From: Brachyspira intermedia PWS/A
GTDB taxonomy: Bacteria; Spirochaetota; Brachyspiria; Brachyspirales; Brachyspiraceae
Reading direction: 5' to 3'
Assembly (NCBI RefSeq): GCF_000223215.1
Contig: NC_017243.1
Coordinates: 1,984,001 to 2,048,000 of the forward strand
Length of the DNA stretch: 64,000 bases
The notes under the pieces: model-generated
The model's database searches: none
Told to the model about the DNA's origin: nothing
The model's input: the letters and a program-made list of their open reading frames with translations, nothing else
Shown here: piece after piece, positions 1 to 64,000 of the stretch
How positions within the stretch are numbered: position 1 is the stretch's first letter
How the letters are laid out: every line of letters starts with the position of its first letter
Position numbers and translations under genes: made by a program

Positions 1-804
1 GTTTCCCAATATTTTGTATGCTGTTATATTAAATAACCATGGTATTATTCCAGAAGAAATATTACTTAAAAACTCTGAAAAACCATTTAATATAGCTTTG
101 AATATATAATTCCATCCTCCATATACTTTTATGATTTTTATTTTGCATTTAGGATTAAAGAAATATGAAAATCCTATTATAAATGAAATTATATATGAAA
201 AAGCTGTAGCCCAAGCAGCACCTGAAATACCTAATTTTAATACTACTATAAATATAGCATCTAATATTATATTTGTTAAAGATGAAGTTATAAACATCAA
301 TGATGCAAACTTTGGAGAACCATTCAGCCTTATAAATTGACTGAATACATAAGCCATTCCCCAAAAGAATACAGCTACAATAACACCATTAATATATTCT
401 AATGAGAAATTATATATGTTTCCATGTGCCCCGAATAATGGAAGCAATGTTTCTCTAAATATATAAATTAATATCAATACTGGAGTAGTTAAAGTTATAA
501 CAGTTATTAAAGTTTGAGTAAATATTAAACTCGCACGCCTCATATTATTTTCACCTATACATTTTCCAGCTATAGCAATTGAACCTAATGTAAGCATAAC
601 ATACAATGCAAATGATAATGCTGTAATAGGCCAAACAATACCTATTGCAGAAAAAGCCTCCGATGATATAAAATTCGCTACGAATAAACCGTCTATAAAT
701 ACTGCTGAACTTTCCATAAGCATTCCGAGCATACTTGGAATTGCATAGTTTATAAATATTTTTTTACTAGAATTTTCTTTTAAAACTTTATTATTAAGCT
801 GCAT
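1..804 (-). CDS. MATE family efflux transporter (3' end cut by window edge)
   Basis: The minus-strand frame is open from an ATG at 804 to the left edge, giving 268 codons without a stop, so the gene continues outside the window. I translated it by hand. It starts MQLNNKVLKENSSKK and then shows long hydrophobic segments typical of MATE drug/sodium antiporters, including AIPSMLGMLMESSAVFIDG near the N-terminus and the family-like stretch NIILDAIFIVVLKLGISGAA around residue 190. A GAGGTG ribosome binding site lies just upstream of the ATG. Known of the family: cation-coupled export of drugs or metabolites across the inner membrane. Substrate cannot be told. The next feature upstream is a dispersed repeat, not a gene. 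Confidence 0.88.
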   Translation of the reverse strand, partial: MQLNNKVLKENSSKKIFINYAIPSMLGMLMESSAVFIDGLFVANFISSEAFSAIGIVWPITALSFALYVMLTLGSIAIAGKCIGENNMRRASLIFTQTLITVITLTTPVLILIYIFRETLLPLFGAHGNIYNFSLEYINGVIVAVFFWGMAYVFSQFIRLNGSPKFASLMFITSSLTNIILDAIFIVVLKLGISGAAWATAFSYIISFIIGFSYFFNPKCKIKIIKVYGGWNYIFKAILNGFSEFLSNISSGIIPWLFNITAYKILGN

Positions 805-822
805 AGTACACCTCATAGATTG

Positions 823-1178
823 GTATATACCTAAATAAATATACTTTGTCAGAAATATTTTTTTAATTTTAAATATCTGCAAGGCTTTGCCCGCTGCTCT
901 GCATGCTTACGCAATACCCCAGTTCTTTTGCAACCGAAAGAAGTACTGTAAGTATTGCCACAGGCGAAGCCCGCCTACGGCGAGAAGCTATATCCTCGAC
1001 AGGCTCGGATACGCTTCGCGAAGGGTAATATTTTAGCTTAAATTAATAATATATATTACTTGTAAAACAAAATTAGTACTATTTAGAACTAATTTTACAC
1101 TTGCACTTTTTGGTTCTTTTTGCGGCGGGAAAAAGAACAATAAAAAAATTGACAAAGTTAAAAATTTTCAGTATATAT
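823..1178 (-). repeat. MITE-like GC-rich dispersed repeat, copy 1
   Basis: This 614-base gap between the MATE gene and pepT holds a GC-rich block unlike its AT-rich surroundings. Its two ends form imperfect inverted repeats: TATATACCTAAATAAATATA followed by CTTTGTCA at the left, and the complement of TATATACTGAAAATTTTTAA plus CTTTGTCA at the right (about 1150-1176). The interior has palindromic GC-rich pieces and a 9-bp hairpin GTTCTTTTT/AAAAAGAAC around 1110-1140. The same element, in the opposite orientation, is at 45541-45878, and a shorter copy is at 44434-44678. No convincing coding sequence is present. A non-autonomous mobile element is my inference. Confidence 0.7.
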
Positions 1179-1418
1179 ATTTTTTTATAGATAAAATTGA
1201 TTAAATAAAATTAGAATACTTTTGTAAGTGATTTGTATATAAAGAATAATATATTAACTTTTGAAGTTATAAATATTTTTAGATAGCCTAACATTTATTT
1301 ATCCCCATTAACAAAATAAATTATAGTCCGATTTTTTACTAATAAGTATAATACTTTTATATTTTTATGTCAAGCATATATTTAATAGTTTTAGAAAGAA
1401 ATAAAATATTTTAAATAA

Positions 1419-2659
1419 TTATTTAGAAGATATAATTTTTATTATTTCAATTGTAGTTTGTAAACTCTTATAAAATGAAGATATAGGAAGAAACTCATAT
1501 ATAGAATGAAAATTATGAGCACCAGTGAAGTAATTAGGAGTGAGAAGCCCTTTAGATGATAAAACAGAACCATCAGTGCCACCTCTCATAGATAAAGTTT
1601 TAGGATCTATATTAAGATTTTTCATAGCCTCATACATAATATCTATTGCAAATCTATCATCTTTTATAGAGTCTGATATATTGCTGTATACATCTTGAAG
1701 ATTCAATTCTATATTAGCTCTAGAATTTAACTTTCTATATTTTTCAACGGCTTCTTTTACTTTTGATTTTTTATTTTCATAAAGAGCTTTATTATGATCT
1801 CTTATACTCAATCTTAAAGATGCATGTCTCTGATTTCCGCTTATACCCTGCACCCAAATATAACCTTCCTTTTTTTCTGTACATTCCGGAGTTTCTTTTC
1901 TATCAAATTCATTAGCTATATCTATGGCTATTAATATGGGATTGACCAATACATTTTTAGCACTCATAGGATGAGCAGTTACACCTTCTATATTTATAAT
2001 AGCAGTAGCAGCATTAAATGTTTCGTACACAATCTCCCCTATTTCACATGAATCTATTGTGTATGCAAAATCAGGTTTAAACACATTCAAATCCAATTCC
2101 TTAGAACCTAAAAGTCCAATCTCCTCATCAGGTACAAATGCTATGTATATATCCCCATGTTCTATATTATTTTCTATGATATATTTTAATGCCGACATAA
2201 TAGTAGCTATTGCCGCTTTATTATCTGCACCAAGTACGCTAGTCCCGTCTGAAAATATAATATCCTCACCTATATAATTATTTATTTCATTATGTTCTGA
2301 TACTTTAAATATTATATTCTTTTCTTTGTTCAAATAAAAGTCATCACCTTTGAAATTTAATATCTGAGGATTAACATTTCCGTCAAGTCCTATATCAACA
2401 GTATCAAGATGTGCCACAAATCCAATAGAATGTACATTATCTTTATTTTTAGGAAGCAATGCCGTAACTATAGCATTATCATTCAATATAATATTTTTTA
2501 ATCCCAAAGTTTTTAAATCATCAACAAGAATACCAGCAAGTTTCATTTGTCCTTCAGAACTTGGTATAGTGTTTGAACCTCCTTTGCTCTGACTTGGTAT
2601 TTTTACATATTTAAAAAACTATCTATTTGAATTTTTTTAATATCTTCATCGCTAATCAT
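1419..2659 (-). CDS. pepT: Peptidase T (tripeptide aminopeptidase), frameshifted near the N-terminus
   Basis: M20 family zinc aminopeptidase that removes N-terminal residues from tripeptides in the cytosol. Metal-site motifs are intact: HLDT, GADNKA, PDEEIG, TIDS and the late H in GAHNFHS. The uninterrupted frame from an internal ATG at 2546 gives 375 aa and lacks about 33 N-terminal residues found in the family. These are encoded upstream: ATG at 2659, with an AAGG site, reads MISDEDIKKIQIDSFL, then a one-base shift leads into KYVKIPSQSKGGSNTIPSSE and the main frame. The shift lies within 2605-2618 at T TTT TTA, a -1 slippery heptamer that would restore the frame exactly. Alternatives are a true deletion, a sequence error, or reinitiation at 2546. 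The gene lies 24 bp downstream of the AbgT gene. Confidence 0.88.
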
Positions 2660-2683
2660 CTATAAACCTTTTGATAAAAAATA

Positions 2684-4246
2684 TTAATGAACAGGAGGAT
2701 AAACATATCCGCTATTAAATCCTATAGGTATATTCAATGCCCAGAAACCATAAAGCATTATAAGCAATGCAATAAATATTCCTATGCTATAAGGTATCAT
2801 CATTGAGGATAATGTACCAACTCCTGTTTTCTTACAATATTTTTGACAATAAGAAATAATCAAAGGATAAAATGAGAACATAGGAGTTACAATATTCATA
2901 GCCGAATCGCTTACTCTGTATGATGCTTGAGTCAATTCAGGAGATATACCAACAGCCATAAGCATAGGAACAAGAACCGGAGCCATTATAGCCCATTTTG
3001 ATGAAGCTGAACTTATCAATATATCTAATACACCTGTAAGCAAAATAATACCTGCAATGGTTATTTGAGGAGGCATATTCAAGGATTTCAAAAACTCAGC
3101 TCCTGATATAGCCATTAATGTACCTACATTTGAATTTCCAAACATATATAAAAACTGAGAACAGAAAAAAGCAAAAGTTAAAAATGATGCTAAATTTTTT
3201 ATACTGTCAGCCATAGCATTGCTGAAATCTCTTGATGTTTTAAATTTATTGGTTAATTTTCCATATACAAATCCCGGTATTGTCAAAAATAAAAATATAA
3301 CCGGTACTATAGCCTGCATAATAGGTGCATCAGGTGTAGTTAATTCTCCGTCAGGTGATCTTAACAAAGAGTTTTTAGGGGCAAGCAAAGCTATTAAAAG
3401 AATAATCATCGATATTAAAACTAATACTGCAATTTTGAAAGCTCTATTTTCTTCTTTAGTGACTAAAGATATATCAGTGTTTTCTACAGTAGCATCTTTA
3501 TCAATAGGCATAGTCCTCCATAAAAAAGGCTCTACTATTCTATCAGTTACAAACCAGCCTACTAAAATTACAGCAAATGTTGATGAGAAACTTAAAAAAT
3601 AATTACATAAAACATTAACCGTATAAGTAGGATCTATCATTCTTGCCGCATTTTGAGTGAATCCCTGCATTATAGGATCTATTATCGAAGGAGTATAACT
3701 TGCTGAATGTCCTCCTGCAAGTCCTGCAAATGAAGCAGAAATTCCAGCTAATGGATGCTTACCAAAAGAAAAAAACATCATAGCAGCTACAGGCATTAAT
3801 ATAACATAAGCTGAATCTGAACTTATATGACTTAATATAGATATAAACATTACAGCAGGAGTAACAGCCTTTTTTGGTATTACGCTTGATATTTTAATTA
3901 TAATCATTCTAATGAATCCGCTGCCATTAGCTACACCTATTCCCAATGTTCCTACAAGTGTTATACCTAAAGGTGGGAAACTCACAAAATTACTTATCAT
4001 TTTAGTTATAAATTTTGCTAATTCATTAGGAGCAAGCATATTTATAATTTTTATCTGCTCTCCTGTAGTTGGGTGAAAATAATTAAATGTGAAATGCGAT
4101 AATATCCATGATAGTATAATCATTATAAAAAATGCTATCAAAAATAAAATAGTTATATCAGGAAGTTTATTACCTAAAAATTCAACTGCCTTTAGAAAAT
4201 GCTCAAATTTACCATTAACATTTTCTTTTACGTTTTCTTTCTCCAT
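2684..4246 (-). CDS. AbgT family transporter (p-aminobenzoyl-glutamate / peptide-like importer or exporter)
   Basis: 520 aa, the normal length for AbgT/MtrF proteins, with many membrane spans. Typical stretches include NKLPDITILFLIAFFIMIIL near the N-terminus, the SSDSAYVILMPVAAMMFF hairpin region around residue 145 and GGHSASYTPSIIDPI soon after. Family knowledge: E. coli AbgT takes up p-aminobenzoyl-glutamate and works with M20-type hydrolases; MtrF-type members export sulfonamides and antimetabolites. Here the partner immediately downstream is PepT, also an M20 peptidase, which suggests a transport-plus-hydrolysis pair for small peptides or aminoacyl conjugates (inference). An Rrf2-type regulator lies just upstream on the same strand. 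Confidence 0.88.
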   Translation of the reverse strand: MEKENVKENVNGKFEHFLKAVEFLGNKLPDITILFLIAFFIMIILSWILSHFTFNYFHPTTGEQIKIINMLAPNELAKFITKMISNFVSFPPLGITLVGTLGIGVANGSGFIRMIIIKISSVIPKKAVTPAVMFISILSHISSDSAYVILMPVAAMMFFSFGKHPLAGISASFAGLAGGHSASYTPSIIDPIMQGFTQNAARMIDPTYTVNVLCNYFLSFSSTFAVILVGWFVTDRIVEPFLWRTMPIDKDATVENTDISLVTKEENRAFKIAVLVLISMIILLIALLAPKNSLLRSPDGELTTPDAPIMQAIVPVIFLFLTIPGFVYGKLTNKFKTSRDFSNAMADSIKNLASFLTFAFFCSQFLYMFGNSNVGTLMAISGAEFLKSLNMPPQITIAGIILLTGVLDILISSASSKWAIMAPVLVPMLMAVGISPELTQASYRVSDSAMNIVTPMFSFYPLIISYCQKYCKKTGVGTLSSMMIPYSIGIFIALLIMLYGFWALNIPIGFNSGYVYPPVH

Positions 4247-4323
4247 AAAAATATATCCTTAATAATAGTTTATAAATATTTGTTATATAAATACTAAAAT
4301 ATTTTTATTTTGTAAAAACTATA

Positions 4324-4743
4324 TTAATTTTTAAAACTTTTATAAATATCTTTTAATGTAGTTTTTTTAAGCTCCTTTTCCATAGCATGCTGAACATCAT
4401 CTAATTTAGGCTGAAGTATATCATTGATTCTGCTTCCTACAGGACATTTTTTATTTGGATGTTCATGAAAGCTGAAAAGTTTATTATCATCTAAACTTTC
4501 TACAGCATTGAATATATCAAGTAAAGTTATATTTTCTATTTTTCTATTTAAAGAAATACCACCTGTTCCTCTTTTAACTGTAATAATATCTGCCTTTTGA
4601 AGCTGTATTAAAATATTTCTTATTATTACAGGATTAACATTTACACTATCTGATATAAGACTTGATGTCATTTTCTCATCTTTGAACTCTAATATGCAAA
4701 GTAATGTATGAACTGCTATTGTAAATCTTGAACTAATTTTCAT
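4324..4743 (-). CDS. Rrf2 family transcriptional regulator
   Basis: 139 aa with an N-terminal winged helix. The recognition part reads about SVNVNPVIIRNILIQLQKAD, followed by the wing VKRGTGGISL. Only one cysteine lies in the C-terminal half (NKKCPVG), not the three-cysteine cluster that binds iron-sulfur in IscR and NsrR, so a YwnA-like, cluster-free sensor is more likely. It lies 77 bp upstream of the AbgT-pepT pair on the same strand and may control it or itself. The divergent gene is the lytic transglycosylase at 5080. Confidence 0.85.
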   Translation of the reverse strand: MKISSRFTIAVHTLLCILEFKDEKMTSSLISDSVNVNPVIIRNILIQLQKADIITVKRGTGGISLNRKIENITLLDIFNAVESLDDNKLFSFHEHPNKKCPVGSRINDILQPKLDDVQHAMEKELKKTTLKDIYKSFKN

Positions 4744-5079
4744 AAAAATTATCCTTCAAACATTTAAAATTATAATATATTTATATCATTAATGCAAATA
4801 TAATTATATAATAATTGTAACACTTAATATTACAATTATTATATATAATTTAAATATATAAAATACAATAGGTTTATTAAATTATAAAATTTAAAAATAA
4901 ATATTATTTTATAATAATTTATTAAATATAATCTATATATCATAATAAAACTATAAAAATATCATAGTATTAATATAAATTAAATTTATTTGCAATAATA
5001 TCCGATTTTAAAATGTAAAAATAACTTGAAAATCTTTCAATAATAATGTTAAATATATCAATAATTTTAAGGTAGGTTT
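4744..5079. other. Intergenic, divergent promoter region, nothing else seen
   Basis: 336 bases of almost pure A/T between the Rrf2 gene and the transglycosylase gene. It must hold promoters for both, but the low complexity gives many chance TATAAT-like strings, so I do not assign any. No RNA gene or small open frame with a credible ribosome binding site is visible. Confidence 0.5.
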
Positions 5080-6474
5080 ATTATTAGAAATATAAAAAAG
5101 CATATAGTAATTATTTTCCTTATAATAATAATGTTATTTGCAAGCTCTTGCGACACTTTTGATATGTACATAAGAAAAGCATTAGACGGAGTAAATTTAT
5201 ACGAACTTAGTGTTTTTGGAGAATCACTTGGAGGTGATATAAAAGTTGTAGAGCTTAGAGGATTTGATGTAAATAATTTTAGAAATGATAGAGTTTCCTA
5301 CTATATAAATAGATATCAGGGAAGCTGGAAAAACTATATGCAGAAAATTATAGACAGGTCTCAAATATATCTTCCTTATATAAAAGAAGTATTCGCTGAA
5401 AAAGGAGTTCCTGAAGATTTAGTTTACTTACCTATAATAGAAAGCGATTTCAATCCTCAGGCAGTTTCTCATGCCGGTGCAGCCGGACTTTGGCAGTTTA
5501 TGCCTATGACAGGTGCTATATATAATCTCAAAGTTAACTATTGGTCTGATGATAGATTCGATCCTGAACGTTCTACAAAAGCTGCTGCTGATCATTTAGT
5601 AAGACTCGATAAAAATTTTAAATCTTGGGTTATTGCTTTAATAGCTTATAATGCAGGAGGAGGAAGAATATCGAGGGCTATAAGAGAAGTAAAAAGCAAT
5701 GATTTTGAAGATTTATTAAAAGCTGGTGTTCTTCCAAAAGAAACAGAAGAATATATACCTAAATATGTTGCCGCTGTTATAATAGCAAAAAATCCTGAAA
5801 AATTTGGTTTTAAAGTGAATAAACCTAAAGTAGTATTTCCTCAAGGTGATTTAGTTTATGTTGATGATGCTGCTGATTTATCCGTTATAGCTAAGATGAT
5901 AGATGCTGATACTGAAGATTTGAAGGCTTTAAATCCGCATTTAGCAAGAGGAGTAACTCCTCCAGGTATGGTTAGATATCCTTTAAGAGTTCCTGAAGGA
6001 TTGGGAGAAAAATTTAATGAAACTTTTGCTAAAATACCCGCTTCAGAGAGAGTTACTTTCAGAAGGCATGAAGTAAAAATGAATGAAACTCTTTCACATC
6101 TTTCTAAATTTTACGGCGTACCTATAAATGCCATAGTAGAAATAAATAAATTAAAATCAAGAAGTCTTAATATAGGTCAGCAAGTAATGATCCCTATTCA
6201 AGGACTTGATAATGCTAAACAGGTTGATTTGGCTCAATATGAAGAAGAACAGCAAAGAATAAGAGAAGGTAAATTTGTTTATTTTGAGTCTTTGCCTCCT
6301 CCTGATTATGAGTATAAAGATATAATGTATCATGTCAGAGCTGGAGATACTCTTTGGATTATTGCAAGAAGATTTCATGTTGATATAGCAGAAATAAAAG
6401 CTTGGAATAAATTAAACAGTAATGTACTTTCTATAGGAACAGAAATATTTTTAAGAATACCAGTAAATAAATAA
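5080..6474 (+). CDS. MltD-like membrane-bound lytic murein transglycosylase, lipoprotein with LysM domains
   Basis: Cleaves glycan strands of peptidoglycan in the periplasm. Numbering from the ATG at 5131: SLT domain about residues 75-210 with catalytic Glu104 in IIESDFNPQAVSHAGAAGLW, a degenerate LysM-like stretch about 245-290, then two LysM domains (about 305-350 and 400-445). The ATG at 5131 gives MLFASSC, a lipobox with no charged or hydrophobic region before it. The frame stays open upstream to 5071 and encodes IRNIKKHIVIIFLIIIMLF, an ideal lipoprotein signal. No ATG, GTG or TTG occurs there, but AAGGTAGG (5069-5076) lies just before ATT codons at 5080 and 5083. I therefore choose an ATT start. 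The stop is 2 bp from the convergent fucosyltransferase stop. Confidence 0.85.
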   Translation: MIRNIKKHIVIIFLIIIMLFASSCDTFDMYIRKALDGVNLYELSVFGESLGGDIKVVELRGFDVNNFRNDRVSYYINRYQGSWKNYMQKIIDRSQIYLPYIKEVFAEKGVPEDLVYLPIIESDFNPQAVSHAGAAGLWQFMPMTGAIYNLKVNYWSDDRFDPERSTKAAADHLVRLDKNFKSWVIALIAYNAGGGRISRAIREVKSNDFEDLLKAGVLPKETEEYIPKYVAAVIIAKNPEKFGFKVNKPKVVFPQGDLVYVDDAADLSVIAKMIDADTEDLKALNPHLARGVTPPGMVRYPLRVPEGLGEKFNETFAKIPASERVTFRRHEVKMNETLSHLSKFYGVPINAIVEINKLKSRSLNIGQQVMIPIQGLDNAKQVDLAQYEEEQQRIREGKFVYFESLPPPDYEYKDIMYHVRAGDTLWIIARRFHVDIAEIKAWNKLNSNVLSIGTEIFLRIPVNK

Positions 6475-6476
6475 TA

Positions 6477-7576
6477 TTATTTAAGTCTTTCATTTATAAG
6501 AGTTTCTAACTTACTTAATATTTTTACTCTCCTATCCCAAAGATAATCAACCATAGAATCATATATTTTTATTTGTTTTTGGAAAGCATCAAATAATTTA
6601 TCATCTTTATGTAAATTTTCTATTTCTTTGATGAGTTCTGTATTATCTTCATCTTTTTTGAAAAATAATAATGCATTTTTATTAACTAAGTCTAATTCTA
6701 TATTTTCATCACCATTGTATATAGGTATGCATCCTGCCTTGAAAGCATCAAAGAGTTTTTCAGTTATATATCCATCACTAATAGTGTTTTCAGGACATAT
6801 ATTGAATTTAAATTCTTTGAGATATTCTATTTTGTCATTATTAAAATCTGTTTTTAATGTATCATCATTATGAAATAATTTACTTGGACAATTTATATTA
6901 TCTATTTTTATTATTTTATTATATATTTGAGTTCTTATATTGGTGGCATCATGACTAGCAACTAATGAAGCAAATTTATTTTTCTTGGATTTTGCTTTAT
7001 TAATATTATCTATGACTTTTTTGATATCATCTTTAGTATAGTTTTTATTGTCAAGTAATCCATTGAAATTATAAAATATCCAAATAGGAAATCTTACATA
7101 ATTATCATATTTATTCTCATCTAGTCTGTCAAAACTCATTGATAAATCAACATCATTAATGCAATTATCACAATAGCTAGCCCATCTTTTATCAATAGCT
7201 TCATTTGATACACATTCACCAGTATAAAATATTTTTATTTTAGCTTTTGAATTTTCTAAAAAATACCTTTTACCTATAGGTCCAAAAAATTCTATATCTG
7301 GATTATAACTTATTACTAAATTATTAATATAATTATTTTTTATTAAATTATAAAAATAATTATTATTAAATTCTTTTTCATTGATAGGCCAATCATTTCT
7401 TACAAAAAAAGTAATGTTATTTTTTATATCATCTTTATAATGATTATAATTTATTTTATAACCTAAATCTTTAAAATAAATAGAATCTATTCTTATTTTA
7501 TTTCTTAATTTTCTTATTGGAATGAACCAAACTAAATATTCAATTAAATTTTTTTAAATTTTAATTTATCATACAT
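6477..7576 (-). CDS. GT10 family (alpha-1,3/4) fucosyltransferase, frame broken at an A7 tract
   Basis: Transfers fucose from GDP-fucose to a glycan acceptor. The GT10 signature is clear: FKFNICPENTISDGYITEKL followed by FDAFKAGCIPIYNGD. The ATG at 7139 (220 aa) is internal to the domain: the same frame stays open upstream to 7553 and reads family-like sequence such as WFIPIRKLRNKIRI and FYTGECVSNEAIDKRWASYC, but it contains no start codon. An ATG at 7576, 7 nt after the gmd stop, reads MYDKLKFKK in another frame. Adding one A to the seven-A run (plus-strand T tract 7549-7555) would join the two into about 367 aa. Being last in an operon with GDP-fucose synthesis genes, its donor is very likely GDP-fucose. 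The break may be phase variation, slippage-rescued, a dead gene, or a read error. Confidence 0.85.
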
Positions 7577-7583
7577 AAAATAT

Positions 7584-8585
7584 TTAATTTTTAAATTTAT
7601 CCAAACTCAAACCTACACTTTTCAAATCATAGTCTAGCATTATTTTTACTAATTCTTTAAAAGTAGTTTTTGGCTGCCAGCCTAATTTTTCTTTTGCTTT
7701 TGTAGGATCTCCAAGTAAAAGATCGACTTCTGTAGGTCTATAATATCTAGGATCTATTTCAACATATTTTTTCCAATCAAGCCCTACAAGTCCAAAAGCC
7801 TCATCTAAAAATTCTCTAACAGAATGTGTTTCACCTGTAGCTATAACATAATCATCAGCTTTTTCTTGCTGGAGCATAAGCCACATAGCCTCAACATAAT
7901 CTTTAGCATATCCCCAGTCTCTCTTAGAATCTAAGTTTCCTAAATATAATTTATCTTGTTCTTTATTAAGAATTCTAGCGATGGCATGTGTAATCTTTTT
8001 AGTAACAAAAGTCTCGCCTCTTCTAGGGCTTTCATGATTAAATAATATACCATTACAAGCATACATATCATAACTTTCTCTGTAATTTACAGTTATCCAA
8101 TATGAATATACTTTAGCACAAGCATAAGGACTTCTAGGATAAAAAGGTGTTTTTTCTGTTTGTGGTGTTTCAACTACTTTTCCATATAATTCGCTAGTTG
8201 ATGCTTGATAAAATCTTGTTTTTATCTGAGTTTCTTTAATAGCATCTAACAGTCTTATTGTACCTAATCCTGTAACATCAGCTGTATATTCAGGCATATC
8301 AAAACTTACTCTTACATGGCTTTGAGCTGCTAAATTATATATCTCATCAGGCTGTATTTTCTCTAATATTCTTGATAAATTAGAGCTGTCAGACAAATCT
8401 CCATAATGAAGAAACATTCTAACATCATTAATATGCGGATCACTATAAAGATGATCTATCCTTTCAGTATTAAAAGATGAACTTCTTCTAATAATTCCAT
8501 GTACTTCATAACCTTTTTCTAATAAAAGTTCTGTCAAATAAGAACCATCTTGTCCTGTTATTCCTGTAATAAGTGCTTTTTTCAT
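7584..8585 (-). CDS. gmd: GDP-mannose 4,6-dehydratase
   Basis: First step of GDP-L-fucose synthesis: GDP-mannose to GDP-4-keto-6-deoxymannose, NADP-dependent, in the cytosol. 333 aa, normal for the extended SDR family. N-terminal Rossmann motif GITGQDGSY (about 7-15), ASTSELYG (about 128-135), and the catalytic YACAK near residue 154. The C-terminal part contains [18 protein letters not shown], typical of Gmd. It has an AGGAAT ribosome site before ATG 8585. It lies 14 bp downstream of fcl and 7 bp upstream of the fucosyltransferase start, so the three almost certainly share one transcript. Confidence 0.96.
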
Positions 8586-8599
8586 ATTTAATATTCCTA

Positions 8600-9532
8600 T
8601 TATTTATTATAATTTTTCAAAAAATCGTTATAAGCTATTTTTAAACCTTCTTCAAGTTCTGTTTTATATTTCCAGCCTAATGAATTAATTTTTGATACAT
8701 CAAGTAATTTTCTCATAGTACCATCAGGTTTAGAACTGTCTAATTTTATTTCACCTTCAAAGCCTATAACCTTTTTAATCAATTCAGCCAATTCTTTAAT
8801 TGTAACTTCTTTTCCTGAACCTATATTTATAAACTTTCCTATATCTTCATGACTTTTATTTTCCATCAAGTAAAGACAAGCCTCCGCTAAATCATCAGAA
8901 AACATAAATTCTCTTAAAGGAGTACCGCTTCCCCAAATGGTAGTTTCTTTCAAATTATTTATTTTAGCTTCATGAAATCTTCTAATAAGCATTGGTATAA
9001 CATGGGCATTTTCAGGATGATAATTATCATTTATACCATAAAGATTACATGGCATAACAGATATATAATTAGTATTATACTGTCTGTTATAGGCATCGCA
9101 TAATTCTATACCTGCAATTTTAGCTAAAGCATAAGGCCTGTTTGTACTTTCTAAATATCCGGAAAGTAAATATTCCTCTTTTATAGGCTGAGTACATTCT
9201 TTAGGATATATACAGCTTGAACCTAAAAACATTAATTTTTCAACATTATATTTATATGATGCTTCTATTATGTTATTTTGTATCTGCAAATTATATAAAA
9301 GAAAATCAACTGGATATGTATTATTAGCGTATATTCCGCCTACTTTAGCAGCAGATAAAAATACCCATTGAGGTTTCTCTTTCTCAAAAAAATTAAACAC
9401 ATCTTCTTTATTTCTTAAATCTAATTCTGAATGTGTCTTTCTTAATATATTATTATAACCATTCTTAGTAAGAACTCTATCTATAGCACTTCCTACTAAA
9501 CCTTTATGTCCTGCAATATATACTTTTTTCAA
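8600..9532 (-). CDS. fcl: GDP-L-fucose synthase (GDP-4-keto-6-deoxymannose 3,5-epimerase/4-reductase)
   Basis: Second and last step of GDP-L-fucose synthesis, using NADPH. 310 aa SDR enzyme: [10 protein letters not shown] at the N-terminus binds the dinucleotide, GSSCIYPKE carries the catalytic Ser/Cys region (about 105-113), and YALAK about residue 135 is the Tyr-Lys pair. The start is a TTG (9532-9530) preceded by a run of six G on the coding strand only three bases upstream, an unusually tight spacing; no better start in frame was seen. It lies 17 bp after the Na/Pi transporter gene and 14 bp before gmd. Confidence 0.95.
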
Positions 9533-9549
9533 AATCCCCCCAAAAAATT

Positions 9550-11220
9550 TTATTTATCTTTTCCTGTTATTGCCTCTACTATATTAACTAAATTTGCTAT
9601 AGAACGGTTAAAATACACCAATACATCACCATATAAATGGGCATTCAAAGCAGGTATCAATGATTTATCAACATTATCATAATGCCTTTCTCTAGCTTCG
9701 TAATAAAAACCTTTAATCTGATGATATTTTTCCATAGCCTCATCATAAGTTTTTTCTCTATTCAAAGAATAATATTGAAGTATTAATCCTGATAAATAAT
9801 CTATAAAATCTTTATTATTATGAAGCATTTTTATTATATCTTCTTTTTGAGTTTCATTAAATAATGTTTTCTTTTCACTTCCTTTAATGATAGCCTTTCC
9901 CAAATCTTTTAAATTATCACCCAAATTCTCATAATATGTACTTATGTTTATAAGAGAAGCTATATTGGCTGAATTCAAAGTATTTTTACCCAATAGTTTT
10001 AATAAAAATGAGTGAATTTCTTGATCTGTATTATCCAACATTTTTTCATGATCTCTTATCTTTGTAAGAAGTCTTTCGCTTGGATTATCAAATAATTGTT
10101 CTATTCTTGCAAGCATTTTTTTAGCAATATCGCCCATATACGTTACTTCTTTTCTTACTTCTATTTCAGCAGAAACAGGCATATTAAGAAGCTTATCAGA
10201 AAGAACACTGACATGTTTTTCATCTTCTTTTTCTTTAATAATAAAACAAACTATTTTTTCTAGTTTCTCTGTTAAGAAGTAAAATACTATAACATTTATA
10301 ATATTAAACATAGTATGTGCAGCTGCTATATAGAATGATATATTAACATATTTATTATCTACTATAAGATTAGGATCCCCTATATTCATAAAACCAACAA
10401 TAATATCAACTAATTTAATATAGTATGGGAATAAGAAGAACATATATATAACACCGAATATATTAAATAAACAATGCACCAAAGCAGCTCTTTTAGCATT
10501 AGTTGAAGCTCCAAGAGTAGCTAAAACTGCAGTGATTGTTGTACCAATGTTTTGTCCTAATATCAATGCCACGCCTGTAGGATAATCTATCAAACCAACT
10601 GAAGCTAATGATATAGTTACACCCAAAGCAGCACTACTTGACTGTATTATAGCTGTTACAACCATACCTATTACTACACATAAAAATCTTCCATACATTG
10701 TGTCAGCATTAGCCATTAAAAAGACTTTTTCAAAATCTTCTGAACCTCTTACACCTTCAAAAGCAGTTTTCATAAGTATAAGTCCGTAGAATATCATACC
10801 GAATCCCATCAGTATTTCACCAAAAAATCTTAGCTTTCTATTTTCCGAACCAAATATAACTATTATAGAACCTATACCAAGAGAAGGCAATGCAAGCACA
10901 TCTATATTTAAAGATATTATCCAACCCGTAACAGTAGTACCTATGTTGGCTCCTAGTATTATATTAATAGCTTGGGATAAAGTAAGCAAATTAGCATTTA
11001 CAAAACTTACCGTCATTACCGTAACTGCACTACTAGACTGAACTATAGCAGTTATAAGAAAACCTAATGATATACCTAGGATCTTATTCTGTGTTACTTT
11101 ATGAAGTATATCTTTTAATGCGTTTTCTGTACTTTCCTGAAGTCCATCTGAAAAAACTTTAAGACCGTACATAAAAAGTCCGAATCCGCCGATTAAATAA
11201 AAAGATAATGTTAAAAGCAT
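9550..11220 (-). CDS. Na/Pi cotransporter family protein with C-terminal PhoU-like domain
   Basis: 556 aa. The N-terminal half is a duplicated membrane domain carrying the family QSSSA repeats ([12 protein letters not shown] about 60 and [12 protein letters not shown] about 190) plus GANIGTT and GQNIGTT. The C-terminal third (about 350-550) is soluble and helical, like PhoU. Family knowledge: sodium-driven phosphate or anion transport, with the PhoU part probably regulatory. It starts at ATG 11220 after AGGATATATAT. It is the first gene of the apparent operon Na/Pi transporter - fcl - gmd - fucosyltransferase. A link between phosphate transport and fucose synthesis is not obvious, so co-transcription may be incidental. 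Confidence 0.9.
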
Positions 11221-11453
11221 ATATATATCCTATAAATTTTATAAAACTAGGAGTGCTTAGAATATCATAAATAGCTAAAAAGTCAATCAAAATAAATTAT
11301 TATGTTAACAAATTGTAACATTTATATAGTCAAATACAATAATAATATACAATATATTTACAAATTAATAATATTTTGTATAAAAAGTTTAAATATTCAT
11401 ATTAATGCTATTTTATTTATTTTTATTAATACATAAAGAATCAATATTTTTAA

Positions 11454-12104
11454 TTAAAACTGATTTATTGCAGAAGTGCTTACAGCATATAAAAACTCTT
11501 TAGGAGATTTATAGAACTTTAATTTATTATAATCTTCTGAGTGCATTTTATCTTTCAAATAAGGCAAGGCAATATTTAAATGATTTTCTCTATACCCTAT
11601 TTTTTCATCAGTAAGCAAAACAAAACCTAAATCACTGTACAGTTTAATGGCTCTAAAACTTCCAGCCTGAGTATGCAAATATATTGGAAAATCTTTTTTA
11701 TCTATGGAATTTAAAACATGAGAAATTAAAGATCTTCCTATACCCCGCCCTTCATATTCTTTTTTTACTTTAAACCAATGTATTGTAGTTATAGAATTAT
11801 AAGCCTTCCAATCAAAGCATGTTCCTATAGGAGTATCGTTATCATCACAAATAAATAAGCATTTCTCAAAAAATAATTTTTCATTACTTCCATACACATC
11901 TTTGAAATACTGCTCCATAAAATTTCTATAGTTTTTCTTATCTTCTTCATTATCAAATGGAAATTCAAACCATAAATTTAATTCATCTCTTTTGCAATTT
12001 CTTATATGATAACCATTAGGAATATCTGATAATGCATTTTTATTAATTGATTTGCACATCATAAATAAATTACTATCTTCTATTTTTTTCATTTCAATAC
12101 TCAT
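11454..12104 (-). CDS. GNAT family N-acetyltransferase
   Basis: 216 aa cytosolic protein. The acetyl-CoA binding motif A is seen as VKKEYEGRGIGRSLISHVL (about 128-146), the RxxGxG/A loop followed by a helix; LYSDLGFVLL near residue 170 fits motif B. Substrate unknown. Its ATG overlaps the stop of the upstream DUF285 gene (TAATG at 12106-12102), so translation is likely coupled to that gene. Confidence 0.85.
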   Translation of the reverse strand: MSIEMKKIEDSNLFMMCKSINKNALSDIPNGYHIRNCKRDELNLWFEFPFDNEEDKKNYRNFMEQYFKDVYGSNEKLFFEKCLFICDDNDTPIGTCFDWKAYNSITTIHWFKVKKEYEGRGIGRSLISHVLNSIDKKDFPIYLHTQAGSFRAIKLYSDLGFVLLTDEKIGYRENHLNIALPYLKDKMHSEDYNKLKFYKSPKEFLYAVSTSAINQF

Positions 12105-12649
12105 TACTCACTTTTATACCAAATTGGCGTATTATCCTGCATGGCAGAGCAGTAGAAAGACATATACATCTTCGCATTTTTTGCCAAAACCCAAGAATCT
12201 AAATTCTGATTAAAACTATCCGCAACCCAAAACATACCATCAATATTTTTTACTTTGCTCACATTCCAATTATCTAAAGGCTGATTAAATACTCTAGCAA
12301 TCCTAAACATATTTTCCATATTAGTAACATTGGAAACATCCCAGCTATTCAAAGGCTGATTAAATTTTTCTGCAAAGCAAAACATATTACTCATATTCTT
12401 AACTTTGGATACATTCCAACTAGATATATCATGATTAAAACTTTTAGCACCGCAAAACATTGAACTCATATCTGTTACTTTTGAAGTGTCCCAAGTTTCA
12501 ATTCCTTTAAAATTTCTTAGCATAGAATTTTCAAATAATCCTGACATATCTATTATAAGACTTGTATCTATTCTATCAAACTTTATTTTTCTTTCTATCA
12601 AATCTATTAATTCATCTTTTGTTTGGGGTTTATATTTTTCTTTATTCAT
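12104..12649 (-). CDS. DUF285 (BspA-like / PARCEL repeat) protein, short
   Basis: About 181 aa from the preferred ATG at 12649, which has TAAGGAA upstream; an 18-residue longer version from 12703 has no such site. The body is four to five copies of a 25-residue repeat of the form LxSWxVSxVxNMxxMFxxAxxFNQP, for example ISSWNVSKVKNMSNMF then FCFAEKFNQP units. These repeats are abundant in Brachyspira, Mycoplasma and other host-associated bacteria and usually sit on long surface proteins. This one has no signal peptide or anchor, so it looks cytosolic. It is coupled to a GNAT gene by stop/start overlap. Function unknown. Confidence 0.85.
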   Translation of the reverse strand: MNKEKYKPQTKDELIDLIERKIKFDRIDTSLIIDMSGLFENSMLRNFKGIETWDTSKVTDMSSMFCGAKSFNHDISSWNVSKVKNMSNMFCFAEKFNQPLNSWDVSNVTNMENMFRIARVFNQPLDNWNVSKVKNIDGMFWVADSFNQNLDSWVLAKNAKMYMSFYCSAMQDNTPIWYKSE

Positions 12650-12772
12650 GATATATTCCTTAATTATTTCTTTAAAAATACTACATTTTAAACTATATTT
12701 CAATTTTTTATATAAAAATTATAAATTTGTTAAAAAAATAGTAATATCAATAAAAAACCGGTAACATTACTA

Positions 12773-12800
12773 TTGACAATAATACTATTTAGTGTATAAT
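12773..12800 (+). promoter_or_regulatory. Consensus sigma-70 type promoter of gdhA
   Basis: A perfect TTGACA (12773-12778) and a perfect TATAAT (12795-12800) are separated by 16 bases, 40 bp upstream of the gdhA start. It is the best promoter match I saw in the window and predicts strong constitutive transcription, consistent with an abundant metabolic enzyme. The initiation site would be near 12807. Confidence 0.85.
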
Positions 12801-12836
12801 GTTTCCAACAAATAAAAAAATAAAAAAGGAGATTAA

Positions 12837-14192
<1,356 letters not shown>

Positions 14193-14215
14193 TTTTATTT
14201 AATAAAATGCTGTAT

Positions 14216-14255
14216 GCCGTTAGTATATATATTAAATATACTAACGGCTTTTTTA
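14216..14255 (+). terminator. Rho-independent terminator of gdhA
   Basis: Perfect 13-bp stem GCCGTTAGTATAT (14216-14228) with ATATACTAACGGC (14236-14248), 7-base loop, followed by six T. It lies 24 bp after the gdhA stop codon. Confidence 0.92.
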
Positions 14256-14304
14256 TTATTGTCTTAGTAAAATTAAAATAATTAATATTTTTAATGAATA
14301 ATTA

Positions 14305-14808
14305 TCATGCCTCTTTAGCTGCAGCTATTTTAGAATAACCCTCCCAAGCAAATACAGGTTTTTCTTTATAATCAGCATATACTTCTTCAACATTGCATAT
14401 ATATAGATAATGATCTCCTGTTTCAATAAATTCTTTCAAATTACATTGAATAGCAGCTGCACTATGAAGAGGAATTTTTATATCACTTGTAGGAATACTT
14501 TGCATTTTTATTCCTAAATTTCTTATTTTATCAATTTCTCTTCCGCTATACATACCGCATCCCACTACAATTTCTTTAATATTTTCACTAGGAATCGTAA
14601 TTATAACTTTTTTATTTTCACGAACTAATTCACCGCCATAAGAATCTTTATTCATTGCATAAGCTATCATACTAGGATTATAAGATAAATAAGTATACCA
14701 AGATACTGCAGTAACATTAGTTTCTCCATCAGGTTTATTGATGCATACTAATGCCACAGGATTTGGAGAAGTAATTAATGATGCTTTTGCCAAATTTATT
14801 TTTTCCAT
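14305..14808 (-). CDS. Flavin reductase family protein
   Basis: 167 aa, the size of single-domain FMN-binding split-barrel proteins. It begins INLAKASLITSPNPVALVCI, then VTAVSWYTYLSYNPSMIAYA (about 33-52), matching the flavin reductase-like layout in which the second strand and a short loop bind FMN. Likely uses NAD(P)H to reduce flavin or binds FMN as an electron carrier; the partner is unknown. It sits alone on the minus strand, convergent with gdhA. Confidence 0.85.
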   Translation of the reverse strand: MEKINLAKASLITSPNPVALVCINKPDGETNVTAVSWYTYLSYNPSMIAYAMNKDSYGGELVRENKKVIITIPSENIKEIVVGCGMYSGREIDKIRNLGIKMQSIPTSDIKIPLHSAAAIQCNLKEFIETGDHYLYICNVEEVYADYKEKPVFAWEGYSKIAAAKEA

Positions 14809-14973
14809 GATGAAATACTCCTTAAATATTAAAAAATATTTAACATGATAATTAATTTATAATAAAAAACAAGCAAAAAAATAATAAACTAATTTTTATT
14901 AAATCTAAAAATTGTTATAATTGAAAATTAGTTATATATAAAGGATATATATTTTTAATAGATAATTAATTAT

Positions 14974-15010
14974 TAAAAAATAGTAATGCACTAAAAAGCA
15001 CATTACTATT
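14974..15010 (-). terminator. Rho-independent terminator downstream of the TPR gene
   Basis: Reading the minus strand, AATAGTAATG (15010-15001) pairs perfectly with CATTACTATT (14988-14979), followed by a T-rich tract. It lies about 55 bp after the stop of the TPR protein gene. Confidence 0.8.
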
Positions 15011-15065
15011 ATTTTATTTAATTAATCATTAAATGTCTTTATAACTTCCGAATATTGTCTGAATC

Positions 15066-16469
15066 TCAATAATTTAAATTTATAATTGTATTTTTTAATA
15101 CTTCTTCAGCTCTTTTTATAAACTCATCTTGATTATACAAAAGCAAGTCTATATATCCGCATAGTATTCCAAAAGCACTGCCTAACACAATACCTATTTC
15201 TTTACCACTTCCTTTCTCACCCATCATGCTTTCAAGCTCATCTGAAATATTATTTCTTTCATCAAAGAGTTTTTGATTTATATTTTCATCATTAAAATCA
15301 TTATCTTTATTATCTGAAAATACATAAGTCAAATATACAGCCCTTGCTCCCATTTTGGAAATATTAACAATAGTATCTATATTGTAATTAACATAATCAT
15401 CTATAAGTTCCATATAGCATGTATTACCCATAAATATATCTTCTCTGAAAAAATTATCTGTAGGCTTACACTCATAAACCGTATATCTATTTATAGGGTC
15501 TAGAATAATTTCCTTATTTTTATTTTTTAGAGTGTCCATTATAAAATCATAAAGTTTTGTAAGCTCTATCATACCATCAAGTTTTTTATCACTTTTTTCA
15601 ACATTTCCTAATAAATATAATTTAAATATATTCTCACCTACTGCATGTTCAAGCATTATATAAAAAGCATTGTATGCATAATCTTCTTCTAGTTCATTTA
15701 ATTTTTTATTATAGAATTTCAAATTAAAGAAATTGGTATCTTCATCATATTCAGGATATACCAAAATTTCTTTAAAGCTTAAATCTTTATTATACATTCT
15801 AAAATTAGAGTTAGCTATATCTTGTTTTTGCATATAAGGAAAAAATTTCCATTTACTTTTTAATTTCTCAGGCATAGCAGCAACTATTCTAGGTGTAAAA
15901 TAAAATAAATATTCTTTGCCCTCTACAGTAAATGTAAACTCATAATTACCACCGAAAACAAACTGCAAATTGTTTGATATTAAAGCTACACCATTAGAAA
16001 TAAATTCAATTATTTCATCTGATGACATATCAGATTTTTGCTCTATAAAATCAGATATAACTTTTTCATTTTCCTCAAACCATTTCCAAAACCTATTAAC
16101 TCTCTCTTCAAAATTTATTCCATCATCTTTATCTTCAGAACATAGCATATAAAAATTATAAGCATCTGTATCATCATTATTTAAATCATAAGCCTTTTTA
16201 AAATACATTTCTGCATTTTCTCTATCGCCTTTATAATAATAAGCATAACCTACTCTATAATTCCATAAAGCATCATCAATACCTTCTTCTCTTATATACA
16301 TTAAATTGTTCAATGCTTCATCATACTTTTCTATATTATTATAAGCTCTGGCAAGCAAACTAAAAAGTTCTGCACTTCTTTCATCTTCAGGAATTTCGAT
16401 TATAATATCAATAATTTTTTCATGTTCATCATTTTCATGTAATTGATTTATTTCTTCTATTATGTTCAT
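15066..16469 (-). CDS. TPR-domain protein with an uncharacterised C-terminal domain
   Basis: 467 aa, cytosolic (no signal peptide or membrane span). Residues about 1-115 form three TPR-like helical repeats (for example LARAYNNIEKYDEALNNLMY and VGYAYYYKGDRENAEMYFKK). The rest, about 125-467, is a mixed alpha/beta region rich in acidic and aromatic residues that I do not recognise. The Gly-rich stretch GKEIGIVLGSAFGILCGYID is near the C-terminus. Single gene with its own terminator. I give no function beyond a scaffold role for the TPR part. Confidence 0.75.
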   Translation of the reverse strand: MNIIEEINQLHENDEHEKIIDIIIEIPEDERSAELFSLLARAYNNIEKYDEALNNLMYIREEGIDDALWNYRVGYAYYYKGDRENAEMYFKKAYDLNNDDTDAYNFYMLCSEDKDDGINFEERVNRFWKWFEENEKVISDFIEQKSDMSSDEIIEFISNGVALISNNLQFVFGGNYEFTFTVEGKEYLFYFTPRIVAAMPEKLKSKWKFFPYMQKQDIANSNFRMYNKDLSFKEILVYPEYDEDTNFFNLKFYNKKLNELEEDYAYNAFYIMLEHAVGENIFKLYLLGNVEKSDKKLDGMIELTKLYDFIMDTLKNKNKEIILDPINRYTVYECKPTDNFFREDIFMGNTCYMELIDDYVNYNIDTIVNISKMGARAVYLTYVFSDNKDNDFNDENINQKLFDERNNISDELESMMGEKGSGKEIGIVLGSAFGILCGYIDLLLYNQDEFIKRAEEVLKNTIINLNY

Positions 16470-16536
16470 AGCACCACCTCTATTATTAAATTAATAAAAC
16501 TTACTATATGATATTATAAATAAAATTGTTATTAGT

Positions 16537-16812
16537 TTATAATTTTTCTATTTCTTTAATACTTAATCCGGTATTCTCGCTTATAAATTTTGCATCCAAA
16601 CCTGACTTTTTTAAACTTTTAGCTATAGATATTGCCTTATTTTTTTCTCCTTCTTCTCTGCCTTTCATTCTTTCTTCACTTAATGCTAATATATCAAAAT
16701 AATTCTTCTCATATTCTGCATAATTTTCAAATAAATCTTTTGTATCTACAAATTTATTATATTCATCATAAACTTCTTTCATGATAGGATTTTTTTTAAC
16801 TAGCATTTTCAT
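16537..16812 (-). CDS. Possible internal-start C-terminal Rpn product (RpnS-like)
   Basis: Nested in frame within the Rpn nuclease gene. The coding strand carries GGAGGAAATTATG: an ideal Shine-Dalgarno (plus-strand 16818-16822) five bases before ATG 16812-16810. Initiation there gives 91 aa (residues 201-291 of the long form), leaving out the nuclease core and keeping the C-terminal helical tail. Its length and position resemble the intragenic antitoxin forms described for E. coli Rpn proteins. Whether it is made is inference. Confidence 0.45.
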   Translation of the reverse strand: MKMLVKKNPIMKEVYDEYNKFVDTKDLFENYAEYEKNYFDILALSEERMKGREEGEKNKAISIAKSLKKSGLDAKFISENTGLSIKEIEKL

Positions 16813-17412
16813 AATTTCCTCCATTTTTTCTCTTTTTTCTTTAATTGTTAAAAAACAAAACCAAGCATTTAATTCATCTGTAAGACTTGAAGTACTAGAT
16901 AAATATTTAGGAAGTTCTAGGAAGTGCATTTCCAAATGATTAGTAAGTATATGATTAGTTTCTAATTCTTTTATTACATAACAACTATGTTCTTTATCAA
17001 TATCCTTTAACAAATTGAAATCCAAAATATTAATAACTATAACCTGTTTTAAATCATTATATTTTTCATTATTTCTCAAATTAGAAACATAGCCTTTAGC
17101 CCAATAATATAAACTTCTGTAAACAAATGATTGATTTCCTACTCTCTGTATTTCTACTAAAACAGTTTCGCCGCTTTTTGTAACTGCTCTTACATCTACT
17201 ATTGACTGTTTATCATTTACAGTTTCTTTTAAATTAAAAGTATTAAGAACTTTTACTTCTTCAAATATCTCTTGATTATAGTCAGCCCTTACAGAATTAA
17301 TTAAATTAAGTAAAATATGTTCATGTCCTTCTTTAGCAAACATATAACGCATAAAATAATCATTCAAAGGATTAAAATATTTTATTTGTTTGGTTTTTAA
17401 TTTATTTTCCAT
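16537..17412 (-). CDS. Rpn family PD-(D/E)XK nuclease (recombination-promoting nuclease / putative transposase)
   Basis: 291 aa. It opens with FNPLNDYFMRYMFAKEGHEH, typical of the family, followed by the nuclease core: IVDVRAVTKSGETVLVEIQ (about 70-88), the D...ExQ pattern of PD-(D/E)XK enzymes. The C-terminal tail GREEGEKNKAISIAKSLKK and then a short helix-turn-helix-like end (SENTGLSIKEIEKL) is also characteristic. Known: E. coli Rpn proteins are DNA endonucleases that promote recombination and affect phage growth, and they encode a shorter C-terminal protein from an internal start. Here a GGAGG with 5-base spacing precedes an in-frame ATG at 16812. The neighbour 50 bp upstream is an Imm51-like gene. 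Confidence 0.88.
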   Translation of the reverse strand: MENKLKTKQIKYFNPLNDYFMRYMFAKEGHEHILLNLINSVRADYNQEIFEEVKVLNTFNLKETVNDKQSIVDVRAVTKSGETVLVEIQRVGNQSFVYRSLYYWAKGYVSNLRNNEKYNDLKQVIVINILDFNLLKDIDKEHSCYVIKELETNHILTNHLEMHFLELPKYLSSTSSLTDELNAWFCFLTIKEKREKMEEIMKMLVKKNPIMKEVYDEYNKFVDTKDLFENYAEYEKNYFDILALSEERMKGREEGEKNKAISIAKSLKKSGLDAKFISENTGLSIKEIEKL

Positions 17413-17462
17413 AAGTATATTATACTGAAAATTATTAAGTTTGTCAAAAAACTATATATTAA

Positions 17463-17810
17463 TTAATCAAGTTCAGCCCTTGAAAATAAATCTCTTATCA
17501 ATTTATCGTCTTCACATGCCTCTTTAAATAATAAAGCAAATTTCTTTAATGCTTCAATATCGCTGCTGTAAGCACAGAACATACTTGCCTCAGAATCAAA
17601 ATCAATAACATCTCTTAATTCCGGTACTTTTTCATCTAAAAACACCAAAGCTAAAGACTGCCAATCATAACCGCTGCCTTCAAATCCTTCATCTTCTCTT
17701 TCTTCAAATATTTCTGCTTTATATTCGCCAACATTAAGACAAAGAGAAGCAGTATTTTCATGCTCTACAAAAAAGAAAGGTTTTATTTTTTCATCAAAAT
17801 TATTGTTCAT
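17463..17810 (-). CDS. Imm51-like immunity family protein
   Basis: 115 aa, small acidic cytosolic protein. The pattern YDWQSLALVFLDEKVPEL then VIDFDSEASMFCAYSS and a helical end resembles the immunity protein 51 family, which is found next to polymorphic toxins. No toxin gene is recognisable nearby; the only neighbour is the Rpn-type nuclease 50 bp downstream. So it may be an orphan immunity gene. Family assignment is from pattern memory only. Confidence 0.65.
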   Translation of the reverse strand: MNNNFDEKIKPFFFVEHENTASLCLNVGEYKAEIFEEREDEGFEGSGYDWQSLALVFLDEKVPELRDVIDFDSEASMFCAYSSDIEALKKFALLFKEACEDDKLIRDLFSRAELD

Positions 17811-17941
17811 TATTGTTTCCTTTTAATTTTATAAAATTAATAAACATTGATAATTAAATTTTGTAAATTATTTTAACCTTTATAAAAATATTATATATTT
17901 TATAAATTTAAAATTATTCTAATCTCATTTAAACTTTAAAC

Positions 17942-18074
17942 GAGTTTAGAGTTTAGAGTTTAGAGTTTAGAGTTTAGAGTTTAGAGTTTAGAGTTTAGAG
18001 TTTAGAGTTTAGAGTTTAGAGTTTAGAGTTTAGAGTTTAGAGTTTAGAGTTTAGAGTTTAGAGTTTAGAGTTTA
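17942..18074 (+). repeat. Tandem heptamer array, 19 copies of GAGTTTA
   Basis: Exactly 19 perfect copies of the 7-bp unit fill 133 bases, with no variant unit. It lies in the 354-base gap between the Imm51-like gene (starts 17810, reading away) and the ankyrin gene that ends at 18165. Left of it are two inverted near-units (TAAACTTTAAAC). Right of it a perfect 12-bp inverted repeat AAATCTATTTTT (18080-18091) / AAAAATAGATTT (18105-18116) follows. Perfect short arrays are prone to slippage, so copy number probably differs among strains. Confidence 0.97.
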
Positions 18075-18164
18075 CTCCTAAATCTATTTTTGTATTATAT
18101 CATAAAAAATAGATTTTGTCAAATTATTAGAAACAAATGAACATAAGTTTAAAACAAGTTACTA

Positions 18165-18911
18165 TTACCTTACAGCACCATATTTAATTAAAATTTCAGC
18201 CATTTTATAATTTTTATTTTCTTCCGACATAGTTAAAGCTGTTTTATTATAATTATTTCTTTTATTTACATCTGCACCATTTTCTATTAATATTTCAACC
18301 AATTCTCTATAATCCAATATCGCTGCATACATCAAAGCACTATAACCATGAATATCCTGAATATTAACATCAGTACCCAAAGCAATAAAAGTTTTAACCA
18401 TATCAAGACTAGTCTTATTTAAAATATTATACATTAAAGCCGTTTTGCCATCTAAATTCTGGGCATTCATATTTGCACCTGATTCAGCAAGCAATTTTAT
18501 AATATTTACATCTCTGCTTGAAGCATACATCAAAGGTGTAGATTTATAATTATCTGTAAGATTAACATCAGCCTTGTACCATATAAGCATTTGTATCATA
18601 TCAAAATCACAAGTACTGCTTGCATATATTAAAGCAGTTTTTCCGCTGTCATTTTGCATATTGGGATTGGCATTGTTTTTTAGCAATAACTCTAATATAT
18701 AAATATCTTTATTAAATACCGCATGCATCAAAGGAGTAACACCATATCTATCTTGAACATTAATATTAACATCTTTTTTATTAAGTATATTTCTAATTGA
18801 CATAATATCAGATTTTTCAGCTGCCATAATTAAATCATTTTCTTTTTGAGTAAATGAATAAATAATATTACAGCAGATGCTTATAAATATGACAATAAAT
18901 ACGGTTTTCAT
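18165..18911 (-). CDS. Secreted ankyrin repeat protein
   Basis: 248 aa with an N-terminal signal peptide (MKTVFIVIFISICCNIIYS) and about six consecutive ankyrin repeats filling the rest, for example GVTPLMHAVFNKDIYILELL and GKTALIYASSTCDFDMIQML. Likely periplasmic or surface-exposed; ankyrin repeats mediate protein binding, partner unknown. It lacks the insertion seen in the two larger ankyrin proteins near 20-24 kb. It stands alone between a heptamer array and the OYE gene's terminator. Confidence 0.9.
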   Translation of the reverse strand: MKTVFIVIFISICCNIIYSFTQKENDLIMAAEKSDIMSIRNILNKKDVNINVQDRYGVTPLMHAVFNKDIYILELLLKNNANPNMQNDSGKTALIYASSTCDFDMIQMLIWYKADVNLTDNYKSTPLMYASSRDVNIIKLLAESGANMNAQNLDGKTALMYNILNKTSLDMVKTFIALGTDVNIQDIHGYSALMYAAILDYRELVEILIENGADVNKRNNYNKTALTMSEENKNYKMAEILIKYGAVR

Positions 18912-18973
18912 AATTTACAATTCTATTACTAAATAAAAATATATCAACTATTAAATTTAATAATCATACAAAT

Positions 18974-19007
18974 AAAAAAGTCTGACTATGCCTAAACATA
19001 ATCAGAC
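18974..19007 (-). terminator. Rho-independent terminator of the OYE-family gene
   Basis: Minus-strand stem GTCTGATTATG (19007-18997) with CATAGTCAGAC (18990-18980), one G-T pair, then six T. It lies 30 bp past the stop at 19038. Confidence 0.9.
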
Positions 19008-19037
19008 CTCAAATTAAATAAAAAATATTAATGATTA

Positions 19038-20072
19038 TTATCTCTTAGCTTGTTCATATTGTTTAGGGAATGGCACATCAATACCTAAAGTTCTAGCAGC
19101 TTGTAATGCCCAATATGGATTTCTTAATAATTCTCTTCCAATATACACAGCATCAGCAGCTCCATTTCTTACTATCATATTAGCCATTTTAGGATCAGTT
19201 ATTAATCCTCCGCCAATGCAAGGAACTTTCATATATTGTTTTAATTCACGGCAGAATGGAATTTGATATCCTTCATAAGGAATGATTTTTCCGTCAGCAG
19301 TAACAGCACCTGTACTAACATTGATAGAATCGAATAAACCTTCTTCTTCCAATGGTTTTAACATATCTGCAAAATCTTTTACTGTGTTTCCGCCTTCTTT
19401 CCAATCATAAGAAGATATTCTTATTTGTATAGGATAATCTTTTCCTAATGCTTCTTTACCTTTTCTTAAAATCTCTTCCAAAATTTTAGCTCTATTTTTT
19501 CCGTATTCATCAGTTCTCTTATTTGATAATGGCGATAAGAATGTAGAAATTAAATAACCATGAGCAGCATGAACTTCTATCATATCAAATCCTGCTTTTT
19601 TAGCTCTTACAAATGCTTTAACAAATGCATCAACTACTTCGTTAATGTCATCTTGAGTCATTTCAACAGGAGTTCTGTATTTATCATTGAATGCTTCAGC
19701 TGTAGGAGCATAAATTTTATCAACTTTTGCAGATTCGCATTTTCTTCCCGCATGGTTTATCTGTATACCAGCAGAAGCACCATTGCTTTTAATAGCATTT
19801 ACTAACTTAGATAAACCGTCAATATATTTATCGTCCCATATACCTAAATCTCCGTCTGTAATAGAACTTACATAAGGAAGTACTCCTGTAGCTTCAACAA
19901 TAACTAAACCTGTTCCGCCTATAGCTCTTGTAGCATAATGCAGAATATACCAATCATTAACATATCCGTCCTCTGCAGAATACATACACATTGGAGGCAT
20001 TACTACACGGTTTTTTATTTCAAGGTTACCTATTTTCAAAGGTGTAAAAAGATTACTTTTTTCTGGTTTCAT
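19038..20072 (-). CDS. NADH:flavin oxidoreductase, old yellow enzyme family (YqjM-like)
   Basis: 344 aa from ATG 20072, which has GGAG eight bases upstream; the longer 350-aa version from 20090 lacks a comparable site. TIM-barrel FMN enzyme that reduces activated C=C bonds with NAD(P)H. The motif VVMPPMCMYSAEDG near residue 25 carries the Cys and Tyr typical of the thermophilic-like YqjM subclass; HAAHGYLISTFLSPLSNKRT about 170-190 has the two active-site histidines. FMN phosphate site GGGLITDP and YIGRELLRNP are near the C-terminus. Substrate unknown. Confidence 0.92.
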   Translation of the reverse strand: MKPEKSNLFTPLKIGNLEIKNRVVMPPMCMYSAEDGYVNDWYILHYATRAIGGTGLVIVEATGVLPYVSSITDGDLGIWDDKYIDGLSKLVNAIKSNGASAGIQINHAGRKCESAKVDKIYAPTAEAFNDKYRTPVEMTQDDINEVVDAFVKAFVRAKKAGFDMIEVHAAHGYLISTFLSPLSNKRTDEYGKNRAKILEEILRKGKEALGKDYPIQIRISSYDWKEGGNTVKDFADMLKPLEEEGLFDSINVSTGAVTADGKIIPYEGYQIPFCRELKQYMKVPCIGGGLITDPKMANMIVRNGAADAVYIGRELLRNPYWALQAARTLGIDVPFPKQYEQAKR

Positions 20073-20240
20073 AAAATAACTCCTAATCAAAGTTTTAAAT
20101 ATTTATTACTATATAGTGGGATACAGTATACAGTAATTTTAATTATATTTCAATTTAATAATATAATTAATACAAGATTATATTACTTTTAATAAAATGT
20201 AATTATTAAGAATAAATTATTTGATATACATTTTATACGT

Positions 20241-22901
20241 TTATTTCTTTAATAAATCAGAAGCTATAAGACCTTCATTATTTTTTATATCAGTTTTTGC
20301 ACCGCTCTTTACAAGAAGTTCTATAGTAGTGGCATATCCTTTTTCATTAGCATAATGCAAAGGGGTATTTCCATCATTATCCTGAGCATTAATGCTTAAA
20401 AAAGTATTAGATAAATAATATGATATAGCATTGTTATTGCCATACATAGCCGCAAAATGCATAACGCTTCTTCCACTTAAAGATTTTTCTCTAGTTAAAC
20501 TAGAATCTTTTGAAAGTAGAAAATGTATCATGTCTGGATTAGAAAATGCTGATGCATAAAATAAACTGCAGTAACCATTATAATCTTTTTTTCTCATATC
20601 AGAGCCGCTTTCTATAAGTAAGTTTACTGCATTAGTATTTCCTTTGAATATTGCATATTGTAAAGGAGTTGTACCATTAAATAATACTTCTCCGCTGAAA
20701 TTTTCACCTTTCACAGAATAAACATTTGTATAATTATTAAGAGACATTTCTATATCTATAACATTACTATAACTTAAAAGTGCCTTCATAGCTTCTAATT
20801 GATCATAATTAATGGCATAAAGCAAAGGGGTGAATCCTTCTTCATTTCTTGAATTTATATCTACACCATTTGAAATAGCTTTAAGCATCTCCTCGATATT
20901 ACCATTATATATAGCATCAAATAAAGGTTTACTAGTTTCATATATATGAGAATAATCATCATCTGTATCAGGCTCTACATAATCGTCATTTTCATCATCA
21001 AGAGTTTTATCATCACTGTACTCGTATATTAAATCATCAGCAAAATTATTAACCTGCATCACTTTCACTTCATCAAATATATTATTATTATATTGCATAT
21101 TATAATATGAATTAGTTAATATAGTGTTATTGTTTGTATCATTCATATTATTAAAATTAGTATTTCCATATAAATCATTACTTGCTTTGCTATTATTTAA
21201 TTTTTCATTAGTATAAAAATTACTATAGGAACCATTATTTGTCATAATATCATTTGTAATAATCTCATTAGTTATAATATCATTAGTAATAACATTATTT
21301 GTATTTAGATTATTACTTATAATACTCTCTATACTCTCAACTCCATCACCATAAAGTAAATCGGAAGCAGTTTTTCCATCATAATTTTTTATAGTATAAT
21401 CAGCACCTTTTAATAATAAGAATCTGTATGTATTACTATTATGATTTTTTACTGCAAAATGCAAAGGAGTATTACCATCAATATTTTGTGCATTTATATT
21501 AATAGGAGTTCTATTCATAAGTGCAATCAAAGTATTAGTATTTCCCAATGCCGCTGCATTATGTAAAGGAGTGTCCCCATATATATCAACAACTCTATAA
21601 GAATTGCTGCTGTAATTTAAAAGCGTATCAATAACTTCAGCACTTCCATAACTTGCTGCATACATTAAAGCATTATTTCCTAAACTATCTTTTCTGTTTA
21701 TATCAGCACCAAGTTTCAAAAGAGTATTTATTATATTAGTATTACCTTTGAATATAGCATATTGCAAAGGACTAGCATTTCCCAAATATACATTTCCTGT
21801 AAACTCTATTCCATTAGTGCTTTCATCAAAATATACTTCTTCTGCTGGTATGAAAGAAGTTTCTATATTTATAATATTTGTACCGCTCATTTTATATCTA
21901 AAAAGCTGATTAACCATATCATCTTTTCCAAGGTGTATAGCATAAGTGAGAGGAGTGTCATAGGCTATAATTACATCATTCATATTAAAATTAGAATACA
22001 TCATTATATTTCTTAAAGCATTAGTGTCTGATGTTTGAATAGTTCTTGCGATGAACATATTTTCTTCATAAGTATTCGTAAGTGAATTATTATTTTCTTC
22101 CTGATTATTTTCTAAATCAACAGCCGAACTTCCTCCTGATAAAACATATTCAGGCTTTACTCCATAATTATCTCCTATATCTTTATTAGCACCAAGTTTA
22201 ATAAGAAGATTATATGCCTCTTTTTTTGCATAGTAAGCGGCATAATATAAAGCGGTACACCCGTTTGAATCTCTGTCATTAATATTCATATCAACATTTT
22301 TAATCAAGAAATTAATAGTTTCTAAATTGTTAAGCGAAGCAGCATAATGAAGCCCATTAATATTTCCATTAGATGTTTTATCATTAACTAATGTTCTGTC
22401 TTTTACAAGAAGCATTCTTATAATATTGCCATTTCCAAAACCACATGCATATAAAAACACAGGAGTTCCTTCATTATCTCTAGCTTTAACATTAGCTCCT
22501 TTGTCTATTAGCTGTTTTACTATTCTTGGATTACTTTTGAATATAGCAAACATCAAAGGAGTAGCCCCTCCTATATTAAAGCTATCACCTTCAACTTTAT
22601 TTATATATGGATAATCTGCAAAATCATCTGGAAGTTTAGCTTCAATATTAACATCATTATATTCAAGCAATACTCTTACAGCTCTTTCATTATTACATTC
22701 AATAGCATACAAAAGCGGAGTCAATCCTTTTTCATTTGTAGCATTCAAATCCATTTTATATCTTAAAAGATTTTTTAATTGAGATTCATATTTATTTTCT
22801 TTTATAGCATTAAAAAATTCCTGCTCTTTTTGAGTTAATGCAAATATATTAAAACTGATAGTAAAAAGTAATATAATTAATAAAAATCCGTTTCTAATCA
22901 T
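20241..22901 (-). CDS. Large secreted ankyrin protein, three modules
   Basis: 886 aa with a signal peptide (FLLIILLFTISFNIFA). Ankyrin repeats fall into three copies of one larger module (about 20-265, 285-520, 660-886). Each module has an ankyrin unit with a 15-35 residue insertion before a phrase such as GNASPLQYAIFKGNTN or GTTPLQYAIFKGNTN. Between modules 2 and 3 is a low-complexity Asn/Thr-rich linker (about 525-640) with repeated ITND/ITNE units. The protein at 22980-24438 has two copies of the same module. Probably in the periplasm or on the surface as a binding scaffold. It is downstream of lptD and the second ankyrin gene on the same strand. Confidence 0.9.
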   Translation of the reverse strand: MIRNGFLLIILLFTISFNIFALTQKEQEFFNAIKENKYESQLKNLLRYKMDLNATNEKGLTPLLYAIECNNERAVRVLLEYNDVNIEAKLPDDFADYPYINKVEGDSFNIGGATPLMFAIFKSNPRIVKQLIDKGANVKARDNEGTPVFLYACGFGNGNIIRMLLVKDRTLVNDKTSNGNINGLHYAASLNNLETINFLIKNVDMNINDRDSNGCTALYYAAYYAKKEAYNLLIKLGANKDIGDNYGVKPEYVLSGGSSAVDLENNQEENNNSLTNTYEENMFIARTIQTSDTNALRNIMMYSNFNMNDVIIAYDTPLTYAIHLGKDDMVNQLFRYKMSGTNIINIETSFIPAEEVYFDESTNGIEFTGNVYLGNASPLQYAIFKGNTNIINTLLKLGADINRKDSLGNNALMYAASYGSAEVIDTLLNYSSNSYRVVDIYGDTPLHNAAALGNTNTLIALMNRTPININAQNIDGNTPLHFAVKNHNSNTYRFLLLKGADYTIKNYDGKTASDLLYGDGVESIESIISNNLNTNNVITNDIITNEIITNDIMTNNGSYSNFYTNEKLNNSKASNDLYGNTNFNNMNDTNNNTILTNSYYNMQYNNNIFDEVKVMQVNNFADDLIYEYSDDKTLDDENDDYVEPDTDDDYSHIYETSKPLFDAIYNGNIEEMLKAISNGVDINSRNEEGFTPLLYAINYDQLEAMKALLSYSNVIDIEMSLNNYTNVYSVKGENFSGEVLFNGTTPLQYAIFKGNTNAVNLLIESGSDMRKKDYNGYCSLFYASAFSNPDMIHFLLSKDSSLTREKSLSGRSVMHFAAMYGNNNAISYYLSNTFLSINAQDNDGNTPLHYANEKGYATTIELLVKSGAKTDIKNNEGLIASDLLKK

Positions 22902-22979
22902 AAAAATAATTCCCTAGTAAACATAATTACAAAATTATATAATAATAATTAATTAATGCAATATAACAAAATTGATAAT

Positions 22980-24438
22980 TTACTGTAAAATATCGGCAGG
23001 CTTTAATCCATCATTATTGGCTATATTTTTGTCAGCACCCAATCTTAAAAGTAAGTTATAGGCTTCTTTTTTTTTGTTTGGCAGCTGCATAATATAAAGC
23101 AGTCCAACCATCATCATCTTTAGCATTAATATCTACTTTCAAATTTCTCACTAAATATTTTATGTTGTCTAAATTATCATAAACAACAGCCATATGAAGC
23201 GGCGTAACATTATTTTTTGTTTTACTATTAATAAGACTTTTATTTTTTGATAGAATATTTCTAAGCATAGAACTATTTCCAAAAGCAGCCGCATATAAAA
23301 ATGTAGACCATCCTTCTTCATCTGTGGCATTCACATTAGCACCTTTTTTTATAAGTTCATTAACTATTCTTGAATCGCCTTTACTTTTAAATATAGCATA
23401 GATAAGAGGAGTCGCATTTCCTATATAAACAGCATCTGAAGAGTCTTCTCCCAAATGAGTAAAATATCCCTCCGGAAGTTTTGATTCTAAATCAATATTT
23501 TTATTTGCTAGAAGTACATTAACAGATCTAATACTATTATTTTTTATAGCTAAATGTAAAACACTTAATCCATAACCATCTTTAGCATTAATATTAGCTC
23601 CCCTATTTATTAAAGCTCTTATACTCCTAGAATCATCTTTTTCTATAGCTTTAAATAATTCAATATCAATCTCTCTTACTTCATTAACTTCATTATCAAT
23701 TTTTCTAGTAAGTACAGTTTCAGGAAGCACATTATTATTATCAGCAATATTAGTATCTGCTCCAAGTATTATTAATAAATTATAAGTTTCCATACTTTTA
23801 GAATGTGCAGCATGATAAAGAGCAGTCCAGCCGTCTATATCCCTAGCATTAATATCTATATTAGAATTAGTACATAAATACATTACTGTGTCAAGATTGT
23901 TATAATCACAAGCTATATGCAAAGGTGTTACATTAAATTCTGTTTTAGTATCAAGTAAAGTGCTATCCTTTTCAGCAAGTAATGCTATAGTATTTAAATC
24001 AGAAAAAGCAGCTGCATACATAATACTATTCCAAGTTTTAAAATCTCTAGCTTTTAAATTGGCTCCATTATTTACTAAAATTTCAGTTATTTCTCCAGCA
24101 TTTTTATATATAGAATAAAGTAAAGGAGTAGCTCCTCCTAAATTATTTGGATAGTCATCTGGAAGTTTTGAGTTGATATTTATATCTTCATTGCTTATAA
24201 CTGTTCTTACATATTCAACATCATAATTATCTATGGCTTCATATAAACTATTATATTTTATATTTGAATTATAATCGTATTCTACTTCATTAGTATAATC
24301 AATATTGTAATTACTGTTTACAACTTCATTAGTATATACATTATCATTCATAATGTAATTAGTAAATATATAATTATCATTTTCTTGAGAAAAAATGAAA
24401 GTACTGAAATAAAACATTATAATAAAAATTCTCTTCAT
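22980..24438 (-). CDS. Secreted ankyrin protein, two modules, last 25 residues out of frame at an A9 tract
   Basis: The open frame 23056-24438 gives 460 aa: signal peptide (MKRIFIIMFYFSTFIFS), Asn-rich spacer, then two copies of the same ankyrin module found three times in the 886-aa neighbour. It ends ALYYAAAKQKKRSL. At that point the coding strand has nine A (plus-strand T tract 23067-23075). With eight A, the frame would continue KKEAYNLLLRLGADKNIAN and end at 22980 after about 485 aa, matching the end of the module in the neighbour. So the C-terminal tail is lost by one extra A, unless slippage restores it. It lies 41 bp downstream of lptD. Confidence 0.88.
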
Positions 24439-24479
24439 AAATAAATAACTCTCTACATAGAATCAATATTAATATATCA

Positions 24480-27416
24480 TTATTGTGTACTAGCAGCACT
24501 ATCTTGCAAATCAGTAATGGTACTATTAAGATTATATTCTTTTTTAGGCAAACCAACAGTAGGAAAGTCTGTAAGAGTAAACTCAATCCAAAACTCTTTA
24601 TTCCAATAAACACCTTTTACTGAACCAGAAGTAATATCAGAAGGCAATGTAGAAGGTCTAACAGCAAAAGTAGCCTGAATCTGCCATCCATCTAATTCAT
24701 GCCAAATACTAGCCTCTATTGATTTTAACTTGAATAAACTCTCAGTTCGCTTTTTAGAATCAGAGAAATTAAATGAATTTATAATATCCCAGAAAGGATT
24801 TACCCAAGTTTGATTTTCTTTCTCAGCATATGATTTTATATATCTGTAGGCATTCTCATTCGCACTAGTAGTTGCTATTCTAAACTTCCACTGCTCTAAA
24901 ACCTGAAGTTCTATACCAAATGTAAATGCTGCTGTATTGTATCTGTAATTGATAAAATCATGAGTAAAAGAAAAACCAAAATATAAATTAAAATCATTAA
25001 CTATGCCGTCAAAAAAAGGCTTTTTATTGTTTTTTATTAAAATCCAATCTGTAATTTTACCTAAAGGTATAGGAAAGTGAAAATACGCATTTATTCTATT
25101 GGCCGTTAAATTAGTTCCTAATAAATTTCTAGTTATATCATAAGAAATATAAGACTGATTATATAAAAGTCTTGCAGAAGCTCCAACTTCAGTTGTTAAC
25201 ATTTTATTTGTAGAAAATTCAACTTGATAAGTTTTTGTTTCAGCATTATAACTAGGTATAAAATCATAACCTGTTGTTATAAATGTTTCCATATTAAGAT
25301 TTAAATCAGGTAAATAAAATAAACTATATCCTGTTCCACCCATAGAAAATTTAGTTGTAAAATTATGATTATTAAATTCGCCGAATTGTGAATTTCCATA
25401 ATTATTATCAATATATTTTTCTTTAAATCTATATCCCAAACTATATGTAGTATCCCATCTGATAGTAGGTTCAAAATACTTAGTAAAATTATAAGGTAAT
25501 ATACTATATGGTAAAAACATAGAAAAATTCATTCCTGTTCCTATACCAAAATATGTATTATCCTTATCATAAATCAAATCTTCAGCTGTAGGAGATATAC
25601 TATTTTGATATGCATATTCCATATTAACACTAGGTACAAATCTTATGAATTCATTAGTGAAAGTTCTTGATAAATCCCCGTACAAATTAAGATTATTTCT
25701 TTCTGCAAGTTTATCATTTAATTGAGAATCAAGTCTAGGATTATTATAAAAAGCAATACCTTCTGAAGTTTTATAATTAATAGTATGATTATAATTAGCT
25801 CTTAAATTATAGTTAATATTAACATTTGGAAAATAGTAAGATGTTTCATCTCCAAATACAGAACTGTAGCTAGCTTCTACAGAAGGAAGAATAAGCTTAT
25901 ACGGTTTAGGCATATAATAATCGAAATTAGTATTAACATCAACTGATATATTCCTAACTGCTTCCAAATCCCATTCAGCACCTACTTTTAAATTTAATCC
26001 GTAAATATTATTATTAACATATACAGAATTTTCAATATATCTTTCAGGATAAGAATCTCCTATATCCTGCAACTCTCCTGTAAGAGAAGTAAAAAATGTT
26101 AATATATCAAATTGCCCTCTTTGATTGTAAAAATCAGATCTAAAATACAAATCACTATTCAAATTCAATTTACCTGTAACATAACTATTTATATTTTTAC
26201 TGTTATATAATTGAATTGTATGATCATATTGAAATTTATATCTTGGTACAAATTTTCCAGATTCCCCTGAAGCAAAATAGTTAACATACCTAGTACCATA
26301 ACCTATACTTGATGTTATATAGGAGTCAAGTAAATAATATTGTCTTCCTAAAGCAAACATAGCATCGAGTGCTAAATTCTGATACTGACTTGTATATCTT
26401 ATCTCATCACCAATTAAAAAACCCAATTTTTGATAAGCATCAAATCTTACCTTATGCTGAACACCATACAAATCAAATATTTTATAGTTCTGTATATAAA
26501 CCCCTTCTCTCAAAGATTGTCCGAAAGAAGTTATAATACCTGTACCAAAATTATTTTGAATAAATAGAGGGAAATAAAATACCGGCTGTCTTCCTACCCT
26601 ATAAATACTGTTAAAGACCATCATCTTTTTACTATCCCAAAGATAAACCCTGCTTGCTAAAAAATCATGGGCTACAGGTGTAAGACGGGAAAAACTAACA
26701 CTGCTATTTTCAGCAAAAAAATCCTGATCATTAAATTTTATTACACGGCCTTCAACTGTAAAACCCATAAATTTAGTACCGCCATTGAATAGAATACCCT
26801 TTTTATTTTCTCTATTTAGCATAAACCATTCACCATTAAGCGTACTACCCTCTGCCTTAACAGTTATATTTCCTGATGCAAAAACCTCTCCTGTTTTTAA
26901 ACTATAAACAACTCTATCAGCAACTAACGTATTATTATACATTTTCATGGTAACATTACCATATAATGATATAAGCTCTTCTCCTGCTTCTTCTACGGCA
27001 TATCTTTCAGCAAAATCTGCTCCTATGAGTTCTACTTGAGCTCCGCCTTTGTTTATAGTTGTTCTAGCAACTTCTTTTACTTGATCATTACCTTTTATGA
27101 CTTCTTGTTTTATATTTACCTGTCTTTCAATAATTCTTGCTCTTAAAGAGCTTTCTGTATCATAAGGATAAATTTCTATATTATTAACTCTGGCATATTC
27201 CTGAAGTACATAATATGGGGTAAAATTAACTAAATTAATAAAGGATACTGGGTTTCTTTTGGCATCGAATCTATTTATCTGCATTATTGCACTTTCACCT
27301 CTATTAGTAGAGATAGTATTATTATTTGTTGCAATAGTATTATCTGCATTAGTATCTTGGGCATAAAGCCACACATTAAATATTAATGTAAATAATAACA
27401 AGATAAAGATTCGCAT
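24480..27416 (-). CDS. lptD: LptD/OstA-like outer-membrane LPS/LOS assembly protein
   Basis: About 978 aa from ATG 27416, which has AGAGGA five bases upstream and begins directly with the signal peptide MRIFILLLFTLIFNVWLYAQ; a TTG at 27434 is the alternative. The N-terminal domain (about 110-260) is OstA/LptA-like beta-jellyroll: RYAVEEAGEELISLYGNVTM and VYSLKTGEVFASGNITVKAE. The rest is a long beta-barrel with alternating aromatic strands. Family role: inserts lipopolysaccharide or lipooligosaccharide into the outer leaflet with LptE. It follows tyrS by 27 bp and is followed by two ankyrin genes. LptE is not seen here. Confidence 0.88.
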   Translation of the reverse strand: MRIFILLLFTLIFNVWLYAQDTNADNTIATNNNTISTNRGESAIMQINRFDAKRNPVSFINLVNFTPYYVLQEYARVNNIEIYPYDTESSLRARIIERQVNIKQEVIKGNDQVKEVARTTINKGGAQVELIGADFAERYAVEEAGEELISLYGNVTMKMYNNTLVADRVVYSLKTGEVFASGNITVKAEGSTLNGEWFMLNRENKKGILFNGGTKFMGFTVEGRVIKFNDQDFFAENSSVSFSRLTPVAHDFLASRVYLWDSKKMMVFNSIYRVGRQPVFYFPLFIQNNFGTGIITSFGQSLREGVYIQNYKIFDLYGVQHKVRFDAYQKLGFLIGDEIRYTSQYQNLALDAMFALGRQYYLLDSYITSSIGYGTRYVNYFASGESGKFVPRYKFQYDHTIQLYNSKNINSYVTGKLNLNSDLYFRSDFYNQRGQFDILTFFTSLTGELQDIGDSYPERYIENSVYVNNNIYGLNLKVGAEWDLEAVRNISVDVNTNFDYYMPKPYKLILPSVEASYSSVFGDETSYYFPNVNINYNLRANYNHTINYKTSEGIAFYNNPRLDSQLNDKLAERNNLNLYGDLSRTFTNEFIRFVPSVNMEYAYQNSISPTAEDLIYDKDNTYFGIGTGMNFSMFLPYSILPYNFTKYFEPTIRWDTTYSLGYRFKEKYIDNNYGNSQFGEFNNHNFTTKFSMGGTGYSLFYLPDLNLNMETFITTGYDFIPSYNAETKTYQVEFSTNKMLTTEVGASARLLYNQSYISYDITRNLLGTNLTANRINAYFHFPIPLGKITDWILIKNNKKPFFDGIVNDFNLYFGFSFTHDFINYRYNTAAFTFGIELQVLEQWKFRIATTSANENAYRYIKSYAEKENQTWVNPFWDIINSFNFSDSKKRTESLFKLKSIEASIWHELDGWQIQATFAVRPSTLPSDITSGSVKGVYWNKEFWIEFTLTDFPTVGLPKKEYNLNSTITDLQDSAASTQ

Positions 27417-27443
27417 TGTATCCTCTAAAACCAATCATTAATT

Positions 27444-28640
27444 TCAAGAAAATTTAATTTTAAAGAAATTGCGTTTACCTACTTTTAAAATACCCTCTTT
27501 TGAAATAACAGCATTTATATCATTTATCTTCTCATTATCCAATGTAACACTTCCTTGAGATACAAGTCTTTTCAAGTTAGATTTACTTTCTGATGACATA
27601 CAAATAGATAACACATTTAAAATATTATCATCTTTGCTAATACTAACTTCTTCTATCTCATCAGGAAGTCCTTTAGAACTAAATATTCTTTTGAACTCTT
27701 CTTCAGCATTCAATGCTTCTGCTTCTCCATGATATATTTTTACTATTTCTTTTGCTAATATTCCTTTTATGTTTCTAGGATTTTCTCCATTTTCCATAGC
27801 TTTAACATAGTTCTTTATATCATCTAAAGGTATATCTGTAAGAAGTTCCATATACTTAGCTATTAAACTATCTGGTATACTCATAGCTTTACCATACATA
27901 TCTTTAGGACTGTCATATATTCCTATATAGTTTCCTAAAGATTTACTCATCTTCTCAACACCGTCTAAACCTTCTAATAAAGGAACAGTAATAACTGCCT
28001 GAGGAGATAATCCGTATTCTTTCATTAAAGTTCTTCCTACAAGCAAATTAAATTTTTGGTCATTTCCTCCAAGCTCAACATCGCATTCCAAAGAAACTGA
28101 ATCATATCCTTGTGCTAATGGATATAAAAATTCCATAATACTAATAGGCTGTCCGTTTTTATATCTCTTAGAAAAATCATCTCTTTCTATCATTTGAGCT
28201 ACAGTATATCTTGAAGTGAGTCCAAGTACATCGGCAAAGCTCATTTTTTCAAGCCATTTAGAATTAAATTCAACTATAGTTTTTTCAGGATCCAAAATTT
28301 TGAAAACTTGCTGTTTATAAGTTTCAGCATTTTTCAAAACATCTTCTAAAGTAAGTCTTGGTCTTGTTTTAGTTTTTCCTGATGGGTCTCCTATTCTTCC
28401 TGTAAAATCACCTATCAAAAATATAACCTTATGTCCTAATAACTGAAAATGTCTCATCTTTCTTAAAAGTACAGTATGACCTAAATGTATATCAGGTGCT
28501 GTAGGATCGAATCCAGCTTTAACTGTCAATTGTTTTCCGCTTTTTAATTTTTCTTTTATTTCTTCTAGTCCTATAACTTCGCTTATTCCTCTTGTAATTA
28601 ACTCTATAGACTCATCTATACTGTATTTTTTATCTTCCAT
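27444..28640 (-). CDS. tyrS: Tyrosyl-tRNA synthetase
   Basis: 398 aa class I enzyme charging tRNA-Tyr. The HIGH-like motif is in [19 protein letters not shown] (about 42-60) and the KMSKS motif in [14 protein letters not shown] (about 231-244). The C-terminal part from about 335 ([20 protein letters not shown]) is the S4-like RNA-binding domain. AAAAGGGAT precedes the ATG. It is the first gene of tyrS-lptD-ankyrin-ankyrin, divergent from gyrB across a 383-bp gap. I saw no T-box leader. Confidence 0.97.
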
Positions 28641-28949
28641 TTTTATATCCCTTTTAATAAAAAATTATTTTTTATAAATATATAATTTTACTAGAATATT
28701 AATAATAATGTAAATTTCAATTAAAGTCAAATAAAGAATTTTTATTATGTTAATTTATAATATAAAAAATAATGATATATGAAGATAATTTCATGTTTCA
28801 TTATTTTTGAAAATATTTCTCATTTATTCACATATTTATATAAAAAACAACTGATTTGAATTTGTATTTTATTAAAATTATTTATAATACAAAAAGAAGA
28901 AAAAAGTTAGAATATTCTAATTTTTATAGAAAAATACAGTAATATTAAT

Positions 28950-28978
28950 TTGTAATATTTAACTATTCATTGTATAAT
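28950..28978 (+). promoter_or_regulatory. Probable gyrB promoter
   Basis: TTGTAA (28950-28955) and TATAAT (28973-28978) with 17-base spacing, 45 bp before the gyrB start. It lies in the 383-base divergent gap between tyrS and gyrB (28641-29023), which otherwise shows only A/T-rich sequence. Confidence 0.65.
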
Positions 28979-29002
28979 ATATACATTAAAATTTGAAAAT
29001 AA

Positions 29003-30934
<1,932 letters not shown>

Positions 30935-31026
30935 TTATATCTTTATAATTCCATATTTGTATTTTTCTTAAATATCTTTATTTCAAATATAGGTTAATTG
31001 TATACTTTAAAAAAAGGAGACAAATT

Positions 31027-31998
31027 ATGGATAATAAATATGATTTAATTATTGTTGGAGGCGGTCCCGGAGGAATTGCTGCTTCTGTTGAGGCTTCCAT
31101 ATTAGAAATGAAAAAAGTTCTTTTATTAGAAAAAGGAGATAATCACTCTACTACTATAAGGAAATTCTATAAAGATGATAAAAGAGTTGATAAAGACTAT
31201 AAGGGTGAGGCTCTAGATTTAAAGGGCAACATAAAATTTAAAACTGCTACTAAAGGTGATGTATTAGATTTATTCAGTGAATGTTTATTCGGCAACTATA
31301 TAGAGGCTATGTTTAATACTGAAGTTGAATCTATACAAAAAAATGGTGAATATTTAGAAGTAAACACTTCCGATAATAAAAAATATTTATCAAAATATGT
31401 TGTAGTTTCTATTGGTAAAATGGGAAGACCAAATAAACCTGATTATACTATACCTGCTAGTTTAAATAATGTAGTAAATTTCAATATTTATAAATGTAAA
31501 GAAAATGAAAAGGTATTAGTTGTAGGCGGAGGAAATTCAGCAGTTGAATATGCCTACTTGTTAGGAAAAGATAATAATGTTACAATAAACTATAGAAAAG
31601 CTGAATTTACAAGACCAAATGAAAAGAATTTGGAAACTATTAAAGAAGATATATCAAGCGGAAAAGTAAAGGCAAAACTTGGAATTGATATAACTTCAAT
31701 AGAAGACAAAGATGGAAAAGTATTAGTACATTATACTGATGGTACAGAAGATACTTATGACAGAGTAATATATGCATTAGGAGGAGTTGCCCCTGTAGAT
31801 TTCTTGAAAAGATGTAATATAGAATTAGATGCGAATGGAGTACCTATGGTTAATGATAATCATGAAAGTTCTGTTCAGAATCTATTTATAGCAGGAGATA
31901 TATTATATAAATCAGGAGGATCTATTGCTAAAGCATTAAATGCCGGATTTGATATAGTTAAATATATAGATGAATTAATGAAAAAATCTGGTAATTAA
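31027..31998 (+). CDS. FAD-dependent NAD(P)-binding oxidoreductase (thioredoxin reductase-like fold)
   Basis: 323 aa. FAD-binding motif LIIVGGGPGGIAASVEA (about 8-24), NAD(P)-binding motif VLVVGGGNSAVEYAYLLG (about 162-179), and the second FAD motif NLFIAGDILYKSGGSI (about 284). No CxxC redox pair is present, so it is not a true thioredoxin reductase; it resembles the YpdA-type or ferredoxin/flavin reductase-type members. Substrate unknown. AAAGGAGA is well placed before ATG. An orphan PTS EIIB gene follows 27 bp later and probably shares the transcript. Confidence 0.85.
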   Translation: MDNKYDLIIVGGGPGGIAASVEASILEMKKVLLLEKGDNHSTTIRKFYKDDKRVDKDYKGEALDLKGNIKFKTATKGDVLDLFSECLFGNYIEAMFNTEVESIQKNGEYLEVNTSDNKKYLSKYVVVSIGKMGRPNKPDYTIPASLNNVVNFNIYKCKENEKVLVVGGGNSAVEYAYLLGKDNNVTINYRKAEFTRPNEKNLETIKEDISSGKVKAKLGIDITSIEDKDGKVLVHYTDGTEDTYDRVIYALGGVAPVDFLKRCNIELDANGVPMVNDNHESSVQNLFIAGDILYKSGGSIAKALNAGFDIVKYIDELMKKSGN

Positions 31999-32025
31999 TA
32001 ATTTAATATATTTAAGGAGTTAATT

Positions 32026-32328
32026 ATGTTAAAAGTATTAGTGGTTTGTGCTAATGGAACAGGTACCAGCTTAATGATGAAGGAAAAAGCTCAAATGGCT
32101 TTGATAAAGTTAGGAATAGAAAATTTATCAATAGACCATTGTGATATGAATCATTGTAAAACAGGAGATTATGATTTAATTTTCTGTCCTACTAGTTTTC
32201 TTGATAGTTTCAAAGAGGCTGAACAAAAAGGTGCTAAATTAATCGGAATAAAAAATATATTATCTGAAGAAGAGTTCAAGCAAAAACTTGAAGAATCAGG
32301 ATATTTAGACGAGCTAAAACATAAATAA
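32026..32328 (+). CDS. Orphan PTS EIIB component, ascorbate (UlaB/SgaB) type
   Basis: 100 aa single-domain protein. N-terminal P-loop LKVLVVCANGTGTSLMMKEK has the phosphorylatable Cys8 followed by the glycine/serine loop of EIIB proteins in the Ula family. In complete systems it passes phosphate from EIIA to a sugar bound in the EIIC membrane channel. No EIIA or EIIC is near; the only co-oriented neighbour is the flavoprotein 27 bp upstream. AAGGAG precedes the ATG. It could serve an EIIC elsewhere or act in regulation (inference). Confidence 0.8.
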   Translation: MLKVLVVCANGTGTSLMMKEKAQMALIKLGIENLSIDHCDMNHCKTGDYDLIFCPTSFLDSFKEAEQKGAKLIGIKNILSEEEFKQKLEESGYLDELKHK

Positions 32329-32337
32329 TTATAATAT

Positions 32338-32377
32338 GCTGCATAATACGATTAAAAATTATTTTGTATTATGCAGC
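32338..32377 (+). terminator. Probable bidirectional terminator hairpin
   Basis: Perfect 12-bp stem GCTGCATAATAC (32338-32349) with GTATTATGCAGC (32366-32377), 16-base loop, placed between two convergent stop codons (32328 and 32384). The T tracts are interrupted, so efficiency is uncertain. Confidence 0.65.
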
Positions 32378-32383
32378 TATATA

Positions 32384-33283
32384 TTATTTTTCTATATAAT
32401 AAAATTCATTTGAAGGTATTTTATTTCCTATTAACTTCTTATCAAAGTTATATAAAAAATTATAATAACTATTTAAAGCAAATTTCATTTTTTCACCAGT
32501 ATAAAAAGTAAGTCCCATTCTATTTATACCATAAACAGCAGACTTAGCATTAATTATCATAGATGAATCTTTTATTAAACTCTCTATTTCATTTTTATTA
32601 TTTATTATATAATCAGTGGATTTTTTGTATTGCTGTAAAACTTCCTGAACTAATGCCCTATTATGATTAATAAAACTATTTTTAGCAATGAGTACAGCTA
32701 CAGGATAATTTTCAACATATTTAGACATTTCAACAACTATATGAACATCTTTATTTTCAAGCATGGCAGAAGATACAAAAGGTTCAGGCAATATTGCAAT
32801 ATCTGCATTTTTTGATGCAACAGCTTTTGCTAAATCAGGATTACTCAAAGAATAATTAATATTAACCTTAGGCAGATTTTCTTTTGATATTAAATACTGA
32901 AGCATTAAATCAGGTGCTGCCAATTTAGTACCGCAGTATACAGTTTTATTTTTTATATCATTTATAGTTTGTATTTTATTATCAGCAGACACTATAAAAA
33001 GTTTAGTTTCAGATATTACAGCAATAACTTTATAATCTAATTGTCTATTAAAAATTATAGCCGCCATATTAGCAGGAATTGCAGCTATATCTGTCTGCCC
33101 TTTCACTATCAATGAAAGCATATTATTAGGGGCATTTACAAAGTGAATATTTACTCCCCTATAATCTTTCATCATTTTTAAACCACCTATTCCTGTAGGG
33201 CCGCTAAGAAGATACATTTCCTGAGAATAAAGACTTCCTATAAAAATAAAAATCATTATCAATATTAATTTTATATTCTTCAT
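32384..33283 (-). CDS. ABC transporter substrate-binding protein, NMT1/SsuA-like
   Basis: 299 aa with a signal peptide (LILIMIFIFIGSLYS) and no lipobox. Periplasmic-binding fold of the NMT1/ThiY/SsuA type: an early substrate loop LSGPTGIGGLKM, then LIVKGQTDIAAIPANMAA (about 57-74) and a paired motif ADIAILPEPFVSSAML (about 157-172). Family members bind sulfonates, nitrate or thiamine precursors. No permease or ATPase gene is adjacent. It is 45 bp downstream of nadD on the same strand; AGGAAA precedes the start. Confidence 0.82.
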   Translation of the reverse strand: MKNIKLILIMIFIFIGSLYSQEMYLLSGPTGIGGLKMMKDYRGVNIHFVNAPNNMLSLIVKGQTDIAAIPANMAAIIFNRQLDYKVIAVISETKLFIVSADNKIQTINDIKNKTVYCGTKLAAPDLMLQYLISKENLPKVNINYSLSNPDLAKAVASKNADIAILPEPFVSSAMLENKDVHIVVEMSKYVENYPVAVLIAKNSFINHNRALVQEVLQQYKKSTDYIINNKNEIESLIKDSSMIINAKSAVYGINRMGLTFYTGEKMKFALNSYYNFLYNFDKKLIGNKIPSNEFYYIEK

Positions 33284-33328
33284 TTTATTTTTCCTATTTT
33301 ACAAATTTATAAATATAATTTTTTGATA

Positions 33329-33886
33329 CTATATAATCATAAACTTTTTCTTTAACAAAATATCTGAATCCTTTTTTTCTTTTATTCTATTTCTGATAAG
33401 GCTTGATGATATATCTATACGCGGAGCCATTATCACTTTAATATTATATTTATCAATATTTTCTTTATATAGATTTTTATCATCTTCCCTATTCACAACT
33501 GTTATATCTGATATTTCAGCTATTCTTTCAGGCTCTCTCCATTTATCAAAATCTTTTATCAAATCTGCCCCTATTATAAGCCCTATTTTTCCTTCAATAT
33601 CATAATTTTTATATAGATAATTTAATGTATTGATAGTATATGAAACACCATCATTATTAAGTTCATATTCATCCAATAAAAATCTTTCATCATTTTCTAT
33701 TGAAAGTTTAAGCATATTGAGCCTATCTTCATTTGATACCTCACCGCTTATATTCTTATGAGGAGGAATTTTTGCTGGTATAAAAATTACTTTGTCATAA
33801 TTGCAGTTTGTTATAACAGTATCAGCTAATATTAAATGTCCTAAATGAGGAGGATCAAAAGTACCGCCTAGAATAGCTATTTTCAT
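33329..33886 (-). CDS. nadD: Nicotinate-nucleotide adenylyltransferase
   Basis: 185 aa. Adenylates nicotinate mononucleotide in NAD synthesis. The nucleotidyltransferase motif ILGGTFDPPHLGHLILAD is at residues 4-21 and the second motif ISSSLIRNRIKE near 160; LIIGADLIKDFDKWREPERI in the middle is typical of NadD. It lies after the terminator of the 5'-nucleotidase gene and is followed by a substrate-binding protein gene. Confidence 0.95.
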   Translation of the reverse strand: MKIAILGGTFDPPHLGHLILADTVITNCNYDKVIFIPAKIPPHKNISGEVSNEDRLNMLKLSIENDERFLLDEYELNNDGVSYTINTLNYLYKNYDIEGKIGLIIGADLIKDFDKWREPERIAEISDITVVNREDDKNLYKENIDKYNIKVIMAPRIDISSSLIRNRIKEKKDSDILLKKKFMII

Positions 33887-33974
33887 AATTTATAAAACCT
33901 ATATTTTATTTTGACATGTATTTTAATATTTAGATTAATAATTTGCAATAAGAAATTTTATAATAAGATTAAAT

Positions 33975-34009
33975 AAAAAAGCCCATTTAATCATTATTTA
34001 AACAGGCTT
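33975..34009 (-). terminator. Probable terminator of the 5'-nucleotidase gene
   Basis: Minus-strand hairpin AAGCC-TG-TTTAA (34009-33998) with TTAAA-TG-GGCTT (33990-33979), two-base internal mismatch, followed by a T6 tract (33980-33975). About 55 bp past the stop at 34064. Confidence 0.75.
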
Positions 34010-34063
34010 AATTTATACATTTTCATTAATTAAAAATTTTATTTATTAATGCTCTATTAATTG

Positions 34064-35908
34064 TTAAGGATATAAAAGTTTATAATCTCTTTGTTTTCCA
34101 GCCTTAACATAATTTTCAGGAACAACTTTCCAATTATTAAGTTTTTCTACTGTAATAGGACCATTTTGTTCTTCAAACCAATTTATTATATAATATCTCA
34201 AATCCTTATCAGTAGATTTTAATACCAAATCCATATTCTGTAATGTTTCTAAATCTATTCCTGCTCCTTGAGTAAGATGTCCGCCGCCGCCGCTTCCTCT
34301 ATAAGAATTGATTGCAACTTTATATTCTTTATCCAATTCAAAACTTCTTCCATCGGAAAGAGATTCTATTATAATTTTCTCTCCATTAGGTTTAGTTACA
34401 TCAACAGTATAATTTAATCCTGCAACACTTTCATAATTATATGAAGGTGTTATAGTATCATAAGAATTGTACCTTTTATTAAATATTAATTTTCCACTAG
34501 AATCCTTCTTAAAAGCTATTAAATGGTCATTAATATTATTCATGGTATTAAACCATCTTCCATAAGAATATTCCATAGCATCTTTAATTTGCTTTCCTGT
34601 AAGTTTCATAACATAAAAGAAATTCTCATAAGGATATAAATTGAACATATCTTTTACTTTTATTACACCATTATTCAAAACAGCATCCTTACTTAAAGGA
34701 GCAGCAAAAGAAATATCAGCCTTTTCACCAAGCTCTTTTTCAGCTATAGTAAATTGTAATTTATGTATAAAACTCAAAAAATAACTATCGCCGAATATGG
34801 CTTCATCTGAAACTAATTTAGTATTTAAATTACCTATATCTCTGCTAACCCATTTTTCTATATTAGCCCTTGCATCAGCAAACTTTTCTAAAAATTCTTT
34901 ATCTGATTCAAATTGAGAAGGATCTAATAAATTTCCATCAAATTTCATATTCCAAGTTTTATTATTTTTGTTGTAACTCATAGAAACATCAACAGAAGCT
35001 ATATATCTAGCAGAATTCACTCCTCCATATATAGGTACTATTTTTCCGCTAGGACTTTTAACTTCTTTAGTTTTTTGTTTTGAAGTTTGATCATAGCCCA
35101 ATCCGCTCCATCCTTGATGATCATGCCCTACAAATATAATATCAAAACCATCAACCTGCTCTGCCACTAATTGACTTGCATTTTCATTTTTATATGTTTC
35201 TTTGTCATCTGTATGATCAGCTCCGGCATGAAATAAACCTATAATCATATCAGGCTTCTCTTTATCTTTTATAACTTTAATCCACTTTTTAGCAGATTCC
35301 ACCATATCCTCAGTAGCTAAACCCTCATATAAAACTTTTGGAAGCTGCCTGTCTATTGCAGGTTCTATAAGTCCAAGTACTGCTATTTTTACACCATTTT
35401 TCTCTACTACAGTATAAGGTTTAAAATAAGGCTCTTTACTTTTTTCATCTATCAAGTTAGCTGCCAATAAAGGCGCTTTTAATTCTTTTGCGAGCTTATC
35501 ATAAACACTATGTCCTGCCTCAATATCATGATTTCCAACTGCTACAGCATCATAATCCATATAATTTAGAACTTCTGACCATATATGAGGTTCATTAATT
35601 GCCACAAAATTATAATAATAAACAGTAGGCTGTCCTTGCAAAGAGTCCCCATTCTCTAATAACAAAATAGTCTTACCTTCATTTTTTAATTGCTTTAAAT
35701 AGGAAGATACATGAGCCATAGAAGTATCTTCTTCTTTATCTGTGATAAAATTATATGGAAAAATCATCCCATGAATATCTGTTGTCTGAACTATCGTAAA
35801 ATTAACTTCTCCTTCAGGATAAACTCTATTTTTATCTTTAGAATTGCAAGATACATTTGTTAATAAGGCTGACAAAAAAATACTCATTACTATATAACCT
35901 CTTTTCAT
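34064..35908 (-). CDS. 5'-nucleotidase / 2',3'-cyclic phosphodiesterase family lipoprotein
   Basis: 614 aa from ATG 35908, which is preceded by GGAGG at ideal spacing; the 35929 start has no such site. Lipoprotein signal ends with lipobox LTNVSC. N-terminal metallophosphatase domain: VQTTDIHGMIFPYNF, VAVGNHDIEAG and FVGHDHQGWSG, the metal-binding Asp/His/Asn set. C-terminal 5'-nucleotidase domain from about 355 contains substrate-stacking-like YKVAINSYRGSGGGGHLTQG. Known role: dephosphorylates extracellular nucleotides for salvage. Likely anchored in the periplasm. Confidence 0.92.
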   Translation of the reverse strand: MKRGYIVMSIFLSALLTNVSCNSKDKNRVYPEGEVNFTIVQTTDIHGMIFPYNFITDKEEDTSMAHVSSYLKQLKNEGKTILLLENGDSLQGQPTVYYYNFVAINEPHIWSEVLNYMDYDAVAVGNHDIEAGHSVYDKLAKELKAPLLAANLIDEKSKEPYFKPYTVVEKNGVKIAVLGLIEPAIDRQLPKVLYEGLATEDMVESAKKWIKVIKDKEKPDMIIGLFHAGADHTDDKETYKNENASQLVAEQVDGFDIIFVGHDHQGWSGLGYDQTSKQKTKEVKSPSGKIVPIYGGVNSARYIASVDVSMSYNKNNKTWNMKFDGNLLDPSQFESDKEFLEKFADARANIEKWVSRDIGNLNTKLVSDEAIFGDSYFLSFIHKLQFTIAEKELGEKADISFAAPLSKDAVLNNGVIKVKDMFNLYPYENFFYVMKLTGKQIKDAMEYSYGRWFNTMNNINDHLIAFKKDSSGKLIFNKRYNSYDTITPSYNYESVAGLNYTVDVTKPNGEKIIIESLSDGRSFELDKEYKVAINSYRGSGGGGHLTQGAGIDLETLQNMDLVLKSTDKDLRYYIINWFEEQNGPITVEKLNNWKVVPENYVKAGKQRDYKLLYP

Positions 35909-35983
35909 ATGTTTCCTCCAATATTTCATTTGCTTAACATTATAATATATAACAAATTAAAATAAATAAGGAGATTAACAAAA

Positions 35984-36340
35984 TCACTCTATTTTCAAAA
36001 CTTTTTTCACTATATCAATATTAGCTATTATGAAGTTTATAGAATTAAATATATAATATAATGTAAAAGCGATAAATATTATAAAAACACTTCTTTTAAT
36101 AGTTGTTCTTGTTTTACTATCTTTATCTTCTGTCCAAAATAAATCTATAATATCTTTCTTTTTCTTTTTATTTGAAGATTTATTTTTCTTATTGTCTTTA
36201 CTTTGTTCTTCTTGTTTCTTAGGAAGCAATCTAAAAATCAAAGATATTATTATGTATATAATACATGCCAATATAACAAAATTGAATATCAAATAAAAAG
36301 TCATTATCTGTTCAATATCATTTAAATTTAAATTTTCCAT
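35984..36340 (-). CDS. Small membrane protein, function unknown
   Basis: 118 aa. Two predicted membrane spans: FYLIFNFVILACIIYIIISL (about 15-35) and SVFIIFIAFTLYYIFNSINF (about 83-103). Between them is a very Lys/Asn-rich loop with a run KKKKK. I do not recognise a family. It follows another unknown gene by 25 bp and precedes the nucleotidase gene on the same strand. Confidence 0.65.
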   Translation of the reverse strand: MENLNLNDIEQIMTFYLIFNFVILACIIYIIISLIFRLLPKKQEEQSKDNKKNKSSNKKKKKDIIDLFWTEDKDSKTRTTIKRSVFIIFIAFTLYYIFNSINFIIANIDIVKKVLKIE

Positions 36341-36365
36341 AAAATATGAATCTCCTTCTATAATT

Positions 36366-36704
36366 CTAACTATTAAAAAAACAAGCTATAGTTTGCTTAT
36401 TTACTAAATCTGTATACTCTGCTTTCCAATAATGTATATCATTAACTTCTATATATTTTACATTATTATCATTCTTCACTATTTTAGTAATAAAAGTTTT
36501 ATTTAGAAAAATAAATAAATGTTTTTCATCTCCAAAACCTCCAACCGATATTTCTCTTATTTCATTTCCAGCTTTTAACTCATTATACAATATTTTTTCT
36601 AATTCATTATTTAATTTAGATAATTTATTATTTTTTATAATTTCATTTATTACTTTAATTTGCTCTTCAGTTGTTTTTTCATTAAAAATAATATGCTGCT
36701 TCAA
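36366..36704 (-). CDS. Hypothetical cytosolic protein
   Basis: 112 aa with no signal, no membrane span. An N-terminal helical part (EEQIKVINEIIKNNKLSKLN) is followed by a strand-rich part containing the aromatic phrase HYWKAEYTDL. No family recognised. It is upstream of the small membrane protein by 25 bp, suggesting a two-gene unit, and divergent from pepF. Confidence 0.6.
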   Translation of the reverse strand: MKQHIIFNEKTTEEQIKVINEIIKNNKLSKLNNELEKILYNELKAGNEIREISVGGFGDEKHLFIFLNKTFITKIVKNDNNVKYIEVNDIHYWKAEYTDLVNKQTIACFFNS

Positions 36705-36844
36705 AATAATATTCCCAAAATAAATATTTTATACTATTATATAATATATTTATTTTTTATTTTGTAAAATGATATATTATGTTATAATTTACAAATATTA
36801 GTTAGATATGTTTTTATAAAAAAATATTAAGGAGTGAATACAAT

Positions 36845-38665
36845 ATGAGTAATGAAAATAAATCAAATACTTTAATAGAAAGAAAAGATGTAAAAATAGA
36901 AGATACTTGGGATTTAACTTTATTATATAAAAATGATGAAGAGTTTGAAAAAGATTTTAAAGCAATGGAAGAGTTTTCAAAAGAAGTAAGCAAGTTTAAA
37001 GGAAATTTATCAAAATCAGCGGCTGAATTAAAAAATATATTAGATTCTATAATGAATGCTTCTATTATATTAGATAAATTAGGCTCTTATGCTTTTCTAA
37101 AACAAACAGAAGATTTAACTAATAATGATTCTAATATAAAAGTGGCAAGATTTTCAAAATTAGCTTCTGAATTCTCAGCTAATTTAAGTTATTTTGATCC
37201 TGAACTTATGAGCATTGATGATGAAAAGATAAATACCTTTTTAAAAGATGAGGTTCTAAAAGATTATTTAATTTATTTAAGAAATATACTTAAATATAAA
37301 CCTCATACATTATCAGAAAAAGAGGAAAGAATATTAGCATTGCAAGGAGAATTAGCTTCAACTGCTTCAAATGTATTCGATACTTTAAATGATGCCGATT
37401 TAGACTTTGGAACATTAGAACATAATGGAGAGAAAACAACATTAACTCATGCTACATTCTCAAGTTTTCAAGAGAGCCAAGATAGAGAATTAAGAAAGAA
37501 TAGTTATAATCAATTCTATAAAGAATATGATAAACATAAAAACACATTAGCAGAACTTTATGCAAGCCAAATCAAACAAGATATATTCGATGCTAAAATA
37601 AGAAATTATAATAGTGTACGTGAAATGGAATTATTCGGTGATGATATACCTGTAAGCGTTTATGATAGTTTAATTGAGAGCGTACATAATGCATTACCAG
37701 CTTTGCATAGCTATTATGAATACTGTGCGGGTAAATTAGGAATTAGTGATTTCAGACAATATGATAAATATGCACCAGTTGTAAAAGACGTAAAAATACA
37801 TCATACATTTGATAAGGCTATAGAAGTTTTAAGCAAAGCATTATCACCTCTTGGAGAAGAATATGTATCAACTCTCACAAAAGGACTTAATTCAAGATGG
37901 GTTGATAAATACGAAAATAAAGGTAAAACAAGCGGAGCATTCTCAGCAGGCTGTTATACTTCAGAGCCTTATATATTGATGAACTTCAGAGATGAAAGCG
38001 TTGAATCAGTATTCACATTAGCACATGAGGCAGGACATAGTATGCATAGCTATTACAGCAGAAAGAATAATCCTTTCCAACATCATGATTATAGTATATT
38101 TGAAGCTGAAGTGGCATCTACTTTCAATGAAAAACTTTTATTCAATTATTTTATGCAAAATGAAAGTAAAAAAGAAGTTAAAGCATTTTTACTTAATAAA
38201 GATATAAACGGCTTTGTTGCTACAGTATTCAGACAAACTATGTTCGCAGAGTTTGAGCATATTATTCATAAAGAAGCAGAAGAAGGAAACCCAACAACAT
38301 TAGAACTTATAAGAAATGTTTATAAAGATTTACTCAAAAAATATTTTGGAGCAAAAGCCGTATTTGAAGAAACAAGCGATTTAGAGGCTTTGAGAATACC
38401 TCATTTCTATCGTTCATTCTATGTTTATAAATATGCTACAGGTATGTCAGCTGCAGTTGCTTTATCTAATAGGGTGCTTGAAGGCAATGCTAAAGGCGAC
38501 TATACAAATAGAGATAACTATTTGAAATTCTTAAAAAGCGGAGGAAGCAGAACTCCTATAGAGAATTTAAAAGTTGCAGGTGTTGATATGACTAAACCTG
38601 AAGTTGTAGAAAGTGCTTTGAAATTATTTGCTAAAGAAGTAGAAGAATTAAAAGCGTTAAACTAA
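36845..38665 (+). CDS. pepF: Oligoendopeptidase F
   Basis: 606 aa, M3 family zinc peptidase cutting short peptides in the cytosol. The HExxH motif is in FTLAHEAGHSMHSYYSRKN (about 392-410) with the downstream Glu in YSIFEAEVASTFNEKLL (about 418-434). Family-like start TWDLTLLYKNDEEFEKDFKA and end PHFYRSFYVYKYATGMSAA are present. AAGGAG precedes the ATG and a hairpin terminator follows the stop. Together with PepT and OppA it fits a peptide-using lifestyle. Confidence 0.96.
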   Translation: MSNENKSNTLIERKDVKIEDTWDLTLLYKNDEEFEKDFKAMEEFSKEVSKFKGNLSKSAAELKNILDSIMNASIILDKLGSYAFLKQTEDLTNNDSNIKVARFSKLASEFSANLSYFDPELMSIDDEKINTFLKDEVLKDYLIYLRNILKYKPHTLSEKEERILALQGELASTASNVFDTLNDADLDFGTLEHNGEKTTLTHATFSSFQESQDRELRKNSYNQFYKEYDKHKNTLAELYASQIKQDIFDAKIRNYNSVREMELFGDDIPVSVYDSLIESVHNALPALHSYYEYCAGKLGISDFRQYDKYAPVVKDVKIHHTFDKAIEVLSKALSPLGEEYVSTLTKGLNSRWVDKYENKGKTSGAFSAGCYTSEPYILMNFRDESVESVFTLAHEAGHSMHSYYSRKNNPFQHHDYSIFEAEVASTFNEKLLFNYFMQNESKKEVKAFLLNKDINGFVATVFRQTMFAEFEHIIHKEAEEGNPTTLELIRNVYKDLLKKYFGAKAVFEETSDLEALRIPHFYRSFYVYKYATGMSAAVALSNRVLEGNAKGDYTNRDNYLKFLKSGGSRTPIENLKVAGVDMTKPEVVESALKLFAKEVEELKALN

Positions 38666-38685
38666 TTTAGTTTTTAATATTAAAG

Positions 38686-38715
38686 GCTGGCATTATTATT
38701 AATGTCAGCTTTTTA
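38686..38715 (+). terminator. Rho-independent terminator of pepF
   Basis: Stem GCTGGCATT (38686-38694) with AATGTCAGC (38701-38709), one G-T pair, then TTTTT. Starts 21 bp after the pepF stop. Confidence 0.85.
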
Positions 38716-38779
38716 TTTTAACTAAAATAAATAAAGATCATAAAAGCTATATTATTTATTATTTCAATTAACTATAAAT

Positions 38780-38816
38780 AAAAAACCGCTAGCATTCTAT
38801 TAAAGAATACCAACGG
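38780..38816 (-). terminator. Rho-independent terminator of the thrS-infC-rpmI-rplT operon
   Basis: Minus-strand stem CCGTTGGTATTCT (38816-38804) with AGAATGCTAGCGG (38798-38786), 13 bp with G-T pairs, followed by a T-rich run. About 40 bp past the rplT stop. Confidence 0.88.
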
Positions 38817-38856
38817 CAATTTTATACATAAGTAAATATTTTTTAAGTCTAATATA

Positions 38857-39210
38857 TTAAGCAAGTGCTTTTTTAGCTACTTCAACTACAGCCTCAAATG
38901 CTTTATAATCATCGATAGCTAAATTAGATAAAGCTTTTCTGTCAATAATAACATTAGCTTTTTTAAGTCCGTTAATGAACTTGCTGTAAGATATACCTAA
39001 AGGTCTGCAAGCTGCATTGATTCTTAAAGTCCATAAACGTCTCATCATTCTTTTTTTCTGTCTTCTATCACGATAAGCGTATTTTAAGCCTCTTATTACA
39101 GCTTCTTTAGCTTGTTTCATTTGCTTACTATGAGAACCATAGTAACCTTTAGCCATATTTAATATTTTTTTAACTTTTTTCTTTCTTACTACACCGCTAA
39201 CTGCTCTCAT
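38857..39210 (-). CDS. rplT: Ribosomal protein L20
   Basis: 117 aa, normal length. Start MRAVSGVVRKKKVKKILNMA followed by KGYYGSHSKQMKQAKEAVI and the conserved MRRLWTLRINAACRPLGISY. Binds 23S rRNA early in 50S assembly; in other bacteria it also represses its own operon. Last gene of the operon, 15 bp after rpmI. Confidence 0.99.
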   Translation of the reverse strand: MRAVSGVVRKKKVKKILNMAKGYYGSHSKQMKQAKEAVIRGLKYAYRDRRQKKRMMRRLWTLRINAACRPLGISYSKFINGLKKANVIIDRKALSNLAIDDYKAFEAVVEVAKKALA

Positions 39211-39225
39211 TTTAGTCTCCTTTTA

Positions 39226-39429
39226 TTATCTGCCATAAGGCATTAATCTTGGCATTTCTAACATATTAGTATCATCTGCTATTCTAGCTTTACGATACTT
39301 TCTTTTAGTGTCAGGTCTTTTGCTTAAGAATTTGTGGCTACCAAATGCATGAGCAAATTTTACTTTACCAGTTTTAGAAAATCTAAAACGTTTTTTTGCA
39401 CCGCTTTTTGTTTTTAATTTTTGTTTCAT
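39226..39429 (-). CDS. rpmI: Ribosomal protein L35
   Basis: 67 aa, highly basic. KLKTKSGAKKRFRFSKTGKV at the N-terminus and FLSKRPDTKRKYRKARIADD near the end are diagnostic. Lies between infC (124 bp upstream) and rplT (15 bp downstream). The 124-base infC-rpmI gap is A/T-rich with no clear terminator. Confidence 0.98.
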   Translation of the reverse strand: MKQKLKTKSGAKKRFRFSKTGKVKFAHAFGSHKFLSKRPDTKRKYRKARIADDTNMLEMPRLMPYGR

Positions 39430-39553
39430 AAACTAATATCCTTTTAATTATATTTACTGTATGCTCAAACTATATGTATGATAAGTACATATAGGTAGTG
39501 GGCTTTATTAAAAATAGCTGCTATACTTCAATTCTAATAATTAAAGTAATATA

Positions 39554-40141
39554 TTATTCTTCATTATTAACTTCAGAAGATTCTTTTTTATTAGAGGAAC
39601 CTTCAGAATCAGTTTTCTTAACTTTTACAGGGTTAAGAACTGCAGATAAATTCTTACCTTCTAATTTAGCAGGTTTTTCTGTAGCAGCTTCATTCTCTAA
39701 ATCCTGTATAATTTTATTAATAAGGTCATAGCCGAATTCAGTATGTGCCATTTCCCTACCTCTAAACATTATAGTGATTTTTACCTTATTTCCTTCATCT
39801 AAGAATTCACGAATATGCTTCATTTTAAAGTTGTAATCATGTATGCTTATCTGAGGACGCATCTTGATTTCTTTAAGCTGAACTAACTTTTGCTTTTTCT
39901 TAGCTTCTTTACTCTTCTTCTGAATATCAAATTTATACTTACCATAATTGATAATCTTACAAACAGGAGGTTCTGCTGTAGGAGCAATCTCAACTAAATC
40001 TGAACCTTCACTTTTTGCCAATGCAAGAGCATCTTTAATACTCATTACACCAAGACTTCCTCTCTCATCATGCACAACTCTAACTTCTGGTGCAGTAATA
40101 AATTGATTAATTCTCTCTCCTTCTTTTTTTACTGTTGCCAT
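39554..40141 (-). CDS. infC: Translation initiation factor IF-3
   Basis: 195 aa. Binds the 30S subunit and checks the initiator tRNA and start codon. N-domain INQFITAPEVRVVHDERGSL, linker with KKSKEAKKKQKLVQLKEIKM, C-domain RPQISIHDYNFKMKHIREFL. The tail beyond about residue 160 is a charged, low-complexity extension (EGSSNKKESSEVNNEE) not needed in the usual family. The start is a standard ATG with GAGGTAG upstream, not the ATT typical of many infC genes. 12 bp after thrS. Confidence 0.98.
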   Translation of the reverse strand: MATVKKEGERINQFITAPEVRVVHDERGSLGVMSIKDALALAKSEGSDLVEIAPTAEPPVCKIINYGKYKFDIQKKSKEAKKKQKLVQLKEIKMRPQISIHDYNFKMKHIREFLDEGNKVKITIMFRGREMAHTEFGYDLINKIIQDLENEAATEKPAKLEGKNLSAVLNPVKVKKTDSEGSSNKKESSEVNNEE

Positions 40142-40153
40142 TATTTATCTACC

Positions 40154-42085
40154 TCATTTAGTAGTAAATATAGAATCATTCATTCTCTCCTTAGATTCTT
40201 TTTTGAGTTTCTCAATAAACTCATTCAAATCCATATCTTTAATTTCTTGTGAAGAACGTGTTCTGATAGATAATTTTCCACTAGAAACTTCTTCGGCTCC
40301 TATTATAACTGTATATGGAGTTCTTTGCAAGCGATATTTCTTAATCTTAGTACCTAAATTATCATCACCTTCATCAACTTCCACTCTGAAGCCGGCATCT
40401 TTCAATGCTTTAGCTACTTCATTAACTCTATCAATTTGAGATTTTTCATTAAGTACATTAACTACAGCTACTTGTAAAGGAGATAACCATAATGGGAATT
40501 TACCATTATAGTGTTCAACTAATATACCTATAAAACGTTCCATAGAACCAAGTATAGCTCTATGAAGCATTACAGGTGTATGTTTTTTACCATCTTTACC
40601 TTCATAGCTAATCTCAAATCTCATAGGAAGTGAGAAGTCAACTTGTAAAGTACCGCATTGCCAGTTTCTGTCAAGAACATCTTTAATATTGAAGTCTATC
40701 TTAGGACCATAGAAAGCTCCATCACCTTCATTAATCTTATAGCTTATTTTTAATTTGTCTAAAGCATTGATTAATGATTTAGTAGCAAGCTCCCAAATCT
40801 CATCGCTTCCGATTGATTTTGCTGGTCTAGTAGAAACAAATATTTCAAAGTTCTCGAAACCAAAGTCTTTATATACAGATAAATAGTATTCAATAGTATT
40901 AATAATTTCATCGCCTAATTGCTCTTCAGTACAGAATATATGAGCATCATCTTGAGTGAAAGCTCTTACTCTGAAAAGTCCATGCAAAGCTCCTGAAAGC
41001 TCATGTCTATGAACAAAACCTAATTCAGCAACTCTTAAAGGCAAATCTCTATAACTATGTATATTAGAATTATAAACAATCAAACCGCCAGGACAGTTCA
41101 TTGGTTTTACAGCATATTTAGTTTCATCAATTTCTGTAAAATACATGTTTTCTTTATAGTTATCCCAGTGTCCGCTTCTATGCCATAATTCTTCATTAAG
41201 TATAGCAGGAGTTTTTATTTCAACATATCCGCGTTTTTCATTTTCATTTCTAATATATGATTCAACAGCCTTATAAATAACCATTCCTCTAGGATGCCAG
41301 AAAGGAAAACCGGGACCTTCTTCATGGAAACTAAATAAATTTAATTCTTTACCTAATTTTCTATGATCTCTTTCTTTAGCTTCTTTGAGTTTTTTAAGGT
41401 ATTTATCTAATGATTCTTTACTTTCAAAAGCAGTACCATATATACGGGAAAGCATTTTATTATTAGAGTCTCCTCTCCAATAGCTTCCTGCAACAGACAT
41501 AAGTTTATATGCTTTTAAATAACCTGTTGAAGGAACATGAGGTCCTCTACAAAGGTCTATAAAATCGCCTTGCTCATAGAAAGATACTGTATCAGCATCT
41601 ATACCCTCTATAATTTCAACTTTATAAGGTTCATTAGCTTTCTTGAAATATTCTATAGCCTCATTTTTATTCATTACTTTTCTTACTACAGGAATATTTT
41701 CTTTGATGATTTTTTTCATTTCATCTTCGATTTTTGGCAAATCTTCTTCAGTGAAAGGCTTTTCAGCATCAAAATCATAATAGAAACCATCTTTAATAGC
41801 TGGTCCTATAGTAACTTGAGTATTAGGATAAAGTCTTCTAACAGCCTGAGCCATTAAGTGACTTGTAGAGTGTCTTAATATTTCAAGTCCCTCATCTGAG
41901 GTGGTTAGTATCAATTCTAAATCGCCGTCTGTTTCAGGCGTATATGTAAGGTCAACTTCTGTTCCATTAAACTTAGCTGCTACTGCATCTTTAGAATCTT
42001 TTTTAGCATTTTGTTTAAGGAAGTCTAATAAAGACTCTCCGTTGGACAAATCATAAGACTGTCCTAAATAATTAATTTTTGACAT
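40154..42085 (-). CDS. thrS: Threonyl-tRNA synthetase
   Basis: 643 aa from ATG 42085, preceded by AGAGGTG; the 42124 start adds 13 unlikely residues. Class II synthetase: N-terminal TGS domain (about 1-60), editing domain with HSTSHLMAQAV (about 75-85), catalytic core with zinc ligands in MNCPGGLIVY, the GFVHRHELSGALHGLFRVRA motif 2 and AILGSMERFIGILVEHY motif 3, then the anticodon domain (about 545-640). Heads the thrS-infC-rpmI-rplT operon. No T-box leader recognised in the 275-base upstream gap. Confidence 0.97.
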   Translation of the reverse strand: MSKINYLGQSYDLSNGESLLDFLKQNAKKDSKDAVAAKFNGTEVDLTYTPETDGDLELILTTSDEGLEILRHSTSHLMAQAVRRLYPNTQVTIGPAIKDGFYYDFDAEKPFTEEDLPKIEDEMKKIIKENIPVVRKVMNKNEAIEYFKKANEPYKVEIIEGIDADTVSFYEQGDFIDLCRGPHVPSTGYLKAYKLMSVAGSYWRGDSNNKMLSRIYGTAFESKESLDKYLKKLKEAKERDHRKLGKELNLFSFHEEGPGFPFWHPRGMVIYKAVESYIRNENEKRGYVEIKTPAILNEELWHRSGHWDNYKENMYFTEIDETKYAVKPMNCPGGLIVYNSNIHSYRDLPLRVAELGFVHRHELSGALHGLFRVRAFTQDDAHIFCTEEQLGDEIINTIEYYLSVYKDFGFENFEIFVSTRPAKSIGSDEIWELATKSLINALDKLKISYKINEGDGAFYGPKIDFNIKDVLDRNWQCGTLQVDFSLPMRFEISYEGKDGKKHTPVMLHRAILGSMERFIGILVEHYNGKFPLWLSPLQVAVVNVLNEKSQIDRVNEVAKALKDAGFRVEVDEGDDNLGTKIKKYRLQRTPYTVIIGAEEVSSGKLSIRTRSSQEIKDMDLNEFIEKLKKESKERMNDSIFTTK

Positions 42086-42332
42086 TATAACACCTCTTGA
42101 ATTGATACTTTTATTTGCATTCAATAAAAAAAATTTAATGCAAATATTTTAGACAATTATAACATACATAAAAACAATAGTCAACAAATTGATTATACAA
42201 TTATTAAAATTTCTAATATAAACTCATTAATAAAATAAAATTATTATTATATATTTTCAAACAACTATAATAAAAAATTACTATTTTTATTGAAAATTTA
42301 TTATTTTTACTATATTATTATTAAGTACTTTT

Positions 42333-42338
42333 TATAAT
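42333..42338 (+). promoter_or_regulatory. -10 box of the probable fba promoter
   Basis: TATAAT 23 bp before the fba start. The upstream -35 region is T-rich without a clear TTGACA at 16-18 bases, so only the -10 element is called. It sits in the 275-base gap between thrS and fba, in which nothing else is seen. Confidence 0.45.
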
Positions 42339-42360
42339 CAAAAAGAATAAGGAGAAAAAT

Positions 42361-43323
42361 ATGGTTAAATTCTCAGACTTAGGTCTTGTTAATAGTAGAG
42401 AACTTTTTAAAAAAGCTATAGGCGGTGGTTATGCTATACCAGCATTTAACTTTAATAATATGGAACAACTTCAAGCTATAGTACAAGCATGTGTAGAAAC
42501 TAAAAGCCCTGTTATAATTCAGGTTTCTTCAGGTGCTAGAAAATATGCTAATCAAACATTATTAAGATATATGGCTCAAGGTGCTGTTGAATATGCTAAA
42601 GAATTAGGTGTTAATGTACCTATAGTTTTACACTTGGATCATGGCGACAGTTTAGAACTTTGTAAAAGCTGTATTGAATATGGTTTTTCTTCTGTTATGA
42701 TAGACGGAAGCCATTATGATTATGATAAAAACGTTGAATTAACTAGAAGCGTTGTTGAGTATGCTCATAAATATGATGTTACTGTTGAAGGTGAATTAGG
42801 AGTACTTGCTGGTGTTGAAGATGATGTTGTAGCTGAACATCACACTTATACTCAGCCTGAAGAAGTAGAAGATTTCGTTAAAAAAACAGGAGTTGACTCT
42901 CTTGCTATTTCTATAGGTACTAGCCATGGTGCTTATAAATTTAAACCTGGTCAAAATCCTCAAATAAGATTAGACATTCTTAAAGAAATTGAGAAAAAAA
43001 TTCCTGGATTCCCTATCGTACTTCATGGTTCTTCAAGCGTACCTCAAGAATATGTTAAAATGATCAATGAAAACGGCGGTAAATTAGATGATGCTATAGG
43101 TATTCCAGAAGAGCAATTAAGAGAAGCTTCTAAGAGTGCAGTTTGTAAAATCAACATCGACAGCGATTCAAGACTTGCTATGACTGCTGCTATTAGAAAA
43201 GTATTCCATGATGATCCTAAAGAATTCGATCCTAGAAAATATTTAGGACCTGCTCGTGATGAAATGAAAAAACTTTATATGCATAAAATAATTAATGTAT
43301 TAGGTTCAGACGGTAAAATTTAA
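42361..43323 (+). CDS. fba: Class II fructose-1,6-bisphosphate aldolase
   Basis: 320 aa glycolytic/gluconeogenic enzyme, zinc-dependent TIM barrel. Start region GGGYAIPAFNFNNMEQLQAI, metal-site motif VLHLDHGDSLELCKSCIEYG (about 87-106), VEGELGVLAGVEDD (about 142), GTSHGAYKF (about 188) and VLHGSSSVP (about 220) are all present and match the class IIB type. AAGGAG before the ATG. A 30-codon basic protein gene follows at 24 bp. Confidence 0.97.
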   Translation: MVKFSDLGLVNSRELFKKAIGGGYAIPAFNFNNMEQLQAIVQACVETKSPVIIQVSSGARKYANQTLLRYMAQGAVEYAKELGVNVPIVLHLDHGDSLELCKSCIEYGFSSVMIDGSHYDYDKNVELTRSVVEYAHKYDVTVEGELGVLAGVEDDVVAEHHTYTQPEEVEDFVKKTGVDSLAISIGTSHGAYKFKPGQNPQIRLDILKEIEKKIPGFPIVLHGSSSVPQEYVKMINENGGKLDDAIGIPEEQLREASKSAVCKINIDSDSRLAMTAAIRKVFHDDPKEFDPRKYLGPARDEMKKLYMHKIINVLGSDGKI

Positions 43324-43347
43324 TAAAAATTAAAGGAGATATATACT

Positions 43348-43440
43348 GTGGGAAAACAACATAGAAAAGTAGTTAAACGCAAAAGAGCATTAAGAAGAAT
43401 CAAAAGACAAAAAGATGCTCTAAATGCTAAAACTAAATAA
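43348..43440 (+). CDS. Very small basic protein (30 aa), conserved-looking
   Basis: GTG start (43348-43350) with AAAGGAG seven bases upstream gives MGKQHRKVVKRKRALRRIKR and ends LNAKTK; 14 of 30 residues are Lys or Arg. The MGKQH.KV.KR.RR pattern resembles a tiny basic protein I recall from spirochaetes and related phyla, of unknown role, in the size range of small ribosome-associated proteins. It is followed directly by a terminator, so fba and this gene form one unit. Confidence 0.75.
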   Translation: MGKQHRKVVKRKRALRRIKRQKDALNAKTK

Positions 43441-43460
43441 TCATTGAAAACAAATTTTTT

Positions 43461-43488
43461 AAGGGCATGAGTTAATTCTTATGCCCTT
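43461..43488 (+). terminator. Probable terminator after fba and the small basic gene
   Basis: Stem AAGGGCAT (43461-43468) with ATGCCCTT (43481-43488) and partial inner pairing, followed by AATTATTTAA. The T tract is weak. Confidence 0.7.
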
Positions 43489-43536
43489 AATTATTTAACT
43501 AATCAAAATATATTACTTATAAAAATAGGAAATAAA

Positions 43537-44433
43537 ATGAAAAAATATATATTAATATTATTATTTGCTTTAATAATATCATGTACAAAAACAGTAGATA
43601 AATCACCACTTACACTTCAAACTGATTTCGGCAGAAAGGATAATGCAGTTGCTAGTATGTATGGAGTTGCTTTGACTGTAGATAAAGATTTAAAAGTTTA
43701 TGATCTTACTCATGAGATACCTGCTTTTAATATTTGGGAAGCTGCTTTAAGACTAGATCAAACTGCTAGATATTGGCCTGAAGGTACTGTATTTGTAAAT
43801 GTTGTAGATCCGGGAGTTGGTACCGATAGAAAATCTGTTGTTATGAAAACTACTAACAATTATTATTTTGTAACTCCTGATAATGGTTCTTTAACTTTTG
43901 TTGCTGAAAGTCTAGGTATAGAAGAAGTAAGAGAAATTGATGAGGCTGTAAACAGACTCACTAATTCTCAAGAATCATATACTTTTCATGGCAGAGATGT
44001 TTATGTATATACTGGTGCAAGACTAGCTTCAAAGCAAATAACTTTTGAACAGGTTGGAAAATCTTTAGGTACTAATATTACCAAAATAGAATATCAAAAA
44101 GCAAAATTTGAAAACGGAAAATTCTCTGCTAATATTCCAATACTTGATGTACAGTACGGTAATGTATGGTCATCACTTCCTCGTCAATTAATGCTGGATA
44201 ATGGAGTACAGGTTGGAGATATTTTGAATGTTTCTATATACAATCAAGGAAATTTAGTATGGAATGGAGATGTCAAACTTGTTAATACTTTCGGAGATAT
44301 ACCTGAAGGCGATAATATGGCTTATTTCAATTCAGAGCTTAATTTATCTGTTGCTGTGAATATGGGTAATTTCTCTGATAAATACAAAGTTTACAGCGGT
44401 CCTGAATGGAGTATGGAAATAATAAAAAAATAA
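43537..44433 (+). CDS. SAM hydroxide adenosyltransferase (DUF62) family lipoprotein
   Basis: 298 aa. Family motifs: LTLQTDFGRKDNAVASMYGV (about 25-44), VVDPGVGTDRKSVVMKT (about 90) with the Asp/Arg pair, PDNGSLTFV and TFHGRDVYVYTGARLA with the His; together the residues expected for hydrolysis of S-adenosylmethionine to adenosine and methionine. The C-terminal beta-barrel (about 195-298) is also present. Unusually, it starts with a lipoprotein signal ending in IISC, which would place it outside the cytosol, where SAM is not expected. A dispersed repeat begins directly after the stop. Confidence 0.85.
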   Translation: MKKYILILLFALIISCTKTVDKSPLTLQTDFGRKDNAVASMYGVALTVDKDLKVYDLTHEIPAFNIWEAALRLDQTARYWPEGTVFVNVVDPGVGTDRKSVVMKTTNNYYFVTPDNGSLTFVAESLGIEEVREIDEAVNRLTNSQESYTFHGRDVYVYTGARLASKQITFEQVGKSLGTNITKIEYQKAKFENGKFSANIPILDVQYGNVWSSLPRQLMLDNGVQVGDILNVSIYNQGNLVWNGDVKLVNTFGDIPEGDNMAYFNSELNLSVAVNMGNFSDKYKVYSGPEWSMEIIKK

Positions 44434-44678
44434 TATATACTAAAAATTTTTAAATTTGTCAAAAAACACAATTTTAAATTTATGTTATTTGTGGGGACTA
44501 GCCCCCACACCCCCAGTTCTTTTGTTGGCACAAAGAACCAAACGAAGTACGCCTACGGCGAAAGACTGCATTTTTACTAAGAATATAGTTTTTATCTTAG
44601 TATTTTTAAGAAAACTTAATAATATTTTATACTATTAATAAATTAAAATTAACAAAATGTAATTGTTTAGGTTTATTA
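44434..44678 (+). repeat. MITE-like GC-rich dispersed repeat, copy 2 (shorter)
   Basis: Starts at the stop codon of the preceding gene with TATATACTAAAAATTTTTAA then ATTTGTCAA, the same end as copies 1 and 3. The GC-rich core holds CCCCCAGTTCTTTTG, GCACAAAGAACC and CGCCTACGGCGAAAGACTGC. The right end is less clear; TTGTTTAGGTTTATTAT near 44662-44678 resembles the right end of copy 3. About 100 bases of the core present in the other copies are missing. Confidence 0.6.
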
Positions 44679-44741
44679 TAAAAAAGCTAAATATAAAATT
44701 TTTAGTATAGCTAAGTTTATCATATAATAATACAAAGCTGG

Positions 44742-44857
44742 CTAACAATTTTTATTAGCAATAATAAAAATAATAGATTTTAAATATTAGAAAGTTAAAT
44801 ATAAAAATTGTTAGTGTATGAGAAATTTACAACTAACAATTTGTATTAGCAATAATA
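44742..44857. repeat. Direct repeat and hairpin upstream of the HNH nuclease gene
   Basis: A 25-base sequence beginning CTAACAATTT and ending TTAGCAATAATA occurs at 44742-44766 and again at 44833-44857 with one difference. Between them AAATTGTTAGT (44805-44815) is the exact complement of ACTAACAATTT (44832-44842), forming an 11-bp stem with 16-base loop just before the ribosome site at 44857-44863. This could be an operator or an attenuator-like structure, or the trace of a local duplication. Confidence 0.7.
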
Positions 44858-44866
44858 GGAACGACT

Positions 44867-45484
44867 ATGGCAAGAAGAAAAAAGAAAAAATCATCTCCTT
44901 TATTTATATTATTCATTTTATTAATAGCAGCAGGATACTATTATTATAATAATGTATACAATAAAAAAGAAATTTCAAAAACAGAAAAGCCCAAAAAAGA
45001 AACTGTTACAAGATACAACAGAGATGATTGGGGAGATTGGGCTGATGAAGATAATGACGGACTTAATACAAGGCATGAAGTATTAGCCAGAGAATCATTA
45101 GTAAAACCTGTCATATCTAATAACAGAGTAATATCAGGAAAATGGTATGATAAGTTTACAGGAAAATATTTTACTAATGCCAAAGATTTAGATATAGATC
45201 ATTTAGTGCCTTTAAAAAATGCCCATATCAGCGGTGCTAGTAATTGGAGCAAAGAAAAGAAAAACGAATACTACAATTATATGAAGAATGAAAATCATTT
45301 GGTAGCCGTATCAAAAGGTGCAAATCGTTCTAAAGGCGATAAATCTCCTGTAGAATGGCTTCCTCCTAATGAAGAATATCAATGCGAATATGTAAGAGAA
45401 TGGTATAAAATCAAAACAGATTGGGGGCTTACAATAGAAGAAGGTTTTGATGAAGTTTCAAACAGAGTATGCAAAGGAAAATAA
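44867..45484 (+). CDS. Membrane-anchored HNH endonuclease family protein (DUF1524 / GmrSD C-terminal-like)
   Basis: 205 aa. A Lys-rich start then one membrane span (PLFILFILLIAAGYYYY) fixes the domain outside the inner membrane. The domain carries DIDHLVPLKNAHISGASNWS (about 106-125), the DHxxP core of His-Me finger nucleases, then HLVAVSKGANRSKGDKSPVE (about 144) and the end CEYVREWYKIKTDWGLT. Secreted relatives in Gram-positives are non-specific or uncharacterised nucleases. A role in using or destroying external DNA is inference. Confidence 0.85.
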   Translation: MARRKKKKSSPLFILFILLIAAGYYYYNNVYNKKEISKTEKPKKETVTRYNRDDWGDWADEDNDGLNTRHEVLARESLVKPVISNNRVISGKWYDKFTGKYFTNAKDLDIDHLVPLKNAHISGASNWSKEKKNEYYNYMKNENHLVAVSKGANRSKGDKSPVEWLPPNEEYQCEYVREWYKIKTDWGLTIEEGFDEVSNRVCKGK

Positions 45485-45540
45485 TTTTTTATTAATATAA
45501 TTTTTTAAACTTTACTATACTATAAAATAGTTTGAAATGT

Positions 45541-45878
45541 TTATACTAAAAAATTTTTAACTTTGTCAATTTTTTTATTCAACTTTTTCCCGCACACGCT
45601 CTGCGGGCTTCGCCAAAGTTGCAAAAAACGCAATTACTATAACTTTATATTAAACATATACTTATTAAATATAGGATATAACCTAAATTTAGACCATAAA
45701 TGCAGTTCTTTTGGTTCTCGCCGCAGGCGGGCTTCGCCTTATACCAATACCGAAAGGTACCTACTCGGTAAAAGAACTGGGGTGCTGCGTAAGCACACAG
45801 CGTGGTGGGCAAAGCCCTGCAAATATTTCAATTTACAAAATTAATTTTTGAAAAAATATATTTGTTTAGGTATATACT
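45541..45878 (+). repeat. MITE-like GC-rich dispersed repeat, copy 3
   Basis: Fills most of the 473-base gap between the nuclease gene and the ankyrin lipoprotein. Left end TTATACTAAAAAATTTTTAA then CTTTGTCAA; right end TTTGTTTAGGTATATACTC, an imperfect inverted copy. Core includes CCCGCACACGCTCTGCGGGC, a long hairpin CAGTTCTTTT (about 45711) with AAAAGAACTG (about 45771), then GGGGTGCTGCGTAAGCACAC and GGGCAAAGCCCTGCA. It aligns along its whole length with the complement of 823-1178. Confidence 0.7.
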
Positions 45879-45958
45879 CAATAACTTGTATATGCTTATC
45901 AAATAACAGTATTTAAGAAAATCATACTCATAGCATAATTGTAATAAAAACTGATAAT

Positions 45959-47614
45959 TTATTTATTATAATCTTCTATAAGCTGTTCAAAAAATCCTTT
46001 TTCAACATCAATAAGTTTTACTCTGCTTGTTTGATTAAATTTCTGTGCATCTGATTTATAATTATAATAATACTCTTCATTGTATACTTCTGAAAAATTA
46101 GTAGCTGATGCTGATATGAGATTAGATTTACCCGTAGAAAATTTATCTAAATATAATTCATTATTTTCTATAATAAATGTGTAATAATATGTTTTACCTG
46201 AATCATATTGTTCTGCTGTAATATAGTTTCCTGATACAGTAATATTAAAATCGCTTAAATATGTATATTCATAAAATGCATCTTGTAAAGGATAAAACCC
46301 TGATACAAATGAAGCTTTATTATCCTCTTTTTTCCATATAGTTATATAATGAAAATATTTATCTTCCTCACTTGTAAAATCATCGGGATAATCTATATAT
46401 TCCTGATTTAATATAGGAGATGATATAAACATATATTTATTATTAGTATCAGATTTAACAATAGACTCAGAAGTTGGTTCATAATAAAAATAAGTATTAG
46501 CTAATTTGAAATTTTGAGCTGTTTTATTTAATATTTTTACAATCAAATCATAATAATTATTTCCTGTAATAACAGTACCATTCAAATTTGTTGGACTTAA
46601 AACAGGAAAGTTATTTATTATTTCATCTCTTTCATCGCTATAATAACTATAATAATTCCAAATGTTTTCTAATTCTTGATTGTCTTGAAAACAATTAATA
46701 TTAACATCAGCATCTTTTTCCAATAAATAACCAGCAATATCATAATTTTCTAAAAATGCACTATACATTAAAGGAGTTCCTATAGAACCATCCCTCATTC
46801 TATTTAGAGAATTAATATCCGCACCAAGATCCAGAAAATATTTTACTAAATCAATATCCTGATTATGTATGGAAGTAAATAATAAATCACTTTGTAAGTT
46901 ATAATCAACTTTTTCAAAATTATAATCGTATAATATATCAAGCATTTTTTTAATAATATCCGAATCACCATTATTAACCATTAAGTCATATACATCTTTA
47001 TAGTCAAAATATATTCCAGAGTCTATCAAATAATAAACAATATCTGAATATTCTTTACTGCCAATATGATCATAATATGTTTTTTTAAGATAATAATAAT
47101 AAGATAATGTTTTAAATATTTTTTTACTTGATAAATCAATGCCATGCTCTACAATCCATTTTATTAAATCATAATAAACAATAGAGTCTGTACTGTATTT
47201 TATAGCAAGCATTAATGCATTATTACCATCTTCATCTTCAGCATTTATAGTCTTTATAAGTAAATCTCTTATAGGCTTTAATTTTTCTTTTTCTTTTTTT
47301 ATTAACTCTCCATTTTCTTTATCATTTACATACTCCCCTAATAATTTATTAATTCTAACTAGAAGTATTTCATCAAGTTCTTCTTCTGTATATGATTTTA
47401 TAGGGTATATATTTTTTCTTACTATAACATCACTTTTATTATTAACATTATTAGTAACTATATTATTTTGATTTGTAATAATTGTATTCGTATTTTGGGA
47501 TAATGCATTTGAATTGGTATTTACATTAGGATTTATATTGTTTTCTTTCTTTTCTTCACTATTAGAACAACTCATTAGAACAATTAAACTTATTATAATT
47601 AATACAAATTTCAT
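45959..47614 (-). CDS. Ankyrin repeat lipoprotein with C-terminal unknown domain
   Basis: 551 aa. Lipoprotein signal with lipobox VLMSC, then an Asn-rich spacer (about 20-65). Scattered ankyrin repeats occupy about 100-310, for example NALMLAIKYSTDSIVYYDLI and IGTPLMYSAFLENYDIAGYL. The region about 330-551 is beta-rich and aromatic (YYDLIVKILNKTAQNFKLAN, YFHYITIWKKEDNKASFVSG) and unlike any family I know. Probably an envelope protein. Lies 60 bp after the DUF4261 gene. Confidence 0.85.
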   Translation of the reverse strand: MKFVLIIISLIVLMSCSNSEEKKENNINPNVNTNSNALSQNTNTIITNQNNIVTNNVNNKSDVIVRKNIYPIKSYTEEELDEILLVRINKLLGEYVNDKENGELIKKEKEKLKPIRDLLIKTINAEDEDGNNALMLAIKYSTDSIVYYDLIKWIVEHGIDLSSKKIFKTLSYYYYLKKTYYDHIGSKEYSDIVYYLIDSGIYFDYKDVYDLMVNNGDSDIIKKMLDILYDYNFEKVDYNLQSDLLFTSIHNQDIDLVKYFLDLGADINSLNRMRDGSIGTPLMYSAFLENYDIAGYLLEKDADVNINCFQDNQELENIWNYYSYYSDERDEIINNFPVLSPTNLNGTVITGNNYYDLIVKILNKTAQNFKLANTYFYYEPTSESIVKSDTNNKYMFISSPILNQEYIDYPDDFTSEEDKYFHYITIWKKEDNKASFVSGFYPLQDAFYEYTYLSDFNITVSGNYITAEQYDSGKTYYYTFIIENNELYLDKFSTGKSNLISASATNFSEVYNEEYYYNYKSDAQKFNQTSRVKLIDVEKGFFEQLIEDYNK

Positions 47615-47674
47615 AATACCTACCCAATCTATAATTTTTTCAAAGTATATATTACAGTGTCTTTATTATCAAAT

Positions 47675-48436
47675 CTATTGATTTTTATTTATGTCTTTTA
47701 AACTCTTTTCAAGCATTATAAATTTATTATCAAAGAATTTAAACATTCCTATATAATCATCATCTGTCTGCATAGTATTGCCGTCTTCAAGATTAAGATT
47801 ATTTTCTATAATGCTTCTTGATAATATCATCAATACCCTGATTATGCTTTCAACTTCTCTTAAAGTTTTATAGGCCATAATCTCATACTTACCGAAATTT
47901 TTAAGCCCTTCAGTATAGGCATGATTTCCATTATTATCTGAAAAGACATCAACTCTCACCCATAAACGAGTTGGAAAGTATTTATCATTTTTTATATATT
48001 CATTCATCTCAAATAAATATGTATCTTTAGAAATAAGAAGATTAATCTCCCCTATCAAAACGGCAGATACATTATTTACTTTTATTATAGAATAGCATAC
48101 CTTACTAAAAGTTAAAGCAATATCTTTGAAATTAGTATTCTCACTATTAACCTTGATTGATAAAAATGATTTATGACTAAGTATTTTTTCTCTTGTGGCA
48201 TTATCTATATCATTATAATTCATCAAGATTTCAGCTTCATTATCAGGCACATTGAATGGAGCAAGTTCATATTCAAAATCTATTGCTTCGATATTAAATG
48301 TATTTTTATTATTATGACTTACTACAGTTATATCTATATTCCAATCATCTTTTAATTGTTTTGAAAAATCATTGAACATTTTATCATCTAGTAATATAAA
48401 AGCTATTACAGAATTATTTTGTATTAAATTATTCAT
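47675..48436 (-). CDS. DUF4261 domain protein
   Basis: 253 aa cytosolic. Matches the DUF4261 pattern: an N-terminal AFILLDDKMFNDFSKQLKDD, the loop ELAPFNVPDNEAEILM, HKSFLSIKVNSENTNFKDIA, and the distinctive PTRLWVRVDVFSDNNGNHAY followed by TEGLKNFGKYEIMAYKT. Function of this domain is unknown. It follows murF by 18 bp and is probably in the same transcript. Confidence 0.78.
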   Translation of the reverse strand: MNNLIQNNSVIAFILLDDKMFNDFSKQLKDDWNIDITVVSHNNKNTFNIEAIDFEYELAPFNVPDNEAEILMNYNDIDNATREKILSHKSFLSIKVNSENTNFKDIALTFSKVCYSIIKVNNVSAVLIGEINLLISKDTYLFEMNEYIKNDKYFPTRLWVRVDVFSDNNGNHAYTEGLKNFGKYEIMAYKTLREVESIIRVLMILSRSIIENNLNLEDGNTMQTDDDYIGMFKFFDNKFIMLEKSLKDINKNQ

Positions 48437-48454
48437 TTTTAAGCCTTTATTATT

Positions 48455-49807
48455 TTATATATTTTTTATAGAATCTATTATCACAGCGAATCCCATACCC
48501 AATGAAGCTTTTATTAACATTGCTGTATCATCTTTCAAAAACTCTTTTACTTTCTCTACAGAACTTTGAGCATTTTCAAAATAATATTTCTCGCAATTAA
48601 CTGTATCGTAAATATCCTTTGAATGCTTTCCAACTGCAATAACAGTATCAATATTTTTTAATTCATTTATAATTTTTCCTATATCTTTATGATAGCTTGA
48701 ATTTTCAGTTTCTGTTTCTAGCATATCCCCTATTACAGCAATCTTTTTTGATTCGCTTCTTTGAGATAAAAACTTAATCATATTTTTTAATGCAGCAGGG
48801 TTTGAATTGTAGCAGTCATTTATTACATTACAGTCTTTTATATTAATTATCTGCATTCTGTTTTTTTGAGATTCATAAGTTATCAAAATATCCGCACATT
48901 TTTGTAAATCAACATCATAAAGTTCAGCTGCTTTTAATGCTGATAATACATTATGCAAATTAAAATCGCCTATTAAATTATGTTTAAAAGTTATGCCCTT
49001 ATACTCAAATGTATTATCATCTTTTTTTATTATTTCTTTTATATCAGCTTCTATTATATTTTTTATATTGTTTCTACTAGCCTCTTTTTTTAATATATCA
49101 AAGCAATTAGTATTTTTATTAATTACCGCATTAGCATTTTCTCTAGTATGATTAAAAAGCTCTGATTTAGCATAGGCAATATTTTCTATAGAACCTAAAT
49201 ATGCAATATGTACAGGCTCTACATTATTTATTATAACAGTATTTGCCTCTATAGCTTCAGATATTCTTAACAGTTCATTTTTATGATTCATACCGGCTTC
49301 AATAACTGCTATCTCATAACTATTATCTAAATTAAATATTGTTTTAGGCACTCCTATTTCATTATTTAAATTGCCTTCTGTTTTCAATGCTTTATATTTT
49401 GTAGATAAAAATAAATGAGTTAATTCTTTTGTAGTGGTTTTTCCGCAGCTTCCTGTTATTGATATCACAGGTATATTGAATCTTCTTCTGTATTCTCTAG
49501 CGAGTTTTATAAAGAAAAGTATTGTATCATCAGTATAAAAAACTACTGCATCATCTGGAAGTTTTATACTTGCATCGCTTAAAATAAAGTATCTGCATCC
49601 TTTATTATAAGTTTCTAATGCAAATTTATTTCCGTCAAACTTTTCTCCATTTATTGCTAAAAATAATTTTTTTTCATCAAAATTATCTCTGCTGTCAGTT
49701 GATATTTCTAATTCTTTATTTGCATTTAACTCTTCTATATTTTTAGAGCATTTAGAGTTTAATTCTTTTGTTACTGCAATTATATCTTTTAATAAAGTAT
49801 TACCCAT
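48455..49807 (-). CDS. murF: UDP-N-acetylmuramoyl-tripeptide--D-alanyl-D-alanine ligase
   Basis: 450 aa. Adds D-Ala-D-Ala to the UDP-MurNAc-tripeptide, the last cytosolic step of peptidoglycan precursor synthesis. N-terminal substrate domain with STDSRDNFDEKKLFLAINGE, ATP-binding VISITGSCGKTTTKEL (about 114-129), EGNLNNEIGVPKTIFNLDN, and C-terminal NDCYNSNPAALKNMIKFLSQ then IAVIGDMLETETENSSYHKD. Complete. GGAAAT precedes the ATG. Confidence 0.95.
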   Translation of the reverse strand: MGNTLLKDIIAVTKELNSKCSKNIEELNANKELEISTDSRDNFDEKKLFLAINGEKFDGNKFALETYNKGCRYFILSDASIKLPDDAVVFYTDDTILFFIKLAREYRRRFNIPVISITGSCGKTTTKELTHLFLSTKYKALKTEGNLNNEIGVPKTIFNLDNSYEIAVIEAGMNHKNELLRISEAIEANTVIINNVEPVHIAYLGSIENIAYAKSELFNHTRENANAVINKNTNCFDILKKEASRNNIKNIIEADIKEIIKKDDNTFEYKGITFKHNLIGDFNLHNVLSALKAAELYDVDLQKCADILITYESQKNRMQIINIKDCNVINDCYNSNPAALKNMIKFLSQRSESKKIAVIGDMLETETENSSYHKDIGKIINELKNIDTVIAVGKHSKDIYDTVNCEKYYFENAQSSVEKVKEFLKDDTAMLIKASLGMGFAVIIDSIKNI

Positions 49808-49879
49808 AATAATATTTCCAATTAATTTATTTTGTTAACATAATTAAACCATATAAACAAATATTTGTAAACATTATAT

Positions 49880-51700
49880 TTATCTATTTGTAATCATAAT
49901 AGGCATGCTCTCATTGTGAAGTCTATCTAAAGCAGTAATATAATAAATATAAGTTTTTTTAGGATTTGCAGTTTTATCATTATATACAACATTAGAATCA
50001 GAATTAAAATTTTCTCTTCTTATCTTATCAATCAAAACTATATAATCTTCAGCAACATCTTTTCTGTATATAGAATAATAAACGCTTGTACCTTCTACAG
50101 CACAATTATATTTATCAGTTTTGTATTCTCCTGAATCTGTGAAAGTGATTTCTATACTATTGAATTTATTTGTTATATAAAGATTAGTTAAACCTGAAGG
50201 TGTAATATTTAAATCTTTCATTGTGTTCATAGTAGGTATTATAGATTTAAAGGTATAATTATTTTCTTTTAAATAATTCAAAGCCTTATAACCAAAACCT
50301 TTTGTATGAATATCATCTTTATACATATTTCTCATAGTAAAAAATACAGAACCTTTTATATAATTTCTACCATTAGTTCTTATATAATCGACCTGTTTTG
50401 ACATCAAATCTATATCCTGCCAAGGCTCTACATTAGTATCCCTGCCCATTTTATAAAGAGGATGTCCTACATATAAATCGGCCAATTTACCATTAGTGGA
50501 CTTTTTAGCCTGTTCAATCCACCAATCAGCTATAATGTCAAAAGGAGCGGTTTCATGCTTATCACTCCAATAAATCTGCGGTATTATAGCATCAACATAC
50601 ATTTTATTTATTCCGTCTTTTTCAGTTGCATTCTTTAATGATTCAGTTTTCTCACCATTAAGCATCCATAAAAGAACATCAGCATGCAAAGCGTCAAAAT
50701 TCGGATTATAAGACTGAGTATCACTTCCATATTCATAACCATTATAATCTGAAAGTTTTTCTTTATTTCTCCAAACTCCTGCAGGCGATATAGTCCATTT
50801 TACATAAGGCTTTCTTATTTTTATTTCTTTATATATGGAACTCACAAGAGTATTAATATTATTTCTCCTCCAAGCATAAAGACCATTAACTCCATAATCA
50901 TCATAATTTGTATTAGAAGCATCATAACCTTGACTAGATGCATATTTTGAAGAGCTTGTTTCATCAGGCCAATATTTGTATGTTTTATCATCAATCATAT
51001 TCTGATAAAAATAATCATCAAAATGCACTCCGTCTATATCATAATTTTCAACAACTTCCATAATAGAATCTATCACATACTTAGCACTTATAGGCTCACC
51101 AGGATCTAAATAAAGTTTATTATCATACCAATGAATAGGTTTTAAATTGTTGGAATAAGCATATACATGAATAAAATTCTTTTTTGAAAATTGTTCTGCA
51201 TAGCTTTTATTAGTATCATAAGTTACTGCTATTCTATAAGGATTAAACCAAGCATGAACTTCTAAATTTCTTTTATGTGCCTCATCTATAATAAACTGTA
51301 GCATATCCGTTTTAAAAGGATAATCATCTGTTTCATTAGTAGAATCTTTTCCGAAAAAATATCTGGTAGTAGGATTTATCTTTGAAGGAAATATTACACC
51401 GGCATCAGGCTTAACCTGCACAAATACAGCATTAAAATTATTATTGTATAATGTGTCTAAATATTTCAAAGCAAGTTTTTTCTGCTCCTCCTCGCTTTTA
51501 CCCTCAAGAGGCCAATCCATATTATTTACAGTAGAAAACCAAGCACCTCTGAATTCTCTATATAAAGGATTTAAACTTCTATCATCATTAATATCCTTTA
51601 TAAGCATAGTTTTCAAATTATCAGGAATAGTTATTTCGTTCTTTTGACAAGATGAAACATAAAATATAAATATAGATATAAAAATAAATAACTTTCTCAT
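49880..51700 (-). CDS. GHL10 family (DUF187, YngK-like) glycoside-hydrolase-like lipoprotein
   Basis: 606 aa lipoprotein (lipobox YVSSC). Conserved family start YREFRGAWFSTVNNMDWPL (about 46-64), then FNAVFVQVKPDAGVIFPS, AHKRNLEVHAWFNPYRIAV (about 148), VENYDIDGVHFDDYFY (about 223) and a TIM-barrel end near 440. A fibronectin-like C-terminal part follows (about 500-606). Bacterial relatives are linked to cell-wall glycan binding or cleavage; biochemical activity is unproven. It is upstream of murF on the same strand with a 72-bp gap. Confidence 0.88.
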   Translation of the reverse strand: MRKLFIFISIFIFYVSSCQKNEITIPDNLKTMLIKDINDDRSLNPLYREFRGAWFSTVNNMDWPLEGKSEEEQKKLALKYLDTLYNNNFNAVFVQVKPDAGVIFPSKINPTTRYFFGKDSTNETDDYPFKTDMLQFIIDEAHKRNLEVHAWFNPYRIAVTYDTNKSYAEQFSKKNFIHVYAYSNNLKPIHWYDNKLYLDPGEPISAKYVIDSIMEVVENYDIDGVHFDDYFYQNMIDDKTYKYWPDETSSSKYASSQGYDASNTNYDDYGVNGLYAWRRNNINTLVSSIYKEIKIRKPYVKWTISPAGVWRNKEKLSDYNGYEYGSDTQSYNPNFDALHADVLLWMLNGEKTESLKNATEKDGINKMYVDAIIPQIYWSDKHETAPFDIIADWWIEQAKKSTNGKLADLYVGHPLYKMGRDTNVEPWQDIDLMSKQVDYIRTNGRNYIKGSVFFTMRNMYKDDIHTKGFGYKALNYLKENNYTFKSIIPTMNTMKDLNITPSGLTNLYITNKFNSIEITFTDSGEYKTDKYNCAVEGTSVYYSIYRKDVAEDYIVLIDKIRRENFNSDSNVVYNDKTANPKKTYIYYITALDRLHNESMPIMITNR

Positions 51701-51725
51701 AAAATCGAACCTTATACATAAATAA

Positions 51726-51757
51726 AGGGCTCGTAAATTTATAAATTCACTAGCCCT
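51726..51757 (-). terminator. Probable terminator after the S55-propeller operon
   Basis: Minus-strand stem AGGGCT (51757-51752) with AGCCCT (51731-51726) plus an inner GAATTTATAAATT palindrome, then TTATTTAT. About 30 bp after the propeller stop. Confidence 0.7.
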
Positions 51758-51785
51758 ATTAAAATTTTCTCTATTAATTAAATAA

Positions 51786-53837
51786 TCATATCAAGAATGA
51801 ATAATATTTAGTGTTTCCGTCAGTATCCATTACCTCAACAGTAACAGAACCAGCGTTAGCATCATCTATATTAACAGTAAATACTTCATTCATAGAATCC
51901 AACATGCCGTCATCAGGAACAATATATTTCCATTCGCCTGTTATAGTAGAATATCTTACTGTTTTTATGAAAGATAATTTATCCTCTACTCTAAAAGTAA
52001 TTTTTCTATTTGCACCACTTCCAGTAACATTGAAATCTAAAATTTCAGGAGGATCATTATCATATTTTACATTGAATACTTCTAAAGTCTTAGTTTTAGC
52101 AATGCTTATAGGATTATCATATCTGTCGCTTGCTGTTATTCTAAAATCATAAATTCCTGAAGGAAGTAAATAAGATTCAAATTTAAAATATGATGTAGAT
52201 AAATTATCAGCTAATTTTCTATAATTTTTCTCACCTTTTAATCTATATTCTAAATTATATATGAGTTTGTCACCATTAGGATCACTACCCTTCCAATAAA
52301 TCATAGATTCATTTTCTTCTAATTGAGGATTTTTAGCTGTTTCAGTAGAATCATTCTGCTGAAGATAATGAGTAGTAAGTCCTCCATTTAAAACTTCAGG
52401 AGAAAGATTATTTTCAACATAACTCAAATCTATAGAATTAAGTATAGGAGTAGTTTCTGTATCAGAAGTTGTCATTGTAACTTTAAACTGTATAAATCTT
52501 CCATAAGGCGCGTCTATTTTACCATCAGCATTTACAGGAACAAAACTGCTCCAAGTATTATCAACTCTTGCAACATTTCCTGTTCTCACTTCAATAGATA
52601 TAGAAGATCCGTCAGGAATAGTAGACATTGTACTTAAACTACCTAATTTACTTAAAAGTTTTAAATCTAAACTATCACTTGTAAAAGTTCCTTTATTAGG
52701 ATAAGTATGTTTTACTCTGTATATCTCACCTGTTTTTGATATTGCAAAATAAAGTCCATCATCAGAAACAGCAAATGTAGAAAGTATTTTATTTTTTAAT
52801 CCGCCTATATATGATAAAAGTCCGTCATTTCCTCCGATTTTATATATATCAGCAGTATCTCCTGTAACAAAATATACATTATTATTTTTATCGCTGCTTA
52901 ATGCTAAAACTAATGTTTGATTTAAGAAAAATAATCTTTGAACTGTACCATTAGTATCAGCTTTATATAAAGAGTTTCTAAATTCATTCTCGCTTTCATC
53001 GGGTCTTTTATCTCCATCTATTATAGAAGGAAGTATCAAATAAGCCGGCTGTCTTGTAGAAGTTCCAAAATATAAATTACCTATATTATCCATAGTTATA
53101 GCATAAACTTCATTTTCAGCAGTATCATAAAGAACATTGTATGAAGGATTTTCTAAATTTGTAGATAAATCAATAACTAATACAAGTCCTCTTCCAGCAG
53201 TACCAACATAAAGTTTATTACCATTTTCATCATATAATAAAGACATAGCATGCTGTTCTTCTGTTTTTAATACTTCTTTAATATTACCATCAGATGCAAT
53301 TCTCAATACTCTAGCATTATTTCCACCTGCAGCAGCAAATAAATTTCCTTTGTCATCAAACTTCATATCCCATATATAAGTATCATCTAAAGTTTTTCTC
53401 CAAAGCTCATTTCCCTGACTATCATATTTGATTATCTTTGCATAAGGACCTGTAGCTGCATATATATTTCCTTCACTATCAGCAATAACTGCAGTAAAAG
53501 CATTTTCACTTTTCTCTGAAGCGAATAATGTAAAATTAGTATCATCAGCAGTTCTTTTATAAAGTTCAGCACCGCTTCCGCTGATAGCAGCAAACATACT
53601 GCCATCATTAGCAGGATACATTTTCCATATATCTTTACCAGCAATTACGCCATTCTGTTCTATTATAGGAGCTAATGTTAAGCTTCCCTGTTCTGTAAGC
53701 ATTATTCCGTCATAAACACCATTATCATAAAAACCTTTTTTGCCGCTTGATAATGTTCTGGTAACAACCCCGAAAACATTAGCAGAAAATAGGATTAACA
53801 TTATTTGCAAAGTAATTAGAATCTTAGCAATTTTCAT
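51786..53837 (-). CDS. Secreted beta-propeller (WD/YVTN-like) protein
   Basis: 683 aa from ATG 53837 (AGGGGAT upstream), giving signal peptide MKIAKILITLQIMLILFSAN directly; 53855 is a weaker start. Residues about 60-390 are repeated propeller blades of the type SEGNIYAATGPYAKIIKYDS and NGNKLYVGTAGRGLVLVIDL. The C-terminal region (about 480-683) is Ig/fibronectin-like (YNLEYRLKGEKNYRKLADNL, SGIYDFRITASDRYDNPISI). Enzyme function not evident; a periplasmic scaffold is likely. It is 56 bp downstream of the S55 peptidase gene. Confidence 0.85.
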   Translation of the reverse strand: MKIAKILITLQIMLILFSANVFGVVTRTLSSGKKGFYDNGVYDGIMLTEQGSLTLAPIIEQNGVIAGKDIWKMYPANDGSMFAAISGSGAELYKRTADDTNFTLFASEKSENAFTAVIADSEGNIYAATGPYAKIIKYDSQGNELWRKTLDDTYIWDMKFDDKGNLFAAAGGNNARVLRIASDGNIKEVLKTEEQHAMSLLYDENGNKLYVGTAGRGLVLVIDLSTNLENPSYNVLYDTAENEVYAITMDNIGNLYFGTSTRQPAYLILPSIIDGDKRPDESENEFRNSLYKADTNGTVQRLFFLNQTLVLALSSDKNNNVYFVTGDTADIYKIGGNDGLLSYIGGLKNKILSTFAVSDDGLYFAISKTGEIYRVKHTYPNKGTFTSDSLDLKLLSKLGSLSTMSTIPDGSSISIEVRTGNVARVDNTWSSFVPVNADGKIDAPYGRFIQFKVTMTTSDTETTPILNSIDLSYVENNLSPEVLNGGLTTHYLQQNDSTETAKNPQLEENESMIYWKGSDPNGDKLIYNLEYRLKGEKNYRKLADNLSTSYFKFESYLLPSGIYDFRITASDRYDNPISIAKTKTLEVFNVKYDNDPPEILDFNVTGSGANRKITFRVEDKLSFIKTVRYSTITGEWKYIVPDDGMLDSMNEVFTVNIDDANAGSVTVEVMDTDGNTKYYSFLI

Positions 53838-53893
53838 ATTTTCTATCCCCTTCATTCTTATATCTATTTTTTATCTCAACATAAAATAATAAT

Positions 53894-55645
53894 TTAACGA
53901 TTTTCGTATTTTCTAGCGCCTTCTATTATTATATCCAATTTCATTAATCCTAGTATAGAACTGTCCATTTGATAATTTCCATTAATAGGAGTAATAACTG
54001 CAGCTTTATCTGATGTAGCATTTTTAGCCATAGCTCCATATCTAGAAGATGGAAGTGTAGGATACAAGTCCTTACCTATTTGCACTCCTCTTGATGAAGA
54101 ATAAAGCCATACTTTCAAAGCACTGTCATCATAACTTTTTCCATATATACGCTGAACATCATCTAAACTTCTTATTTCATATTTGCTAGGCATAAATAAT
54201 TGCTCTGCATAATTAAATATGTATTCATTAGCAGCATATATAGTATAAACATCTGTTTTTAGATTAACAGGAAGTCTTACAGGTACATCAACATATTGTT
54301 TTTCTTTTCCATAAGGAGTATATCCCAATCTTAAATGTATAGTTTCTCCAGCAACCGCTCTAGGCTCTACTAAAGTTATATCATTCAAAAAAACATATTC
54401 AAGTCCGCTTCTTTTAATAGATAATTTTACTGATTTTATTCCAACTCTATTAAAATTATTACGTATAAAGAAATTAACAGGAGCTATTACTTGATCTATA
54501 GCATCTTTAAATGCATCAGTAGAAGAATAAGATAATATTCTATTACTTACTTTATAAGGCTCATCAAAATAATCTGTTTCTATTTCATAGCTTATACTAA
54601 ATACACCCTCTTCATTTTCTCCAGCTGCAGAACTTACAGCACTATATATAGACATAGAGAGTATATCTGAAAAATAAGCAGGATCATTTAATACTCTAAA
54701 ATTAAAATCTCTTGTAAGAAAAGTCTGATCTTCTATTTCTACTTTTACAGGAACCATTACATTTTCAGGAACTTCTCCATAAACACCTGAAACACCAAAA
54801 GCTCCGTCATAAACGGTATATCCTAAATAATTAGAATAAGCATATCCAAGTTTAAATGAAGAAGATACTGAAGCTACTATATGATTAATATATGCTCTTG
54901 ATACTGGTGCTATTATTCTTCCTTTAGACCACATAGAATGTCCAAAAAGTAGGAATTTTTCATCATCTGTATGAGAAACTGTACCTATTCCAGCTAATGA
55001 AATATCTCCGTCAGCTAAAACTATGGCAACTGAATCACCAAATAAAAATTTGCTGGCCTGATTTGTATCGGATATAGAACCGCCTGCCTGCATAGGATAA
55101 AAACCAGCCTTTTTAAAAACAGAAGAATATTCATTAAAAGCTTTACTGCTTATACCTGAAAACATTAATGGAGTCTGAAGAGAATTATCATCTGCAAATC
55201 CCAACATAGGTGCTTTAGCATTAGTATCTTCATATAGTTTATACATTTCTTCTATAGGAGTAACACCTGCTATTGGATCTTTAGCATAATTCCAGCCAAA
55301 TGCCAATGCTCCGGCTATTTTGCCATCAAAATATATAGGAGAACCGCTCATACCGGCAACAGTTCCTGAATGATCTAAATTAAGACCTTCACATCTTATA
55401 AGTATAGCATCACTATTATGCCATCTTTTTTTTAAAATAGATAATACTTTTACTTTAAATGGCTCTACATTTGTACCATGTATAACAGTATATCCTACTC
55501 CCTCCATTCCTTCATAAATCTCACTTATAGGTATAACTTCAGGATTCTCAGGAGGATAAGGAGGTAATTCTTCATTTGTTTGTGAAAATAAATTGAATGT
55601 TAATATAATTGACAATGTAAAAATAAAGATTAATTTTTTTCTCAT
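53894..55645 (-). CDS. SpoIVB-type (S55) peptidase domain protein, secreted
   Basis: 583 aa from ATG 55645 (GGGA upstream). Signal peptide KKLIFIFTLSIILTFNLFSQ. The S55 serine motif is in SGTVAGMSGSPIYFDGKIAG (about 97-116 in the longer numbering) with AKDPIAGVTPIEEM; a second motif GTVSHTDDEKFLLFGHSMW (about 225-243) supplies the histidine. In Bacillus SpoIVB the histidine precedes the serine, so the order is reversed here. Remaining parts are beta-rich. The organism shows no sporulation genes here, so a general envelope protease or binding role is inferred. Pairs with the propeller gene. Confidence 0.83.
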   Translation of the reverse strand: MRKKLIFIFTLSIILTFNLFSQTNEELPPYPPENPEVIPISEIYEGMEGVGYTVIHGTNVEPFKVKVLSILKKRWHNSDAILIRCEGLNLDHSGTVAGMSGSPIYFDGKIAGALAFGWNYAKDPIAGVTPIEEMYKLYEDTNAKAPMLGFADDNSLQTPLMFSGISSKAFNEYSSVFKKAGFYPMQAGGSISDTNQASKFLFGDSVAIVLADGDISLAGIGTVSHTDDEKFLLFGHSMWSKGRIIAPVSRAYINHIVASVSSSFKLGYAYSNYLGYTVYDGAFGVSGVYGEVPENVMVPVKVEIEDQTFLTRDFNFRVLNDPAYFSDILSMSIYSAVSSAAGENEEGVFSISYEIETDYFDEPYKVSNRILSYSSTDAFKDAIDQVIAPVNFFIRNNFNRVGIKSVKLSIKRSGLEYVFLNDITLVEPRAVAGETIHLRLGYTPYGKEKQYVDVPVRLPVNLKTDVYTIYAANEYIFNYAEQLFMPSKYEIRSLDDVQRIYGKSYDDSALKVWLYSSSRGVQIGKDLYPTLPSSRYGAMAKNATSDKAAVITPINGNYQMDSSILGLMKLDIIIEGARKYENR

Positions 55646-55832
55646 AGTTCCCATCATATTGTTAAATTATTTATAAAATTTAATACAAAAACTATATTAT
55701 AATTAAATAGTAAAATCATAATACATCAATTTTTAATTATATACAAGCATAATTATTAAATAAATTTTCTTGACAAATAATATATATATATTAATATTAT
55801 ATTAAATAGGTATATAAAAAGAGGTTTAAAAA

Positions 55833-56501
55833 GTGGTAGAAGCAAAAATACTTAATTTAGCAATTACAGATAAAGGTTTTGTAGTTATTCTAAAACCTGA
55901 AAAATCTGATAAAGTTGTACCAATATCAATAGCATATTTGGAGGCTCAGTCTATAATGTCCAGCCTTATAGGATATAAAATAGAAAGACCTCTTACTCAT
56001 GATATCATATACAGTATATTTCAAAACTGTAATATAAGGTTAATAAATGTAATAATAGATAATGTACATATAGATACTTTCTTTGCTAAATTAGTTATAG
56101 AACATAATGCTAAAAATATATTCATAGATTCAAGACCTTCTGATGCTATAGCACTTTCTCTAAAATCAAAAGCTCCTATTTTTATAGAAGAACATGTTAT
56201 AGAAAAAGCCGGCATCTTACTAGAAGAAAATGATAATTTAATGAAAGTAAAAGAAGGAATACCTTTTACTTATCAAAAATTTGAAAGAGATGAACTTATT
56301 AAAGAAAAAAATGGTGAAAATATATTTGTAAAAAAAGAACCTGAAGAAATTAATAATATAGATAATAATCAATTAAATAATAATAATAATAATAAAAAGA
56401 ATAAAGAAGAATTGCAGAAATTACTAGATCAGGCAGTAAAAGAAGAAAGATATGAAGATGCTGCTAAATATAGAGATGAACTTGATAATTTAACAGAATA
56501 A
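55833..56501 (+). CDS. Bifunctional nuclease (DUF151) domain fused to a UVR motif
   Basis: 222 aa, GTG start with AGAGG upstream. Residues 1-135 are the BFN/DUF151 domain: VVPISIAYLEAQSIMSSLIG (about 28), PLTHDIIYSIFQ, IDSRPSDAIALSLKSKAPIF (about 97). A low-complexity Asn/Lys linker (about 165-190) follows. The end ELQKLLDQAVKEERYEDAAK plus YRDELD is a UVR (UvrB/UvrC-interaction) motif. Homologues show RNase/DNase activity or act in stress response; the UVR part suggests contact with another UVR protein. Monocistronic or first of a small group with 56581. Confidence 0.9.
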   Translation: MVEAKILNLAITDKGFVVILKPEKSDKVVPISIAYLEAQSIMSSLIGYKIERPLTHDIIYSIFQNCNIRLINVIIDNVHIDTFFAKLVIEHNAKNIFIDSRPSDAIALSLKSKAPIFIEEHVIEKAGILLEENDNLMKVKEGIPFTYQKFERDELIKEKNGENIFVKKEPEEINNIDNNQLNNNNNNKKNKEELQKLLDQAVKEERYEDAAKYRDELDNLTE

Positions 56502-56580
56502 TATAAAATTTATTTTCTATTATTTATTTAATTTCATATATTATATATAGATAGAAAATAATCACAATTATAGAGGATAT

Positions 56581-57753
56581 ATGAAACACTATATTAAAAT
56601 AATTTTATTTTTAATATTATTTAGCTATTCAGTAATATATTCAAAACCATCTGATAAAATAAAATTTGAAAAAGATCAACTTACAGAATTAGAATGCGAT
56701 TTCTTTATAAAAGTTGATAATGGAGAAACTAACGATCTAGAACTTCATTATGATGGATTCATAATTGCTTCAGGTATTACAGATAAAGATGAGTTTGAAT
56801 TCTACAGACAAAAATTAAATGATATAAGAAATTTTGCTAAAAAGGAATTATCTCAATATACCAAAGAAGGTGCGTATGCATTTGGTAAAAGACTTTTAAA
56901 TTGGCTTTATACAAGCGGAACATTAAAACAATATTTTGAAACCTCCACACTATTTCAGGATTTAATATATAAAGGTGAATACAATTGTTTAAGTTCAAGT
57001 ATATTATATTCTCTATTATATAAGGAATTTGGATTTGAAGTTACAGGTGTATTAACTTCAAGTCATTCATTTTGTACAATATATGCAGATGGTAAATCTG
57101 TTGATGTAGAAACTACATTATCAAGAGGATTCGATCCTGGACAAAAAGAAATAAGAAATACTGGAAATTCTACAATAGTTACTTTCGTACCTCAAGGAAA
57201 TTATAGAGATAGAAACAATGTAGATATACTTACTTTAATAGCAACATTATACCCTAATTCCATTTCATTAAAAAAAATAGAGAAAGATTTAGAAAAACAG
57301 TTAGTTATGGCTAAAAAAGCATATTATCTTTCCCCAAATACAAAAATGTATAATGATAATTTGGTTAATGCTTATAACAGATTAGCTTTAGATTATCTAA
57401 ATAAAAAAAACTTTGAAGCTGCATACAAAACATTAGAAGAAGCATATATGTTTGATTCTGATAATGCTATGACAAAAAATAATAAAATACATTATTATAA
57501 TACAATAGGTACATCTTATTTAAGTGTAAAAGATTTTCCTAATGCTATAGAAACATATAAAATAGGAATATCTGATATTGGAGAAGGTGCTGATATATTA
57601 AAAAAAAATCTTAAAGTTTCATATTATAATTATGCCGTTACAGAATATAATCAAAGAAGATATAACAATGCAAGTATTATATCTGAAGAAGCTTTAAAAT
57701 TATTCCCAAATGACCGAGATTTTATAAGATTATTATCATCTATACCGAAATAA
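56581..57753 (+). CDS. Secreted transglutaminase-like / TPR protein
   Basis: 390 aa with signal peptide (IILFLILFSYSVIYS). The middle shows a transglutaminase-like triad: Cys in YKGEYNCLSSSILYSLLYKE (about 138), His in LTSSHSFCTIYADG (about 162) and Asp in KSVDVETTLSRGF (about 177). The C-terminal third (about 240-390) is three to four TPR units (AYNRLALDYLNKKNFEAAYK, YNTIGTSYLSVKDFPNAIET). Probably periplasmic; such combinations occur in envelope maturation factors, but activity is unknown. The next gene starts 26 bp later. Confidence 0.78.
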   Translation: MKHYIKIILFLILFSYSVIYSKPSDKIKFEKDQLTELECDFFIKVDNGETNDLELHYDGFIIASGITDKDEFEFYRQKLNDIRNFAKKELSQYTKEGAYAFGKRLLNWLYTSGTLKQYFETSTLFQDLIYKGEYNCLSSSILYSLLYKEFGFEVTGVLTSSHSFCTIYADGKSVDVETTLSRGFDPGQKEIRNTGNSTIVTFVPQGNYRDRNNVDILTLIATLYPNSISLKKIEKDLEKQLVMAKKAYYLSPNTKMYNDNLVNAYNRLALDYLNKKNFEAAYKTLEEAYMFDSDNAMTKNNKIHYYNTIGTSYLSVKDFPNAIETYKIGISDIGEGADILKKNLKVSYYNYAVTEYNQRRYNNASIISEEALKLFPNDRDFIRLLSSIPK

Positions 57754-57779
57754 TATAAAAATAATTCCGAATATATTGT

Positions 57780-58283
57780 ATGAAATTTTATTTTACAATT
57801 ATAATATTTATTCTTATAACTTGTCCTTATAGTTTTGCTCAAAATAATTATAATCTTAATATAAAATTTAGAGTAATTGAAAAATTTGATAAAATTCTGT
57901 CATCTGATAACAAAGAATATGTATTTTATATAGATGCAAATTATATTTTCACAGATGAAGGTAAAACTATATACAGCAATAATATATACAATATTCAAAA
58001 CACATTAAATGATTTGGAAAGGCAGGAAAAAGATGCAAAAACTCAAGCAGAAAAAAATGCTATAAATCAAAACATTAGAATGTATAAAGCATTGCTTGCT
58101 TATAACACTCCACCTAAAAAATTTATTACATTATTAATAAACAGACAAATACATCAATATATATCTAAATATCCATCTAGTTATATAGATGATATGATGC
58201 AGAATAATTTACAAGATTTCTATGATGATATAAGAAATAATATAGTATACAATGAAAGATACACAGGTAAATTACTTCCATAA
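57780..58283 (+). CDS. Small secreted protein, function unknown
   Basis: 167 aa with signal peptide (FTIIIFILITCPYSFA). The rest is charged and helical (LNDLERQEKDAKTQAEKNAI about 79-98), with ILSSDNKEYVFYIDANYIFT before it. No family recognised. It follows the TPR/transglutaminase-like gene by 26 bp, so a functional pair is likely. Confidence 0.7.
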   Translation: MKFYFTIIIFILITCPYSFAQNNYNLNIKFRVIEKFDKILSSDNKEYVFYIDANYIFTDEGKTIYSNNIYNIQNTLNDLERQEKDAKTQAEKNAINQNIRMYKALLAYNTPPKKFITLLINRQIHQYISKYPSSYIDDMMQNNLQDFYDDIRNNIVYNERYTGKLLP

Positions 58284-58330
58284 GATTTCTTACAAAAGAT
58301 AAATTCAGATATTTTACAGGAAGAACATGA

Positions 58331-59233
58331 TTATAAGCTGTATTTAGATTTTACTTTTTCAATATCATATCTTGCTGTACCGCCTTTTACCTGAACCATT
58401 TCTTCAGACACGCTTGAAGCAAATTTCAATACATTATTAATATCAAGTCCTCTCAATATAGCATAACTTAAAGCAGCACAAAATGAGTCTCCAGCTCCAA
58501 CTGTATCAACAACATTAACCTTATTAGAAGGATTAAATATATATTCATTATTATACAATACACTTGCACCAGATGCCCCAAGTGTAAGGAATATATAATC
58601 AATATTAAAATCTTTATTAATAGCCTTTAATAATACTTCATTATCATTTGGCATAGAAGTATAAAAAAGCTCTTTTATTATAGCAAGTTCATCATCATTA
58701 ATCTTTAATATATTTATAAACTCTAAAGATTCTTTTATTTTTTCTTTAGTATAATAATTTTTTCTGAATGTTACATCACATACTTTATATTTAGCATTAA
58801 TATTTTTGAATATGTTTTTTAATGTATTATAAGATTTTTCATTTCTTTGAGATAATATATTAAAATAAAATAAGTCATAATTTTCTTTCAAAGCATTTTC
58901 TATATTCCCATTATATTCTATATTATCCCAAGCTGAATTTTCATGAATTATATAATCAGGTACTTTCTTCTCATTAAGAAAAACAGTAGCTTTTCCTGTT
59001 TCATAATCTTTTAATATTTGTATTAAAGATTTATCTATATTTTCATTATCAATAAAAGATAAAGCATCTTTAGAATAATCATCATTACCCAATGCAGTTA
59101 TAAACTTTAATTTGTCATCTTTACTTAAAAGCCTTGAAAGCTGAAGAGAATAATTAAAAGGAGCACCTCCTATAACTGAAACATTATCATAAACATCATA
59201 TAAAAGTTCTCCGAAAGTAAGTATATTTAACAT
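58331..59233 (-). CDS. PfkB family carbohydrate kinase (fructokinase-like)
   Basis: 300 aa, cytosolic. Start LTFGELLYDVYDNVSVIGGA then PFNYSLQLSRL is the sugar-binding region; the C-terminal signature VNVVDTVGAGDSFCAALSYA (about 243-262) holds the catalytic Asp and anion hole. Size fits fructokinase-type members; exact sugar unknown. It lies 19 bp downstream of the PBP gene. Confidence 0.88.
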   Translation of the reverse strand: MLNILTFGELLYDVYDNVSVIGGAPFNYSLQLSRLLSKDDKLKFITALGNDDYSKDALSFIDNENIDKSLIQILKDYETGKATVFLNEKKVPDYIIHENSAWDNIEYNGNIENALKENYDLFYFNILSQRNEKSYNTLKNIFKNINAKYKVCDVTFRKNYYTKEKIKESLEFINILKINDDELAIIKELFYTSMPNDNEVLLKAINKDFNIDYIFLTLGASGASVLYNNEYIFNPSNKVNVVDTVGAGDSFCAALSYAILRGLDINNVLKFASSVSEEMVQVKGGTARYDIEKVKSKYSL

Positions 59234-59252
59234 AAATAAACTCCTTATTTTA

Positions 59253-61157
59253 TTATTTATTCTCTTGCTCCTTAATAGGTGCTTTTAATGATAATCTTAT
59301 AATAGAATCATTAGTAACAGATGTACCTGCTTGCGGAGAAAAATCTGTTATATAGCCTTCGCCTTGTATCATTATTTTAGCATTATTATTTGATACAATA
59401 TAAGATATGCTATTTAAAGCATCTCTCAAAGAAAGTCCATTCAAATTAGGCATAACATTATTTGTAATATTACTTGAATGAGGTACTAAACTCAAAAAAT
59501 CATTAGTATTTATTGTATATATTTCTCCGTCAATAAGTCCCAAATAAGGTATAATCTGATTAGCAATTTTGGCAAACAAAGGAGCTGCTACTCTACCAGC
59601 TCCCTGAGATCCCTGTCCTTGAGGGTCATCAAGCAATACTAGTATGGATATTTTAGGATCTTCTAAAGGAAAACCGCCTACAAATATTGACTGATAATAT
59701 TTTTCAGGTTTTTCTGATTCATTATTTCTATAAACTTCTGTTATTGCTGTACCTGTTTTACCAACAACATCTATATTAAGAAGATTAGCTCTATGACCTG
59801 TAGAACCAGATTCAACACCTTTTCTAAGAAGAACTCTAGCTATTTGAGAATACTGTTCATCTATTATTCTAGTTCTTTTTAAATTATTAGTTGCACTTAT
59901 TTTTTCTATGCCGTCATAAAATGAATCAACAACATGCATAGGTACTTTCCAACCTCCATTCAAAAGAGGTAAATAAGAAGCAGCTATCTGCATAGGAGTA
60001 ACACTTAAATCATAACCTATTGCTAAATAACCTTTTGAAAATCTATGCCATTTATTTAAAGAGTGATATATTCCGCTCCATTCATTCTTATAAGGCCCTA
60101 CACCTGTAGGCTCTCCGAAACCAAATCTTTTTAAATAATCATAAAAGAACTGATTATCTATTCTTTCAGCTATAGTTACAACGGCAAAGTTGCAGCTGTA
60201 TTTCAATATATCATTAAAGGCTACATCACCATGTGGATAATCACAATGTATTCTAGTTTGTCTGCTGTAATCATAATAACCTTTACAATGGAAAACTTCA
60301 TCGCTATTTACAACTCCCTGCTCTATTGCAGCAAGTTCAGCAAATATTTTCATTGTACTTCCAGGATATATAGTACTCATTATACTTCTGTCCATTCTTT
60401 CATTATTTACATAAATAAAAGGATTATTAGGATCAAATGAAGGATAAGAATAATTTGCTACTATTGAACCTGTATTAACATCTGATACTATTACAGTTAC
60501 AGATTGAGGGGATTTTTCAGCAACAGTTTTTAATACTTCATTTCTTACTATAGTCTGAACATCTCTGTCTAAAGTTAATACTATATCTTTTGGATTATCA
60601 TTTTCTGAAGAAAGGATTGCTTCATAAGTGGCTTCAAGACCGGCATATCCTTCTGTTTCTGTTCTATTCATATAGCCTATTACATGGGCAAATATATCTT
60701 TATATGGGTAAAATCTTTTATAGCTTTCTATACCATATATACTTTTAACATTATATTTGTTTTTTATTTCTTTTATTTTTTTATAGGAATCCAAATTAAT
60801 ATTCTGTGCAAGCATTATAGTTCTTCTCTTAGTATTTAATAGATCAGCAAATTTTTCTTTTGTGATGTTTATAATATTAAATATTTGAGAATAAGCTTCA
60901 TTGATATCTGTTTCATCATTACCATCTAAAGAAACAGATTCGGTATCCAAATATATTGTATATGCAGGAATATTTATTGTAAGAGGACGCATTTTAGAAT
61001 CATATATAGTTCCTCTTGGTCTGTCGAGTCCTACTAATGATGATACAGATTTTCTTTCTTTTATAGTTAAATTGAATAATTGAATAAATATAGCTATTGT
61101 TCCTATAAAAAAGCAAATAAGGAATAAATATAATCTTTTAACTCGGCTGTCATTCAT
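59253..61157 (-). CDS. Penicillin-binding protein, FtsI/PBP2-type transpeptidase with PASTA domain
   Basis: 634 aa. One N-terminal membrane anchor (LYLFLICFFIGTIAIFIQLF), dimerisation domain with GLDRPRGTIYDSKMRPL (about 43-59), transpeptidase with SxxK in IYPGSTMKIFAELAAIE (about 266-282), SxN in YSCNFAVVTIAER (about 313) and KTG in VVGKTGTAITEV (about 468). The last 70 residues (PNLNGLSLRDALNSISYIVS ... ) are one PASTA domain. Cross-links peptidoglycan in division or elongation. No division genes are adjacent; tRNA-Cys sits 13 bp upstream. Confidence 0.93.
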   Translation of the reverse strand: MNDSRVKRLYLFLICFFIGTIAIFIQLFNLTIKERKSVSSLVGLDRPRGTIYDSKMRPLTINIPAYTIYLDTESVSLDGNDETDINEAYSQIFNIINITKEKFADLLNTKRRTIMLAQNINLDSYKKIKEIKNKYNVKSIYGIESYKRFYPYKDIFAHVIGYMNRTETEGYAGLEATYEAILSSENDNPKDIVLTLDRDVQTIVRNEVLKTVAEKSPQSVTVIVSDVNTGSIVANYSYPSFDPNNPFIYVNNERMDRSIMSTIYPGSTMKIFAELAAIEQGVVNSDEVFHCKGYYDYSRQTRIHCDYPHGDVAFNDILKYSCNFAVVTIAERIDNQFFYDYLKRFGFGEPTGVGPYKNEWSGIYHSLNKWHRFSKGYLAIGYDLSVTPMQIAASYLPLLNGGWKVPMHVVDSFYDGIEKISATNNLKRTRIIDEQYSQIARVLLRKGVESGSTGHRANLLNIDVVGKTGTAITEVYRNNESEKPEKYYQSIFVGGFPLEDPKISILVLLDDPQGQGSQGAGRVAAPLFAKIANQIIPYLGLIDGEIYTINTNDFLSLVPHSSNITNNVMPNLNGLSLRDALNSISYIVSNNNAKIMIQGEGYITDFSPQAGTSVTNDSIIRLSLKAPIKEQENK

Positions 61158-61170
61158 AGTTAGGAAAATG

Positions 61171-61241
61171 AGGCGGCGAACGGATTTGAACCGATGATAA
61201 GAGTTTTGCAGACTCCTGCCTTACCACTTGGCGACGCCGCC
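61171..61241 (-). tRNA. tRNA-Cys (anticodon GCA)
   Basis: 71 bases on the minus strand. Acceptor stem GGCGGCG/CGCCGCC is perfect; anticodon arm GGAGT-CTGCAAA-ACTCT contains GCA; D-arm GCCAAGTGGTAAGGC; T-arm ATCGG-TTCAAAT-CCGTT has one T-T mismatch. Discriminator base is T, the cysteine identity base. CCA is not encoded. Confidence 0.95.
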
Positions 61242-61373
61242 ATATTTTTAGATGTCATTAATAATATAATACAATTAATAAAAAGTCAATAGATATAAAA
61301 TAATAAATATTATTAATATTTGAAATATTATATAAATAAATACAGTAAAACAATATATATTCTTACAAACTAT

Positions 61374-61414
61374 AAAAAAAATAGCTGACAACTTTATTTA
61401 TTAGTTATCAGCTA
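61374..61414 (-). terminator. Rho-independent terminator of the OppA-like gene
   Basis: Minus-strand stem TAGCTGATAACT (61414-61403) with AGTTGTCAGCTA (61393-61382), 12 bp with one G-T pair, then a run of T. 27 bp past the stop. Confidence 0.9.
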
Positions 61415-61440
61415 CTCTTTTATTATCTCAATTAATAATA

Positions 61441-63066
61441 TTAATTTTCATCTAAATGAGCATAGAAGAACTTATGGAATCCTAATGGATTATATACAAC
61501 ATCTTTTAATTTAGGATTAACAAGTAAAGGCTCTGTGAAGAAATAAAGCGGTATGGCTCCCATATCTTCTTCTATAAGTATTCTTTCTGCTTCATGCATA
61601 GCCTGCATTCTTATATTATTATCATCTGTAGACATAGCCTGTCCTATAAGCTCATCATATCTTTTATTGCTGTATCCGCCATTGTTTTGAGTGTTATAAC
61701 TAGTAAATAAACTCATCATTGACATAGGATCAGAATAATCTGCAGACCAATAAAGTCTTCCTATCATGAAATTCTTTTCTAATAAAGTTTGTCCAAGCAA
61801 AGCATTGTCTATTTGAGTAATAGTAGAATCTATATTAAGATGCTCTTTCCACATTTGCTGTACTGCTTCAAATATTTCTACATGGTTGCCCGGATCTGTT
61901 TTAAATTCTATAACAGGAAAACCTTCTCCATTAGGATATCCTGCATCAGCTAAAAGTTTCTTAGCCATTTCTACATTTTTAGCATATCCTTCTTTTGATA
62001 CATCATAAAAATCACCGCCGTTAATTCTGAAATCGCCATTAACATCATTAACAGCATAAGGCACCCAACCACCTGCAGGTTTTTGTCCGCCTTTAGTAAC
62101 TTGTTCTACTATATAATTTCTATCTATAGCAAGTGATAATGCTTTTCTTACTCTAGGATCTTTTAAATATTGATTAGTAACATTTATAGGATAATAGTAT
62201 GTAGCTATAAGAGGCTTAATCTGTATCAAACCCTCTTCTGTAAGTGTAGGTATATCCTTTTGAGGAGGTTCATAAGCCATATGTAAAGAACCGTCTTTTA
62301 TTCCGGCAACAGCAGCAGCTCCATTTTGCATAAATACAAATGTTATCTTTTCTGCAACTATTGTATCAGCATTCCAATAATTAGGATTTTTTACCATTAT
62401 GATATTTTCATCTATATTTCTTTCAGACATAACATAAGGTCCATTACCTATATAAGTTTCAGGGCTTAATGTCCATTTATCTCCATACTGCTCTATTATA
62501 TCTTTTCTTAAAGGTGAAAATGTAGGGAAAGCAATTACTTCCAAGAAATATGCTGTAGGAGCTTCTAACTCTACAACTAATGTATGATCATCAACAGCTT
62601 TTATTCCCAATGCATCAACAGGCAATTCTCCTCTTGTGATAGCCATAGCATTCTTTACAGGTTCATGCTGATAACTATACTCACTAGCAACTTTTGGATC
62701 AACCTGTCTTTGCCAGCTGTATACAAAATCTTCAGCAACAACAGGTTTTCCGTCTGACCAAGTAGAATTAGTTCTCAAGAAAAATGTATAAGTTTTTCCA
62801 TCTTCACTAATTTCCCAACTCTCAGCAACACCAGGAACAATTTTATTATTTCTATCTCTTACTGTTAATCCTTCAAACACATGAGATATATAAATTACAC
62901 CGTATATTTGAGCATTCAAACTAGGGTCTATAGTTTTCGGTTCTACACTTAAATTTACGATTATTCCTTGATCATTAGTATTTCCTTTTTTGGAGCAAGA
63001 AGCTGCCAATAAAAGCACAAGACAAATACCAATGAAAAAAGATATGAAAATCTTTCTACTTTTCAT
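61441..63066 (-). CDS. oppA: Peptide ABC transporter substrate-binding lipoprotein (OppA-like)
   Basis: 541 aa from ATG 63066 (GGAG at seven bases), beginning with MKSRKIFISFFIGICLVLLL and lipobox LAASC; the upstream start at 63129 is unlikely. SBP family 5 features: LSVEPKTIDPSLNAQIYGVI (about 38), VAESWEISEDGKTYTFFLR, WSDGKPVVAEDFVYSWQRQV (about 107), and RKALSLAIDRNYIVEQVT (about 315). Binds oligopeptides for import. No permease or ATPase genes follow; they must be elsewhere. Confidence 0.93.
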   Translation of the reverse strand: MKSRKIFISFFIGICLVLLLAASCSKKGNTNDQGIIVNLSVEPKTIDPSLNAQIYGVIYISHVFEGLTVRDRNNKIVPGVAESWEISEDGKTYTFFLRTNSTWSDGKPVVAEDFVYSWQRQVDPKVASEYSYQHEPVKNAMAITRGELPVDALGIKAVDDHTLVVELEAPTAYFLEVIAFPTFSPLRKDIIEQYGDKWTLSPETYIGNGPYVMSERNIDENIIMVKNPNYWNADTIVAEKITFVFMQNGAAAVAGIKDGSLHMAYEPPQKDIPTLTEEGLIQIKPLIATYYYPINVTNQYLKDPRVRKALSLAIDRNYIVEQVTKGGQKPAGGWVPYAVNDVNGDFRINGGDFYDVSKEGYAKNVEMAKKLLADAGYPNGEGFPVIEFKTDPGNHVEIFEAVQQMWKEHLNIDSTITQIDNALLGQTLLEKNFMIGRLYWSADYSDPMSMMSLFTSYNTQNNGGYSNKRYDELIGQAMSTDDNNIRMQAMHEAERILIEEDMGAIPLYFFTEPLLVNPKLKDVVYNPLGFHKFFYAHLDEN

Positions 63067-63161
63067 AATTGACTCCATTAAAATTAAACTTAGTAAATTA
63101 ATTTTATATAATTTTACAAACTTAGTCAATCAAAAAAAAATAGAAAAAATTATTACTAAAA

Positions 63162-64000
63162 TTAAATATTTTTTATTTGATTTATACATTTCCCTGTAAT
63201 TTTAAACTCAAAAATATTATCAATAGAAATACTTACCATATTAAGTAATGCCTCATCTGTATAAAATGCAAAATGAGGAGTTATTATAACATTATCCATT
63301 TTGAATAATTCTTCAATAATTTCATCTTTTAAAACTATATCTTTTATATCTTTATTAACATATTCTATTTCATTAGAGTATACGTCTAAAGCAGCTCCGC
63401 CTATATGTTCGCTTTTTAAACCTTCAAGCAAATCTTTATTATTAACTATTCCTCCCCTGCTCACATTAATAATATATACACCTTTTTTCATTTTATTTAT
63501 AGAATCTTTGCAAATCATATTTTCAGTTTCTTTACTATATGGTATATGATATATTATAGCATCACTATTTTTATATAATTCATCTAAACTGACATACTTT
63601 GCATATTGTTTTATTTCTTCTTTTTCTGTTCTTGAATATACAAATATATTCTTAGGCGAAAATCCTTTAAGATGTTTTACAGTTAAAGAACCTATTCTGC
63701 CTGTACCTATAACTCCAATATTTAAATTTCTTATCTCCTTTGCGACAAGTCCGGTTCTTGTATAATTTCTATTGTAGCCATTTATAAGAAGATTATTATA
63801 ATTCTTAATAAGAGATAACAAAGAAAGAATAGTAAACTCGCTCACAGAATTAGGAGAGTATGAAGGTACATTTGCTATTTTTATTCCTATTTTATTTGCA
63901 TAATCAATATCTATATTATCATATCCAACGGATCTGGTGCTCATATATTTTACGCCGTATTCTTTTAATTTATCAAGCACTTTATCAGTAATAGCATCTC
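63162..64000 (-). CDS. D-2-hydroxyacid dehydrogenase (D-lactate dehydrogenase-like), 5' end cut by window edge
   Basis: The frame is open to the right edge and reads through the GTG at 63980 with family-like sequence (DAITDKVLDKLKEYGVKYMS), so the true start lies beyond the window. Seen: substrate-side TRSVGYDNIDIDYANKIGI, NAD-binding GVIGTGRIGSLTVKHLKG (about 92-109 from 63980), catalytic Arg in YIINVSRGGIV, and His in NVIITPHFAFYTDEA. The pattern fits LdhA/VanH-type enzymes that reduce 2-keto acids such as pyruvate to D-hydroxyacids. Confidence 0.92.
   Translation of the reverse strand, partial: DAITDKVLDKLKEYGVKYMSTRSVGYDNIDIDYANKIGIKIANVPSYSPNSVSEFTILSLLSLIKNYNNLLINGYNRNYTRTGLVAKEIRNLNIGVIGTGRIGSLTVKHLKGFSPKNIFVYSRTEKEEIKQYAKYVSLDELYKNSDAIIYHIPYSKETENMICKDSINKMKKGVYIINVSRGGIVNNKDLLEGLKSEHIGGAALDVYSNEIEYVNKDIKDIVLKDEIIEELFKMDNVIITPHFAFYTDEALLNMVSISIDNIFEFKITGKCINQIKNI

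Follow-up and report, generated by a model that had tools for sequence, protein, structure and literature searches.

A conserved internal ribosome-binding site and start codon in a Brachyspira Rpn-family nuclease gene predict a nuclease and its probable inhibitor from one reading frame

We analysed an Rpn-family nuclease gene in the window, a 64,000-nucleotide stretch of the genome of Brachyspira intermedia PWS/A, and found that it probably encodes two proteins in one frame (probability about 0.8): an RpnL-like DNA nuclease (L) and an RpnS-like protein (S) that would start at codon 201 and likely restrain L. The sequence signature of RpnLS is present: ahead of the C-terminal domain, the frame contains a ribosome-binding site and a start codon. 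In our sequence comparisons, it is the conservation of this site, rather than the odds of a single site, that makes the internal start convincing. The features discussed below are as follows.

16537..17412 (-): full-length Rpn-family nuclease (RpnL-like), 291 aa, PDDEXK_2, from PF12784 and TIGR01784 matches
17146..17196 (-): PD-(D/E)XK active-site residues D73 ... E87-x-Q89, intact, invariant in 48 homologues
17419..17447 (-): promoter TTGACA-N17-TATAAT (12/12 match), ending 6 nt before the RpnL ATG, with the predicted transcription start on the ATG
16818..16822 (-): internal Shine-Dalgarno (SD) GGAGG, 5 nt before the ATG, from the sequence and synonymous-codon tests
16537..16812 (-): predicted internal product (RpnS-like), 91 aa, from the in-frame ATG at codon 201; ATG and SD conserved, residues 251-288 matching RpnA-S
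16630..16674 (-): four-residue repeat segment (EERMKGREEGEKNKA) in a long helix, repeat number varying between orthologues
16540..16629 (-): C-terminal tail cassette, residues 262-291, common to L and S, from identity correlations and DNA-level swaps

The open reading frame at 16537-17412(-) has 291 codons, and its product matched PF12784 (PDDEXK_2) at residues 15-241 (E=4.6e-47) and TIGR01784 (Rpn family) at residues 17-291 (E=6e-36). With a PD-(D/E)XK Rpn-type nuclease domain and an intact active site, the predicted protein can be assigned to RpnL (COG5464). A Foldseek search with the full-length model gave weak matches only, including the nucleases EndoMS, EcoT38I and EcoO109I, and PADLOC had no model matching either the window protein or E. 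coli RpnA. An Imm51-family immunity protein gene (PF15595, E=2e-36) lies directly upstream of the nuclease at 17463-17810(-), and an Imm51-family gene also adjoins the nuclease copy of B. alvinipulli (L062). Downstream, 15066-16469(-) encodes a TPR-containing protein, which likewise adjoins the L062 and L063 copies.

The original prediction placed GGAGG-N5-ATG in frame at codon 201 with 91 residues left, and we confirmed both the coordinates (ATG at 16810-16812) and the count. It also described the small protein as lacking the nuclease core, which agrees with the position of D73, E87 and Q89, all upstream of codon 201. In the structure model, the internal start comes after the PD-(D/E)XK core, where the helical C-terminal part begins. 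The 3' end of the organism's own 16S rRNA carries the standard anti-SD CCTCC. We found no conserved SD-start at the position corresponding to that of E. coli (codons 244-253), and the mRNA structure around the internal start was unremarkable (z=0.55). We also searched for an internal promoter for the short frame. The only nearby match (16851-16823) reached 9/12 and would put the transcription start downstream of the internal SD, and the region matched no more than shuffles did, so this candidate was rejected.

To set a genomic background, 251 genes of the same genome were sampled (464 kb). Any strict SD preceded 19 of their 2345 internal in-frame ATGs (0.8%), and GGAGG at the same spacing preceded only 4, two of which belong to Rpn genes. 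We then examined a codon alignment of 135 homologous Brachyspira ORFs, in which the window gene is present twice (Q, L001). A strict SD with a start was found at column 201 in 128 of 134 rows and at no other column. When synonymous codons were re-drawn from genome usage, the mean at column 201 was 21.2 and the maximum 29. The site is far beyond what chance would give, in line with the earlier claim that a perfect five-base SD at ideal spacing is unlikely to be accidental. Redundancy does not explain the conservation, because the site was kept in 36/37 clusters at 90% L identity (null mean 4.3, maximum 10 of 500) and in 11/12 clusters at 70% identity (null 1.6). Paralogues lacking the internal SD and ATG were looked for, but practically all keep the site, and the gene-within-gene reading stands.

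The ATG itself occurs at column 201 in 129 of the 134 rows, and an SD-like run stands just before it in all 129. Six rows fall outside the 128: one has a slightly weaker SD at the same ATG, and the other five have their ATG ten codons later, at 211, preceded by AAGGAGG, AAGGAGC or TAGGAGG. Codon usage points in the same direction. Of the 97 glutamates at codon 198, 96 are encoded by GAG, whose share at other glutamate columns has a median of 15% and a maximum of 45%. At column 197, 94% of the synonymously free codons end in G while the amino acid varies (M, L, K, R, E, V). Subfamilies with other peptides (FFKGEDM, NGGESM) encode the SD bases in another register.

Beyond the genus, we collected 78 homologous ORFs from genomes of other spirochaetes, Bacillota, Deltaproteobacteria, KSB1, Chitinivibrionales, Planctomycetes and Helicobacteraceae. 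Residues 200-209 held 51 strict SD-starts, compared with 0-7 in the other ten-residue bins. An SD-start between residues 195 and 222 was found in 43 of 56 clusters, against a mean of 11.4 and a maximum of 21 when synonymous codons were shuffled within each ORF; control windows of similar width held 0-1. As a positive control, E. coli K-12 rpnA was scanned in a similar way and gave exactly one site, at codon 244 (49 aa), which is the published internal start (PMC10327210). One spirochaete genome carries several tandem Rpn copies that differ in repeat number and tail (L215).

To characterize the short protein, we compared it with E. coli RpnA-S (PDB 7th0). Residues 251-288 matched this protein by phmmer (E=0.026), and a Foldseek search with the S model placed 7th0 at rank 2, with 45% identity and an rmsd of 0.9 over 38 residues (E=1.2). 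Foldseek E-values for the S model are no lower than about 1, so the evidence for a common fold is the rank, the identity and the rmsd; an E-value above 1 is expectable for a protein that is short and helical. Sequence and model together thus point to an RpnS-type helical tail at the C-terminus of the window protein. The lengths of S in Brachyspira step by four, in the series 87/91/95/99/103/107/111 and 88/92/96/100/104/108/112, because the number of four-residue repeats varies, and variation by fours is seen among close orthologues too. Such repeats of variable number, in the first helix, have been described as a hallmark of RpnS. Brachyspira S also has an extra helical segment (residues 201-248), mostly within the stretch matched by PF12784.

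The tail is a cassette that paralogues exchange independently of the nuclease domain. When genes were compared in pairs, identity in the nuclease region correlated at 0.97 with identity in residues 201-248 but at only 0.12 with identity in residues 262-291; at the DNA level, the values were 0.94 and 0.16. Although these correlations use pairs that are not independent of one another, discordance of both kinds was seen directly. In some gene pairs the nuclease DNA is 93-97% identical, yet the tails are 68-74% identical, and genes that are 56-59% identical can have tails that are 94-99% identical.

Broken and partial copies were also found. The B. alvinipulli copy, which has the same neighbours, carries a frameshift at codon ~196, just 5' of the SD, and its SD, ATG and S frame are intact. 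Locus L170 has an S frame with homology from residue 197 on and no nuclease part before it, and L173, L176, L177, L187 and L017 resemble it. These standalone S frames retain the SD. Copies with an intact S frame form a biased set, because they were selected by their S frames. Among loci found with the full-length query, disabling events numbered 12 in the part unique to L and 3 in the part encoding S, an excess in the expected direction that is not significant against the ratio of about 2:1 given by length. Two broken copies in the same genome (L006, L012) have stops inside S as well. In another paralogue of this genome (L004, 1501-2340), a single base change (GAG198 to TAG), nine bases before the internal ATG, ends L and damages the SD together.

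We next considered how L itself might be translated. Of 131 genus homologues, 118 have a promoter of at least 10/12 placed 4-8 nt upstream of an early ATG; among 276 sampled genes, 7 do, and two of these 7 are Rpn genes. The distance from the -10 box to the ATG is exactly 6 nt in 106 of the 126 homologues having a promoter of at least 10/12. With the usual sigma-70 spacing, the transcript would start at the ATG, and the full-length mRNA is predicted to be leaderless; the S start would then have the only SD of this mRNA. Some other spirochaete relatives show a weaker form of this layout, and several Bacillota relatives have a normal SD before the long start. In Leptospira, transcripts without a leader are frequent (PMC5243855), and E. 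coli regulates the translation of such mRNAs during stress (PMC8138138).

Three other explanations for the internal site were weighed. The GGAGG could be a by-product of amino-acid constraint, encoded by chance in a peptide M-E-E-x-M; one gene alone could look so, and M-E does yield part of the motif. However, residues 197 and 199 vary and the bases do not, and the synonymous-codon null was exceeded about six-fold, so the codon tests refute this idea and leave it almost no probability. It is also improbable that the SD is kept for ribosome pausing at the boundary between the nuclease core and the C-terminal helices instead of for initiation. The location of the site in the model, after the PD-(D/E)XK core and at the beginning of the helical part, would suit a pause. 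But pausing needs no start codon, yet each of the 129 rows that carry the SD at column 201 carries the ATG too, the rows without that ATG have an SD and ATG pair of their own at 211, SD and start shift together outside the genus, and the standalone S frames still carry the SD.

The remaining explanation accepts that the short protein is made, and sees in it, instead of an antitoxin, a protein that serves the nuclease as structural partner or as activator, in the manner of Cas11d within cas10d. For this reading, residues 201-248 co-vary tightly with the nuclease region (r=0.97), as an obligate subunit might; the antitoxin role proposed for this branch comes from homology, and S here has roughly twice the length of its E. 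coli counterpart. Nevertheless, E. coli RpnS, which has the same tail fold, blocks both the cleavage and the toxicity of RpnL (PMC10327210), and we regard a partner or activator role as unlikely. From the homology to this protein, we infer that S acts as an antitoxin.

The closest known system is E. coli RpnA-E with its RpnL/RpnS products (Zhong et al. 2023, PMC10327210; PDB 7th0). For the plasmid-encoded RpnP2 of E. coli, phage protection was reported (PMC10327210). As in E. coli, the gene for a PD-(D/E)XK nuclease has an internal start in its own frame for a C-terminal protein, the compact tail is the same, the four-residue repeats vary in number, and the short frame is at times separate from the long one. 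The systems differ in several respects. E. coli RpnA belongs to PF04754 and the Brachyspira protein to PF12784; RpnA-S has 49 aa whereas Brachyspira S has 91 aa, and the Brachyspira internal start lies ~45 codons further upstream. All RpnS proteins of PMC10327210 have their repeats 8-20 residues after the Met, a spacing that Brachyspira S departs from, with a median onset of 51 residues (range 50-55, 128 rows). The long start of E. coli rpnA follows an SD-like AAGGAA, whereas the Brachyspira long start looks leaderless. In C. difficile Rpn, a short protein is expressed from an internal start and is lost when the ribosome site is mutated (PMC10327210), which resembles what is predicted here for Brachyspira. 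Cas10d/Cas11d likewise yields a small C-terminal protein by internal initiation in frame, but that protein is a required subunit and not an inhibitor, and we claim no sequence relation.

Taken together, these comparisons suggest how a nuclease and its antitoxin could operate from one gene. The full-length product would be a PD-(D/E)XK DNA nuclease, and S a 91-residue helical protein made from the strong internal SD with the same oligomerisation tail as L. Most likely, S pairs with L through the shared tail and the preceding segment and holds the nuclease inactive, as with E. coli RpnA. L would probably be translated at a low level, since the predicted transcript begins at the L ATG and offers L no SD, and S efficiently. 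The nuclease would be freed if the L:S ratio shifted or the L-S contact changed. The sequences themselves show the conserved internal start, the homologous tail, the variable repeats, the promoter layout and the tail exchange; from them we infer the translation of S, the inhibition of L via the common tail, the leaderlessness of L, and the release of the nuclease on stress or infection. We further propose, tentatively, that the dose may be set by two initiation modes on one mRNA, a leaderless toxin and an SD-led antitoxin, together with a recombining tail that re-specifies both at once. If the dual-initiation part is true, any condition favouring leaderless initiation would release the toxin. 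Because the tail lies in the shared frame, tail-swapping recombination would change toxin and antitoxin together.

Internal starts are usually argued gene by gene, and the codon tests reveal one that a whole nuclease family has kept in several phyla. The RpnL/RpnS design is thus no enterobacterial peculiarity, and our sequence data support extending the one-gene toxin-antitoxin design of E. coli to another protein family and to several phyla. The leaderless-toxin layout would offer a concrete, testable answer to how the antitoxin stays in excess, and the shared, exchangeable tail suggests a route by which toxin and antitoxin may diversify and yet stay matched.
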